Part shown: positions 1 through 64,000 of the stretch, piece by piece
How positions within the stretch are numbered: the first letter of the stretch is position 1
How the letters are laid out: each line of letters starts with the position of its first letter
The notes under the pieces: generated by a model
Databases searched by the model: none
Seen by the model: only the letters and a program-made list of their open reading frames with translations
What the model was told of the DNA's origin: nothing
Assembly (NCBI GenBank): GCA_014871385.1
Contig: CM026428.1
Coordinates: 3,172,776-3,236,775 of the forward strand
Length of the DNA stretch: 64,000 nucleotides
DNA from: Ceratodon purpureus
Taxonomy: Eukaryota; Streptophyta; Bryopsida; Pseudoditrichales; Ditrichaceae
Direction of reading: 5' to 3'
Position numbers and translations under genes: made by a program

Positions 1-800
1 GGTCTGCATCGCAAACTCCTTCTTGCTCACATCGGAGTCCTTCGGAGTCGCCTCGGTGCGTGAGGCCTAAGAGCGCTGAGGTGCAGGGAGCTAAGAAGCT
101 GCTGAGGATGCTACATCTTGATCACATGCTCTCTGATGAGGCCGACGAAGATGTTGTGGAACTGGAGAAGATGAGCAAAAAGAAAGTGGTGAAAGGTAAA
201 GGAAAGACGAAGCGTAGCTCCCAAAGGAGGCCGAGGACATCATCCAAAAAAGTTCGACCTAAGGAAGAAGTCCCTAGTCCAGTTAAGAGAGATGTATCGC
301 CATTAACATCGTGGAGAATGGACCCTAGCTTGCCGGAATCATTGCGAGAGAAGCTGGGTGTGAAGAGAGATCATGTAGCCATGTCAAGCCAAAAGACTGT
401 GAAGGAGCCTGCAGAGTCGGATCAAAGTGGGTCGGAAGATGATGAAGAAGAAGAAGAAGTTGAGGAGCCTCACGTTACGCAATGGAGATACAAGCCTCTG
501 CCGGGAGAGATTCGGAAGGATACTCGGCAAAGTGGTCAAGCGGGTGTTAAACCCAAGTGCAATCGGCGAAGTACCGAACTGCCGCATTTCGACCTGGATG
601 AGTTGAGGATTGTTGTGGTGGCGATGCAGAAGGAACACAGGCAGTGTATCCGTAGTGTGGCGGAGAGCCTTGAGCATCATACCCGGCAGATCGTTCTCTT
701 GACAAAAGCAAACTCTTCTCTGGCTGACCATGTGGAAAACATGGAGAAAGAGATGAAGGTGTTGCGAGCTATGCAATATGTCTGCACGACAATACCGTGA
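1..800 (+). CDS. Unknown charged coiled-coil protein, 3' part
   Basis: The frame is open from base 3 of the window to the TGA at 798-800, with no ATG near the left edge, so this is probably the last exon or 3' part of a longer gene. The visible part, about 265 residues, has a basic N-terminal half rich in Lys, Arg and Ser (runs such as KGKGKTKRSSQRRPRTSSKK, nuclear-localisation-like). An acidic Glu/Asp patch follows near the middle, and the C-terminal 70 residues have heptad-like spacing that suggest a helical or coiled-coil segment. No catalytic motif or zinc knuckle is visible. I do not recognise the family. It could be a nuclear structural protein or a decayed transposon accessory ORF; nothing here decides between these. 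Confidence 0.4.
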   Translation, partial: SASQTPSCSHRSPSESPRCVRPKSAEVQGAKKLLRMLHLDHMLSDEADEDVVELEKMSKKKVVKGKGKTKRSSQRRPRTSSKKVRPKEEVPSPVKRDVSPLTSWRMDPSLPESLREKLGVKRDHVAMSSQKTVKEPAESDQSGSEDDEEEEEVEEPHVTQWRYKPLPGEIRKDTRQSGQAGVKPKCNRRSTELPHFDLDELRIVVVAMQKEHRQCIRSVAESLEHHTRQIVLLTKANSSLADHVENMEKEMKVLRAMQYVCTTIP

Positions 801-2121
801 AGATATGAATGAACACAATTGCAATGATAGACGTTGAGCTCGAGTATTAAGGAATATTAACCACTGTAATTTTCCAAAAAAACCAGACCGATACTAACCT
901 GTTGTTGAACACAGCAAGCTGCATCCTGTCAATACACTGAAGGACTTCCTCAAATTTGGTTTGGATTTTTCGCTGCTTCCGAGGACCTGGTGCGTAAACG
1001 ATGCCAGATTCAATGTTTCATAGCAAAACCTCCGAAGTTCCAAGTTGTGAGATATATGTGAATCTAATACGGTATGAATTAGTAATGATATTCTCAAGAT
1101 ATTGACTTCTGATCGAGGCATATATGCTTGTGATAACTTGTTTGAGATCACAGGAAATTCGTCTGCCATAACATGATAAACGCAACATCCTATCAAGGTA
1201 GAGGTATAACGACAATCTGTGTGAATGCTCTCCTTTTCTGAAGTCCTCATTTCACTTGTTATTCGTGTGCAGAAATAAATGGCAGGTGGGGTGGTGTATC
1301 ATTGAGAATGATGACCAGTGGTTTTCGCTACTTCACAACTGGTGAATTCATCCCACTAGCGATCATCAGGAACCTTCCATGTTGAATGAACAGGACCGTC
1401 TGATTAATTGGCCCTCAATGAAATAAATAAATTTCTGATCATGTCCGATCGGTGAAAGCAGCCATAGATTGGAATTGGCATGCGCAATGTCGTTACCTCT
1501 ATCTACTCGACCTTTGGCGTCTGAGAAATGGACTTGGCGGACAATCACAGTGGTGTGGAAAGAGACGTCATTGTGTAGTGATTGTAAGACATTTTTATTG
1601 TCTTGGTTTTCTTAAACATGACAGCAAACATTGTCTTGATTTGTTGTTCTATGGAATTACTTCCTCTAAGGACTTCTTCTAAAGCGTGCATATCTGCACG
1701 ACTATTCCCCGTTTGAGGTGTGTAGATCTGTGATCTAGATGCTTCAAAATCTGCATTCCGCAAACCAGGCGTATCAAAATACGAGATCAACACAAGGATT
1801 ACTAGCTGATCCGCTAGAAATTTCTTTAAATTTTCATGTTCGGCCATGTAATGGATCTCCAACATGTGGTCCGTTTTACCCAACTCCTTGCGAACAACCC
1901 GCAGGTGTAGTTTTATTACTGCATGAAAAAAACACCTGCCATACTGGAGTGCCAAGGCTGCATGTGTAACTACCAGACATAGTGATGCAGTGGGCAGTCA
2001 CTTTGAGCTTACTTAGTCAACACACTAAATCTCTCAAAAAAAACAGACATTCTACAAAAAATCTCATCCTCACCTTTTGCTAGGGAACCAGAAAGATTAC
2101 AAAGTCCAGATGATGTCGTGG
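801..2121. other. Intergenic, no gene recognised
   Basis: Short open frames occur on both strands (for example 1545-1955 on the minus strand) but none carries a recognisable domain or plausible splice partners. The part next to 2121 should hold the 3' UTR of the glycosyltransferase. Confidence 0.4.
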
Positions 2122-4595
2122 TCAAGCGGAATATGCTCTGTCATTCCATCGGTGCAATTTTTCTGTGAATGCTTTTATATTTCTGGAGGTTGATCCAGAC
2201 TCAGCAGCACCTTTGTGCAGAAGTTCGTATAAGCGTGATACGTTACTCCTTAAAGCCTGGCCCTTATCCTTGCACATTAGAAGCCTCACAGCATCCTCCA
2301 CTTGCTCTCTAGTAGCAAAATCCTCAAATCCTTTGCGGACCTTGAGAGCGGCTCCAGCTACGTCCACCAACCAACTGTTCATGCCAAAAATATAGTCAGC
2401 CTTGAATTTAATTACTCTAACCGATCCACATGAGATCCACTGACAGTACTTCAAAAATATTCATCATTAGTATAATGTTCTACCATGCAAGCCTGATTAG
2501 TGGATTGAAGGAAACAGATCTAAGTACAGCTTACTCCCTTGATTTAATAATTTTAATCTTCTGTTTCATACAGGAAGTTGGCCATAGGTGAACGGCGCGT
2601 TACAATACTCAAAAGAGTTGTTGAGAATCTGCATTAGGAAGTGATTTCTAGCGGGGGTCATATTCGTTACAGTGATTCAATCAAATGCACGAAGTGCGGC
2701 TTTACCTGGAATTCATCCTCTGTTCAGCCTGAATAGGCCATGCTAGCATTGGCACATTTCCGCTGATGCTCTCTATCACTGAACTCCAGCCACAGTGGGT
2801 GAAGAATCCACCTGTGGCGGGGTGCTCCAGAATCTGCACTTGGGGTGCCCATCCAGTCACAATCACACCACGGTCTTTTATACGATCGGTGAACCCTGGC
2901 AAAACATCGACTCCAATACTCAGTTAGAATGCGATCAGTAATATTAGTCTCATCGAACTTGCACTAATCACAATGGGTTTTAGTGAATGTACAAGAAAAA
3001 GAAGAGAAGGAAATTAATCTGCTAGGATAGACTACCTGGGGGCAAATACTGGTGCAGCTCGGACTTCCCTTCAGGGCTGAGATCATGAGGTGGCCTTACA
3101 ACCCAGATGAAGCGCTGCTCACTAGCTTCCAGGCCTAGTCCTAACTCAATAAGCTGAGAGGCTGATAAAGTAGAAACGCTTCCGAAGGAAATGTACAGGA
3201 CGGATGCATGGGGCTGCTTGCCAAGCCATTCCAGTACTGGATCCCTTTTCAATGCAACGCCACCAGCTGATTCTTCTTTAGTGTTGACAGACAATGGCAG
3301 TAAAGGGCCAACAGAAAGGATACTTTCAAACTGCGAGATGAAACAAACAAGGATAATAGTCAGTTCTTACATGAGCTTCTCGATGCACCTAAATGCACAG
3401 TTCTCCAACAAAAGGATAGTTTGGAAGACAGTGCTAGCAACTATTACTGAAAACTTCTCCAACAAATACTCCTAACGAGAGATGTGTTACAAAGATCAGG
3501 TGTCACCTTGGAAGATGGAGCGCCAACTTGATAATGTTTATTAAGGGCGTCAAACACGGATGACTCAAGTTCATAGACTGTATTTACAAGGACGCCAGAT
3601 GCCAACTCCAGTATGTTGTTGCTAAGTACCAACAATCGATCGTGTCCAGGACCAGGCTCCAGAATAGTATCAATGAAATCCAGCGGGTGGAGAGGTGGAA
3701 TGCACGGAAATTCTACAGGCTTGAGCTTCTCGGCTTCACTAGCCTTCATGGGTATGATTCCTTGAGCTTTCAGAACTGGTGCTTGCAACAGCATTGACAA
3801 TGGTGCAGCTCCCGCCGTCCACATGATATAACTGCACAATTGTGCTTTCAAATAAGAAACACTGCATGTGATATATTCTTCACAGATTACAAGCCACAGA
3901 GTAGTTTTTCCCATGGGTTTAATGTCGTACCAGAGAAACCACAATCATCCACCATTAAACTGTTATAATTAGCAAGTAAAGTCAAATACAAATAAATCCA
4001 TATACAAATCGAACCCTTTTATCATTGATGATTATTACCTGGGCATAAGAGGTTTGGTTATTTTGAGTGCCCAATCCGCAAATGTATCAAGGAGAGCACA
4101 GCAGGGGGGTGCCCAGTCTTGAGAAGACTCCATCAAACCCTTCACACAATCCTTAGTGTACCCGGAAGTTCTCTCTTCTGCTTTACCAGTAAGTACAAGG
4201 ACGTTGTCATTGGGTGTGTAGCCTTCCCCATTGGGTAGCACCACCACCCGAAGCCTTCCATTTTCGCCACCTAATAGCCCCGCTTCAATAGCCTGCGAGA
4301 AATTTAAGTCATACTACTTAGGGATGTAACGCCCACTAAGAAAAATAAAACAACTCAATCACAAAATAACCATCAGATTACAAAATATCACTTGTTCAAG
4401 TGTAGAATTTGCACGGCATGACAATCACTTCACCTCGAGTTTGGTGATGATACTCTCGGCGTTGATGAAAGTAACGTTGATACCAAGGGCATTCAGCTTC
4501 CTGACGAACAGCAGAGCGGGCACACAGTGGCTGACAACAGGGCTACCTATCATAATCACATGCGGTGATGAAGACTGGTTTCCTTTAGACCCCAT
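2122..4595 (-). CDS. UDP-glycosyltransferase (family 1), six exons
   Basis: Exons (minus strand): 4595-4434, 4292-4039, 3831-3507, 3330-3036, 2895-2706, 2416-2122; 1521 nt, 506 residues. All introns are GT-AG and phase closes. This is a GT1-family enzyme that transfers sugar from a UDP-sugar to a small acceptor; such enzymes are cytosolic and often act on specialised metabolites or hormones. The signature PSPG box is in exon 5: [20 protein letters not shown], then [10 protein letters not shown], ending near the EQRMN stretch. Gly-Pro-Leu precedes the linker in exon 4. The N-terminus [15 protein letters not shown] replaces the usual GHxxP loop; the His is retained. Length fits the family. Five introns is unusual, since most angiosperm UGTs have none or one. 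The acceptor cannot be inferred. The start is the first ATG, which begins directly before the first beta strand (HVIMIGSP). Confidence 0.93.
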
Positions 4596-6672
4596 GGCGT
4601 CTACCTGTGCAAAAACGGTCTAGCAATATGAGAAACAAAGGGCGAGGGATTAGCTCCTTCAGATCAAGCACAATAAGTATCCGTTTGACGAATTTCCCGT
4701 TACTAAATTGATCTGAATGACATCCATCGTGATGCTGAAATTCAATACACAAACTGACCTGATCCACAACCTGCGGGTAGTGCAAACGGTGCTCCTCCTG
4801 GAACTGCAGGTTTGCCCTCGTCACCAAACCAGCGATGTGATTCCACTATCAATCACCGTGAGCACACAATTAGAGCTTCAGAAACGCACTGGCGTATATC
4901 AAAACCTCTTGGATGTATTCACCGTGTGTCCTCATACACTACTTATATCCCTTGCAAACTAACTATGAACCACCATCCGATCGTGCGAAACAAGAACCTT
5001 CTCCATCGTATGCTTGAGTTGAAGTCGTTCTACTTCGGAAAGGACCTACACCCTTTCCTAAACCAGTCAACCACCTGCTACAGTAAAAAGGAAAAAAACA
5101 AACATATATATTTCGAACTGCACACCGCGCAATAGAGATACTGTACACCGTCGGTAATTACGTACGTCCAAATATGGTGTGAGGAGCAGCTGTACGATCG
5201 ACCAATGGAACTTGGAAGTGATGCTCCACAAAACAGTCGTCCGAAATCAGAATCTCTTGGAAGAGTTGAACCTTCTTTCTACCTATCACTAGCGGTCACA
5301 GGATGCACCCCAATTAGTCAAGTTCATGTAAGTTGGGCCTATCACAGTATGGCACAGTAATGTATACCCATCGAATTCTTCCAGAACCCTTTTTTAGAAT
5401 GTAGAACATGTAGACTTCTGAAATCTCAAATTCAAGGTTCTATGATTTTCTTAAGATTTTTTTGCCAAATTTAGGTTCTGCGAACCAAATTTAGTCAAGG
5501 AAATCCCTCCCCCCAGGATGTGGGAACAATGTCCTACTAGTTCGGATGTTCTGCTAGGGCCCAATGAGGTTCTCCAAAGAGTTCAGTGGGTATTCTTTAG
5601 TGTATCTTATCACAGCCATGTCTACCTTGCTCCAATAGAGAATGCTAACTGAAGAAACCAACACTGAATCTTCTCACAAGCCAGTAGTTGCGCGCTGTGT
5701 TGCTGACCCCGTTTGATGAATCAGCTGTCAGCACCATCGCAGCATCGCTGTGTCTTTGTTCCATGCTCCGAAGATCGAATGGTCAAGAGCACAAGCCAGA
5801 ATTACAGTTGCAAGTTCGTGGGGGAGATGTCCAATACTATCATTCTTTATTGATCAGTGAACAAAAAAACACAAAAATAGAATAAAAATAAAATAAGCCT
5901 TTTGAGGTTAAAAAGACAAGCTAACATATAAAAAGGCCATAAATGATTACTTTCCATAGAATACAAATTACAATGTATTCATGGGCTTTATGCAAAATGA
6001 TATACATTCTTTTCAAACATTCATTCAAATACTGCAACTCTCATACGACTATTGTTAATGTATTTATAAATTCTTTATACAATTTCTATAAAGGTAAAAA
6101 AACATCTTTTTAGTAACAGAAACTACATGCAAACAAATATAAGATGGCCACATATCTTATTTGTATGGTGTTCTTTGGTACCATATGTACTTTCTTCTAG
6201 AATGCAAGAATGATACACTTCTTGTATATTTTCTACAAACAATTCATCTTGATAACCAGAATTTGATAACCAAAATATAATGCCAAATCCATTAAATTGG
6301 CCAATCCTATTTGTATTGGCCATCACACCAATCATAAAAAAGAGAAAAAATGAACTAAAATTACACTATTTGAGCGGCCAATATAATCAGGCCTGGCTAC
6401 AGACTCAGACACAAATTTTTCTCTATGAAAGCACATCAAACCATCTCAGCTGATACAATTGGAGAGAGCTGGCCATGCTCAAGCTTCCACGCTGATTGTA
6501 GAAGCAGTCAGAACTCTAATATGCCGACTACCGTATTTGCAAGATCGAAAAGCGACTTGAGACCAAAATTCAAAAGGCGCGTAGTGAAAATTCAAGGTTC
6601 ACACAAACGAAGACAATAATTGAGGTTGGCTACGAGGTGGAGGCCTACATTCTTTGCTCGTTAAGGTATACA
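4596..6672. other. Intergenic, no gene recognised
   Basis: This stretch includes the upstream region of the glycosyltransferase. No convincing coding frame, RNA gene or repeat was found; from about 5860 on it becomes AT-rich. Confidence 0.4.
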
Positions 6673-6692
6673 CACCCATGAGGGATCACTTA

Positions 6693-6884
6693 CCCATGAC
6701 TGATATGTAGGCTTCCCCATTCCAGAGCAATGGAAAACCAGTAACAGATTATTAATGAACAGTAGATTTAGGATGCATCCTCCAATAGAATGCCTTTGTA
6801 AGTGTGACATAATCAAGTAGTCATATGTTTGTTCACTAATCTGAGTATGGTCGGTCATTGGTACACCTATATGTCAGTCATGGG
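6693..6884. mobile_element. 192-bp MITE flanked by TA
   Basis: The ends are inverted repeats: CCCATGACTGATATGTAGG at the left, and the reverse complement of the right end reads CCCATGACTGACATATAGG. TA dinucleotides lie directly outside both ends (6691-6692, 6885-6886), as for Tc1/mariner-type insertions. No coding capacity. Confidence 0.75.
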
Positions 6885-7037
6885 TAACCCTAACTTTTGG
6901 ACAAAAAAATTTGTAGTAATTTGAATTTTACTGAATTAATTTTGAAAAAATGCTCATTCTTCATGAACCTTATGATACTACGCACAGAAAATAACTCCTT
7001 ATTGAAATCCCAAGATTTACTATGCTGAAATGCTTAA

Positions 7038-7888
7038 CCCCTAAGGGACAATCTGCCACATTTGGGCTTTTTTGGAATTTGGGCATGTACCTATGAATGC
7101 AATTTATATGAGGATTTTGTGAAATTTTTATTGAAGGTGGGCCGTTCGGAGATCTTCGTGCGGGTATTTTTATTTTTCAATTCCGACATTGGGATCAAAA
7201 GTTATGAAGGTTTAAGTGTCAAACGCTGCTCGTTGGGCAGCTGCTGAATTTTTCTAAGCCACTGTGAATGCAACAAATCCTGCCCAAAACTGCCCAAAAC
7301 TGCCCAAAATCTGCCCAAAGACGAAACTTTGAAATTCCACCAAAAATGGAGATTTTGATATTTTTCAAAAATAAAAATTTCTATGTATAGAGAAGGCAGT
7401 AGAGCATGTTTCCACCATTCGGATTTTTAATCCAAAATTTTTCATATGCTATTTTTATTGTCCAAAAACGGCCTTTGTTTGTGAATTTCAGTATACCCCC
7501 TAGCGGAAAATGATTTTTTTGGCAACTTTCCACAACTTTTTTGAATATATTTTTCTTAATACAATTAGCTAACTCAGTCTTCTTTGACGTGCATCAAAAC
7601 CCCCAAAATCCATAATGCAAAAAAATGGTTTTTTGGGCCTTCAAAACTCTGCTGTCCCCTTTTTTTGCAGGGAAAAAAAACTTGTTTTTCTACTTTGAAC
7701 GTTATGATCTTGCAATTGGTTAAGAATGAGTGTGTGAGATTTGGTGGACATGTAGACGTAGAAGTTAGCTACAAGATCTTACGGTTAGATGTACTAAAAA
7801 AAACCCCAAGTTTGCAAAATCCACCTTGCTTTGAAGAGGGGCTGTTTTGAGGCAGTTTTGATGAAAAATACCCTCAAAACTTTAGGGG
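7038..7888 (+). mobile_element. TTAA-flanked non-autonomous element, copy 1 (piggyBac-like ends)
   Basis: This 851-bp element is flanked on both sides by TTAA (7034-7037, 7889-7892). Its ends are imperfect inverted repeats beginning CCCCTAAG. TTAA target duplication with terminal C-runs is the hallmark of piggyBac-type cut-and-paste transposons. A long stretch matches the segment at 61804-62655 in reverse orientation almost base for base. The interior is AT-rich with a short tandem run of the motif CTGCCCAAAA near 7280-7320. The longest frame is under 90 codons with no transposase motif, so the element is non-autonomous. Confidence 0.8.
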
Positions 7889-7952
7889 TTAAGTGATCCC
7901 TCATAGGTGCTCCTCACTGCACGAAAAGCTTTGATGCACGTAACGGTTGCAG

Positions 7953-8696
7953 GGGGGAAGCACAATAAAGTGAACCAAAAAGTGCTTATCTTTTCACCAA
8001 TTTCAGCCTCTTCTGTAACCACTAGAGAAAGTGGGATCTATGTTATGTCGATGCAAGATTAAGTTTAGGATACGGAAAGTAGACTTGATCTTCTTCAACT
8101 TCCCAAAGTTGCGGGAGAAGACATTGAGTTTACAATGGAAAACGGAGACGTCGAACTCGGGCAAAGTGAATGGCCTCATTTGGAAAAGTGAACAAAACGG
8201 TTTAGGGTTATGTCTAAAATCACTTTTAATTTTGCGGGGCCCTCCGTATGTTTAAGAGGTACTGTAAAATAGTCAATTCATATACTCATTGATTGATTTA
8301 GGGTTCCAAAAGTATCGCAAGGATGCTTTTTAAGAGGGTCTTTTCCGCGATACTTTTTGTCACTTTTTTTTTACCAAACATTGTTTTTAAAATTGAAAAA
8401 AGTATCATCTAAAGACAATAGAAGGCCCCAAATGAAGAAATCAAGACTTTGGAAAAGTTCATTTTCATGATTTAGAACTAGTGGTCAAATTTAGTTTCAA
8501 TTCATGATGTTCTTTTTATGGAGGTGTATGTAAGATACCTTATGACACCTTAGAAAGTGACTAAAATGCTCAAAAACTACACCAAAATCTCCAAAATCAG
8601 CTTTGAGCACATAAACAGCACACTTCATATTCACTTGTTAATAGTCACATTTTGCACTTTGTGGTCCACTTTATTGTGCTCTCACCCTGACGTGAA
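7953..8696. mobile_element. 744-bp inverted-repeat element at the 3' end of the tandem kinase gene
   Basis: Near-matching inverted repeats: AGCACAATAAAGTGAACCA from 7959 and, reversed from the right end, AGCACAATAAAGTGGACCA; the similarity continues into AAAGTGC. The pair is bracketed by a 13-bp direct repeat GTAACGGTTGCAG (7940-7952 and 8697-8709), longer than usual target duplications. The exact right border is uncertain because 9-12 bp lie between the repeat and the symmetric part. The interior has no long frame and contains a short hairpin around 8305-8350 (AAGTATCGC / GCGATACTT). Superfamily not assigned. Confidence 0.7.
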
Positions 8697-11600
8697 GTAA
8701 CGGTTGCAGTGATTCGACAACACTGCTCATATTGGGACGAAAGTCTGGCTCATATTGAATACACTGAGCTGCAATACCCGCCATCTGAATTTCATTTTGC
8801 AAAACAAATTAGGTCATGATCAATGCCAAGGAGTATGGACGATGCCAGCATAACTGATAAGAGATCATGCTACAAGAAAACTAGTATGGACGATGCCAGC
8901 ATAACTGATAAGAGATCATGCTACAAGAAAACTATAGAATAATATAAACATCATAACTAGTCATTTTTACTTGTGAAAACAAAGAGCATGCTGTTAGGTT
9001 CAATCATTGGAAGAGTACATTACTATTATGTAGTGGTTCATGAGATGATTCTAACCTTCGCAACAGCTTTAGCAAGATAGTCAGACCCCAGTTTTGGATC
9101 AACAACCTCTTGTACCTTGTCTTCACTTAGTCTTGGTGATGCCTGTAGAAGAACAAAGAAAGTCAAGACTGACGAAAGAATAAGGATGCGATGGATTGGC
9201 ACGGGATTAACAATATGTTAATCAAATGAAAATGAATACACTGACATTCAACTTGCACTAATAGCTTCTTGAATTAGCCAAGCTCTAATTAAGGGTGACT
9301 AAGTGAACCAGGGACGCAAACATGATTGATATTACAAAAGGATGAGAACTAGCCGCAAGCGTACGTTTCATGAATTAGAGTGTATAGAAATAAATCAAAG
9401 TGAACTTTAACTGCAAATACTCACCCACTTCACAAGGATTTGTTGGCCACGAGGCCTTGTTGAGTCTGAAGCTTTTCGTCCAGTGAGGAGCTCCAAGAGT
9501 ACCACTCCAAAACTATAAACATCACTCTGAAGAGTATACACGCTTCTGTACTGACCGCTCTGTGAGGACCTACAAGAGTACAGTGAGTTAGATTACAACT
9601 TCAAAAAAACATACAGAAATGAATGGAAGCAATGATCACTTCATTTTATCACATAAAGAGAAGTACCATATCAACATGAAGGAAGTGTTCACAATGAATG
9701 AAACACACCACATTCAACCGCAAGCTACTTGATACTAAACTCACCTACTCTTACGCTGAGTATCTGATGGAAAAGGCATTCAAAACTATTCTATACGAAC
9801 TATACAAGTTGTACACTTACTCTGGTGCAATATGACCAAACATATCATGAGGACGGTTGGGGTGAGGACAGTCGACAAACGGCCTCGTTAAAATCTCAAA
9901 ATTAAGTAGTGATGAGTAGAAACAATCGTCTATCTTTGCCAAGTATGAGTCGAAAAGCAAAATATTGCAAGATCGAATGTCCCAATGGATAATATCCTTT
10001 TTATGTAGATATTCCAAACCCTTAGCAGCCCCAACTGCTATTTTCACACGCTGCATCCAATTCAAGACTTGCCCAGGCTGAGCACCTTTCTTTCCTGCAA
10101 GTACAGAGTATTCAATCCTCAGATTTGTCATTCCATTCAAAACCTCAATTTCCAACACCCAAGGTGCAACTAGTGAAGGAGCTGAGAAATCAACATCAAC
10201 TGAATAAGCCCAAAGTTTACATTTGCGACAAAATCTATGGTACAAACAGATAACACTTTGCTATTCCATGAGGAGCAAAACTAATTTAGTGAACTGCAAC
10301 ACAAACGACAAGAACAGCTTATAACTACAAAGACAAAAGAATCAGAAAATTCAAACTTGGAGTAACTGAATTACAATATGATACATCATCATACGTAGCA
10401 ATAAAAAGTATTTGCATAGATCAAAATGGATGTACCATGAAGTATATCATGAAGGGACCCCATGGTAGCATATTCATAAGCCAAAACTCGCAAATTATTC
10501 TCCAACCAATAACCTTTGAGCTTAACCACGTTTTCATGCTTCAAGCTTGATACAAGAAAGACATGTGACAGAAGCTCTGAATCTGGTAATTTACTTGCAT
10601 AGATTCTTTTGATGGCAACCACGTGGTCTTGAAGTGGAGCATGATACACATCTGCTCGTTTTCCCCGGCCAATCAATGACTTTGGTCCAAAATTATCTGT
10701 ACAGACTCTTACTTCCTCAATGGATATTTTTTCAAGATCCAATGACTTCTTCTCTAGTTCGGAATCTTCCACAGATATTTTTTTAAGGTCCAATGACTCG
10801 TCCCTGAGTGTAGAATCCTTCTCAAATCGAACTGGATGAATATCCAAGTTGTGGAATGCCCGTTTACCATCAAATTCATGCACAGTAATTCTATGAGTGT
10901 CCATGGTCCAAGCATAATTTATATTTTTATTCTTCAGTGGCAAATGAAGAATTTTCTTGAGGGCGTACTTGCTCCAAGCTTGTCTATTGGAGTCCTGCTC
11001 AATTACCTTGGAGTCCTGCTTAATCAGCTTGACAATTAACTTACGGCTTCCCTCTGTTTCCTGGTAATCAGTGCACAAAACTTCACCATGCATATGCGTT
11101 TCACCAATCTTGTCCACATAAACAATCCTTTCTCCAGGAGATAAGAATGCCCACAACATCTCCCATGTCACGCGACGTTCACTTTCCATGGTTGCACACA
11201 TGTGCTTGATTTCTTGAAACTCCTCATCCATAAAGCGCACCAAGCGGGTGATATGTTGGAGCTCTTCGTTGCTACAATTGCCATCAGCACTTGATGAAGG
11301 TTCTGAAGAGTCCAGTTTGGCCGCACAATACGCATGCCTCTCCATGACCTTTTCATAGCAGCGAAAAAGTTGTGGACCATCTATGGTTATTGTTCCATTG
11401 GGGACTAGTAGTAGTTTCTTAAGAAACGGGGAAAAAATGTTCACCTGGACCTGCTTGGGCCATGGAAGATTTTTGACGTTCAAATATACAACTTCAAAGG
11501 GTTCCATTATGCCAAAGGTATGCCATTCATGAAACATTTTACCTGCAAGCAACAAAAAGGTCCAATTTTTTTTATCCAAACAGCCTCACAAACACAATAG

Positions 11601-13710
11601 TTAGAATGCTTAATCACTATGAACTTCAACAATTTGGAAATATTTGTCAATTGATATAAACACAATTGTGAATTATTCAATGAACTCTAATACTTGACAG
11701 CTGCATTGTGCATTTGTCTACAATTAAAACAAGTTTTAAACATAATGCAGTTTGAATTCAATGAATTAGTTCAAATAAATCTTAAAAGACATTCATTCCA
11801 AATGCACGCAACCATGTTTAGTCTAAGGAAAATGCCTAAGTCAAGTTCAAACAAAGTATTTTAGAGGTTTGGATTGGTAAGGACTTACTTGTCATCAATA
11901 GATATTTCAAATGCCTTAAATGAGAACAAGCATCGCCAATAGTAGGCCTCTCCATAGGGTCCTTGCTCCAACATTTCTCAATCAAGTCCTTCAACATTGG
12001 AGGACAATAATCCGGCAGTTTTGGACGCAAACCCTCCAATACCTTCTTCTTTACATCTCTTGGTGTTCCTTCACATTGAAATGGTACTTCTCCACTCAAA
12101 ATCTCAAAACACACCATTCCAAAACTATAGATATCACTCTTAAAGTTATGCTTTGGCAACTTAATGAGGCCTCCATGACTTCTTTGATTGCTCGCAACTA
12201 GGCTTATCACTTCCGGAGCCATCCATCTAAAGGTGCCCATATTGTAAGTCATGTTGGAATATGTAGTGCTACTCTCCTTTGTCTTTGAGAGCCCAAAGTC
12301 CACCACTTTAGCTTGCACATACCCAAGTTCTCCCTCAGGAGCCTCCACCCTCTTCACAAGAATGTTCATGGACTTCAAATCCCGATGTGCAATCATTTTG
12401 TTGTGGAGATAGTTCACACCCTCACCCACTTGGAGCATAATATCTACCCCTTCCAAGATGGAGAATGGAGGAGAATCACTATTCTCCTCCAATCTACTTT
12501 GCATCATATCATGGAGATTCCCATCCATTAACTCCATTATAATGGAGCACCTCCGCTTGTTTGCATTACAACAAAACATGGAGGTAATGTTGGGATGACA
12601 CAATTGTGATAGGATCTTAACTTCCTGCAAGAAATCTTGGTTCTCCGGTCCATCAAATGTCTTCTTCGCAACTGGTGTTCCTAACCAAATCACCTTGTAT
12701 ACTTTGGCTGAAGCACCTCGTCCCAACTGCTCAGTTTTGGGGCCAGATGACACCCACTCAAACAACCTAACCAAAACACTATCGTCATCAGAAGTTGGAT
12801 TCGGTCCAACTCTTACAAGTTTGTGGAGAAGATATTTGGCCAAATCAGAATCTTTAGCTTTCGAAGAATTCAGTTCCAATGTCGCCTTCTTCAGTAGGGA
12901 TTCTGCATCTATAACGGCTTTTGTTTCCACAATTTCTGCCTCGTCCTTGCTGATTTTGACGACTTCATCCAAAGTTAGGCTTCCTGTTGCTGCATGTACC
13001 TTGGAAAGGGCAACTCTACACAACTCTAGATTGAATCCCAAAGAGGAAACATACTCCGCCACATTTGCCAGTGTCATTGCGGCTTGCATCCATGCCTCTT
13101 TGCAACAACCTTGCACAAAGCCCTCAACTTGCCTTGCCAAAGCCAGCAGGAACTTGGAGGTTTCAACCCACCTTGCTATGTCCAGAACTGAACAAAGAGC
13201 ATGTGCTCGAGAGTCTTCTATGAACAAGCTTGCACTGCAAACAACTGCTTCAAGTTTACTGGCCAGATATCCACATTGTTCATTGTTGAATTTTGGGTAC
13301 AACATCCCTTGCACTGCCTCCAAACAACGTTTTGCGAGCTTCAAGTAGATCTCAAGCGTTTCCATCCCACCAGCGTTTCCAGCTCCTGCAAAACTTGACC
13401 AGAGATTAGTTCAACCAAATGTTTGACAATGTGAAGTTAAACAATACCACTAGAGAATACACAGAAATGCATACCATGGTTTTCTTCCGGTCAATAACTG
13501 CATGCATAGCACGAAGCAGAAGCATGAAGATTGTTCCAAGAGTATTGATCTAAAAGCGCTAATCCATATGTAAGGACACACGACTAAATCAAATTACATG
13601 ATATAAAACCAACACTAAGTTCCCAACATTCCTAAAGTGGTAGGCACTTCACCTTTGCGTCCCTCAGGAGGTAAACCTAAAGGATGATTTGAAGACTCCC
13701 CTTCGGCCAT
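8671..13710 (-). CDS. Tandem kinase: TKL kinase + DUF7025-like module + PTI1-like degenerate kinase
   Basis: Exons (minus): 13710-13653, 13385-11889, 11542-10436, 10094-9821, 9569-9425, 9142-9056, 8784-8671; 3282 nt, 1093 residues, phase closed throughout. About residues 27-200 form a helical bundle. TKL kinase at about 235-517 keeps the Gly loop LGRGAS, Lys in [12 protein letters not shown] and DFG, so it looks active. About 610-760 resembles DUF7025, a module known beside AAA ATPases, mainly in fungi ([39 protein letters not shown]). About 808-1085 is clearly PTI1-like ([34 protein letters not shown]) but HRD is HWD and the DFG-equivalent is DCF, so it is probably a pseudokinase. Kinase-pseudokinase fusions are known plant immune proteins; a role in immunity is inference. 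The two halves could still be separate genes, although the linking intron (11543-11888) is phase-matched with good GT-AG sites. The stop codon lies in a transposon repeat. Confidence 0.75.
8832..8933. repeat. 51-bp tandem duplication in an intron
   Basis: A 51-bp unit starting AGTATGGACGATGCCAGCAT occurs twice head to tail (8832-8882, 8883-8933) without visible difference. It lies in the last intron of the tandem kinase gene, so it is a recent duplication. Confidence 0.9.
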
Positions 13711-16700
13711 AGCTCATAGAAGCACCAGATCCAGGGCTTACAGACTTCTTGCAACTAAAACGCGTGCGCTCGTTAGCTGTCAAAGCACGTATGGCCCTAA
13801 GAGCCTGGATTACAGGGAACTAAGCAAGCTTGAGGCTGGCGCTTGGCGTGCCAAATAAAGCAACTGCACAACAGACGGTTGGACTCGAGCTTAGATCGGC
13901 TCCTGGTTGATCGCATTTCCACCTGCCAGAATAAATCTCAAGATGTACTAGCAAGTAGATACTAGGAATGATACTAGTAAAAACATAGTGTGCATGGAAC
14001 CGGACATCCGTATACAACATTTAAATACCTACACTTAGAATTAATGAAGGAAGAAGGCAGAAGTCTGATACAGAGAGCAGAATTTGAATGCCTGCAAAGA
14101 TTGGACAAAGATCTTTCTTACATCCTCAGAATCTAGTCAAGCGACCATCTATACTTCATCAGAGTGGCCGCCCTGCGATGAAACGGAGAATATCTGTCAC
14201 TAAAAGATATCCTGAAAGGCTTGGTCTGTTTTAGACTTTAAAAACGTCGATTCCAAATCACATCCCAAGAGTTTACATTGACATTTACTTGTCGAGACTT
14301 CAAGCACAGTTGTTAGGATATGCAACCAACCTGTTCACAAAATGAATGCTTGAAACCTATTTCAAAGTGCAACGAAGCTGCATTGCTCTGGTGCAAACCA
14401 ACCTAACGACTTCAATCGCAAGACATGGCGACGTCAAGCCATATTATACGTCAGGTGGAGAGAATGACACTGGACAAAATCCTTCTATGCACACCCCACA
14501 ACATCTGTACTGCAACAACAAACACAAAGCTTGGAACAAAGCTGCACTGATATGGTGCAACGCAATTTTGACGAGATCAATCTAAAGACATGGCATGATG
14601 GCACTGAAATTGAAATGACCAGAGACCTTGCTTCTGTATGCACAGGGCTCATAATCATTCAGTGCTCATAACCATTCAGTGCTGTAACCAACCAGCTAAT
14701 ATTCGGAAGTGACTGGACTTGCAAGTCCTCGAACAACATATGCTTCGCATTGACCGCACCAGCCAAAGTAATCACAAACTTGCAGCCAGCATGTGAATTT
14801 TAAAGCTGAACACTGTCCACGAAATTGCCCTAATGGTCGAGTACTAATGGTCGAGTACTTCAGCTAGAGTGTCTAAGACAAATAGTGGACACCGACAGAC
14901 GAGGATCCCCAGATCGCAAAAAAGGAAAACTGTAAACCAAATTCATATCAATGATTCTTGATATTGTACCCCAAAAGACCCCGTATATCATAATCAAGGA
15001 TGGAAACTAGTTGATGTCCTCAGATGGGAGATTTCCAAACTGGGACTCGTTTCTCAAACCCTAAGCTTCTTGCACCAGTGCGCACACATTTCATGGGTCA
15101 CCGCACCGAAAATCCCTTCATGCACAAGTTGCAGCTACGAAATCTTGAAGACCGCATCATTCGACAGCCCCCCCACATAAGATTGTTGGCCGTCTTAAAC
15201 AACAAATTACAGCCCCGTCCCAACAGTGGCCGCGAAATACCGACAATTTGCGAACTAACTCGATCACTTAGGCAACGTTGCACCGACAAATAACACCAGT
15301 CCCGGAAACCCAAGTCTTAGCCTCGAAAGCTCCTTCACCAACCCAAAACACAACCACAACTGTAAACGACCACATGAAAAGGTCATCATCTCAACCAAAA
15401 GGCACTAAAGACTCTTACCAACCGAATGTGCAAACCCTTGCACCTCTCTCGCTCCTGCACATCCTCACTCCATCTGCCAAACTCTTCGCCTCCAAACGCC
15501 CAGAAATCAAAGCACACACGGGGGCTCTGGAGTGGTAAGGCAAATGACCTCGACATTCCTGGTGTGACTTCTCAAGCTCTTGGATTTCACGAATCTGGGT
15601 CTGGCCCACGCCGTAGTCGGCCCAGCACCTTCTATCACTCAGCTACAGTGGCTCACAGATGCTTGATGCTACAGTGCTGTTTGGTGGTACTAGTGCGGGT
15701 TTTGTCCCGAACGAGTTGAGCTGAAATCTGGGTTGATGAAGGTATGTTCAGTTAGTACGGTGCAGAGAACTTAACATGGCAGATTTTCACTCTGCAACAT
15801 GATGTTACACTTTTATCAACTTGTTTAGCCTCATGAGCATTGAGTGTACGAGCAAATGACATTTGTTTCCAAAACCAATTAATGCGAGCTGCAGCTCTTA
15901 AGCCTACACCCTTTCCAATCACGTCTTTCACAAATCATTGTTCAGAAATGAGAGATGCTGAAAAAGCACATGTCTGTTGCTTGCCACCCAGTGTGACTTG
16001 CGGTTGCAGTGCTAGCCTTGATCTCTACCTGCAGCTTCAGTTCAATGACACTACCGCCGCTTTTTCATCCCAAAGGCAAACCGCCGCCTACCACTGATAT
16101 CCTGAGCGGTATCTCTGGCTTTGTCGCAGCTGCCCAGAAATCCACCGACTCCCTCTCCTCTTACATCGGCATCTCCATGAATGTTAGAAATGAATACTGG
16201 TCACTCTGAAGTATGAAGCAGTTTCAGGTGATGTGAGCAATTCTTCCACATTTGGGGTAGAATCCTGCATTTGGGACCCCACCCCAAAGCATGTAACTCA
16301 TGCGCACATATGAGTCGCCTTGAATGTGATGGTATTGCACATTTGAGGGGTGGCCATGGCCGGGGTCCCGAATGGCGCATGTGTCCCGGTCCCTAAACGT
16401 GGATGGATCGATTTGTGTCTAGCGCCGGTAGAGGAAGATACTTGAATGCATGCATGGTGCGTGGTGATTGTCGTTGTAGGGAGTTTGTTTCAAGGTGTGG
16501 GTATCATTTTGCAGCCTTAAACAGGATTAGGAGTTGATTAAATCAAGTACACTTTCAAATTCTTAGACCATTCTTACTGGCTTCTACCATTCTAATCTCG
16601 CACAAATGACGAGGATGTCCTTGCATACTACAATGGTATCAGGTACTAACATTTTATGCCTACAAGTGGTCCACTACATTAATTCACATCGTCCTACATT

Positions 16701-16734
16701 GCACTAAAGCGATGTTTAACAGGAACAACGAATA
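13711..16734. other. Intergenic, no gene recognised
   Basis: This is the upstream region of the tandem kinase followed by about 2.5 kb with only short unrelated frames. No domain, splice-linked exon set or repeat was recognised. Confidence 0.4.
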
Positions 16735-17808
16735 CTACCGCAAGTCCTTGATCTTCTCCCCAGCCTTGATGAGCATTGTGGCGACCTTGCATGCCGTGAT
16801 AACGGCAAACACTTCCACCACGATGGAAACAATTCCAATCTGGAAGCCATAAACAGCCCAGCAAGTGTAGGCAATGGCAGCAAGGCTCATGAATGTGTCC
16901 AACAGCACCAGAATCGATGGAATGCTGCGCATCCAACCGATTTCGCACATCCAATACCAGGACGTCGTGCACGGACATCCCAGCAGGAATCCCAAGAAGA
17001 GTGCCGTGATTGCTATGCCCCAGAAGTCGCTGACCACTGATATCATCCAGATTAACCCGTATAGTTTCAGTCTCCACCCATGCACATCGGCAGGCACCGT
17101 CACCAATGGTTGGATTGAGATTGACGCCAACAAGGTCTCCTGCCATGTGCAGCAGTGAAGAGTTCATCTTCTGCGATGCATAATATCAAATGTTTGCAGT
17201 CTAGTTCCTTGAAGTTAATTAAATGCAATCATGGGTTCAAGCAATTTGTTATTTGAAAAGAGTGGTGCATGAGGTTTACCGCAATCATGAAGTTACTCCA
17301 AAGGGTGACTAATCCTTGTTGCATGTCTGTTCCGCACTCCTCCTTCGATCTGAAGAACAAAGGCCATACTTCCAGTTGGTCCCGAAGCCCCCTGAACAAT
17401 GTGGCAATATCCAGTCTTATGATGCTCTTTGGTACGGCATCATCGTCTTCTAAGGCCTTCAAACGTGACACCTCGGCTTCTGAAAGCGCATCCCGACTTG
17501 GCCGAATTCTGTATCCTTCTGTAACAATCATAAGTTTATTGCTGATGTCTACTGCTTGAAACATTGTAGTAGTTGACGTTTGGAAAAATTGATATTTGCA
17601 ACAAGGGAGTACTTTACGAATAGAAATAACTTGACAGTAGATTAGTGAATGAGGTTTTGTACAACGTATCATGCCTGAGGATATATTGCCATTCACTATT
17701 CCACCATTTCCTGGCTGCTATGACCACCTTACCAGGCATTATATTGTCTCGTTGAGGTGTTTGCCGATGGAGTATCCGGGTTGTAGTCATAGGATTTGAA
17801 CTTGCCAT
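16735..17808 (-). CDS. Multi-pass membrane protein of unknown family
   Basis: Exons (minus): 17808-17733, 17551-17280, 17139-16735; 753 nt, 250 residues, phase closed, GT-AG introns. The N-terminal 85 residues are hydrophilic and charged (YRIRPSRDALSEAEVSRLKA). The C-terminal 150 hold about four hydrophobic segments: around FMIAETLLASISIQPLV, LYGLIWMISVV through FLGFLLG, SILVLLDTFMSLAAIAYTCW, and IVSIVVEVFAVITACKVATM, ending in a basic tail (KAGEKIKDLR). The exon 3 acceptor was set at 17139 because the nearer upstream AG runs into a stop in this frame. I do not recognise the family. The first exon is the least certain part; an alternative acceptor three bases upstream would add one Ala. Confidence 0.65.
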
Positions 17809-20733
17809 CAAGTTTTTAGTCGATAGGGGTGTCAAAGTGAATATTACTCAAAGAATAAAACAAAGTATAATAAAAAATGTGGCAACAGCAGCAGGGGATT
17901 CTAATTAATGAAACAACCTGACGATGTTTTCAACCTTCAATTGGAACGTACTAGAATTCAGGATGAAACCTCAATGTTTCCGGAAACACCTTTGATTTCG
18001 CATACTTCTAGGATCCAAAATATGCAACTTTGCAAGAAACGAAAATTGCAAGATAAATTTCGCTACTGCGTATCAAGAGTAGTCAAGCATGCTAATGCGA
18101 AATAAGCCCGGAATGACTTCCCCTGCTCACTGTTTCGAATGAATGGCTTTTCTCTATCTATATGAAGCTTTCAAACTCCCCTGATCTTTTTCTCTTTCCA
18201 CGTGAGTCTATCAATCTGTCTCGGAAGCGCCTACAAAACTCTCAACCCATCCAGCACCTGGGATGCCTCTATGGAATGTTCTCTGAGATCCGCTTGAGTT
18301 GCTAATAGTCCACACCCTTGTCACACCCCAATCTGAACGAGAAACTGATTGAGAATCGCACGTTCGTGAAATCCTTCTCCAACGATCCCGAAGCCTAACG
18401 GATTAAGTATGTGCAAAATTAGCCCTCATTCCTGCAGACTCATTTCGATCCAAATACCTAACTCCACAACCTCAATGTCACTCCCTAGCCTCACACAATG
18501 ATCTTCATTCTCAAGAAACTTGGGCTGCTTTAACGGAGAGAAACTTCGGAAGTTTCTGTTTTTGTGAGGCTTCAACATGTCGACTTAGGATCAACCGACA
18601 ATATTTGTCGGAATCATCCTGTATGATTTCTATGTCTGTGGAGGGGCAGAGGAGGGGCAGAGGAGGGGCTGCCGACTCACTGGCTTGTACAGACACGAAT
18701 ATATTAATGACCACGGAGTGAACGTCGCCAGTATTATGTTGAAATAAAAAACACAAATGATCGTTTCATCTGGCTCGTCCAAACATGACCTTGCCCGGTT
18801 TCTGTAGCAGGTCGACTGACAGCATGTGTGGAAAATTCAACTGTGAGATGGAGGAGGTTGAGAAGTCTGCAAGCATTTTGTAAGAAAACTAGTCGCAGTA
18901 TTCCACATTATTTCAAAATTTTCTGCATGGTCAGATGATGCACCGTAGCTTGGATCATGAGCTGGGTTTAAGGAATAAGTTAAGTTCGTGATCCTCTTTA
19001 CCGACTCTTTAAGTATGTAAGATTCTAGAAGAGAGGGTGCTGATTTGTATCTAGATGAGGACCAACTAAATTCTAGGTAGGGATATTGGAAAAGTGAATT
19101 GAGGTTGAGCCATTACTGTATATAAGAGAACAATTTGTTCGCTAAATCTATGTTTAAGGTAGCTACTAATACGCATTTTAGCCTGAAGATTTGTTGACCT
19201 ATTTGCATGTATGAAGAGCACTTGAACTCAAAATGATACTGTGCAAATTTTAATGTGACCACAAAGAACTGACAACGGGGTACAAAGCATAGTTCAAAGT
19301 AGAATAGCGATTATAGTCCAATCTGGACGTACTAATCTATTTTCTCCATCATTCAATCATTATCCAAAATTAAACGCCATTTCCCAAATTAGGGCAGAAG
19401 ATAATATGCAAATTAGCATAATACAAACTACTAAAATTCGCACAGAAGCACGCATTTGGTCACTGCCAACAGAGACTAGTTAGAAGATAATTTATAACTT
19501 CTTGCTCCGACATTTCCAACTCCAAACTCAACAGCAACCTGTCAGCAACTAGAATCATAGTCACCTCTTAATGTAGAGACTCTAAAAGTGTCAACCATCA
19601 CCAATATACAAGCCTCAAATTTCTCAGCCTTGCTTGAAGGAGAATCTATTCTCGCATATCATGTGGTAAGGTAGATGGTGCTTAAACCATGCACTTAAGG
19701 GATTTGAACAACTTGAATCAAGCATAAGTAATTGCAAAAATTTCACATACTTGCAAGAATTAGAAGATTCATTAGGCAGCATTCACATGAGCACATCAAA
19801 CCACCTCAATAAATGAAAAATGAAATCAACAAAATGCCCCATAGACATGCCCTACTACCACTGTTGAGAATCAAGACCAAGGTGAGAATTGACCATCATG
19901 GTGTACAAATTCACCAACTTTGTTTCCTACATGCAAGTGTGACTCTATCCAACTTGCTAACACTACTAGGTTGGATCAGAGTCTTGCAGTGCATGGTTTT
20001 TATGCTCATACCACATGCACCTTTTAACCAAACGCACAGATTTAGCACCATCTACCTTAAAATGGCAACTTTGCCATGGAAATTATTGAAGCAAACCAGT
20101 GTCCAGGTTTGCTGAAGAAGTTAGGAGGGTCGTTTGGGTCAATTAAGTAGAGATGAATGGACATATGAAATGATTCTTCAGCAATGTTGAAGCATTTCAT
20201 TTGCAGCAAGGATCTTGGTCTCGATGTGGAGGTGGTGAATCAATTTTTGAGCTGGTTTCAAAGGTAGAGAAACCAAAAACCGTGAAAATAAGGTGATTCG
20301 ACCAGAAAGGACGAAGATAGGAATTCTGTGAAATTTTTTGAGATGAAGAAGAAGAAATGATGAAGAATACAACTTGTTTCGTATTCTTATTCCCTATAAA
20401 TAATTGTTTAGAATTTTTGAATGTGGAAAGTTTGTCAAACCCCCTTCTTGTATACTAGACTCTTCCTAAATCAAACGTGATGGTGTTCTAAAACCGTTAA
20501 CTAATACCACGGAAACTGAACGTAAGATTATCCAAAAAAACCAAAACTTGACATTATGTGGCAAAACTTGATTAGTCCACCAAAACCCTGCTGGTCATAT
20601 ATAAGTTCTCTATTTTCAGATTACCACCTCCTTATTTTTGGGCAACTTTACTGCACGCATTGAAGACATTCACGGTATTTGGTTTTTCTATTTTAAGCGA
20701 CAAGAAGATTTATGAAGTTGTGCATAGGAGCGT
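17809..20733. other. Intergenic, no gene recognised
   Basis: No coding gene recognised. A 13-bp motif (GGAGGGGCAGA type) is repeated about three times in tandem near 18636-18668; otherwise plain AT-rich sequence. Confidence 0.4.
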
Positions 20734-20734
20734 A

Positions 20735-21165
20735 TGTAGGACATTGAAAGATCTTTTGACAATAGAGTTATCCTTAAAGTCACCTTGTGTTTTAAAAAGA
20801 TACCATGAGTTTTATTTTATTGTATTATTAATTTTTACTTCAAATAGTTGTAAGACATGGAAGAACTTTGTGGTTTCACTATATTCGGTGTGTAAGAGCT
20901 TGGTGGTCTTTAAACTCAAAGAAAACTAGTTTTCAAGGATGGAATGACGGCAAAACTAGTTTTCCTTGAGTTTAGAGACCACCGAGCTCTCACACACCAA
21001 ATGTAGTGAGACCACCAAGTTCTTCCATGCCTTCCAACTATTTGAATTAAAAAGAAATAATACAATAAAGCAAAACTCATGGTATCTAAGTCAAATACCG
21101 GATGCCTTTACAAATAACTCTAATTTAGTGCTCCAATTTCCTTCAATGACTATTGAACAATTCTT
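20735..21165. repeat. Large fold-back (palindromic) element
   Basis: Sequence left of about 20940 recurs as its reverse complement to the right. The left arm runs from ATTGAAAGATC through ATACCATGAG, CAAATAGTTG, CATGGAAGAACTT and GTGTGTAAGAGC to AAAACTAGTTTTC; the right arm mirrors these with scattered mismatches and small gaps. Arms are about 200 bp with a short unpaired centre (about 20936-20950). It could be a fold-back transposon or MITE remnant, or, if transcribed, a long hairpin RNA precursor. No target duplication was identified. Confidence 0.7.
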
Positions 21166-22619
21166 GTTGTGTGTTGTGTAAAGTGAGTGGTCGTTTTGTA
21201 ATATCATCTAATTTATAATGTTTCCTTGTTTAACATGTGAAATTATTGGATATCAAGCATGCCTAAACCCTTGTTGGAATTCTCCCTTAACAATTTTTAG
21301 CTTGTTAAGATGCGGAATCCCCCCATCCAAGAGAGTTCTGTAGGATGCCCTTGGGTGAGGGAATTTTGAGGAATAGTCTAAGAAAGTTCTTGAATTTTGG
21401 CCACGTTCGAACTAACGTCTTTACAAGATTGCGATGAACGTCCGTTGCGGGATAACCCGACAAGAGTTTACTCAGCAGGGAGCCACTGCCCAAGGGAATT
21501 CTGCGCAAGCAAACCCGGAGGCTTAAGGCGGGAACCCGAAGCCGAGTGAGGTTTTGCCCGCGCAGAAGTCCCTCAGGCAGGGACTCCCAGCTATACACAT
21601 TCCGCATTTCTTGAGCTGTTGTGAAGACAAGGACATCTGGGAATGCCCCACATAAATCGTACTTTTGTGAGCAGCATACCGTTGGTCAATGCAGTTGGCA
21701 TTGACAAGTGAAAATCTGTTGTGGCCTCCTTTTTCTATTTTCAAACTGAAGGGGTTTAAGGTGGGGTGTATGAAAACCACCAATTTAAGCAAAGAGGTAT
21801 AGTGTATTTTAGCATTTTTTCTTTAGTGAGTTTTTAGCATTTTCTTTTCAATATTGAAATTATTACACAATAGTTTCTAATTCATCGAACAACAGTAAAA
21901 TATCAAATTTTCATTTTTGATACAAAATAAACAATTTTAATTTTACATTTTAAATGGAAAATTGAAGTCTTTTGTTGAGTAATTTTTTTGAAATGGAAAA
22001 TTTTGAGAAGAGTGATACACTAAGAAATATCAAACTTTTCTTAGCGTATACTTGATAGTTTTCAAAAAATTCCAAAATAATATTATATTATACTTGCAAA
22101 AATCTTATATTATCTCAATATTATTTTTGTGATATTAGTTGAATTTAAATTTACACTATGATTTATTAGCTAAGTAAAGATTGAACTTTGATAGCTTAAA
22201 GTATGTGTTGCAACTTGAAACTATTCCAGTTTACACTTGATATACTTAAAATATATAATTATTTTTTTTGGGACAAAATGGTACCTTTATTACCAATGAG
22301 GAAAAACACAAGAAACAAAAGTACGCACTGAACCGAGCCGGGGCAAGAAACCACAGCTGGCGAATGAAGAGAACGAGTAATCAGCCACTATAAAGAGAGC
22401 TTAAAATATCTTTAGAACTCAATGTACTTCTGAGATTATGGATGTATTTTTTAAAAAATCATAAAAAATCATCAAAATTTAAATTAGATGAATATGTAAT
22501 AGACTTTAATTTATAAATTCTTCACATTAATTTTTAAAAAGTAGATGAATGATTTAAGGTCTCGGCATTGAAATAGGTGATACAGTCAAATATCAAAAAT
22601 ATTATTATACCAATATATA
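21166..22619. other. Intergenic, GC-richer patch then AT-rich sequence
   Basis: 21300-21790 is more GC-rich than its surroundings and carries overlapping frames on the minus strand without recognisable domains. From 21800 on the sequence is very AT-rich. Confidence 0.35.
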
Positions 22620-22814
22620 CTCCCTCCGTCTCACTAAAAGAGCATGGTTTGCTAAAAATAGCATATTTAAGGCAGTTCTAAATTTAGGAACACTGGCCAA
22701 ATTTACAAACAAGTTTCAAAATTTAGAATCAAGTTGGTCAAATTTAGAAATTACTCTCTTATTTTGAGACAGATTATTTTACCAAACCATGCTCTTTTAG
22801 TGAGACTGAGGGAG
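22620..22814. mobile_element. Stowaway-type MITE (Tc1/mariner), 195 bp
   Basis: Starts CTCCCTCCGTCTCACTAAAA and ends with its near-perfect reverse complement; the inverted repeats extend about 35 bp with two visible mismatches. TA lies outside each end (22618-22619, 22815-22816). CTCCCTCCGT plus a TA target is the classic Stowaway terminus. Non-coding and little decayed. Confidence 0.93.
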
Positions 22815-23744
22815 TATGATATTTTGATTGAAAAATGATTTAAAAGAACCTAATATTTTTCATGTTCTCTTTTTCTACTGTAAATAAAAAATTTGGAATT
22901 ATATTTTTCAATCAACATATTTTAGACTGCCTAAGGATCAAATTAGCTTTTGTGCAAAATTATCGTCCTGGGTGCAATCAACTAAATCCAATTATTAATC
23001 AGGACTACATGAATCATTCCAATATTCACTCCTCATCAACATTATTTATTTGTCATACCGTCCCTGGGTGAAAGAGGCCCATAACATTCCAAATGCAACT
23101 TGAGGCTCCAGGCGTCAAGGAACACAATTCCCACGCCTCAGGTCTCGTCTCCGACGAACAGTCTCCAGTACTTCAAAGAGCTCAGAAACACAGAAATCCA
23201 CCCTTTCCATACCAGTTTCAACTAAACTGCTCCAAAAGCCCTCCCAAGTCGTCACACGGACGCCACCACCTTCAACATGCGACGAGTCCACTTGACTTCT
23301 GTGCCGCGCCATCCATGAAACCGGAACGGCATCCGCAGCGATGCTTGTTCAGATTCACAGCACTTTCGCTGCCGAACAAGGTGAAGTCAGAGCTTCCAGA
23401 ATTTTTTCTCAATTTATGCGGAACCTCGGACGACTTCCGCTCCGATAGGCCGAACTTGAAACCGCACTCTCAAGCTCCTTACGGAACGAACGAAGGAACC
23501 GCATACGATTTACAAGCGTCGCGCGCGCTTTCAAAGAACGCGCAAGAAAGCGGAGGAGATGGAAGACATGGTGTCGAGAAAAGCTGGCTTCGTATATGGA
23601 GTGGAACTGAAAGCTTAACATCACATTTCTGTGCTAGAAGTTTGATTGCGAGATTGAATTGCTTGTCGATTGATCGTTGCTGAAGAAAGAATCTGGTTCG
23701 AGAGTCTGATTCTAGTGTGGAGAGGTGCGAGGGTTTGGGATACG
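22815..23744. other. Upstream region of the C2-domain gene
   Basis: From about 23090 the base composition becomes GC-rich and continues into the C2 gene, so this probably holds its promoter and 5' leader. Open frames here (for example 23093-23683) show no domain and stop before the C2 start. Confidence 0.4.
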
Positions 23745-24562
23745 ATGAAGGCTGGCGGTGCGAGGAAGTTGGACATAGTGCTGCGATCCGCGGCGGGGTT
23801 AAAGAAAGTGCATACGACGAGCCGGATGGCGGCGTATGCCGTGGCGTGGATCGAGCCGAGCGTGAGAGTACCGTCGCCGATGGATAAGCGCCATGGCCGG
23901 AACCCGGTCTGGGACACGACGATCTCCATTACGCTTGATGAGCTGACCTTAGGTCGCGCTGGGAAGAACTTGCATATCGAGCTTCTAGCGCGGGGTTTGG
24001 TGTCTACAACGCCGGTAGGATTCGTCAGAGTGGACATGACGGAGCTTCTGCTCAAAGGCGCGCAGGGCGCCGCTGTGAGCGCGAAGTTTTATGATTATCC
24101 GGTACTATTGCTGCTCAATGATCTCGTTGCAGTTCTTTCCATAATTTTAATGCTCGAAACCAATATCCAAGCGATTTTTCTTGAGGATTAACCTTTGAAT
24201 TGCAGGTGACAAGACGCTCAGGCAGACAGCAAGGAATCATCAACTTCGAGCTTTCCTTGCAAGCAACGGTGTCACCCTCGCCACAGAAGAGCACATCTGA
24301 GCACGATCCTCAGGTCGTCGCTCCCGCATCATCGAATTTCATTCCTTCGGCGCCGCCATTGCCGCAACTCACCTATGAGCGCGATTCAAGCACGAGGAGT
24401 ACCTCGTCGAGTCGCAAGCCTGTTTCACAAAGACACAGAGAAATTGTCTCAGAGGATATCCGCTATGGAGATGTTGCACCTAAACGCAGTAATTCAAGAG
24501 GGACGTATTCTGCGTCAACGCAGGAGGAACATTCTCTTCTCGATACATATTCTTACTACTAA
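23745..24562 (+). CDS. C2-domain protein (SRC2/BAP-like)
   Basis: Two exons: 23745-24101 and 24206-24562 (GT-AG intron, phase 0); 237 residues. Residues about 5-135 form one C2 domain: KLDIVLRSAAGLKKVH opens the fold, a basic/aromatic segment AYAVAWIEPSVRV follows, then NPVWDTTISITLDE, and the domain ends in exon 2 with GRQQGIINFELSLQ. This layout is shared with small plant C2 proteins of the SRC2/BAP group, which bind membranes, some with calcium, and act in cold and defence signalling. Several canonical calcium-binding Asp positions are not obvious, so calcium dependence is doubtful. The C-terminal third is Ser/Pro-rich and disordered (SSTRSTSSSRKPVSQRHRE) and ends in DTYSYY. The start is the ATG directly before the first C2 strand; an upstream in-frame GTG is ignored. 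Confidence 0.88.
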
Positions 24563-25386
24563 GTTGAACAATTTCTCCATCCCGCAACAACTTCGGTAGA
24601 TTAATCGGCTTGAACACACGCACTTAATCCTGAAGAATCGATACACAAGCCATGATGAGTCGAAAGAAACTTCTACGAGAACCATTACTCGGAGGACAAT
24701 GACGATGCAGTGCATTTAATGCTTTAGTGTAAATAGAGCCCGCAGCTTATGAAGAACTTAAACAGAAGTTGAGACTGATTTCAACTTCAATTGTACACTA
24801 TACAGTAGAGTACTCTGTATATTAAAATCAAACTACACCTACATCGATGGCCATGTTGGTTTAATGTGGCAGCATGCAAAGTTTGATTAAGTGGCTTTTA
24901 CCATTAAATGTACAAGTTACAGAAGACAGGAATGATGAGAATTTTGTTTAGGATAATTCAGGGGTTAGATAATTTTAAGGTTCGTGTTGTGAAGACTCAT
25001 CATGAATCACACGCATCTAAAAATTCCACTGAACAACAATTCTTAGGGAAATTATAAATGTGCTCTTTTTGATTGATATGCACGATACTCCGATGATACA
25101 GCTCTTATATGGTACCTCATGATGGTCTTAAAATGCACAAGATTTCTACATTGAAACCCTTCTATGCTCCTTGTGGATGTAAATTTCAGGAAATCTTGTT
25201 CAATGTCCCTGCAAGAATCTGTGTCTCTAGAGGATGTCTACAACCTAATGGACATCACACCAGTGATTCTTCTTCTTGAGATTGTGTTTCATTCTCAGAG
25301 CGGTGTGTGATCTGTACAATAGCTTGAGCTTCGGAAACCTGCGGGAGGATGGATCGAAATCGTAAAGGAAATGGGTTCCAGTAGTA
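24563..25386. other. Convergent intergenic space between C2 and P450 genes
   Basis: The C2 gene (+) and the P450 gene (-) converge here, so this should hold two 3' UTRs. Nothing else recognised. Confidence 0.5.
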
Positions 25387-26977
25387 CTAAGCCAGAATTT
25401 TGAGCTTGATCTTGGTCGCGGGGTCACGTTCACTGACGCGCACCTGGAGGCCGTTGCTGAACTTGGGAACGGGGAAGAAGGTGACAGTCTCCGGTCCGCA
25501 CTGTTCGAAGTCGAATTTAGTCACAAGGTGGTGCAGGAAGATGCAAATCTCGGCGCGGGCGAGTTCCATTCCGGGACAGTAGCGTGGACCGCCTCCGAAG
25601 GCGAGTAAGGGTAACTTCTTTGCGGGGTTCATGACCTCCTGCTGATGGCGCCAGGGGTTGAACTCGCTCGGGCGCTCATAGTAGGCCGGATCGTAGTGCG
25701 CTTCTCGGATAGCGCACACAGTCTTCCATCCTTTCGGGATGACGAATCCATTCAGCTGCACATCTTCGGTGGCTTCACGCCACAACAGAGTGACGGGATT
25801 GGCGAGTCGGAGCGTCTCGGTGATGACCGACTGCGTGAACCGCATGTTTTTGTAGTCATCCCACGTGAGACTCCCGCCTTCGAATTTCGACGTCTGGATG
25901 TTCTCATGCTCAGCGCGAAGCTCACTCAGCACGCGAGGGTTGTCCATGATGTACTTCACGGCGAATAGCATAGCGGAGGCTGCAGTCTCGTGCCCGGCGA
26001 ACAACATCCCGAGCACATGGCACCGCGTTTTCTCCAGCAGCAACTCCTCCGTCGTCCCCGGGAGATTCTCCTTGCGCATGTACTCCATGTAATCCGCGTA
26101 CTGATCCTCTTCGCCCTCAGGCCGGGGTTGGCTCACCACGTCGCGCTCCAGGGTCTCCACAATCCTGGCCCGCGCCTCAAGACCTTTCCTGAAATTCGTC
26201 CCCGGTAGATTGATCGGCAAGGCGAACATCCCTTCCGTCAAGGTGTAGAAATCGCTGCGCAATGCGTCATTCACCGGGCCGGCCTTCAACCTCGATCCGA
26301 GCAGGTATTGTGCTACCACATTGAATGCCAACTGCAACACCAACACATCACTCATCTCGTCAGTAAACAAAATCCAAAAAAATCTCAGAAATCTCAAAAA
26401 TGTACGTCTAATCGTGACTTAACATGATTCTCGTATCGGTGTTCACCGTTTTTGTTTCCTCGCGGATGCTAAGAGTGCCTTTGCTTGCCCACGACGAAAG
26501 ATTTTCCACCACACGCGCTTCAATCATAGGAATGCGATCCTTGAGAAGCTCAACACGGAGAGCGTTCACGAGAAACCTTCTGGTGCTCTTCCACTGCTCC
26601 CCGTGAAGGCTGAGCGCTGTGTACTCACCCAACACCTTCCGGAACGACTTCGGATACCCAGTAACGAACTGCTTCCCTTCACGAGCAAGAACCCACTTGA
26701 TCGTATCCGCCTTCGTAGTGACAATGCAAAACGCGCCCATGAGCTTCGACTTAAACATCTCCCCAAACTTCCGCTTCCGCTCCGCCATGAACGCAGGAGC
26801 GGACGTCTTCATGCTCCCCATATACTTCAACGTCTCCCCAACCAGCGGCGCACCATACGACCCCCCAGGCAACCGCTTATCCTCCTTCCTCGCCGGCCAC
26901 AGGTGCCACACCAAAACCACCGAAACGCAGAGAAACGCTGCCGTCTCCAAACCTTGCAGCACCATCTTCATCTCCAT
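25387..26977 (-). CDS. Cytochrome P450, CYP85 clan
   Basis: Exons (minus): 26977-26447 and 26331-25387, split by a 115-bp GT-AG intron in phase 0; 491 residues. It is a haem-thiolate monooxygenase with an N-terminal hydrophobic anchor (AAFLCVSVVLVWHLW), then the hinge LPGGSYGAPLVGETL. The I-helix oxygen-activation motif is AGHETA, the K-helix ExxR is ETLR, the PERF-type motif is EFNPWR, and the haem loop is FGGGPRYCPGMELAR with the Cys ligand. The G-S-x-G-x-P-x-x-G-E-T-L hinge and short intron pattern are typical of the CYP85 clan (brassinosteroid, triterpene and related oxidations). The substrate cannot be inferred. It likely resides in the ER membrane with the catalytic domain in the cytosol. 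Two further Met codons lie at residues 3 and 5; the first was used. Confidence 0.95.
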
Positions 26978-27300
26978 CTCAAATCAACCCCCAACTCAAT
27001 CCCACTCTCCACACCAAACTGGACCCTTCAAAAGAGTCCCCCCTGAGACTCCAGAAAATAATTCCGAAAGGGATTCACTTCCTCCCTTAAATCAAAAGGG
27101 CTATTAACAGCAATGCCACTAAACGTGCCACTTAACGTGCCACCCAGAGAACGATTTACAAAAAAGCTAGACTGAACCGAAGAAACTACCGACTTAATTA
27201 AGAAGACCGTGCTTGTGAACTTAAAAAGCAGTGGATCAAGAGTAAGGTATTCCAGAGAAATGGGCCACCAAGACAATACTTCCAAAAGGGATACTATAAT

Positions 27301-27356
27301 AAAGAGGTGAGTGAATCTAGTGAGTAATAAAGAGGTGAGTGAATCTAGTGAGTAAT
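27301..27356. repeat. 28-bp perfect tandem duplication in the P450 leader
   Basis: AAAGAGGTGAGTGAATCTAG plus eight more bases is repeated exactly twice (27301-27328, 27329-27356). It lies between the proposed TATA box and the P450 start codon, so it is probably in the transcribed leader. Confidence 0.9.
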
Positions 27357-27500
27357 GAACCCAAGTGTGTGTTGAAGACAGTGCCAACAAAGAGGCCACT
27401 GGAACAAGCTTGTTTGCTAGTGAAGTGATGAGCTGATGAGGAGTGAGATGGGGGAAGTGGTGAATGGAATGATGGGTATGGTGAGCTAGGCGGAGCATGG

Positions 27501-27508
27501 TTATATAG
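27501..27508 (-). promoter_or_regulatory. Candidate TATA box for the P450 gene
   Basis: CTATATAA on the minus strand, 524 bp upstream of the P450 ATG. It is the best TATA match in this otherwise GC-moderate upstream region. If used, the leader would be about 490 nt. Confidence 0.45.
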
Positions 27509-29270
27509 TGAGTGAGGGGAGTTAGTTGTGGAGATAGAGAATGTTGGGATTCATGAAGTTTGGTTTGCATGGGTGCCGACGAGTTTGACCGTGAGTGTGA
27601 TTGCCTTTGCCAGGGTGGAGTCGGCAACAGGAAGGGGTGACGGCGTTCGGTGGTGCCACCTGGAGTGCACTCCGGGGGAATTTGGCGGATTCAATGGGCA
27701 GAGAGGGTGGGGCTGAGGGGGTCGTGTGAACGGGGATGCTGCGGTTCGCGATGGTGTTTCGGGGACTGGGATTGAACCGGCACCGTGACCGTCGGTCGCG
27801 GCCCCGGTCAAGTTTCTACCGCCAGTCGTTGTTCTCTGTTGTGCATATTCTGCCCTATTGTGCGTTTCATGTTGCTGTACGATTGCTTATGTCAAAGCGG
27901 AAGTTTGGGCGTGCAGAGGTGCAGTTACTTTGTGGAGTAGATCCATCATCCATAGTAGTTTTGGGTGCATGTGATAAGAGAGAGAAGAGGAGAGAAATCC
28001 GAGTAGTTGAAAACTTTCACAAAATCGGATTTAAATGATAATAGGTTATTTTTTTGCTTTTATATAAGTGGACTTTGAGTTTAGTACGAGTTTTTGTAAG
28101 AAAAAAATAACTCTAATTACTTTTGAAGGGCTCGTGTAATTTTAAATGTTAATTTTTAGAAAGGTTGTGCAAAGTGGAATTAATTCAAATTTTTTTAAAG
28201 TTTACATTTATTTTATAAAATTAAGATGAATTATTGATTAGATTAGAGAGATTTTTTACAATGTATCTATCCAAAAAAATTGTATTCTATTTCTATAGAA
28301 ATAATACTCTATTTCTACAGAAAACTTCTCCTACTTTAATAAGAATTCCAACATTATAATTTTCAAATTTCTTCGAACTGGTTCACATTCTTTTTCTAGA
28401 TCAATTTGATGAAATTACTGATTTGTAGCTTTGATGAATCCTTGTGCCGAAAGTGGTCACGATAGGGACTTGCAAGGATAGGTGTGGCCTGCTACAGAAT
28501 GGGCTCTGGGCTCCATGTGGGCAACAGGTACGCTGCAATCTTGTTCGGTGACTCCCGTCCACGGTTGTGTGAAAGCACCATTCAAATGCTTTCAGAGAAC
28601 ATTCGAAAAGAGGTTGCGGTGAAATTCCGAATACCATGGGAATCATGACCGAATGATAGAATTGGGGGATGATAAGAGTTATATTTTAAGAAGGAATCCA
28701 GGTGATGCTAGCAAGTGAAGGAATCCAGTGTCGGCACATCTAAAATGGGATGCTGGTATTTGGGAGTTGACTAGGCTCAAGTATTCTGTGACTTCCAATA
28801 TTAAATATATTTTCAATCAATCATAATCTCTCTTGAAAATCCTCGACTGCTGGAGGGACTCCCAAGCATCTGGTTTTTTTCTTTTTAAATAAGTAAATAC
28901 AACTTGGGTTTATTCACATAAGACCTAGACATTTCTACTAAACCTAATGAGTGACTGGACATGTATTTTCACAAACTTGGACTACTAAGAGATTATGATT
29001 GATTGTAAATATCAGAATACAGTAATCTCAGATATCACTGAGTAGATATCTGACATTGTTTCATTGCTCGTTATATTCCTATCAGATATACAGCCATCTA
29101 CAATGAGTTTCAATAGCTGACATTGTTTCATTGCTTGTTATAACAATATCAGCTCCTGGAAGATACTGGATCATAACACGAACAAAATCAGCGTTTCAAT
29201 GCTCCTTTACATGTAAATTCATTAAACAATATGGATGTGACAACATATACATGGGACTCTCTTATATTTA
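27509..29270. other. Intergenic between P450 and WRAP73 genes
   Basis: Upstream region of the P450, then about 1 kb of AT-rich sequence up to the 3' end of the WRAP73 gene. Small frames only; no domain seen. Confidence 0.4.
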
Positions 29271-32259
29271 TTACGATGCTTCATCATTGCCGTCGACATC
29301 ATCGACCTCTAATTCTGAAAGCATGGGCACAAATGTGCAGCAGAAAGCTTCACGGTCTTTCAGGACCAAGGATGAGCCATCTGGATTCCACTTCAGATCA
29401 GACACTGCAAAGTGTGTGAGGGGAATGTTAACACAAGCAGCACCACTCGGTGTCCACATATACAGATGAGGAGTTCCTGTGCAGATGGCCACACGGGGGA
29501 ACATTGGATCCCAGGCTGCGGCGCGAATTGGATCCTTATGGATGAGAAGAGCAGCAAGCTCTAGTCGTGCTACATCCCAGATCCACAGAGCAGTCGGCAT
29601 GTTGTCATTGCGTGTGAAGATGTAGTGGCTATCTGCACTCCACGCCATCAAACCTGCCACAAACGAGCAACACAATATCAGACTCGAACTGAATCTAGAA
29701 ATCTACGACTAAATTCCATCGCGCCTTTACTGAAACATGTCGTCCTAGTTCTTGAAACATGATGAGAACCAGAAAAAACAATAGTAACAGATTTATATTG
29801 ATGGGTAGGTTTATCATGTAAAAGCATTGAAAAAGAAGAGCAAATATAAGCAGGAAGTGCTTACCGATGCCTTGTTTTGGGTTGGGTTTATCAGGCAGAG
29901 GCTTCTGTGATGGGACAGATATCGGCACTTCAGCTACTGTATACCGTACCCTTGTCCTAGTGTCATTCGGAGAACCTATTCACAAGTCAAAATCCCCACA
30001 CATAAACATTCAAGCAAAACATCACATTTTTTGGAACCGCTTCCATTCTCAGCTGATAGCGAACCTATCTCATTCAAGATCAAATATCTACTACTGCACC
30101 AAACTCGTTCCGACGAAACGGCCCTGCAAATGGATTGCCCCAGCAGAAACACAACTTCGCGCTTCCAGCAAGAACTCAATGAGTCGAAGTCGCCAGTTAC
30201 TAACTTCACGGCAGTGACAGAATGTCAAAGGTAAAGACTCATCCAATAAACATGGCAATATCATCATTAAGAAAAGAGTTGTACCTCTCATTCTAGTCAT
30301 GTCACCAGGTACAGAAGTCCCATTCATGAACATAGGTTGCATGTCAGCATTCCAGGCTTCCTCAATTTCCTGCATATCGTCGAGAAAGTAGTAACAGCAT
30401 TAGGTAAACGACTCCACAGCATGCACTTTGTGTAAAGAGAAAAAAATTAAGCTGACATACATCCCTCAAAGGAACTGCTAAAACCACTAGACTCTATTCT
30501 AAACCACTGATATTATTCACACCTGGGCTATGAACATTGAACAGCGATACATCTCTACTTTCAAATGATCACTGCATCAGCAACTGGAATTGCAACAATA
30601 ATATACTCTCAACGCTATAGACCAACTCCAGAACGCAAGCCTACAACTGTAGCTTCACTAGTTTGGCTTGGCTTACAAGGCTGGAACATCAATCTGATAT
30701 TTCCATTTCACATGTGTCACATCATTCTGCGATCTGCGATGCTTGAAGGATTTATCATGAAGGTTCTCACCTTGAAGACAACAGCGTTTGAAGGCCCCTT
30801 GACAGCAAACGGATGACTGAATTCAGCGACTGGCTTGAATGTGAGGTGATTTAACGCACGAACAACTTGATCATAACTGCCACATCCTAAAAATTGGCCA
30901 CATGGAGACCAAGCTACTGTCTTCAACCCTAATGCGTTATCATACGCTGAGTACCTGAATAGGCAACGGCCATCTGGGGAATAAACTAGCACCTGTTCAA
31001 ATCAGGTTGGAGGTCAGCTTGCAGCCCTTACTCTTTTAAATGCACGGAAGGAATCCAAGTGATGTGATCCGGACCTGTTTGCTTTTAAAGTCGGTAACTA
31101 CACATTCAAGATAATTTTGATTTGAAGCGATAGAAAAACATAGATACTACGTGAGACATAAAGCAAGGACGAGAAATTAGACAGCATATTGATACTGGAG
31201 AATAGTACCTTATATTCAAGAGGTGAATCCCAGACAGCTATGTTGCTATCAGTAGGTGACCATTCCAAATCCGCCAAATCCACGGTGTCAGCTCCAAAAG
31301 TTCCCATTGCTTCCCATCCTCGACATGACAACAGGTTAATGTAGTCCTTGCAGTCTCGTCTTGTTGCGATTGCAGCATACATGCCATCTTTCGTGAAGGA
31401 AACAGCACGGGAGGCATGTTTTGGCCAGGGCACATGTACACAAGCCGTACTGACCAATGACCAGACGGTCAGCCGCAGTTGGAAGTCTGCGGTAGTGAGG
31501 ATATGGCGACTGTCAGGGCTCCACCTGTTGTTCAACCAAAGATTATTTCTCTTGTGTTACGTCTGACGAACTGCAATGGCTCTGAAGATATACAAACAGC
31601 TCTTAGAGCTGATGAAGGTATACAATATGCACTGTTACAAACGCGATCTAAGTTCTAAGCACTGCTTTAATTGCTTTAGCCCTAATGCTCGTGCAAGTGG
31701 ATTCAACTGATCAGATCTGCACAATGTCCGGTAAAGTCAGGCGTCTGCAATTTCCAAGCCTCTAAATGGATAGCATCTCCAATGCAATATAGTCCTAAAA
31801 TTTACCTCGCATGAGATATACCGACGGATCCATCGTCAATCTTGCAAGTCCATTCAGGCTGTGAGACAGACCATGCCTGGACCATAGCCTTCTTGAAAAG
31901 ACCACAAAGGACGTACTCAGAGTCCGGCGCCCACTCCACATAGCTAATCTTATCCAGGCACGAGTACAACTGCATCACCTGCATTCCCACACCAATCCTT
32001 AGAACTCTCCCCGCAACCATTCCCACTCATCCAACAAAAAATTCAAAACCTATACTAAATTCACAACTCAAAACACCAACACCTCCACAGAAACTCACAA
32101 CTAAAAACTCCCATCCACTTCCAACACGAAAGATCGCCTCACCTTAAGAGACGCAACATCGCGAATGACAAGCCGGTAGTCCACCGCCACAGCCAGGAAC
32201 CTCGCATCAGGAGAAAATACACAATGCCCGGAGTGCTTGTACGTGTCGCTAAACTCCAT
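29271..32259 (-). CDS. WRAP73: WRAP73/WDR8 WD40-repeat protein
   Basis: Exons (minus): 32259-32143, 31978-31806, 31524-31209, 30992-30771, 30369-30285, 29975-29865, 29653-29271; 1407 nt, 468 residues, phase closed. The sequence follows animal and fungal WRAP73 from end to end: MEFSDTYK start, CVFSPDARFLA, LDKISYVEWAPDSEYVLCGL, EWTCKIDDGSVGI, DCKDYINLLSC, LGLKTVAWSPCGQFLGCGSY, and RNDNMPTALWIWD near the C-terminus. It should fold as beta propellers. With the MSD1/SSX2IP partner, WRAP73/WDR8 anchors microtubule nucleation complexes; in Arabidopsis an MSD1-WDR8 complex works at cortical nucleation sites. The start was chosen by homology; 17 in-frame codons precede it in a longer frame and are probably leader. 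Confidence 0.95.
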
Positions 32260-32482
32260 CCCCTCCGCCCGCCCTTCCACTTCCAGATACAAAACCACGC
32301 CTCGACACAAACCTCCTGATCCTCATCCACCGCCTGAGCCCGCGACGCTCTCCATCCGCACCCCAGCCTCCCTCCCCTCACCTCCTCCGCCTCCCTCCGC
32401 ACTGACTCTCCAACCAGCTTCCTCCACAGCGCATTATCTTTCACACACATAGCATTGCAACATGAAACCTCGATCTCGATCT

Positions 32483-32520
32483 CCTCTCCTCTCCTCTCCT
32501 CCTCTTCTCTTCTCTTCTCG
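32483..32520. repeat. GA/CT-rich simple repeat in the WRAP73 leader
   Basis: A pyrimidine tract of CTCCT and CTTCT units on the plus strand reads as GAGA repeats on the coding strand, about 225-260 bp upstream of the WRAP73 start. GAGA-type tracts are common in plant leaders and core promoters. Confidence 0.7.
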
Positions 32521-32805
32521 ATTTTTTTCGCAATTTGTCTAAGCTCTCGATACAGGAGCGTGCACAGGGATGGTGTGAACGGGGGCAGGATGGAGCGTGA
32601 AGGTGAGTGAGGAGTGATGATGATTCCCGGGGGAAATGGTTCGATCGATTGAAACCCTAAGTGACACGATGATTGGAGGAGTTTGTGTCTGTTTGAGGGA
32701 GTTAAGTTACATGAAGGTGGGGCTGGTAACATTTGAATTATATCCGGGGCCCAGACGGGCGCCAACGCGGGGTCTGGGTTTGAGTGTGTTCTTGGTGATT
32801 TTGGG

Positions 32806-32872
32806 GGCTGGTGCTTTTGGGGGGTGGTGCTTTTGGGGGTGATGCTTTTGGGGTCTGTTGTTTGAGGGTGCT
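32806..32872. repeat. G-rich degenerate tandem repeat
   Basis: Units of about 18 bp (GGTGCTTTTGGGGG type) repeat three to four times with variation. Several G runs lie close together on the plus strand. Confidence 0.6.
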
Positions 32873-33045
32873 ACGGGAAAGCCGTTGGGTTTTGTTGTTG
32901 CATGTAGAAGTTGTATATTTTTTAGGATTAGGAATGAAAGGGGGATATTGCTGCAGTTCAGAATTCTTTTTGAACATTCGTTTAATCCCTGATAGTGGGA
33001 GAGCTGTTTAATGCTGTTTTGATATTAATTAATTAATGGGCCATG

Positions 33046-33112
33046 ACGGGGTGCCACGTGGACTCCCTTGAGGGGGTGCCACGTGGACTCCCTTGGGGGG
33101 TGCCACGTGGCA
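33046..33112. promoter_or_regulatory. Triple G-box (CCACGTGG) tandem array
   Basis: A unit of about 25 bp, GGGGTGCCACGTGGACTCCC, occurs three times; the G-box core CCACGTGG is at 33054-33061, 33079-33086 and 33103-33110. CACGTG with GTGCC flank is a binding site for bZIP (ABF/HY5-type) and bHLH (PIF/MYC-type) factors in plants. It lies about 0.8 kb upstream of the WRAP73 start; no plus-strand gene is firmly identified to its right. Confidence 0.6.
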
Positions 33113-34498
33113 TTTATTAATACAAGTTGGAGGCTGAAATTAGGTCACTTTTAGATGAGGGAGTGGAAGCGCCAGAATTCTTGTATCCAGACGAGTGGTT
33201 TGACTCAGAAGTGAGCATCGTCTCCGAGTCGAGAAGTTCTAATTTGGGTTGAGTTGCATAGCATGCATCCCTACAATTGGACTTGTTAGAGTATTAGCAG
33301 CAGCTTCTACGGTTAAATATCGACACAAGGATTTGTATTTCTTAATGCTGAGTATGCGATTCATACTGTCTAAAAGTAATGAGAGTACACATACACCAAG
33401 AAACATAACAAAACCACTTACAAGCGCAGCATGTACCCATACGAAGCACGCAGTTACAAGCCACTCTTAGTCGGCCACCCACTATAGACAAACATCCAAC
33501 TATCACCTAAAAAACTAACACCTCTTTATATAAGCATAAAGATTTGTTTCGCTCACCCATTGCTTCCTCAACATCAATAGCCACCTTCCACATTCCACAT
33601 TCCTGCACAATGCAAACGAAACTAAGGAGCTGCAGTTTACATTGAGTTCTCGAATTAGGGTTCGATTGCAAACAACCAAATCCATTGCTTCAACCCACAA
33701 GCTAAGACAACATGTAAGACACATTAAGGATGTACAGACAACTGCCCCTAGCGAGAACCTCCCGCTCAGTGCAACAAATCACACCATCCACAAAAGACGA
33801 TCCTCGCACGGAACTAGAGAAGAATAACCACCAATGCCCGGTTATCGAAATCCCCGAGCTTCCATCTCGATGGCACCCGTTTCTTCACAAATCCGAGCGC
33901 CAAAAACTCTTGCGCTACTCTCAAACCGAAACCCTAAATGCTTCCACTATACCACCACGCTACAAACCCCATCGCGGTTCACCCCACCAATCTGGGGAAC
34001 CAGCACCGCTACCCGCACTGCGCCCACTCTCCAGCAGCGGATCGAATCGGCAGCGATGCAACAATATTTACACACAACGCAGTGCCGGATCCCCCTGCGC
34101 ACAAGATCGCAGTCTCCAATTCCAAAGCCCTGCCCTACCCTACACACACACGCTCTGCTTCTTCTTTGAAACGCAAACGCATTCATGTGGCCCTCCAAAA
34201 CCCGTCCTGTACCTAAGCCCAACATCATCTGTTCAGATTGTACATTTAAAGGTTTGGAATCTATTGATGTGGTTTTGGGTTTTATGGTGGTTTTGGGTAT
34301 GACGATGCTGGAATTGAAGCCGTCATGGTACCCGAAATCGCCCCTGAGCCGCCACGTCAGACCCCTGCGCTGGACCATTAATTAATTCATGCAAATCGAG
34401 TGGTTCGCAATATTCGTAGCATAGTATGGTTGAGTTGTGAATTTTTGCGGTATTACTTGATTTGTTAGTCAACTCTTAAGGAAAAGGAAAAGAAAAGG

Positions 34499-34529
<31 letters not shown>

Positions 34530-36265
34530 TATCTTTATTAATCCCTTTTTCACAGTTTTTGAGTTCCTACAAGCCATTCTTGCATTTTCCAAAGTGAGAG
34601 AAATTTGAGAATCACCATAAGCAATTTAATCGTAAGATCTTTGAAAGTAGTGGGCTACCCAAATGTGTACCAAATTTTGGATCTAAGGAAGCAACGGATT
34701 GAGAGATAATAACATCTGAAGTTTGGAAGATTACTGAATTTCTGAAATACTAATAATGAGTTTCTATGGTTGACTGAAATTTGCTACTTCAAAAATTTAT
34801 AAAAACTTGGCAACTAAAGCTGATTCTCTTCTCTAGTATGTTAGAAACAAACTGTACAAACATAGGACCGACCCATGTTCTTTCTTTTTTCTAAAATCAG
34901 GGTTTCTTTTTTTCACTAAAATTTTAGCGTATTCTTATTGCCAACTTGATTCTAAATAGGTCAAGAATAGAAAACACTCAAATCTGACTCTTTTAGGGCA
35001 TTTTACGGGGTTTTCTATTTCTGGCGCAACCCAAAAGTGGTTGCTTCGTCCTTTAGGGGTTAATGTGCTAATGTGAGTTCATTATTTGTTTGTTTTCACA
35101 TATGGTTATAGTAATTTAGATCACCTTCAAAAAGGGGGGAGTACCTCTAGATTCATTGTTCTTTGTCTAGTGGCCATTGAATTAGTGAATAGAATGAACA
35201 AACACTATATTCACACCGGTCCCTTCGGAGCCATAGTTCTTCTTCTTTCTTCTAGTGGTTTAGATCTTAACAATTTGTTATGTAATCTAACATTGCAATT
35301 TTATACTAAGAATCACGATATGCATAAGTAATTGTAATTAAAACATATTGGCTTTTGACACAACTTTTTGATAATAAATTGGTTGTATTAAATTATATGG
35401 CACTCTTATAGTATATTGGATTGTTCACATTTGAAGAAATAAAATTATTAAAAAAATTTAAATTTTTTTGCATTATTAAAATTGAAGTTTAAAGGATTGC
35501 ATATATACTAAATTATGCACTGGCTTATTGGCTACCGCATATCTTTGGCACCTATACCGCCAAAGCAAATTCATTTCTATCAATCATTATTAAAAATTTT
35601 AAAAACAAACTCTAACATCATCTACATTGAAACATTTTTTTAATTTTCAAAATAATTATGTATTCCAGGTAATTTACATTGTAATTAAATTTATAAAATT
35701 TTAAATTCAGTTTTATTACTATGTAAAACATTTTGTGATTAAAAAAGAACATAAATTCATATTAGAATGTACATTTTGGAATAATATACATACAAATATA
35801 TAAAATTTCCATCATGTGTCAAAATGGTTTTGCATTACCTATTATTTTTAAATTCAAGTTTTTAAAATATATATAATTTTAGATTATTTAAAGAAATTTA
35901 TATTTTTTTAATAAATTTAAAATTTTAAAATAAACATATTTAATTTTTTTTAGATTCACATAAACTTAGCTTATTTTTTAATTTACCAAATTTTAAAGAC
36001 TTGAAAAGAAAACTATGAATGCATTCATAATGTGCATTGTGTGAGTATTGCAAACCATGTGATAAAAGGATTGTGTTAAAAGAATTCATTTGAAAATAAT
36101 TAAAGAATTTTAAACATCATATAAAAAAGCCTTTAAGTAATTAAAAAGTTGCATGCTTTGAAAAGACACATAAATTAGATTTCAAGTAAGGGTTTTGGTG
36201 GAATTACCTTGTGTTTGACATTGTTAAAAACTATTTAGAATGAATCAAATCCCTCTTTCTAAAAA
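33113..36265. other. Intergenic; GC-rich islet at 33.7-34.4 kb, then AT-rich
   Basis: 33730-34380 is C-rich with long frames in several phases and on both strands, so no single frame stands out. A 29-base A tract lies at 34499-34527. From 35.3 kb the sequence is very AT-rich. A lone end of a TTAA-type element lies at about 35050-35063. Confidence 0.35.
35045..35063. mobile_element. Solitary terminus of a TTAA-type element
   Basis: TCCTTTAGGGGTTAA matches the terminus of the TTAA elements in this window, including the flanking TTAA. No matching left end was found in the 700 bp upstream, so this is probably a truncated copy. Confidence 0.4.
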
Positions 36266-36269
36266 TTAA

Positions 36270-37167
36270 CCCCTAAGTGCCCAGGAAAGCCAAAACGGCT
36301 TTTTGCTTTTTTGGTCACTCTAGATAAAGGAGATAAAATTGATATTTTTGCGTAAAATTTTTACTGGATGTTCCTTATACTGCAAAGTGTATGTGGTAGA
36401 ATTTGCAAAGCCAAATTCCAATTTTAAGACTTTCATCTAGAAATTTTAGGTTTCAAGTCCAAAACGGGCAGCTTAAAATTAGGTTTTTTTTTTTTTAAAA
36501 AAAATCTTGAAATATGTTCATTACCAAACCACCACCCAACTTTACAAAGGCAGCCTCTAAAAATTACAAAGACAAGCTTCAATATTTTCAGTAATTTTTG
36601 AATTACTTCTTTCAAAATTCGTCAAAATTTGAGATTTTGGAATATTTCAAAAATAATTTCGCTCAAAAATCAAAACTTATAAAGGCACCTAACCACCGTT
36701 CAGATTTTTCTAAAACCGAATACACGTGACGTCATGCGTGTTTTACTATATCAACGTTTTCAGACCTGCTTCTAGAAAACAATTTTTATGAGAGCCAAAA
36801 ATAGGAATGAGTCTCTCAAATTTTCCATGGAGGTACTCAACTTGATTACCTTCATGGGAAAAAATATAGGCAATATTTTTGGGGTAACAATCTTCAACTC
36901 CCCCTTTGCACCATTTTGACTATGTCATTCAGCCAATGCCCAAAAAAAAGTTTTGCTGCAACTTTCAATATTATAATCTCTAAGATGGTAAACATCCAAT
37001 GGCTGAAAATTTTATCAGTACTTCTACAGAAGGTTTAGTACAAGATCTTACGGCTGAAGTTCAAAAAGAAGCAAATTTGTTTGGTTCAAATTGTCGTTTC
37101 TACAAGGTGGTCAAAAATCACTGTTTTGCAGGTTTTGAGACCCAAAACATGCTTGGGCACTTAGGGG
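36270..37167 (+). mobile_element. TTAA-flanked non-autonomous element, diverged relative
   Basis: 898 bp flanked by TTAA on both sides (36266-36269, 37168-37171). Terminal inverted repeats are CCCCTAAGTGCCCAGG at the left and CCCCTAAGTGCCCAAG reversed from the right. The ends and part of the interior (for example ACAAGATCTTACGG near 37040, and the TTTGAGATTTTGG block) resemble the 7-kb and 62-kb copies in the same order, but most of the sequence has diverged. No transposase frame. Confidence 0.75.
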
Positions 37168-37437
37168 TTAAAGCTACATGAAGCAACAACATTTCATGGT
37201 CTAAGCAATGAACGTGTTTATCAAAAGATTCAGCCCCATTCTATATTTACTATCATATTTGTAGTAAAAACGCATTCTATAAAACATTGCCTATTACGGC
37301 ATTATTTATTGTTTCCAAATATTCCTCCCATCCATTTCATTTGTTTCATCGAAGTCAACATATTCAACTTTCGTTTTATTACATTTAGATATAGTCAAGC
37401 TACTAACTGCTGTACCTAATAGCTTAAGGTCCCCACA

Positions 37438-37623
37438 CTAGCTTGTTGTTGCTGCTGCCTGAGGAGCGCCAATGAAGAGGACAAACGCCAAGAGGCCCAC
37501 CACGAGGATTTCCACCGCCCACAAAAGCGCACGGCCAAGCTTGGGCAATGCTCTAGGACGTTGTGATGCAAGAAAGAGCAAGAACCGGGTCCATCCGCCA
37601 GCCCCCGCCTCCGCCACCGCCAT
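37438..37623 (-). CDS. Possible 61-residue single-pass membrane protein
   Basis: A short frame in a GC-rich island within AT-rich desert: 61 residues, a basic amphipathic N-terminal half (TRFLLFLASQRPRALPKLGR) and one strong hydrophobic segment (ALLWAVEILVVGLLAFVLFI), ending in a short Ala/Thr tail. The sudden GC rise confined to 37430-37760 and the codon pattern support coding. The frame is open further upstream (to 37743), so the start could be earlier. Family unknown. Confidence 0.4.
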   Translation of the reverse strand: MAVAEAGAGGWTRFLLFLASQRPRALPKLGRALLWAVEILVVGLLAFVLFIGAPQAAATTS

Positions 37624-37769
37624 GACGACCGCCGCTCCAAGTTGATCCGTTACATGTTTGCTGAAAGGCGCGTGGCAGATTTCAGAACCACCGCCATATG
37701 ATGACAAAGAATGGCAGCTTGGAGGCCGAAAGGAAAGCTTCAAGGTGGCGTATAGAGAGACCTCTATAT

Positions 37770-39770
37770 TGAAGTTGGAGGGTCAATGAGGACAGTGCCA
37801 ATGTGGACCATATGGTAATACATATTTTTTAATTTTGGAAAGACCATTAATTGTAAAGTTAGCAAAATGTCTAATTCTTTTATCTTCAAGCAACAAAAAG
37901 AAAGAGCAAGTAGATTGATTAATATATATTGTTATGATTGTATAAGCATTTATATTTTGAAGTAATAGTTTGATCTAATATAATATTTAAATTTGAGCCA
38001 TTTTTCACAAAGTAAATCATGTTTATTTATTTATTTTTATTAACAAGAAAATGATTTTTTTAATTATTAAAATAAATAAATAAATCCACTTCAAACATAT
38101 TTATTTGATAGGAAATTGGCTAATTAATCTATATTTCAACAAAATTAATGTAATTTTATTCATTGAATAATTAAACAAAAATTCAATCAGTTTAAATCTT
38201 TTTGTTCTATTTTAGTATGAATTTTTAAAATATGAAAATTAATAAAAATTAAAAATTCAAGATTGTTTGATAAATAAGATATTTCAAAAGATATTAGTAA
38301 ATTTATAATTGCTACTATTTGGTTGATAGCAAAAAAGTAGGCACTACGGAATAGAATGAATGATCACTTATTTAAAATACATAAACGACTTATTAAAGTT
38401 TGATGTAAGCTGATTTCATTTTTGTAAGCACGAAGAATTGGGTGGATAATTTTGACGTAAAGGTTTTTTTGCAAAGAGAATGATGGTATATAAGGTTACA
38501 AGAGGCTAAATTATAATATTGTATTGTAAAATTATAATATTCTACAAAAATATACCAACATTATCAAACACTTCAATGGTTAAGCAAGTGTATCATTCTA
38601 TTGAGTTTATATATTATGGTTATGGAATTAATGCAAAACATGGCGGTTCAAAGAAAAATTTGTAACTTTTAGTACTAAAGGATAGATGTAAGTCATGCAT
38701 CTTAATAAATGAACTAATCTTTAATAACCATCTACATATGTATATAATTTTTAACAATATCACATTGTATTTGAAGGTTTAAACAAGAATCAAATATAGA
38801 TGATTTGAATTTGAATCATGTACAATGATGTCATACTATGTGTATGCAAAGGTATTCAAACATGAGATGTTTTAAATTAGAAGCTAACATAGATTGAGAT
38901 ATTAAAATATAAATTTTATTAATATTTTAAGATGCCTATATATTTTAATATTTTGTATATATATGGTTTGTAATTTTTATTATTTATTGAAACTCAGATA
39001 TTATTGATAAATAATTATAAAAGATTTAGTACTATTTTTTTTCATCCAAGAATAAAAAATATTTCATAATATACAATTTATCATGATACAACTTATAATT
39101 TTATTAAATTCAAAAATTTCGTCAAAGGTTCAAATGGCATTAAGTGTTATCTTTATTAACTTTTTTCATTGAAAAATAGAAAAAATAAAATTCAATGACT
39201 TGTATAATTCTTTTTCTAACCATTTTTCTCAATTAATGTAATTTAAATGCAATTTAATTGAATCAAATAAATTCAATTTTTCTATATTCAAATCAAAAAA
39301 TTTAAAAATTGTCATTATTTTTGGAGATTATATCATATAGAGATGACAAAGAGATTGGTGAGCATCAATAGAAAAAATGGGACATAGGATATAATGAGAA
39401 TGTAAATAATGTAAAAGCTTTGGAGTTAGTATAGAAGTATATACATGAACTAAAGTAAATACATATAAGTCATTTATATGATTGATATTTATCTATTTTA
39501 AAATTTATATGTGATTTATATTCAACAATTTGATCTTTTTAATATTCATCTATTTAAAACTTTTGGACTTGTAACATCAACAATATGATATTTTTTTAGC
39601 ATAGAAAAATGCCTTTTCAAATAGATATTCTAAGATAAGTGCTTGAATAAAAAATTTATGTGCCTTAAATATGAAATTACACAATTAAAGTATTGGACAT
39701 GCATGATGCTACATATAAATTTTGAAGAAATAGAATAATATCCTCCATTATTTTCCACTAAGTTACAAGA
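37770..39770. other. AT-rich gene desert
   Basis: About 2 kb of strongly A+T-rich sequence with mono- and dinucleotide runs. No open frame of interest, no inverted repeat pair noticed. Confidence 0.6.
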
Positions 39771-40316
39771 CTAAACAATGCATTCCATTGTGGAGAATAA
39801 AAGAAAGAGAAAGCCAATTGATAAATTTGTTAACCAAATTCTACTTAAGGAAATATTAAGTACAGAAAGTGCGTCGGAGAACACTACAGAATATTCTACT
39901 CTAGCATTTACAAGGAAATACAAAAGTTCACCACATCCACTCTTCGATTGATACCTAGATGATACTGAGCCTATACACAGGCGGGTACCTCGATAAATGG
40001 ATAGAACTCCGAAGTCGCACCATGGCCTAGGGAGAATACCCAAAACCGTCACCCATCCTGCATCGGACACAGTCTAGTACGAGGCTACATTTCCATCGCT
40101 AAAATCTTTGTAATGTTGAGATCGTGTCGGTTTTGGGTGTGCATTCCTTTGCAGCTTCAAAAAACAGAGCTCAAGCACGATTGCAGCGGAATCTCGGCTA
40201 TGGCGTTGTAAGATTTGTAACCCTAGGGAACAAACGAGAAGCAGGATCCGGATGGAATGCTGGTGATCGTGAAGCGGTTTGTGCATCTGAGAAGAAAAGC
40301 TTGAAAGGCGTCTCGG
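39771..40316. other. Presumed 3' region of the remorin gene
   Basis: Base composition returns to normal just downstream of the remorin stop. Frames here are short and show no domain; it probably includes the remorin 3' UTR. Confidence 0.4.
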
Positions 40317-43300
40317 CTATGCCTTGAAGCAGCACTTGAACGCAGACTTTGGAATCGCAGAGACGTGACTGAGAATCGGTTCGTGAATTGGCTTTGCTTG
40401 TTGCGTTGTTTTCGTGGTTTGATTTGCTCTCGCGACGTCAGCGGAAGCTCTCATCTCTTTCGCCTTCTTCCTCGCCAGCGCTATTCTGTTGGACATCTTC
40501 TCGAGCGCACGGAGCCGCATCTTCTCAATTTTCAACTGTGTGAGTTCCATGACAACATTAGTTCCGGTTAGGAAATTCGTTTCAAACCAGCAAATCCATG
40601 GTGAATTGTTTAAGTATTTGTGGATCGATTCCGAAGTACATTAGTATATCCTTTTCAATGGAGGTTGTGAGCATCGTCTTATTTATCTGGAGATGAAAGA
40701 AGCTGCAGGACGGTGCTTACCTCTAGTTTCTGCATCTCGGCTTCTGCCTTGGATGTCTGGAGCTCCTCCCATGCCTTGATTCTGGCCTCCTCTTTGTCGC
40801 ACCTGATGAGAATAATCAGCACTTCATGTTCAGTGTCCTTCATGACGACATTGTTCTAGTTCCTGAAATCATTCATGGCGGGGAAACTATCTCCAAAGAA
40901 GCATCTAGGTACCTTTTGCTATCTTCCGTTTGCTCGGCTTCTTCCCATTGTGCTGCGGTCTTTTCATCATAAACCGCTCTGTCCAAAACACCCGAGTCGT
41001 TGTCTCTTAAGCTGGCAGAGCACTCCATATCTTCTTCCTCTCGGGTGATCCAAGCAATGTTTCTGGCATCATCTCCTAGATTGGACAGCTCAAACTTCGC
41101 AAATTGACAGGTCTGAAGTTCGGGCTCTCCAGCTGTGGTGAGCGATCCGAACGACGTTGGCCGTCTGCCGGAGCGAGCTGGAGTGTTGTGTCGCGTGGGA
41201 GAAGCGGTTAGTACTGGAGTTGTAGGTCTGGAGTTTCTATGGCTCTCGGTTGATGAAGTTCGTCTGCCGAACTTCCAGCTATGTTCTGATGGTGGAGGGG
41301 GACCAGCAGCGTGTGCTGATTGCTGTTGCTGCGAGTCTGTCTCTTTCATCGATTCTGTAAGTGCGTGCTTTAAAGTTTCCACATCCATCGAGTCATCTGA
41401 ATGGCCATGTTAAGGTCTCATTAGATTACTTTCGTGCTTGTGAGACATCAATATCATTAGAGAAGAAGACAATCAGCTACAGTGAGCATACGAGACTCGG
41501 CCTGGCAACATCAATATGAATCAGTATTGAAAGCGCACCAGAGCAATATTACAGACTTGAATATAAAAGACGTATGAATTGCAAAAGGCAAATGAGACGG
41601 CGACTTACCCAGACGTCTTGCAGTTTCTCGGGGCTTCGATTTATCATTCTCAAGCGATTCAGAACTTCCTCGTTCTCTTGATTTTGTTGAAGGGAGAACA
41701 TTGCTCGGTACTTCATTTTCTTTACCGAGCTCCTTGACATCGTTGCGTTGAGTCTCGTGACTGTTACTTTGGTCAATACTTTCGGATGATTCCTCTACCT
41801 CGGCCACTGGGTCATCAACTTTCGTGGTCTCGCATGTGTTGGAACAAGAGATGTCGAAGACCCGTTTTGATAGGTCGCCGAACGAGAGAGTTTTTGAACG
41901 CTTCTTCTGAGAAACGTTGCGTGTGAGGCTCTCTCCTCTTCCATTGGTGTGTTCAGATGTCGGAAACAAGGGCGTCTCCTCCGCATTCGAAGTTATGAAC
42001 TCAGGACTTCCCAACCCAAAGTTTGGCCGGTGACAGTTCCCGCTAATCGAATGTCTTCTACCTGTTAGAAATGGCGGTGGGATATTCATCATCAGTTTCA
42101 GAATCACGCATGAAATCACTTAGAGATATTGCAACGTTACGAAAAATAAGCATCGAGCATTAAGTGGGTAACTGGAAGTAAAGAAACGCTATCTATGCGC
42201 AAAATCGAACATGCGCAAGGATTCCTTTAAAAGGTACAGACCTGATGGGAGAGCTTGAGCAGTAGGTCGATGCAGCTGAGGTTGAGGAGAGGTCTCGTGG
42301 TGACCAGGACTGACAATCCATTTCTCTGCATCGTCCCACTTCGAAGGTGGAGGTCGAGGGCTTTTACCACCTTGCAGGGGGCCAGACAAAAATCTATGCT
42401 GAAACGAAATGCCTCTACTCAAATGCTCTGCCAAACTTGCAGGACTGTATGATCCAGTTCCTTTCTCAACTCCGGGGCTGCCGAAGGAAATATGGCTTCC
42501 CCCGGGACTTCTCAATTGAGCTTGCCAACCTGGAAAGAGACGTATAGGAGTTCCTGGATAATCAACAGGGCTACGAACTGAACAGCTAAGTTTGTTTTCT
42601 TCGTCAAATCTATTTAATGCAGACGCATCTTGTGATGAAAACTCATTTTGCAAATTCAACTGGCCACTTCCTGACAACCCAGTCTGAATGTCCGCAGAAG
42701 AGAAAGATATGGAACCAGCTTGAGCCGAGGTATGTCCACTCAGTGTCAGCAACTGTTGGGACGTGCTTTTGCTTTGCTGTATTTGATGTTTATCTTCAAT
42801 GGTAGGAAGCAATGCAGCTGACTGATATAGCTTGCCTTCTCCTCTAGAAATATTGGTTCTTGTAGCTTTCAATGCCAAAGAATGCGTCTCTGGCAATGAC
42901 TCCAACGATCTCGAGATGGCGCATACCTGAAAGAAAGACCACATAAATGTTCAAACATATGATTCCTTGATGTAACGATGATCACTCTAGTTCGTTGAGG
43001 TCCAGAGGAATTAGCATTGCATAGACATGTGAAATATTCTTTGACGACATTGGGTGCAATCCGTGATCTACTACGGTTCGAAAAAGGGCACAAAATCAAA
43101 CCTTATTCAGCTCACGAGAAGATTCCAACATCGTATCTTGGTCGCTTGATTCACCGTCCGAGATTGAGTAACCTCGGTCATGGCGAGGTTGTTGCAACTT
43201 GACATGGTTTGCATCCGACAGAGGACGATGATCCATGCTGCTTGATGAGGAAGATGCTGGGCTAATGAAGCGGATATCTGCGATCACGGATTTGGGACTC

Positions 43301-43401
43301 ACATTGTCCTCCAGCTTGATCCTCGGTGCCAATGATGGGCGTCGACAATCATATCGTGGGGCACCGAGTGCTCCATCAGGTAGAAGAGGGAGAGCGGCCA
43401 T
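40317..43401 (-). CDS. Long remorin (group 6-like)
   Basis: Exons (minus): 43401-43102, 42926-42242, 42061-41609, 41396-40913, 40802-40721, 40535-40317; 2223 nt, 740 residues, phase closed. The C-terminal 110 residues are a remorin C domain: EEARIKAWEELQTSKAEAEM, QKLELKIEKMRLRALEKM, IALARKKAKEMRASAD, a basic coiled coil that oligomerises on the plasma membrane. The tail KSAFKCCFKA has two adjacent Cys, as in the S-acylated membrane anchor of remorins. The about 600-residue N-terminal region is Ser/Pro-rich and disordered. It contains KWDDAEKWIVSP, a motif typical of the long plant remorins of group 6, and TPVLTASPTRHNTP. Remorins organise membrane nanodomains and affect cell-to-cell movement and symbiosis or immunity. 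The start is the only upstream Met in frame. Confidence 0.93.
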
Positions 43402-46111
43402 GCTTTCCCGTCACCAAAGCCTACTTTCTAAAATGTTTGTGCAAACCTCTTCTACGAGCTAACTCATTCTTGCTTTCCCCATTCTGAATTTACGCTTCTA
43501 TTCGCCCTCCGCATTTACCACTCCTTCACCTCAAACCTTGAGCAGAATATCCTGCGCAAGCGGTTTGGCACCAAATGTTCTCCACCTACATCCCACCAAG
43601 GTACGCTCAATCTCTCTCCCTCAATAGTTAGACTTCTCTTTAACCTGCTTCCTAATCACTATTGCTAAGGTCGTCCAACGCCCAATATCAAAATGAGTGA
43701 AGGCTCAATCAACAGATGCAGCGTTCAGAAATCTCCCAAGCACTCCAAAAAACGTATTGATAAACCAATCTCTCAGAGCTGCCTCGCTATCACAGAGACT
43801 CCTAATGACAACATAAAGCTTCAGGATGACAGCACTACAAGGTTTTCTCGATGTTTGGAGGCAACTTCCTTCCGTTTCTGTTCACAACTGGCCTAAGTTC
43901 ACCGAACCTATAGCGTAGTGGTGAAGACAAAAGAAATTACGACCTCTCCGTGGGCTGTCACAAATGTAGCTGGTCATCAGACTGGGAGTCAACTCACGAG
44001 CTCTACTAATTGAGTATGTTGTACTGTACATGCATGGCAACGATCATCACCTCTACGTCGGAGTTCTGATACTAGGAATTGGAAGAACTTGGTAAATCTC
44101 ACAACTGCTCAAGAGTGGCTGCCACAGCTACAAACCAGGAAGAGCCCTTCACAAGCAACAAGTACTGCCTGTATGATGAAACTGTACAATGTAACTCACG
44201 GCGCTCTCAGCTCATAGCTAGCCTGATCATTTGACTTAAATTGCTCCCTGGCATTGACCTGCGGAAACGATGCAAGTGTCTCTCGCGTTGGTCAGGAACT
44301 GTCTGACAACACCAAACTGCAGGTTCATTGCAGATTCTCATCTCCAAGTAACCCCGTGACCAGAAGGTCAAGATGAGGAGATTTGCAACGAACCTCTGAA
44401 GTCAGGAAGACTGCCGTTGCGGCATCAAGGTAATCTTCACTTAAGTAAAATATCACCGAACCGTTTGGAAACAGAGAGATTAATTAGGTTCTTCATAAAT
44501 CAAGTATGAATGTGATTGCCCTGCAATGCTATCTGACAAAGACAACGTCCACAAATAAATTCTCAAAGTTAAAGTTACCATGAATTCCACTCAGAGACTA
44601 TTCTGTCGAATTCTGTGACCCAGTTTGTGCAAAGAATTGAGGTCTTCGAATACACCTGCTCTCTGAGAGAAATTCCTGAAATATTATACTCGGCAGCGGT
44701 AGAAGCTGGGTTCTCGGGTTCTCGCATGCTTGAATACTTCCAATGTTTCCCGCTGGTTCAAAGTACAGAGATTTGATCACATGACACATTAGAGAGACAC
44801 TGTACAGTGAATTAACCATGGAAGTCTCCCTGCTGCTGCCATGCCCATGTCTCTGGAGTCTGCAGAGTGCAGATGATCAATCCACAGCTAGTGAATGATT
44901 TTGCAATGGGGTCGTATGGAGTAATGTGGAGGCAGGCGCTTTTCTGTCTCACTACCTTGTTTGGATCCTACGAAGTTATGGCTTCCACAAATGCTGCTGC
45001 ACTCGGAGACAGGCAAGTTTCAATTCATCGGATCCTTTCAGTAAATTTTTGTGCACGATTCTTCGCAAATATAGCTCCGTTGGCCTCATGAAGCAGAAAG
45101 CTTGCATTCAATCGAAACTGCATATGTGATATGTACAATGACGTAGGATTTTTAAAGTATCTGACAAAGACTTATAAAGAAATGAGGTGTATTTTATTTT
45201 CAGAATTCTAGGGTATATGCACGGTTCCAAGTTCTGATCTCACCCTTCGACCAACATATATAATTGGTGAGGTATACTTACTTGGTTGATTAAAATTCTA
45301 TTGGATGCTATGTATGATTCCTAAGTTTGTATAGATTGAAATAAATTTTGTGTGTCTTAGCAATTCACAAGGAACTGGCTCCAATAGGCTTCTGTGTAAG
45401 CAGTACCCCTAGAGCGTATTACAGTCTAACACATGCATAATAACATCAATGTGTACAGTACATATACTCTGAATTTATTGTGAGATGATGTTGATGGTTG
45501 GGGATGTGTATGCCTACAGTTCAGGGGTGAGGCTAAGCGGGTCTCTTTATTTCTCCCCATCTAACGGTGGCTCGGTTGTCAGGTTTGGTGGGTTCCATTT
45601 TGTTGCCCCTCCCCGTTTTGGGGTCCTGGGGTCTTTTTTTGGTTTTTTTTTTATGAAGTTGGGGTTGCAGGCCCCAATTTACACCTTCGAGGTTCTCTAG
45701 AGGTCAATAGAACCCCACTCCTACATAATAATAGGGGCAGAGATTTGCTCCCACCCCTCCTGAACCTGCCTTCCAAGCCACTGCTCGGTTGGTCGATTTA
45801 GATATTCTGAGACTAAGCTAGCTTTACACCAAAGAAGGAGACATATGGTAATTCCTCCAAATGACTTCAATTCAACCACCATCTTCTAGGGATTTGTCTT
45901 AAAAACCCCATCGAGCGTGGCTAGGAGGGAGGGAAGGAAAGATGGATTAAGTGTACAAATATTTGCGCTTACTTAATAAGGAGTGGGGCCTTACTTAATC
46001 TCATCTAGCTTCGTGAGGTAATTTGGGGCTATAAGCCTCAAATTTAGCAAAACAAAATTCAAAAAAACCCCTAGCATTCGAAAATGGGCAAAGGCAAAAA
46101 AATAGACCTAA
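43402..46111. other. Intergenic, no gene recognised
   Basis: Upstream region of the remorin, then sequence with short frames only. No repeats or domains recognised. Confidence 0.4.
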
Positions 46112-46542
46112 GAGCATCCACACTGTGGACCTCAACGGCCACGGTAACAGCGGCTACACTAGTCTAGGGAAGGCGGCGCTCCCTATCGCGAGTCATTCAA
46201 CGGACTAGAGCAGGCTGCCCATGGCCCTTGCCTTGGCCCTCGCCGTGGAGACCGCTTCCTCATATGGCACCTTGGATCCTGCAAGCGCTGCCAGATTTTT
46301 TGGCTTCTTCCTGGAAATGGGAGGAGTAGTGAGATGGAAGAAACGGAGTTTAGTGTCATGATGGTTCAAGAAAGCAGTTGGGAGTGGGGACCACGGTTGC
46401 AAAATGAACCAAAACATCATGAAGGTGGAGACGAGGGCCGGCTCTGGGTGGGGATGGGCCGGGCTATGTGCTAACGGGGTTGGATTAAAGGACGGGAGAT
46501 CATCGTCCATGGTGGGATTGGAAGCCATAGGTGACGATGCTC
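46112..46542. mobile_element. Tourist-type (PIF/Harbinger) MITE, 431 bp, tentative
   Basis: Begins GAGCATCCACACTGTGG and ends with reverse-complement GAGCATCGTCACC. A TAA trinucleotide lies outside each end (46109-46111, 46543-46545), matching the TWA target duplication of PIF/Harbinger elements. Inverted-repeat identity is good only over the first seven bases, so the call is tentative. The interior is GC-richer than the flanks and contains a minus-strand frame with no domain. Confidence 0.55.
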
Positions 46543-46545
46543 TAA

Positions 46546-49500
46546 GCCATGCTCTTTGAGAGAGAATAAAGAGACCCATCGAATTAAACAAATATTCAAC
46601 TTTTCAGTGCGGCTCAAAGGTATTCACAAGAGTTCATTGATCTATAATTCACCTGGTATCATAAGATGTGTACATATTTCTTTCAGTAAATTCAATACCA
46701 ACTACGGTAGAACAACCAAAAATGGTGCAGTGCCGAAAATGGTGCACTAGGCATCTTCCCTCAAAGGTACATAATAGCTTCCCCACCCAACAGTACCATG
46801 TACTGATGGAAAACATTATAGGGTGTGCGCCATTTTAGAAACACCTATGAATCCATCTTTAAAATTCATAACTAATTGTAGAAGAATCCAAAAATGAAGA
46901 TTCCACTTGCTCCAACTTTTTAATTAGTTTCCCCATGCATGAAAATTATTTGCACTGCTAATTTCGCAGTAGATTCACCAGGCTGAAATTTGCGCCATTT
47001 TTGGTCTTCTACCATAATTTGGTACACACTGCTGATAATACAGATGATGCTCTGTGAATGGATTTTATATAAAGTTCCAGAAGTCTGTTGCATCTGCAAT
47101 TCTGAATCCTGTGAGCTAGCGCCAGAATTCAATATTGATCTGGAACACGAGGCGTCTGTTGGTGCCTTAGACTTGGAAATTAATATTGTCTGAGTGTCTG
47201 AACACTATATATAATTACTCGCTGGTCTTGACTGTTGCTTGCTTTCCAGGATGAATTCTGCATGCAGCAGCAAACCAACACCATGACAATACTTGGTAAA
47301 GCTTGAATATTGTTGTGGAAATTTTCATTGAAAGGGCCATAATTTGCACTTAAATTGTGTCAGGGATCCCTATACCACAAATTGTTCATGAGGACATTTT
47401 TAACAATTTCTCTTGGATTTTCTTCCTAGCTCTCCAAGGTTTTACTTCTAGTCCCTTGCAAGTCTGAAGCCAGCCAAAATCAACGCTTCAATAAAGATAG
47501 ATTCATAGTAACTTGTTCAACCTGCCCTTTCAGTGATGGCAGAAATGTCTCGTTAAATCATTCATGTGCTCTTGACAATCATTGCAAGGTTCAAATTGAC
47601 AAATCTGCGAAGCTTATGAGAGAATCACATTGGATTGCAGCACTTTCTGTTACAAATTCCAGTGTGTATGACTGGAACATGATAAATAGTTTATTCCCAT
47701 TCAAAATTTCCAGTGCCAAAAATCAATCATTTGGTTGTGAGTTCTTCTGCAATTGTATTATCCAAGAAATTTGCATTGGAGCCTGGACTTCAGAAACACA
47801 CTTGGTCTCAAAATGAGTGCTCAAGAATAAATTTGGGTATCTGTGGAATTGTTTTTAAAATTCTCTGGCAAGATAAACAGTCTATTTTCAAATGAAGCTT
47901 TGGTATTTTCAACTTTGCAGCATGAGAACTTAATGCTTACGAGACACCTCATAGGCAGTGTTCACAGAGAGCAGATATATATCCTTGTTGAAATGAATCA
48001 CATGCACTAGGTAATGAAGTCATGCCTGGAACAAATCTACGGCATCGGAAATGGCAAGTTCCATTTTGCCAGCATATGAGCAAGGCCGCAGCCTCACACA
48101 TGCTGGAAGATTTCTGGTCTCCCACATTTTAGCTTCTTCCAAGACTGAGCCCAAGCACACACAGGAATCAGGATTACAGCCAGCCTGGCCTGGCCGAATG
48201 CACCTCAAAGATCTTTGGAACATGGGTGTTTAAGTTAATCTCATGTGGGCACAAATATCAAAGAATATTTTCCATGGTTGTCAATTTCAATTGTATTGGT
48301 AACCAGTTTCTTGCACTTGATGTGAGACTGTCCATATCCTTTTTTTTTATAATATTAATTTCAGTTTGTTATGTAATGGTCTGTCTTGGAGCAGCGGCCT
48401 TTCATTTAAATTTCCAGCTATTTTTTAAATACTCATGTGATACTTTAGTGAAACTTGGTGATACTACGTTGAGATTTGTGTAATACCCAGGCAGTGTTTT
48501 GTTCCTAACCTAAATATTCATTCGATTATTTCTTTGTAGGTCATAAAAAAACAAAATCTTTCTTGCTATCAACCGCATCATTTTAAGTGTCAAACATTGA
48601 CTATGACTAGCATAAAGAGAAATCTTCACCACAGCTGGCCCCCTCCAAAATGTAGAGAGTTTATTTGGGAGGCCTTGTTAGATCATGATGATAAAATTGC
48701 TTGGAGGCACACTCTGATAGCTATAAAAAGATTGACATTAGAAACTCAAATCCAGGATAATGTGAGAGCTTTTGACTCAACCTGGATGACTCAAGGCATC
48801 CTATGCTGTAGGAAGGAGTTACAAGTGCGATGGAACCTCCTGCTATTGCAAGGAGTAATTTTGAACTGGATGTGACTTTTGCTGTTTGTTCTGTGTCCAG
48901 AAGTCCCGGTCTCTTGCCACGGGCCCTGGTCAGATGAGGGATGTAAATTGGTTACTTTGCAACGAAGTAGTTCATATTCTTTCTTTTTTTAAATTAAAAA
49001 TTTCTCAACACACTCTATACCTGTGACTCCTTGCAAATATTGCAGTTTCCAAGTTGTATGGCCCCTACAGGATTAATACATTGAGCAATATGTTCATCAT
49101 GGTTCAGCTTTGTGCATGGCATTGTACTTCACAGCCTAGTTTATTTTCAACACAAGTACAAAACTGGACTGTTTGTAATAACGAATTAAGTCCTCACCTG
49201 TCTTGTTGCCAGAAATTGGGCTTCCCAACTGATGAGAAGTGTGTGAAATTTTTCTATGGCAGTGAAATTACTTCCATATACGTAAGAAAAAAGGGCATAA
49301 CAATAAACAAGCGGGACAGTTGATTACAATACCAGTGATGGCCTGTCAAACTTTGTATTATTGTGTTACTTGTACAGAAGTTAGCGGTAGAGTTATCCAG
49401 AAATTAGTGTACACTTATTCACTGTTGGTTTCACCTTGAATCAGCTTGTTTGTTGTGAACTCATCAATTGATTCCATGTGATAAAGAAAAATTAGTACAA

Positions 49501-51794
49501 TATTGCTACATAGCAAGTCACACCTTGTCTTCCTGTATGACTTTGTCTATGATCCGTCCAAACTCCTGGCTAAAAGTCACAGTGCAACTTGGGTTACATT
49601 TCCAAATACCCTTGATGTCTCCTGGTTTTCATGGTCAACCCCCAAAGTTCCTTGGTGTTTCTGGTGCAAAAACTACCAAAATTTACTACTTTTTACTTCA
49701 AGCATGATAAATCTCAATTTAAGTTTTTTTGTTTATAAATATAGCCTTAAAATCTTAAAATTAACGTAATATACTACTCATATATCAAAATCAAATTGTT
49801 GATTTTTCTTCACTTGTGTAATCATACAAGTAAAAGTGGGTTAAAACTATTTTTCAGCAACAATCATATCTTTTCTTTGTCAAACTTTGAAGCCTACCTT
49901 TGTAAAATCCATGTATACTACAACTTGGATTGGTTCGTATTTTGATAAGGAATTTGATTAAGAAATCATTACAATAAAAAATTCAAAAAAATCTTTAAAG
50001 TAATTTTTTTTGCTCCCAAATTTGAAGAAAAGAGGAGTTTGTCAATGAAAAATTTCTAGAAAATTATAAATTCACCAAAAAAAAAAACAATTAAATTAAA
50101 TTGCAGTAAAATCTTGCATTCCATAAACAAATTATGCTAGAATATTATTTTTCACTACTTTATCTAAATTGCCTATAACCCTAAAACCCAAAACGAGTTT
50201 GAAGGAACTTTAAAGGTTAATCTCTTAAGTAACTGCAACCTTCATGTTGCATAGGGTGTCATGTTTGGTGCTCCAAAATTTCAGTACAATGTGAAAACCT
50301 CATAGATCTGTTTGCAAAGTCACTTGTTATGGATGAATGATTGAAGATACTTGCATTGAAACATATGCTACAATCAAGCTGGTCAAATATAAGGGATATT
50401 GGTATTCACGATTTGAAGTGGAACCTTAGTGGTCTAGTGTATATAGTGAATATTCTAAAATGAAGATACTTTAAAGAGACAAAGCATAAAGAAGTGATTA
50501 GTTGACTTCCTTAATAACTAACCATTGTTTGACTCATATTCTATTTCACTCTCTAGACTTACACTAATTACAGTGAAGCAATCCACCAATGGCATTCAAG
50601 CATTGAAAACTCTTGAGGAAATATAAGCGATTGGTTTAAGGTATTGTCATGAGTAGAAATTAATATTGCATGTGTTAGACACAAGGAAGTTTATTGATTA
50701 AAGTGGATCAAAAAGTATCTTTTAGTGTCAGAAGATTATAATCCTAATAATGGTTGGTTTGAACATAGTGTAGATGGCTTAAGCCCAAAAATAATGTATC
50801 ACTACATTATTCTAATATTGAAGCATGTCCTCCAATTGGAAGGTAAACAATTCAATGAAATGATAAGTGACATATTGGATAATGGGAGTACTAGATTCCA
50901 GCGGTTTTTCCTACCATGATTGAGACTTCTAGAAAATTGAGAGTTGGTACATTAGACAAGATCAAATTACATACACTAGTGTAAGATGATCAAGAGAATA
51001 CAATCCAAAAAATTAAAAAGATAAAAAACTTCCAAACACAAAAATATTGCATATTATATGTGTTGTATTTTCAAGTATTTACAATATTTTTTAGTTTTGT
51101 TCATAAATATTTTCATAGTTGAACAAGTCCAAATTAATTTTTTTGCTTTTTGAGAAAATCTATAATATAATTATGCAAATCTGAACTTTAGACTTGAAGT
51201 TCCAAATCTTCTTGAATTCCATGCTATTTCCAAATCTTCTTGGATTCCATGCTATTTGCATTTCCCACATTGCAATGACCACTCAGTGATCACATAGGCA
51301 ACAAAAAGGGTTAAGGTAGAAGCACCTTAACCTGCCAAAGATTCATTCTTGCCCCCTATAATTTCACCTAAAAGTAATAGGAGTAAACCTGAAGTTGATA
51401 AGAACTTCACTACATCTTCATTAAAACTAATGAGACGGAACCAATAAGATGAAAGCATTGACAAGTTTTATTCAAGATCTTCATAATTCTTCTTTTGTTT
51501 CTTTCTGGGTAAACCTATAGTTTTGAATAGATATCTATAGAACCTTCACTTCAAAAATTTGTGTAAAATCACTCATGTGACCAAAAAATTCTCATTCCAA
51601 GACCAAACACTTTGTCTCTAATTTGCTAATACATTCATGCCCAAAGTACCAATCCATTTATTGTGACAGGTTTTGCCCTAAGGGCTTTGGACGATAACCA
51701 GGGCAACCTACTTACTTTTAAAGTGTTTCAAGAATCAAGAATCATCCATGGCAAAAGTTAGTGTCAAGTTATACTGTTACAAAGTTAATGTACG
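46546..51794. other. Long gene-poor interval
   Basis: About 5 kb without a recognised gene. A frame at 48597-48875 (92 codons) has protein-like composition but no domain or neighbours. A 28-bp unit CCAAATCTTCTTG-ATTCCATG is duplicated in tandem at 51202-51257 with one difference. The rest is AT-rich. Confidence 0.4.
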
Positions 51795-52692
51795 GTCGGG
51801 TACAACATGCTAACAATTTTTCCTTTGGAGAAAGCTTTTATATGAAAAGTTTGAAAATCCATTGTGAACTCAAAAATGATCGGATTTGAAAACCATAAAG
51901 TGTTTTGGAATCACATCAGAGTGTACTATAATATTGTGATAAAATATCAATATTTTTATGTGATATTATTCATCATATTACAATTACTTTATACACCATC
52001 TACCATTAACTTCTCCTACCTTTTGTTTTAACATTTCAAATGCAAATTGAAAATGAGCTACCAAAGTTGTTTTTGGGATACTTTAGTGCATACTTGTGGT
52101 ATCATTGATATACTTCTTGTTTGGTCTTTGGCTTGGAGGAATTTCTTGATAAGTTCTAATAAATTGTAAACCTTTTCTAAAGCCTTTCACACTTCTTCAA
52201 ATGTTCTCTACGGACTTGAAAGATGGTTGAAGGCTATTAGAATATTAACTCTGATGTCTAGCTTAAATTATTCTAGTGTCTTTGCCGAGTTTAAAGGAAG
52301 ATTTCTTTTCCACCTTGAGTTTTGATTAAAAATTCATACGAAACCACTCCAGACCAAAGAATTTAAATGAGAAATTTCTTTTCATGATTCAAGTATACAC
52401 TTAAGTATGCCAAGAACAACTTTGGAAGCTCATTTTCAATATACAATTGAAATGTACATTATAATCAAGACAAAATGTAGGAGTAGTTAATACTAGATGG
52501 TGTATAAAATAATTGTAATCTGATGAGTAATATCCCAAAAAGGTATTGATATTTTTTCACAAGATTGTCCAATGTGATTCCAACACACTTTACGGTTTTT
52601 AAATCCAATAATTTTTTAGTTCACAATGAATTTTCAAACTTTTCACAAAAAACTTCATCCAAAGAAAAATTCGTAAGCATGTTGTACCCGAC
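51795..52692. mobile_element. Fold-back element with about 370-bp inverted arms
   Basis: The ends read GTCGGGTACAACATGC in inverted orientation (51795 onward and up to 52692). The left arm continues through TTTTTCCTTTGGA, AAAAGTTTGAAAATC, GTTTTGGAATCACAT and TACACCATCTA; the right arm mirrors these in order with scattered changes. Pairing can be followed to about 52165/52325, leaving about 160 bp of loop. Short TGTA sequences flank both ends, a possible target duplication. No coding capacity. It ends about 590 bp downstream of the ATP synthase subunit stop codon. Confidence 0.8.
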
Positions 52693-53278
52693 TGTAGACA
52701 GAAGAACCAGAGAATGAACATTTATAAGAAACTCCTAACTGTATGTGGTGAAGTGCATACAACTTATTTTTTGGAGTCTTGAATGAATCAGTCGGCCCTG
52801 AAAGAGGGCAGGACAAAGAACCCATCACATAAAGGTGAGAGCTACTTGCCGACGAAATTAGAAAACAAAGCAGATTTGAGCGAAGGAAATCGTAAAATCG
52901 TAAAAAGTAATAGAACGTGTACAGACGGCCAACAGTAAGTGAAGTTTTGAAGAAAAATGTGTTGATTCTGGTTCTTAAAGCTCGTGGATTGAGTATCCAG
53001 TTGAACAGGAGTGATGCGTTCCAGGTTGCGGCAATGTAAAACAACATCTGAATCAGTGCTCCTGCAATATAGGTCACAGGAGACCCCATGGATACGCGGC
53101 ACTAGCTACATGCCTTTTCACTCTCTTATGATGGTCTTCTTACCCAAAGACTGGGTACTAAGATATGCTCAATGGTAGCTGACAATGCCATAAGAACTGT
53201 TGGACACTGGCTGTTCTCTTAGCTAAGCTTTCGGCGTTAACAGACTAAAAATATCGACATACCAACGACTCCAGTTCT
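52693..53278. other. Presumed 3' region of the ATP synthase subunit gene
   Basis: Minus-strand frames here show hydrophobic stretches but overlap the fold-back end and have no homology that I recognise; more likely 3' UTR and spacer. Confidence 0.4.
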
Positions 53279-55305
53279 TCAGAGGTAGGTACGGTGGTCA
53301 AGTTCCTTTGGATCAACCTCAATGGTCAATTCGTCTCTGCAAAAAAGTTTCGCAAATACAACAAGTTAATAATTGAAAACATTCTTAGAACTTCAATTAC
53401 CAGAGCTTAATCAATATGTAGATAACCCGCTTCACTAACGGTTATCCAAAGAGACCAAAGAATCCCAGAGATGAAAATAGGATAGTGTGGTATGCTTATC
53501 CGAGCAGAACAGAATGAGTATGATTTTAATAGTGCTCGAATAACAGTACTGAAAGTTTCAGGTCACTCGAAGGCATGTACGTGAGAAATGGTCAATCTTA
53601 CCTGCGCTTGTAAGTTTCAATCCTATCCATTGCTACGTTTCGCAACTCCTCCAACTCTCCCTTGGCTGCCGCGTACTCAGCTTCCTCCTCGAGCTTCTCT
53701 AACATAGAGTCGTTGATCCCGAGCCTAAATGGCAAACCAGAGAGGGTAAAGAAATTTTCTAAACAAATAGCAGAAGGCAAGCTCTAAAGCTCAAAATACG
53801 CACTAGCAAGAGTTACACTTGAAATATTTGTGATGCTCCAAAATCAACAGTCATTATTCAACCTGAACCCTTTCATGCTGAAAAGAAAAGCACTTTACAA
53901 AGTTAAAGGCTTCTAATTTTCAGACCTCGCTGAGCAAGCAGACCACCCCTCACACATAAAAAGAACTGTAAAATGAAGAGCTCCTGTATGTGTACTTACT
54001 TTTCATTGACCTGATCAAGTGCTTTCTTCCAGGCAGACATGCCATTGGCATCATCCTTGACAAGAGTCTTGCCAATGCTTTTCTCCACCTTGTCGAGAGC
54101 CTCCATCATCAGAGCATCAGCTCCCGAATCGTCTTCAATTCCAACCCTACAATCAAACCAAAGATGTGTTTACTAGACAGTAAATCACATTACATAATGC
54201 AAATGGAAAGTTCAGAATAGTGAGGATCACACGTAAAGTGAAGAGCACATACTCGCGGCGCAGGGTGCTGCAAATGCTCAAATAAGTGCGGACGTCAGGT
54301 GCCTCCTCGGCAGCTCCTTCCAAAAGATCCGCAATCTTTTGTGTGTATGACGGAAGACCAAGGCTGCAAACCAAGAACGGTAATTACGGGGTACAATAAG
54401 AGTTGCATTCCAAATCAGCACACGTTACAACAGACAGGTATGACATTCAGAACTAGAAATCTTCAAGCTGTAAATAAGGCACATGCCTAACAACTTACTT
54501 GGTCCTGATTTTGGTCTGAGTGTCGAAGTACGCTTTTACAGCAGCTTCACTGTTAGAGTCCAGGTCCAACTTAGTCTTAGAAATCTCGTCCAAATAAGCT
54601 CTGAAGTTCTTCTGCTGCCTTTGAAACACCGCCTTCACGACATCCTCTTCAAAGACAAAACCCAACATGAAACTAGTTTCAGCAATTCGAACTTCCATCC
54701 ACTAGCATACATACTACACCAGCCTACATCATATAGATGTCCACAAAATCTTAACTGTGGCATTGATAAAAGACAATGAGGTATCCATTATCAGGTTAGA
54801 AGCCTCTACATCAACTCTCTTGCATCAAACATCATCAGATACTCCACACCCAATGCCAATACTACACTTACCTCCAGCCTCAGCACCTGCCTTCCCAGCA
54901 GCGACGCTCATCGACCGTCTGAACGTGGAACCCTCTCCACTCACGGCTCGCACCTAGAATACATCAAAACATCAGCCTCAAACTCCACCAAACCACATAA
55001 CCCAAGACTCGACAATAAGCAGTACTCCATCCAAACCAAACAAACCCTAAATTCTTATTCTAAAATAACCCGCACTCACGTACAACCTATCTAGAAAACA
55101 CTCCAACCAAACTCACATCACTACAAACCTCTAGAACTCCCTAAACCCTAAAATCCAAAAACCACAAAACCACTAGAAACCCACTCAAAAACAACATCCC
55201 ACATCCTGAAAACTCCCAAAACCTCCCAACACACCGAAACCTAAACCCACCACAGCACGACAACCACACCAAACACAAAACCAACCCTACCCAACATCCA
55301 ACCAC

Positions 55306-55341
<36 letters not shown>

Positions 55342-55683
55342 AGAATCATCCATGATACCAAAACGATCGGAAAGAAAAGCACACCCTAGAAGCAAAACCC
55401 ACACCACAACCTGACATCAAAGATCTCCACTCCGACCCACTCCAACCATGAATCAAGAGCCTGTTAGAAACACTAGCCCACCAGTACCTAGACACCACAT
55501 ACCCTCAATCTAGCATCCTCAAAGTACTCAGTAACAAGTCGCCAAATGAATTCCCACACAGTTTATGCAATGCCTAGAATTCCACAAAGAGATTTGCTAG
55601 AGATGGAATGTGAGATGGAATGTGGGATGGAGTGTGGGTACCGAGCGGAGGAGCGAGGAGGCGCGGCGTGCGAGGGCTGCCAT
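53279..55683 (-). CDS. Mitochondrial ATP synthase 24-kDa subunit (MGP1/FAd-like)
   Basis: Exons (minus): 55683-55642, 54953-54872, 54646-54499, 54363-54253, 54146-54000, 53724-53602, 53336-53279; 711 nt, 236 residues, phase closed. The N-terminus MAALARRASSLLRS with further Arg/Ser in exon 2 is a typical mitochondrial presequence. The mature part matches the plant 24-kDa F1Fo subunit: DVRTYLSICSTLRRE, GADALMMEALDKVEKSIGK, VNEKLGINDSMLEKLEEEAE, AKGELEELRNVAMDRIETYK and the C-terminal LDHRTYL. In Arabidopsis this subunit is MGP1, needed for male gametophyte function; it is part of the peripheral stalk region. The protein is mostly helical. The first intron (54954-55641) is long for this gene and contains a 33-base A tract. 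Exon 1 was set by its presequence and the phase-0 donor TCG|GTACCC. Confidence 0.92.
55307..55339. repeat. 33-base A tract in an intron
   Basis: Uninterrupted run of A on the plus strand (T on the coding strand) within intron 1 of the ATP synthase subunit gene. No target duplication or retroposed body is attached, so it is treated as a simple repeat. Confidence 0.85.
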
Positions 55684-56784
55684 GGTTGCTGAAGGTGGAG
55701 GGTGTGGCGATGGATCGGTGACGAGAGTCCCTGCCTTGACCAGATGTGGAGCAATGCGATCCCTTGCTCACCGAATTCGTCCCCTCGAAGACGATGATGC
55801 TTGGCCAAGTCACTGCCAGTCTCGTCGCCGAACTCGGTGTTTGCTAGCTTCAGTTTCTCCCAATCTTGGCCTTTCGTTCTCTCTACGGCTCAGATTTCTT
55901 CCGGTCTGGGAACATTGGAACCTGGGTGCATATTCGCACAATTTTCTTCTTTTTTTGTTTTTTTGGCTTGTTTTTAGTTTCGTTTGTAGTTTTTAGCTTT
56001 TTTATTGGTTTCTTTTATTCCATCTTGGAAAGAGAAGAATTGATTTTAATGCTCAAAGTTTCCGTGGCTTTTGGATGAGGCTTTTGCGAGCAAAGTGGAG
56101 AGAAAATTGGTACTTTCTTTTAAAATTAGCATGAATGAAGAGGGTGTTTCTTTGAGGTATTGTACTTGGATTCATCTATTCTATTAAAAAAACATTGCCA
56201 CAATACCATGTCATTACGGTGCTTGATATCCGTTACAATAACATGTTACAAAATCATCCAAATATTACATTCATACCTTTCATCTGCAGTTTCGTTATGT
56301 TTCCAAAAGTTTCCATGTCTTTTTTCACATTTTCAATTGATTCTCACTTTCCCTATGGTCAATGCAATTCTTCCGCTTTTTTGTTGTTGCATTGCAACCA
56401 ATTGTTTGCTAGTAGAATGTAAGAAGATGTGAGAGGAAGTGGGTGTTGTGGTGAAATGTTGTCTGAGAAATTTGTGGATTTTTGAATCTTTATTTGCAAC
56501 TTTCTGTATGTTGGATTGATGTTTGGAATGTGGACATCTTTGTTTCCAAGTGTTTCCAAGTTTTTCTCTGTCTGAATGATTCATTACCTGTAATTTAGAA
56601 AATGTGTGATTAAATCTCTAAAAAACATGAATGTTTAAATTTTTGAGGCTTGGAATTTAACATGTGTGATTGAAGAAGGTGGCAAGTTCATAGAGTTCAT
56701 CTTAGAGTACAAGCTAGTTTTACAACATATAGATAGGCTTGTTGTGCATAGCTTCCTCTAAGCCTTGTAGAGATGATGAGCTAA
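55684..56784. other. Upstream region of the ATP synthase subunit gene
   Basis: GC-rich near 55.7 kb, then AT-rich. Promoter and leader of the minus-strand gene are expected here. No other gene recognised. Confidence 0.4.
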
Positions 56785-57048
56785 GAGCATCCCCACTAAG
56801 CTGTAAACCTGTAAGCCTGTAATTATGAGAACGTCGTTCTCCCAAACCTGAGTGCCTTTCCGAAGCAAAACATTCCAAAACCGTTTACAGATTTACAGGT
56901 TTGCCCCAAAAAACCTTCCAAAATGAGGTTTCGACCTGTAAATTACAGACTTACAAGCTCGAATACAGGCTTGACCTGAACCGCAATTCACGTCTTTCTA
57001 CATCTTTCCGATTACAGGTTTACGGTTTAGGCCTTACTAGGGATGCTC
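56785..57048. mobile_element. Tourist-type (PIF/Harbinger) MITE, 264 bp
   Basis: Begins GAGCATCCCCACTAAG and ends with reverse-complement GAGCATCCCTAGTAAG; TAA flanks both sides (56782-56784, 57049-57051), the target duplication of PIF/Harbinger MITEs. The interior repeats CTGTAA and TTACAGG motifs in both orientations, so it can fold strongly. Confidence 0.8.
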
Positions 57049-57051
57049 TAA

Positions 57052-58149
57052 GTCTTGGTCCATGAGTGTAAACAAGGAAAAAGAAAGTTTTCAATAAAGG
57101 ATACCCTATTTTGGAACTGCAAAACCAAAAGTAGGTGGATAATGAGAGTTTTCATCCATTTTATAAATAGTCTTTTTGTAGAAACCTGAATAAACTTAAT
57201 GTTTATGAGATTCTTTTCAACATTGTACTAAGACAATTAAAAGATGTTTCACAACTTTATTCCTCCACTTGTGAAATCACTTCGAACATTAATTGGAAAG
57301 AGAAAATGGCTCATCTTCATATAGTGATTGGTTTATTCTTTAATTCTCTTATTGCTATGTTTAGTATTTCAAGGTCTTTTAAAGTTTTGTTTGCCTAAAT
57401 CCTAAAATAAATTCACTTCGTTTCACTATTCTAATAACTTCATGACCGTAAGTTAAAAATGTAAAACTGGCTTTTAGTAAATGTTTGCCAGAGAAAAATG
57501 ACTGGAAGTTTGAGATAAAACCAAAGATTATCCAATGTAGAGTAGTTATTGAGATGCGTAAAACAAAACTTGAGTTTTTTCCATCTTATCAATACACACA
57601 TTTGACGTCCACATGCCATGTTGAAGTGAAAAGATTGTTAAAGAAGCACCACCTTCCTCTACATACTGACCTCAAATCAAGAAAATACCATATGGCAATG
57701 TAAATCATTGCTAAGCAACTAACATGTTGTAAAACGACACGTTGGAATGACCCTACAATCGCTACGTTCACTTTGGCACTGCCATTGGCCTATAGATCCA
57801 AATTTCTTGCATTAACGGCCTCCACAATATAGGGTGAACATGCACGCTTATGAATGAGCAATTACTGGATTCATTGTCTCAAATATAGAAATCAGATAAA
57901 GGATAAAATATATGTATTAAATTCAAAGTACTTAATTGTCATTTTGATTAAGTGACAAAACATATATTGCATGCGACGATTTGTCTAAAATTGGCCGATT
58001 GCTCAAAATGATTGTTCAACCTTTTAGAATACTATATAGGATTGTAAGTGCATTCATAGTGTCAATCATTCATTTTGTAAAAGACTGTTAACCAAATTAT
58101 ATGTACCTGGAATATACGATAGACTCCGTACTAGACCTTTTCCTTTTCT
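57052..58149. other. Intergenic, no gene recognised
   Basis: AT-rich sequence between the Tourist-type MITE and the hAT remnant. Possibly includes the 3' end of the hAT element, but its terminal repeat was not found. Confidence 0.4.
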
Positions 58150-60850
58150 TAAATTAAAGAACTCTATACTTAAAAAAATTGTGTGTACATTTGAACAGAC
58201 AAGGCCAAATGATCTATTAATTTATTTTGTACTTTGTTCTTCACAAAGCCAAACGTAGAAAACGTCCTTTCGTCTTCCACACTTCCCAAAATCAATACAA
58301 TGGCAATCTCCGCGAGTTTAAAATACTTGGGAAAGCATGCCAATTAACTATTGTTCTCACCAAGTAGCTGCCAAATGCGAGTAAGTGGGTTAAGTGAAAA
58401 TGGGCGGGACATGGCTATGACCAATTGGTCTTCATTGCCAAGCGGAACATAGCATGCTATGCATCTAAAGCCTCTGGCCTCAGGAGCCTTGGCACAATTA
58501 CATCCCCACATGCTCCCGACTTGTGGCCATTTTATTTTGGCAGAAATGTGCCTTAAGCATAGCCAAATTCTTGAAAAATGACTAATCCGCATGCTCATCC
58601 TTCCAAAACTGAGGGAAAACAATTTCCATTACTTCCATGACCGTTTGAGATGGGAACCAAAAATGAAGCTCAAGATCAATGGAACGAGTTGCACCTACAC
58701 AAATGTAACAAATGCAAATGCACAAATGCATCATCAATATGAAGTTAACTGAATATGAGAAGATGACAAATGCAAATTCACAAATGCAATACTAATTAAT
58801 ATAAAGTCAATTGAACATGAAAAGACAATAATAATTAGAAGATAGAATGGTAATTGGAAAACTTACCAATGACAAATGCAACAATAATTAATATGAACTC
58901 AACTGAACATGGGTAATTTGAAAAGTCTACGCAAGTTTGATTTTTTGGATTACTTTGGCCGAGATCTCATGGGTCACCAACTTTTGAACTTCTGCCACAA
59001 AGTCGGTTTGGTAAGGCCAAATATTGTTGGAAACCTCTAATCCTTGGAAGATTAAGTGCTCTACATGTGCTCGGTTCAAATTGCTCACCCATTTTAGCCG
59101 AATGGTGGAAGAGTATGTCTCCTCCAGCCCATCCAGTAATAAGAAGGCATCAGATTTGAAAGCCGTGTCAGGATCCAAGAACATGATGCTCAATTGTAAT
59201 TGGCATTCCCTTAAGGCTGCCACAAAATCACATATGTATATGTTGCGGGATTGTACAAACTGCATTATGCAGTCAACGACCTCTATGAGGGGTACGAGGC
59301 ATGCAAGCTCTAGCAGATTCTCAACGGTTAGTGAGTGAGGCAAGCAATGTCATGGAGTTAGTTTCTTTGGCATTATCCAACTCCATTTTCATGACTAAAG
59401 TTCAATACTCACTGACTACACGCTTAGCATGTAGTAACAAACTCAACCATTGTGTTCTAACGTGCTTCAAGATCTTCCTCCCTTTTGTTTCCATTATGTC
59501 AGCTAGTTTAGTGAAGTCCAAGTGCCTCTTACTTGACTTCATAAAGTACTTATGAATCTTCTAAATTAAAACCTCAATTATCGCTAAAACATACGTACTA
59601 GACATGGCTTGAACAACCAAGTTTGCGCGATGAGCAATGCAATGCACACCTATTAGGTGTGGAACATACTTCTCTTAGATCTAAACAGTCATCCCATTCT
59701 TGCAACCTTGGAAGACACTATGTCCGTTAGCACCAAAAGAAATTAGTCTATTCATAGCTTGCTCCTTTGTCAATCCACCAGGCCCTGACAAAATAGCCAT
59801 GATCACCTTGGTGACATGGTCCAAAGCGGCCGTGCCGGAAGCAACAACCCTTTCCAATGCTAGTAGCGACGACACTCTAACAAAGTCGACAACATCATAT
59901 GCATGGATTGAGATCCGGGAAGCATTATCAACAGACGTAACCTCATAAGCAGACATTGAAATAAAACGAGTGGCTAAGAGGAATTCCGTCACTTTTATTC
60001 GGAATACGTGATGCATTGCTTTAGCCATGCCCCATGCTGACAACAAGTATCAATGCTTTCTTGGACATGGCACACCGAAGTATTGAAAGAGTTGTAGAGC
60101 TGAAGGATAGTCCTTCAAGGGCCTGACATTACTACGAAGCCAAAAAATTGTGGCTAATTGCTCCTGTTTCTTGTGCCCCGCATTGGGATCATCTTTATTC
60201 AGTTGCTTTACAATCAAGTCTTTATCAAAACTTGCATACAACTTCTTGTTTTTGAAGTGCTTATTTTGACAATCACAATACCATTCTTCTTTTACAACTC
60301 CTTCATTCGGCATTGCGCGGGTGGCGCACTTCCACCTAGTGTGCTTGTTGAAGTTGTCCTTTTTCATATAGATAGTGGTGATGCGCTTCTCGATTCCGGT
60401 ACAAATTGTACACTTGACCATAGATGCCACGCCCACCTCATTGTACACAGGTAGAGCCTACGTGAACAACATTGCCCACGAAGGTTGGAACCACCACACA
60501 CTCCTTTTCGCGAAGCCATGGGAGGAGGACTTCCTTCTCATCTCAGAGTTGAAATTGAGCACGACAAGATCACAAAATAGGGGTCTGCAAGCAACATGCT
60601 TGCCTTTCTCTCGCTGAGGTGTATAGAGTGACTCTAGCTCGGACAACTGAAGAAGTTCAGGTGCTCGCGACCCCACCGTGCTATGAATACTTCTACTAAG
60701 TTGTGCATCATCATCCACACCAGTCGAGACATTTGCTTGGGCAAGTGTGAGCAATGGTGTCATGACAGGCAAAGATGTTTGAAGAGGTGTAGGAGCTTCT
60801 GCGAACTTGCTCCAACCGACTGCTTCATCCACACCCCTCCCACCCAAATT
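58150..60850 (-). pseudogene. Decayed hAT-family transposase (DNA transposon remnant)
   Basis: Minus strand. A BED-like zinc-finger start (KCTICTGIEK, then HTRWKCA) lies near 60300-60420. The middle includes SAWGMAKAMHHVF (about 60000), GANGHSVFQG (about 59700) and VHCIAHRANLVVQAMSS (about 59600), typical of plant and animal hAT proteins. The C-terminal dimerisation region is at 58160-58345: HAFPKYFKLAEIAIVLILG, then SVEDERTFSTFGFVKNK. The frame is broken by several in-frame stops (at about 60050, 59683, 59565 and 59415, among others) and at least one shift near 59345, so it cannot make transposase. Terminal inverted repeats and the 8-bp target duplication were not located, so the element borders are unknown. 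Confidence 0.85.
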
Positions 60851-61803
60851 TTGTCCTTCTCTACTCTACGCACAACACTCTCGATGCCCTTCACCTCACT
60901 CATTGCACACTTCATCGTGGGCAAAACATTCCTCTTGCTCTCAAAAACTTTAGCACGGTAGTTGGAAGGCAAGGTTGCATGTTTATGTTTCTTGGTCAAG
61001 CGTTGCACTTAGGACGCCATGCCTCCACCCTTGGTGCAAAACAACAAGAGATTAGTTCCCAATCACAAACCCAAGCCCTAGTACGAGTAGTAGCAAAACA
61101 AAATTGAGTGAGATTGAATGATGAATCCTCAGGATTTATGTGGATTTTACGTACCTTCTGATTGACTAAGACGTGCAAGAAAACACTCACCATGCATCAA
61201 AGCACCACACTAAAATTACACAAAACCCTACGAAGGTTGCCCTCCACAAAGTGACTTTTCAACATTGAGTAAATCTTTGACAGACGTTGAACAAAATGAA
61301 GGTGGAAGCAAATGAAACATGGCCTATGATTTGCAACAATGGCTAAAATTTTGCTTAGCTACAACATGTGGAGGTATGCAATCTTATATTGGGGTAGTAC
61401 AATTAGACTAAACAAAGAAATTTTAGCAGATTGAAGAGGTGGGTGGGAGGCTCCAAATTGAGGAAGCCTGGTGGCGCTGCTAGTTTTTGTTGGAGGTCAT
61501 GCGATGTGACTTGGCTCCCATCAGTCATGACCTCTCGCCCTAAGTTTGATACCTGGGCTAAAAGCTCTTGCACATGCCCTGGTTAATGCTCCTTCTCCCA
61601 TGTTACTGGTGGATATGGGGCGAAAATCTTGATTTTTAATTTTTTTTTTCAATGTATCATTTAGCACAGTGCCATTCAGTGTAGCAAAAAAGCTAAAATT
61701 TAGTGAAAACAACTTCGCTGCACTACCAGAGAAGGAGTAATTTCTCATTTAGTCAACCCCTGACCATTGGAATGAGCTATGTTTCCGTGTGCACTATGTT
61801 TAA
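60851..61803. other. Flank of the hAT remnant, no gene recognised
   Basis: Short minus-strand frames continue from the transposase region but carry no motif. The 5' end of the hAT element should lie in here. Confidence 0.35.
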
Positions 61804-62655
61804 CCCCTTAAGTTCTGAGGGTATTTTTCATCAAAACTGCCTCAAAACAGCCCCTCTTCAAAGCAAGGTGGATTTTGCAAACTTAAGGTCTTTTTTAGAA
61901 CATCCAACTATAAGATCTTGTAGCTAACTTCTATGTCTACATGACCACCAGATCTCACACACTCATTCTTCACCAATTGCAAGATCGTAACGTTCAAAGT
62001 AGAAAAACAAGTTTTTTTTCCCTGCATAAAATGGGGACAACAGAGTTTTGAAGGCCCAAAAAACCATTTTTTTGCATTATGAATTTTGGAGGTTTTGATG
62101 CACGTCAAAGAAGACTGAGTTAGTTAATTGAACTAAGAAAATTATATTCAAAAAAATTGTGGAAAGTTGCCAAAAAAATCATTTTCCGCTAGGGGGTATA
62201 CTGAAATTCACAAACAAAGGCCGTTTTTGGACAATAAAAATAGCATATGAAAGAAATTTGGATTAAAAATCCGAACAGTGGGAACATGCTCTACTGCCTT
62301 CTCTATACATAGAAATTTTTATTTTTGAAAAATATCAAAATCTCAATTTTTGGTGGAATTTCAAAGTTTCGTCTTCGGGCAGATTTTGGCAGTTTTGGGC
62401 AGTTTTGGGCAGAATTTGCTACATTCACAATGGCTTAGAAAAATTCAGCAGCTGCCCAACGAGCAGCGTTTGACACTTAAACCTTCATAACTTTTGATCC
62501 TAATGTCGGATTTGAAAAATAAAAAATACCCGCACGAAGATCTCCAAACGGCCCACCTTCAATAAAAATTTCAGAAAATCCTGATATAAATTGCATTCAT
62601 AGGTACATGCCCAAATTCCAAAAAAGCCCAAATGTGGCAAATTGTCCTTTAGGGG
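61804..62655 (-). mobile_element. TTAA-flanked non-autonomous element, copy 2 (inverted)
   Basis: 852 bp flanked by TTAA (61800-61803, 62656-62659). It is the reverse complement of the 7038-7888 element with only scattered single differences, including the tandem GGCAGTTTTGGGCAGTTTT motif and both termini. The close match points to recent activity of the family. It inserted about 1 kb beyond the hAT remnant. No transposase frame. Confidence 0.8.
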
Positions 62656-62659
62656 TTAA

Positions 62660-64000
62660 ATATACCGTGTTTCTTTTATAATTTTTGGAGTTTTGTAAAA
62701 TATGTTGATTTTTGACACGTGGGTTTAGCTCAGTCTAAACATGTTGGATATGTCCCATCTGGTTTGTGTGGATTGTTTTGGTTTGGTATATGTATGTGTG
62801 TTTTGGCTGTGATGTATGCCAATGCCAGCACATTACTTATGAGGATCACAATAGTCAGTGATCAATTTGTGTGAGGGTATTGTGGTTTCTAGTGCTTCAA
62901 TCTCGTAGACTTGTCTTCACACATGGATACATGGGAGTGGGATATGTGTTAGTATTTGGCACTTTTTGTTTGAATTTTTATTTTATTTTTTTATTTTTAT
63001 TTTTATTTTCTTTCTTTGTTTGTTGGAGTTTGATGGGTGTTTAGGTTTTGCTTTGACAGTGGGCTTTGTGTTTGGTGTATTTGTTTGTGTTTGGTTTTTG
63101 TGGTTTTGTTGTTTATGTGTTTTTATTTGTTTTATGTGTCTGTAACGAATATGTCAAAGTTCGGGGTGCCTAGTATTCAGGGAGTTGGTGTTTCTGAAAC
63201 TACGGATGTTTCAGAGGAACAGACGGAGGGTACAAAGGAGGATTTCCCAATCATAGAGGAAATGGATGGCCATGCACAAATGTTTGTTTTTTTTGTTTTA
63301 TGAGGAGCTCGTGGCTAGGGAGGCGGGAGTTCGGATATATGGAGGATATTTCACTGCAGGAGAAGTGATTGTGTGTGCTATGGAGCAACATCCTTCTACT
63401 TTGGGTTTTATGCGGACTACACTAGATATAGTTGGGCATTGGGGTTTTGCTTGGGTTTCTCTAGTGCCGATGCTACAATTTTTTGTGGCATATGTTCGCT
63501 AATGTTTTGGACATTAAAGGGTGCCGTTTTTGGTACAAAGTTTTGTGAGTCTTCTATGATTATATGTATTTGTGCGGCATTTATTTTAGTATAGTTTATT
63601 TACTTATATATATTTGTTTAGTATGTGTGGATGTATACATAGTTTTTGGTGTGAATTTGATTGTGTGTGTTGATTTTGGAGCTGTGAGTATTTTGTCTGT
63701 CTTTCTTTGGTTGGAGGTGATTTATGTTTTGAGAAGTGTGTTTTGACAATGGGCTTTGGTTTGGGTTAGATTTATTAGAGTGGTGGGGTGTTTTATTGAG
63801 GAAATTGGATGCTCTTCCTTTATGGACAAATTTGCATATATGAGTAGTTTAAAGGGCTGTACATGTTTGGACATGACTGAATTGTGACCAGTCTTTGTAG
63901 GATATGGTAGGAGCAGCTAAAATCACCACAGCCCTCAAAATCACCACCCGCAGTATGATCCCACCACCCTCCAAAATCTCTAAAAGCAAATTGTCAGTCC
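62660..64000. other. G/T-skewed region, unassigned
   Basis: The plus strand is dominated by G and T, especially 62960-63760, with long TTTG/TGTG runs. Open plus-strand frames (63037-63303, 63266-63502) are by-products of this skew or parts of an unknown gene. One stretch with normal codon mix encodes SEEQTEGTKEDFPIIEEMDG. A gene cannot be called. The last 100 bases turn A/C-rich. Confidence 0.35.

Follow-up and report, generated by a model that had tools for sequence, protein, structure and literature searches.

A moss gene predicted to join an MLKL-like kinase, a DUF7025 domain and an RLCK-VIII-type kinase in one protein

Introduction

Does a single gene of the moss Ceratodon purpureus encode two kinases with a further domain between them and, if so, what kind of protein would this be? 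Cereal tandem-kinase proteins (TKPs) work as immune receptors. In the current view they combine an active kinase with a decoy, and the steps from signal to cell death are still under study. An earlier note on the stretch of DNA analyzed here, 64,000 nucleotides in full and from now on referred to as the window, had described an independent non-angiosperm tandem kinase in which a DUF7025-like insert separates an active kinase from a PTI1-like pseudokinase. We rebuilt the gene and compared its parts with profile and structure databases and with known kinase fusions. Our preferred reading, held tentatively and with low confidence, is that an MLKL-like kinase may be held inactive by DUF7025 and an RLCK-VIII look-alike sensor, all combined in one immune fusion protein.

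Results

Gene model and domain order

The rebuilt gene lies on the minus strand and consists of seven exons that encode 1093 codons plus a stop, with matching phases at all joins and GT-AG borders in all six introns. The frame stays open over 3282 bases across the seven exons and the kinase motifs are conserved. The longest open run of the region comprises 524 codons, whereas the longest in any of 2000 Markov shuffles reached 260. Two complete kinase domains are present in the one predicted protein, found by Pfam as two stretches and by PDB alignments that run end to end. The architecture is thus real at the DNA level, and the tandem kinase described earlier (seven exons joined in phase, 1093 residues, two complete kinase folds) was recovered in the rebuilt gene as well as in both types of search. 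Exon 1, with its 58 bases, is the least certain part of the model, Met27 within exon 2 being a possible alternative start. Coordinates of all features are collected in Table 1.

Table 1 Features of the gene and of its 3' end, in window coordinates.
Feature	Position	Strand	Description
Exon 1	13653..13710	-	Residues 1-19 plus one base of codon 20; defined solely by an ATG and a GT donor, domain-free
Exon 2	11889..13385	-	N-terminal stretch and entire kinase 1; within the 524-codon open run
Intron 2	11543..11888	-	Phase 1; joins the two halves
Exon 3	10436..11542	-	Linker, DUF7025 and kinase 2 N-lobe; one open frame
Exon 4	9821..10094	-	HWD catalytic loop, DCF motif, altered activation segment
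Exon 5	9425..9569	-	From gene rebuild
Exon 6	9056..9142	-	From gene rebuild
Exon 7	8671..8784	-	Stop codon included; final codons within inverted-repeat arm
Residues 21-236	12736..13383	-	Place and approximate length as pre-kinase part of AtMLKL3
Kinase 1, residues about 237-516	11896..12735	-	MLKL-like; top PDB matches 6ka4 and 6lba; HRD and DFG kept
DUF7025, residues 635-759	10821..11195	-	PF22942 above gathering score
Kinase 2, residues about 793-1086	8695..10721	-	RLCK-VIII type; exons 3-7 with introns; 5xd6 E 9e-92
Inverted repeat	7950-7985 and 8654-8689		Two 36-nt arms with 86% complementarity; overall length 740 bases

Kinase 1 and the stretch ahead of it

Among the best 60 of 151 PDB matches of kinase 1, the leading entries were 6ka4 (144 bits) and 6lba (141 bits), titled 'F22L4.1 protein' and 'protein kinase family protein', which we take to be the Arabidopsis MLKL proteins AtMLKL3 and AtMLKL2, respectively. 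The next matches in this set were roco4 (111 bits) and MAP3K9 (108 bits), giving the MLKL proteins a lead of about 30 bits in a classification drawn from the PDB alone, where plant kinases are few. The same top matches were obtained when the ranking was repeated with a clean DNA reference. The distance from APE to the next Lys/Gly-x-Asp is 23 residues in kinase 1, 18 in AtMLKL3 and 20 in AtMLKL2, compared with 11 in roco4 and 9 in MAP3K9. Kinase 1 can thus be called MLKL-like in the sense of a best match, as opposed to a placement in a tree with plant kinomes. It has HRDLKSMN at 353 and DFG at 382, and Ala replaces the third Gly of the nucleotide loop. The HRD and DFG motifs noted earlier for this kinase were therefore found, while its likeness to MLKL and the stretch in front of it had been overlooked.

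This stretch, residues 21-236, comprises 216 residues and is about as long as the corresponding part of the AtMLKL proteins; residue 237 of the present protein aligns with residue 240 of 6ka4. From its position, its length and the type of the kinase that follows, residues 21-236 may be HeLo-like. The alignments with the AtMLKL proteins leave these residues uncovered, and searches with residues 21-236 gave no match in Pfam (where matches above E 0.1 are mostly removed by the HMMER filters), PADLOC or PHROGs. The Pfam library used presumably contains both MLKL_NTD and DUF1221; neither of the two could be assigned to residues 21-236 by a profile match. Against PDB sequences, a single meaningless match to a TetR chain was returned (E 0.89). 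Two AlphaFold runs carried out without an alignment reached pLDDT values of 38.7 and 43.2, too poor to use, and drew helices over residues 21-236. In the first model, the N-lobe of kinase 1 likewise appears as helices although it must consist largely of strands, and the helices therefore provide no evidence. A hydrophobic-moment scan of the N-terminus gave its highest value at residues 28-45, which proves nothing.

These observations bear on the strongest of the competing explanations, namely that the protein is a tandem kinase of the cereal type and nothing else. Kinase 1 would then signal, kinase 2 and DUF7025 would form an integrated decoy, output would run via a helper NLR or phosphorylated substrates, and the N-terminal stretch would serve for docking and not as a membrane executioner. 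The architecture does fit TKPs and Lr9 with its integrated domain, and residues 21-236 have no HeLo sequence match in Pfam or the PDB. We nevertheless regard this explanation as somewhat unlikely, given that the MLKL proteins come out nearest to kinase 1 among the best 60 of 151 PDB matches, whereas clades 1-10 of the TKP kinases surveyed in 2018 correspond to RLK families (PMC6170490), and given that the N-terminal extension has the size of that of MLKL.

Kinase 2

The second kinase aligns end to end with its best PDB match, 5xd6 (310 bits, E 9e-92), followed by the next match at 170 bits. The residue numbers given for CARK1 in PMC6006248 fit 5xd6 when counted from N204, and 5xd6 was therefore taken as CARK1, an RLCK-VIII kinase. 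The PTI1-like character suggested in the earlier note is borne out in that the closest similarity is to an RLCK-VIII kinase domain. The two kinases of the protein share 26% identity and their best matches fall into different families, on which grounds an origin by duplication was rejected.

The catalytic motifs of kinase 2 read HWD at 924 and DCF at 944. In CARK1 numbering, K97, N204 and D217 are kept along with the Asp of HRD, the Arg of HRD is replaced by Trp, and the Phe-Asp following D217 is replaced by Cys-Phe (DFD to DCF). At the αC position kinase 2 has His and CARK1, itself without Glu, has Gln, while the third Gly of the loop is Ala. In the activation loop, S233, T234 and T239 of CARK1 are changed to Pro, Asn and Met. 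For CARK1, it is reported that T234A or T239A reduces kinase activity much like the dead N204A mutant and that S233A has no observable effect (PMC6006248). Among the 92 TKPs surveyed in 2018, conservation within the pseudokinase halves is lowest at D166, D184 and G52 (PMC6170490). Kinase 2 keeps all three (PKA numbering, authors' mapping) as well as the Lys and N171. The term pseudokinase, which had been applied to this half as a fact, was hence rejected as such, the Lys, both Asp and the Asn being kept even though the Arg of HRD and the loop Thr residues are lost. A pseudokinase remains a plausible description at the level of residues. Kinase 2 is an altered kinase that probably cannot be activated, and it can probably bind ATP.

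The RLCK-VIII relationship could also point away from immunity. The protein might combine an RLCK-VIII/CARK-like regulator of hormone or oxidative-stress signaling with a Raf/MLKL-like kinase, DUF7025 serving as a scaffold. CARK1, the closest solved relative of kinase 2, is an ABA receptor kinase, and RLCK-VIII members function in pollen tubes and drought. Kinase 2 has, however, lost both activation-loop Thr residues that CARK1 needs, which makes a conserved catalytic role unlikely, and we consider a non-immune regulator doubtful.

The insert between the kinases

Residues 635-759 match PF22942 (DUF7025) with E 6.4e-7. The score is 30.0 bits with the full protein, 34.6 bits with the insert and 34.8 bits with the domain alone, at a Pfam gathering score of 27 bits. 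A chance match was rejected, as PF22942 matched none of five controls (the reversed insert and four shuffles), whose other matches had E values of 0.033 or worse. The resemblance of the insert to DUF7025, for which a profile search had been proposed as the test, is in this way confirmed. Residues 519-634 searched alone gave no Pfam match. DUF7025 presumably accompanies AAA ATPases in fungi; Pfam found no AAA domain in the whole protein. The insert had two PHROGs matches only, with E values of 0.19 and 0.3, and a pattern search in genome contigs returned 12 stretches, none of them a relative. No paper in the literature searched for DUF7025 names the domain, and the present gene offers a testable setting for it.

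Two repeats were observed within exon 3. A tandem repeat of 21 nt at 10987-11028 produces a near-duplicated heptapeptide inside DUF7025, and an imperfect repeat is found at residues 768-794, in the linker ahead of kinase 2, as though the beginning of the kinase 2 region had undergone duplication.

The join between the two halves

All of kinase 1 is located in exon 2, and DUF7025 together with the N-lobe of kinase 2 is located in exon 3; the tandem kinase therefore needs one join only, namely intron 2. Splice sites were ranked with a generic, unfitted plant matrix, among the 367 GT and 363 AG dinucleotides in 5500 bases. With this matrix, the donors of introns 1 to 6 ranked 20, 3, 45, 21, 13 and 6 and the acceptors 5, 1, 4, 11, 3 and 116, which places intron 2 at 3/367 for its donor and 1/363 for its acceptor. 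The two worst-ranked sites are donor 10435 and acceptor 8784. Both are supported by the similarity to CARK1, which continues on either side of each, with a three-residue gap in the alignment near donor 10435.

The locus might instead consist of two neighboring genes, one for an MLKL-like kinase that would end shortly past 11888 and another that would begin in exon 3 and encode DUF7025 and the RLCK-VIII-type kinase. Each half is complete in its own exons, and when reading continues through the donor of intron 2 the frame stops after 17 residues. Against this, the join matches in phase, and a mere 346 bases, with a GC content of 0.30, one AATAAT and no TATA[A/T]A in a search of these bases, lie between the halves. 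Two separate genes were rejected as the main reading on the splice ranks of intron 2 and appear very unlikely. The phase and the splice ranks of intron 2 argue for fusion of the halves in the transcript and, judging by the splice evidence, both kinases and DUF7025 most likely form part of one protein.

The 3' end and the rest of the window

The inverted-repeat element at the 3' end of the gene looks like a small transposon, and GTAACGGTTGCAG is found near each of its arms (7940, 8697). One arm contains the stop codon (8671-8673), and the last few residues of the protein are therefore probably derived from the element. The gene might also be a recent chimera, or be in decay, without a function that is maintained. 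The altered motifs of kinase 2, this element of about 740 bases holding the stop codon and the lack of a second copy in the 64-kb window (tblastn, E 1) would fit such a history, which is improbable in view of the open frame and conserved kinase motifs described above.

In the last intron, 8811-8912 consists of two tandem copies of 51 nt that are 82% identical. Elsewhere in the window, a cytochrome P450 gene is encoded in two open frames on the minus strand (25387-26983; Pfam p450 E 5e-49 and 5.5e-10) and a C2-domain open frame on the plus strand (23658-24191; E 1.4e-5, 25.7 bits, cut-off 22). A WD40-like beta-propeller fragment on the minus strand (29271-29702) is indicated by weak matches, all below curated cut-offs. 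Positions 38001-40000 are very A+T-rich, with the lowest GC content (0.227) of the 32 blocks of 2000 bases, followed by 0.308. NCBIfam gave 17 matches, all below its curated cut-offs, and scanning the window for Rfam families and tRNAs gave none. Pattern searches for relatives in viral contigs returned one stretch that is not a relative and, in a second search, none.

Discussion

We hypothesize that the encoded protein begins with a stretch that may be HeLo-like, continues with an MLKL-type kinase and DUF7025, and ends with an RLCK-VIII-type kinase that would not be switchable through its own activation loop. The C-terminal half, DUF7025 and the RLCK-VIII look-alike, would act as sensor or bait and keep the MLKL-like half inactive. 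An effector or an upstream kinase acting on the bait would release kinase 1, which would then phosphorylate itself or a partner. The N-terminal part, once freed, could oligomerize at membranes, or an NLR could be triggered. This reading draws on the splice ranks of intron 2, the MLKL proteins as top matches, the spacing after APE, the length of the N-terminal stretch, the intact HRD and DFG of kinase 1 and the losses in the loop of kinase 2, as well as on the precedents of Lr9, Pm13, WTK1 and tomato PTI1. Against it stand the lack of a Pfam match for residues 21-236 and AtMLKL alignments that stop short of them, the action of RLCK-VIII members outside immunity (ABA, pollen), and the description of plant MLKL across seed plants (PMC9950082).

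An MLKL-like kinase beside an RLCK-VIII bait would place a sensor and a possible executioner in one chain. In animals, the jobs of kinase and executioner are shared by RIPK3 and MLKL. A more specific version of our reading is a single-chain, necroptosis-like device in which a catalytically active MLKL executioner is coupled to an RLCK-VIII bait and a DUF7025 sensor. We rate this version as unlikely; if true, it would illustrate the possible form of an ancestral plant MLKL with catalytic activity. The gene would also make it possible to ask directly if the loss of catalysis in plant MLKLs was secondary, and if fusion to RLCK-VIII occurred on several occasions, in WTK1 and in the present gene.

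Comparison with known systems

Plant MLKLs form a family that is described from across the seed plants, with a resemblance to animal MLKL and a role in TNL immunity (PMC9950082). Kinase 1 shares with AtMLKL3 and AtMLKL2, its best PDB matches, a long stretch after APE (four chains compared), and about 240 residues precede the kinase there. The catalytic motifs differ, since AtMLKL3 has HGE and GFG and AtMLKL2 has HGD and GFG, whereas kinase 1 has HRD and DFG and thus lacks such degenerate motifs. In the present protein, DUF7025 and a second kinase follow.

In WTK1/Yr15 and Rpg1, as in the present protein, an altered second kinase comes after the first. In the 2018 survey, WTK1 appears to be a fusion of WAK and RLCK_8, and none of the 92 TKPs has an additional conserved domain (PMC6170490). 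The present protein carries DUF7025, which sets it apart from the Klymiuk 2018 set, and its kinase 2 keeps D166 and D184. One TKP was already listed for Physcomitrella in 2018, so that of the independent non-angiosperm tandem kinase announced earlier, the tandem kinase stands and the newness is less than implied.

Extra domains do occur in tandem kinases, as can be seen from Lr9 (WTK6-vWA), which carries vWA/Vwaint; this extra domain and the second kinase of Lr9 are hypothesized to be decoys (PMC10260399). DUF7025 resembles this non-kinase domain in being part of a tandem kinase. In Lr9, vWA/Vwaint is C-terminal and the kinases are of the LRR_8B type, whereas DUF7025 lies between the kinases. 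Wheat Pm13 combines an MLKL_NTD with a complete kinase and gives mildew resistance (PMC10951266). It likewise has an N-terminal domain before a kinase with its key residues, the likeness of the N-terminal parts being suggested by our reading of residues 21-236, but it contains one kinase of the RLK/Pelle DLSV type, whereas the present protein has a kinase 1 of the MLKL type, two kinases and DUF7025.

Kinase 2 corresponds to CARK1 and PTI1, the RLCK-VIII kinases, in its end-to-end alignment with CARK1 (5xd6), and differs in the change of the HRD Arg to Trp, of DFD to DCF, in the loss of T234 and T239 and in its fusion to the rest of the protein. In tomato, silencing of PTI1 (RLCK-VIII) lowers flg22-induced ROS and resistance (PMC10441961), and kinase-type NLRs are reported to be expanded in mosses (PMC10952240). 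Taken at the sequence level, the present gene looks like a variant of the tandem kinases and kinase fusions, with an MLKL-like kinase 1 in which HRD and DFG are intact.
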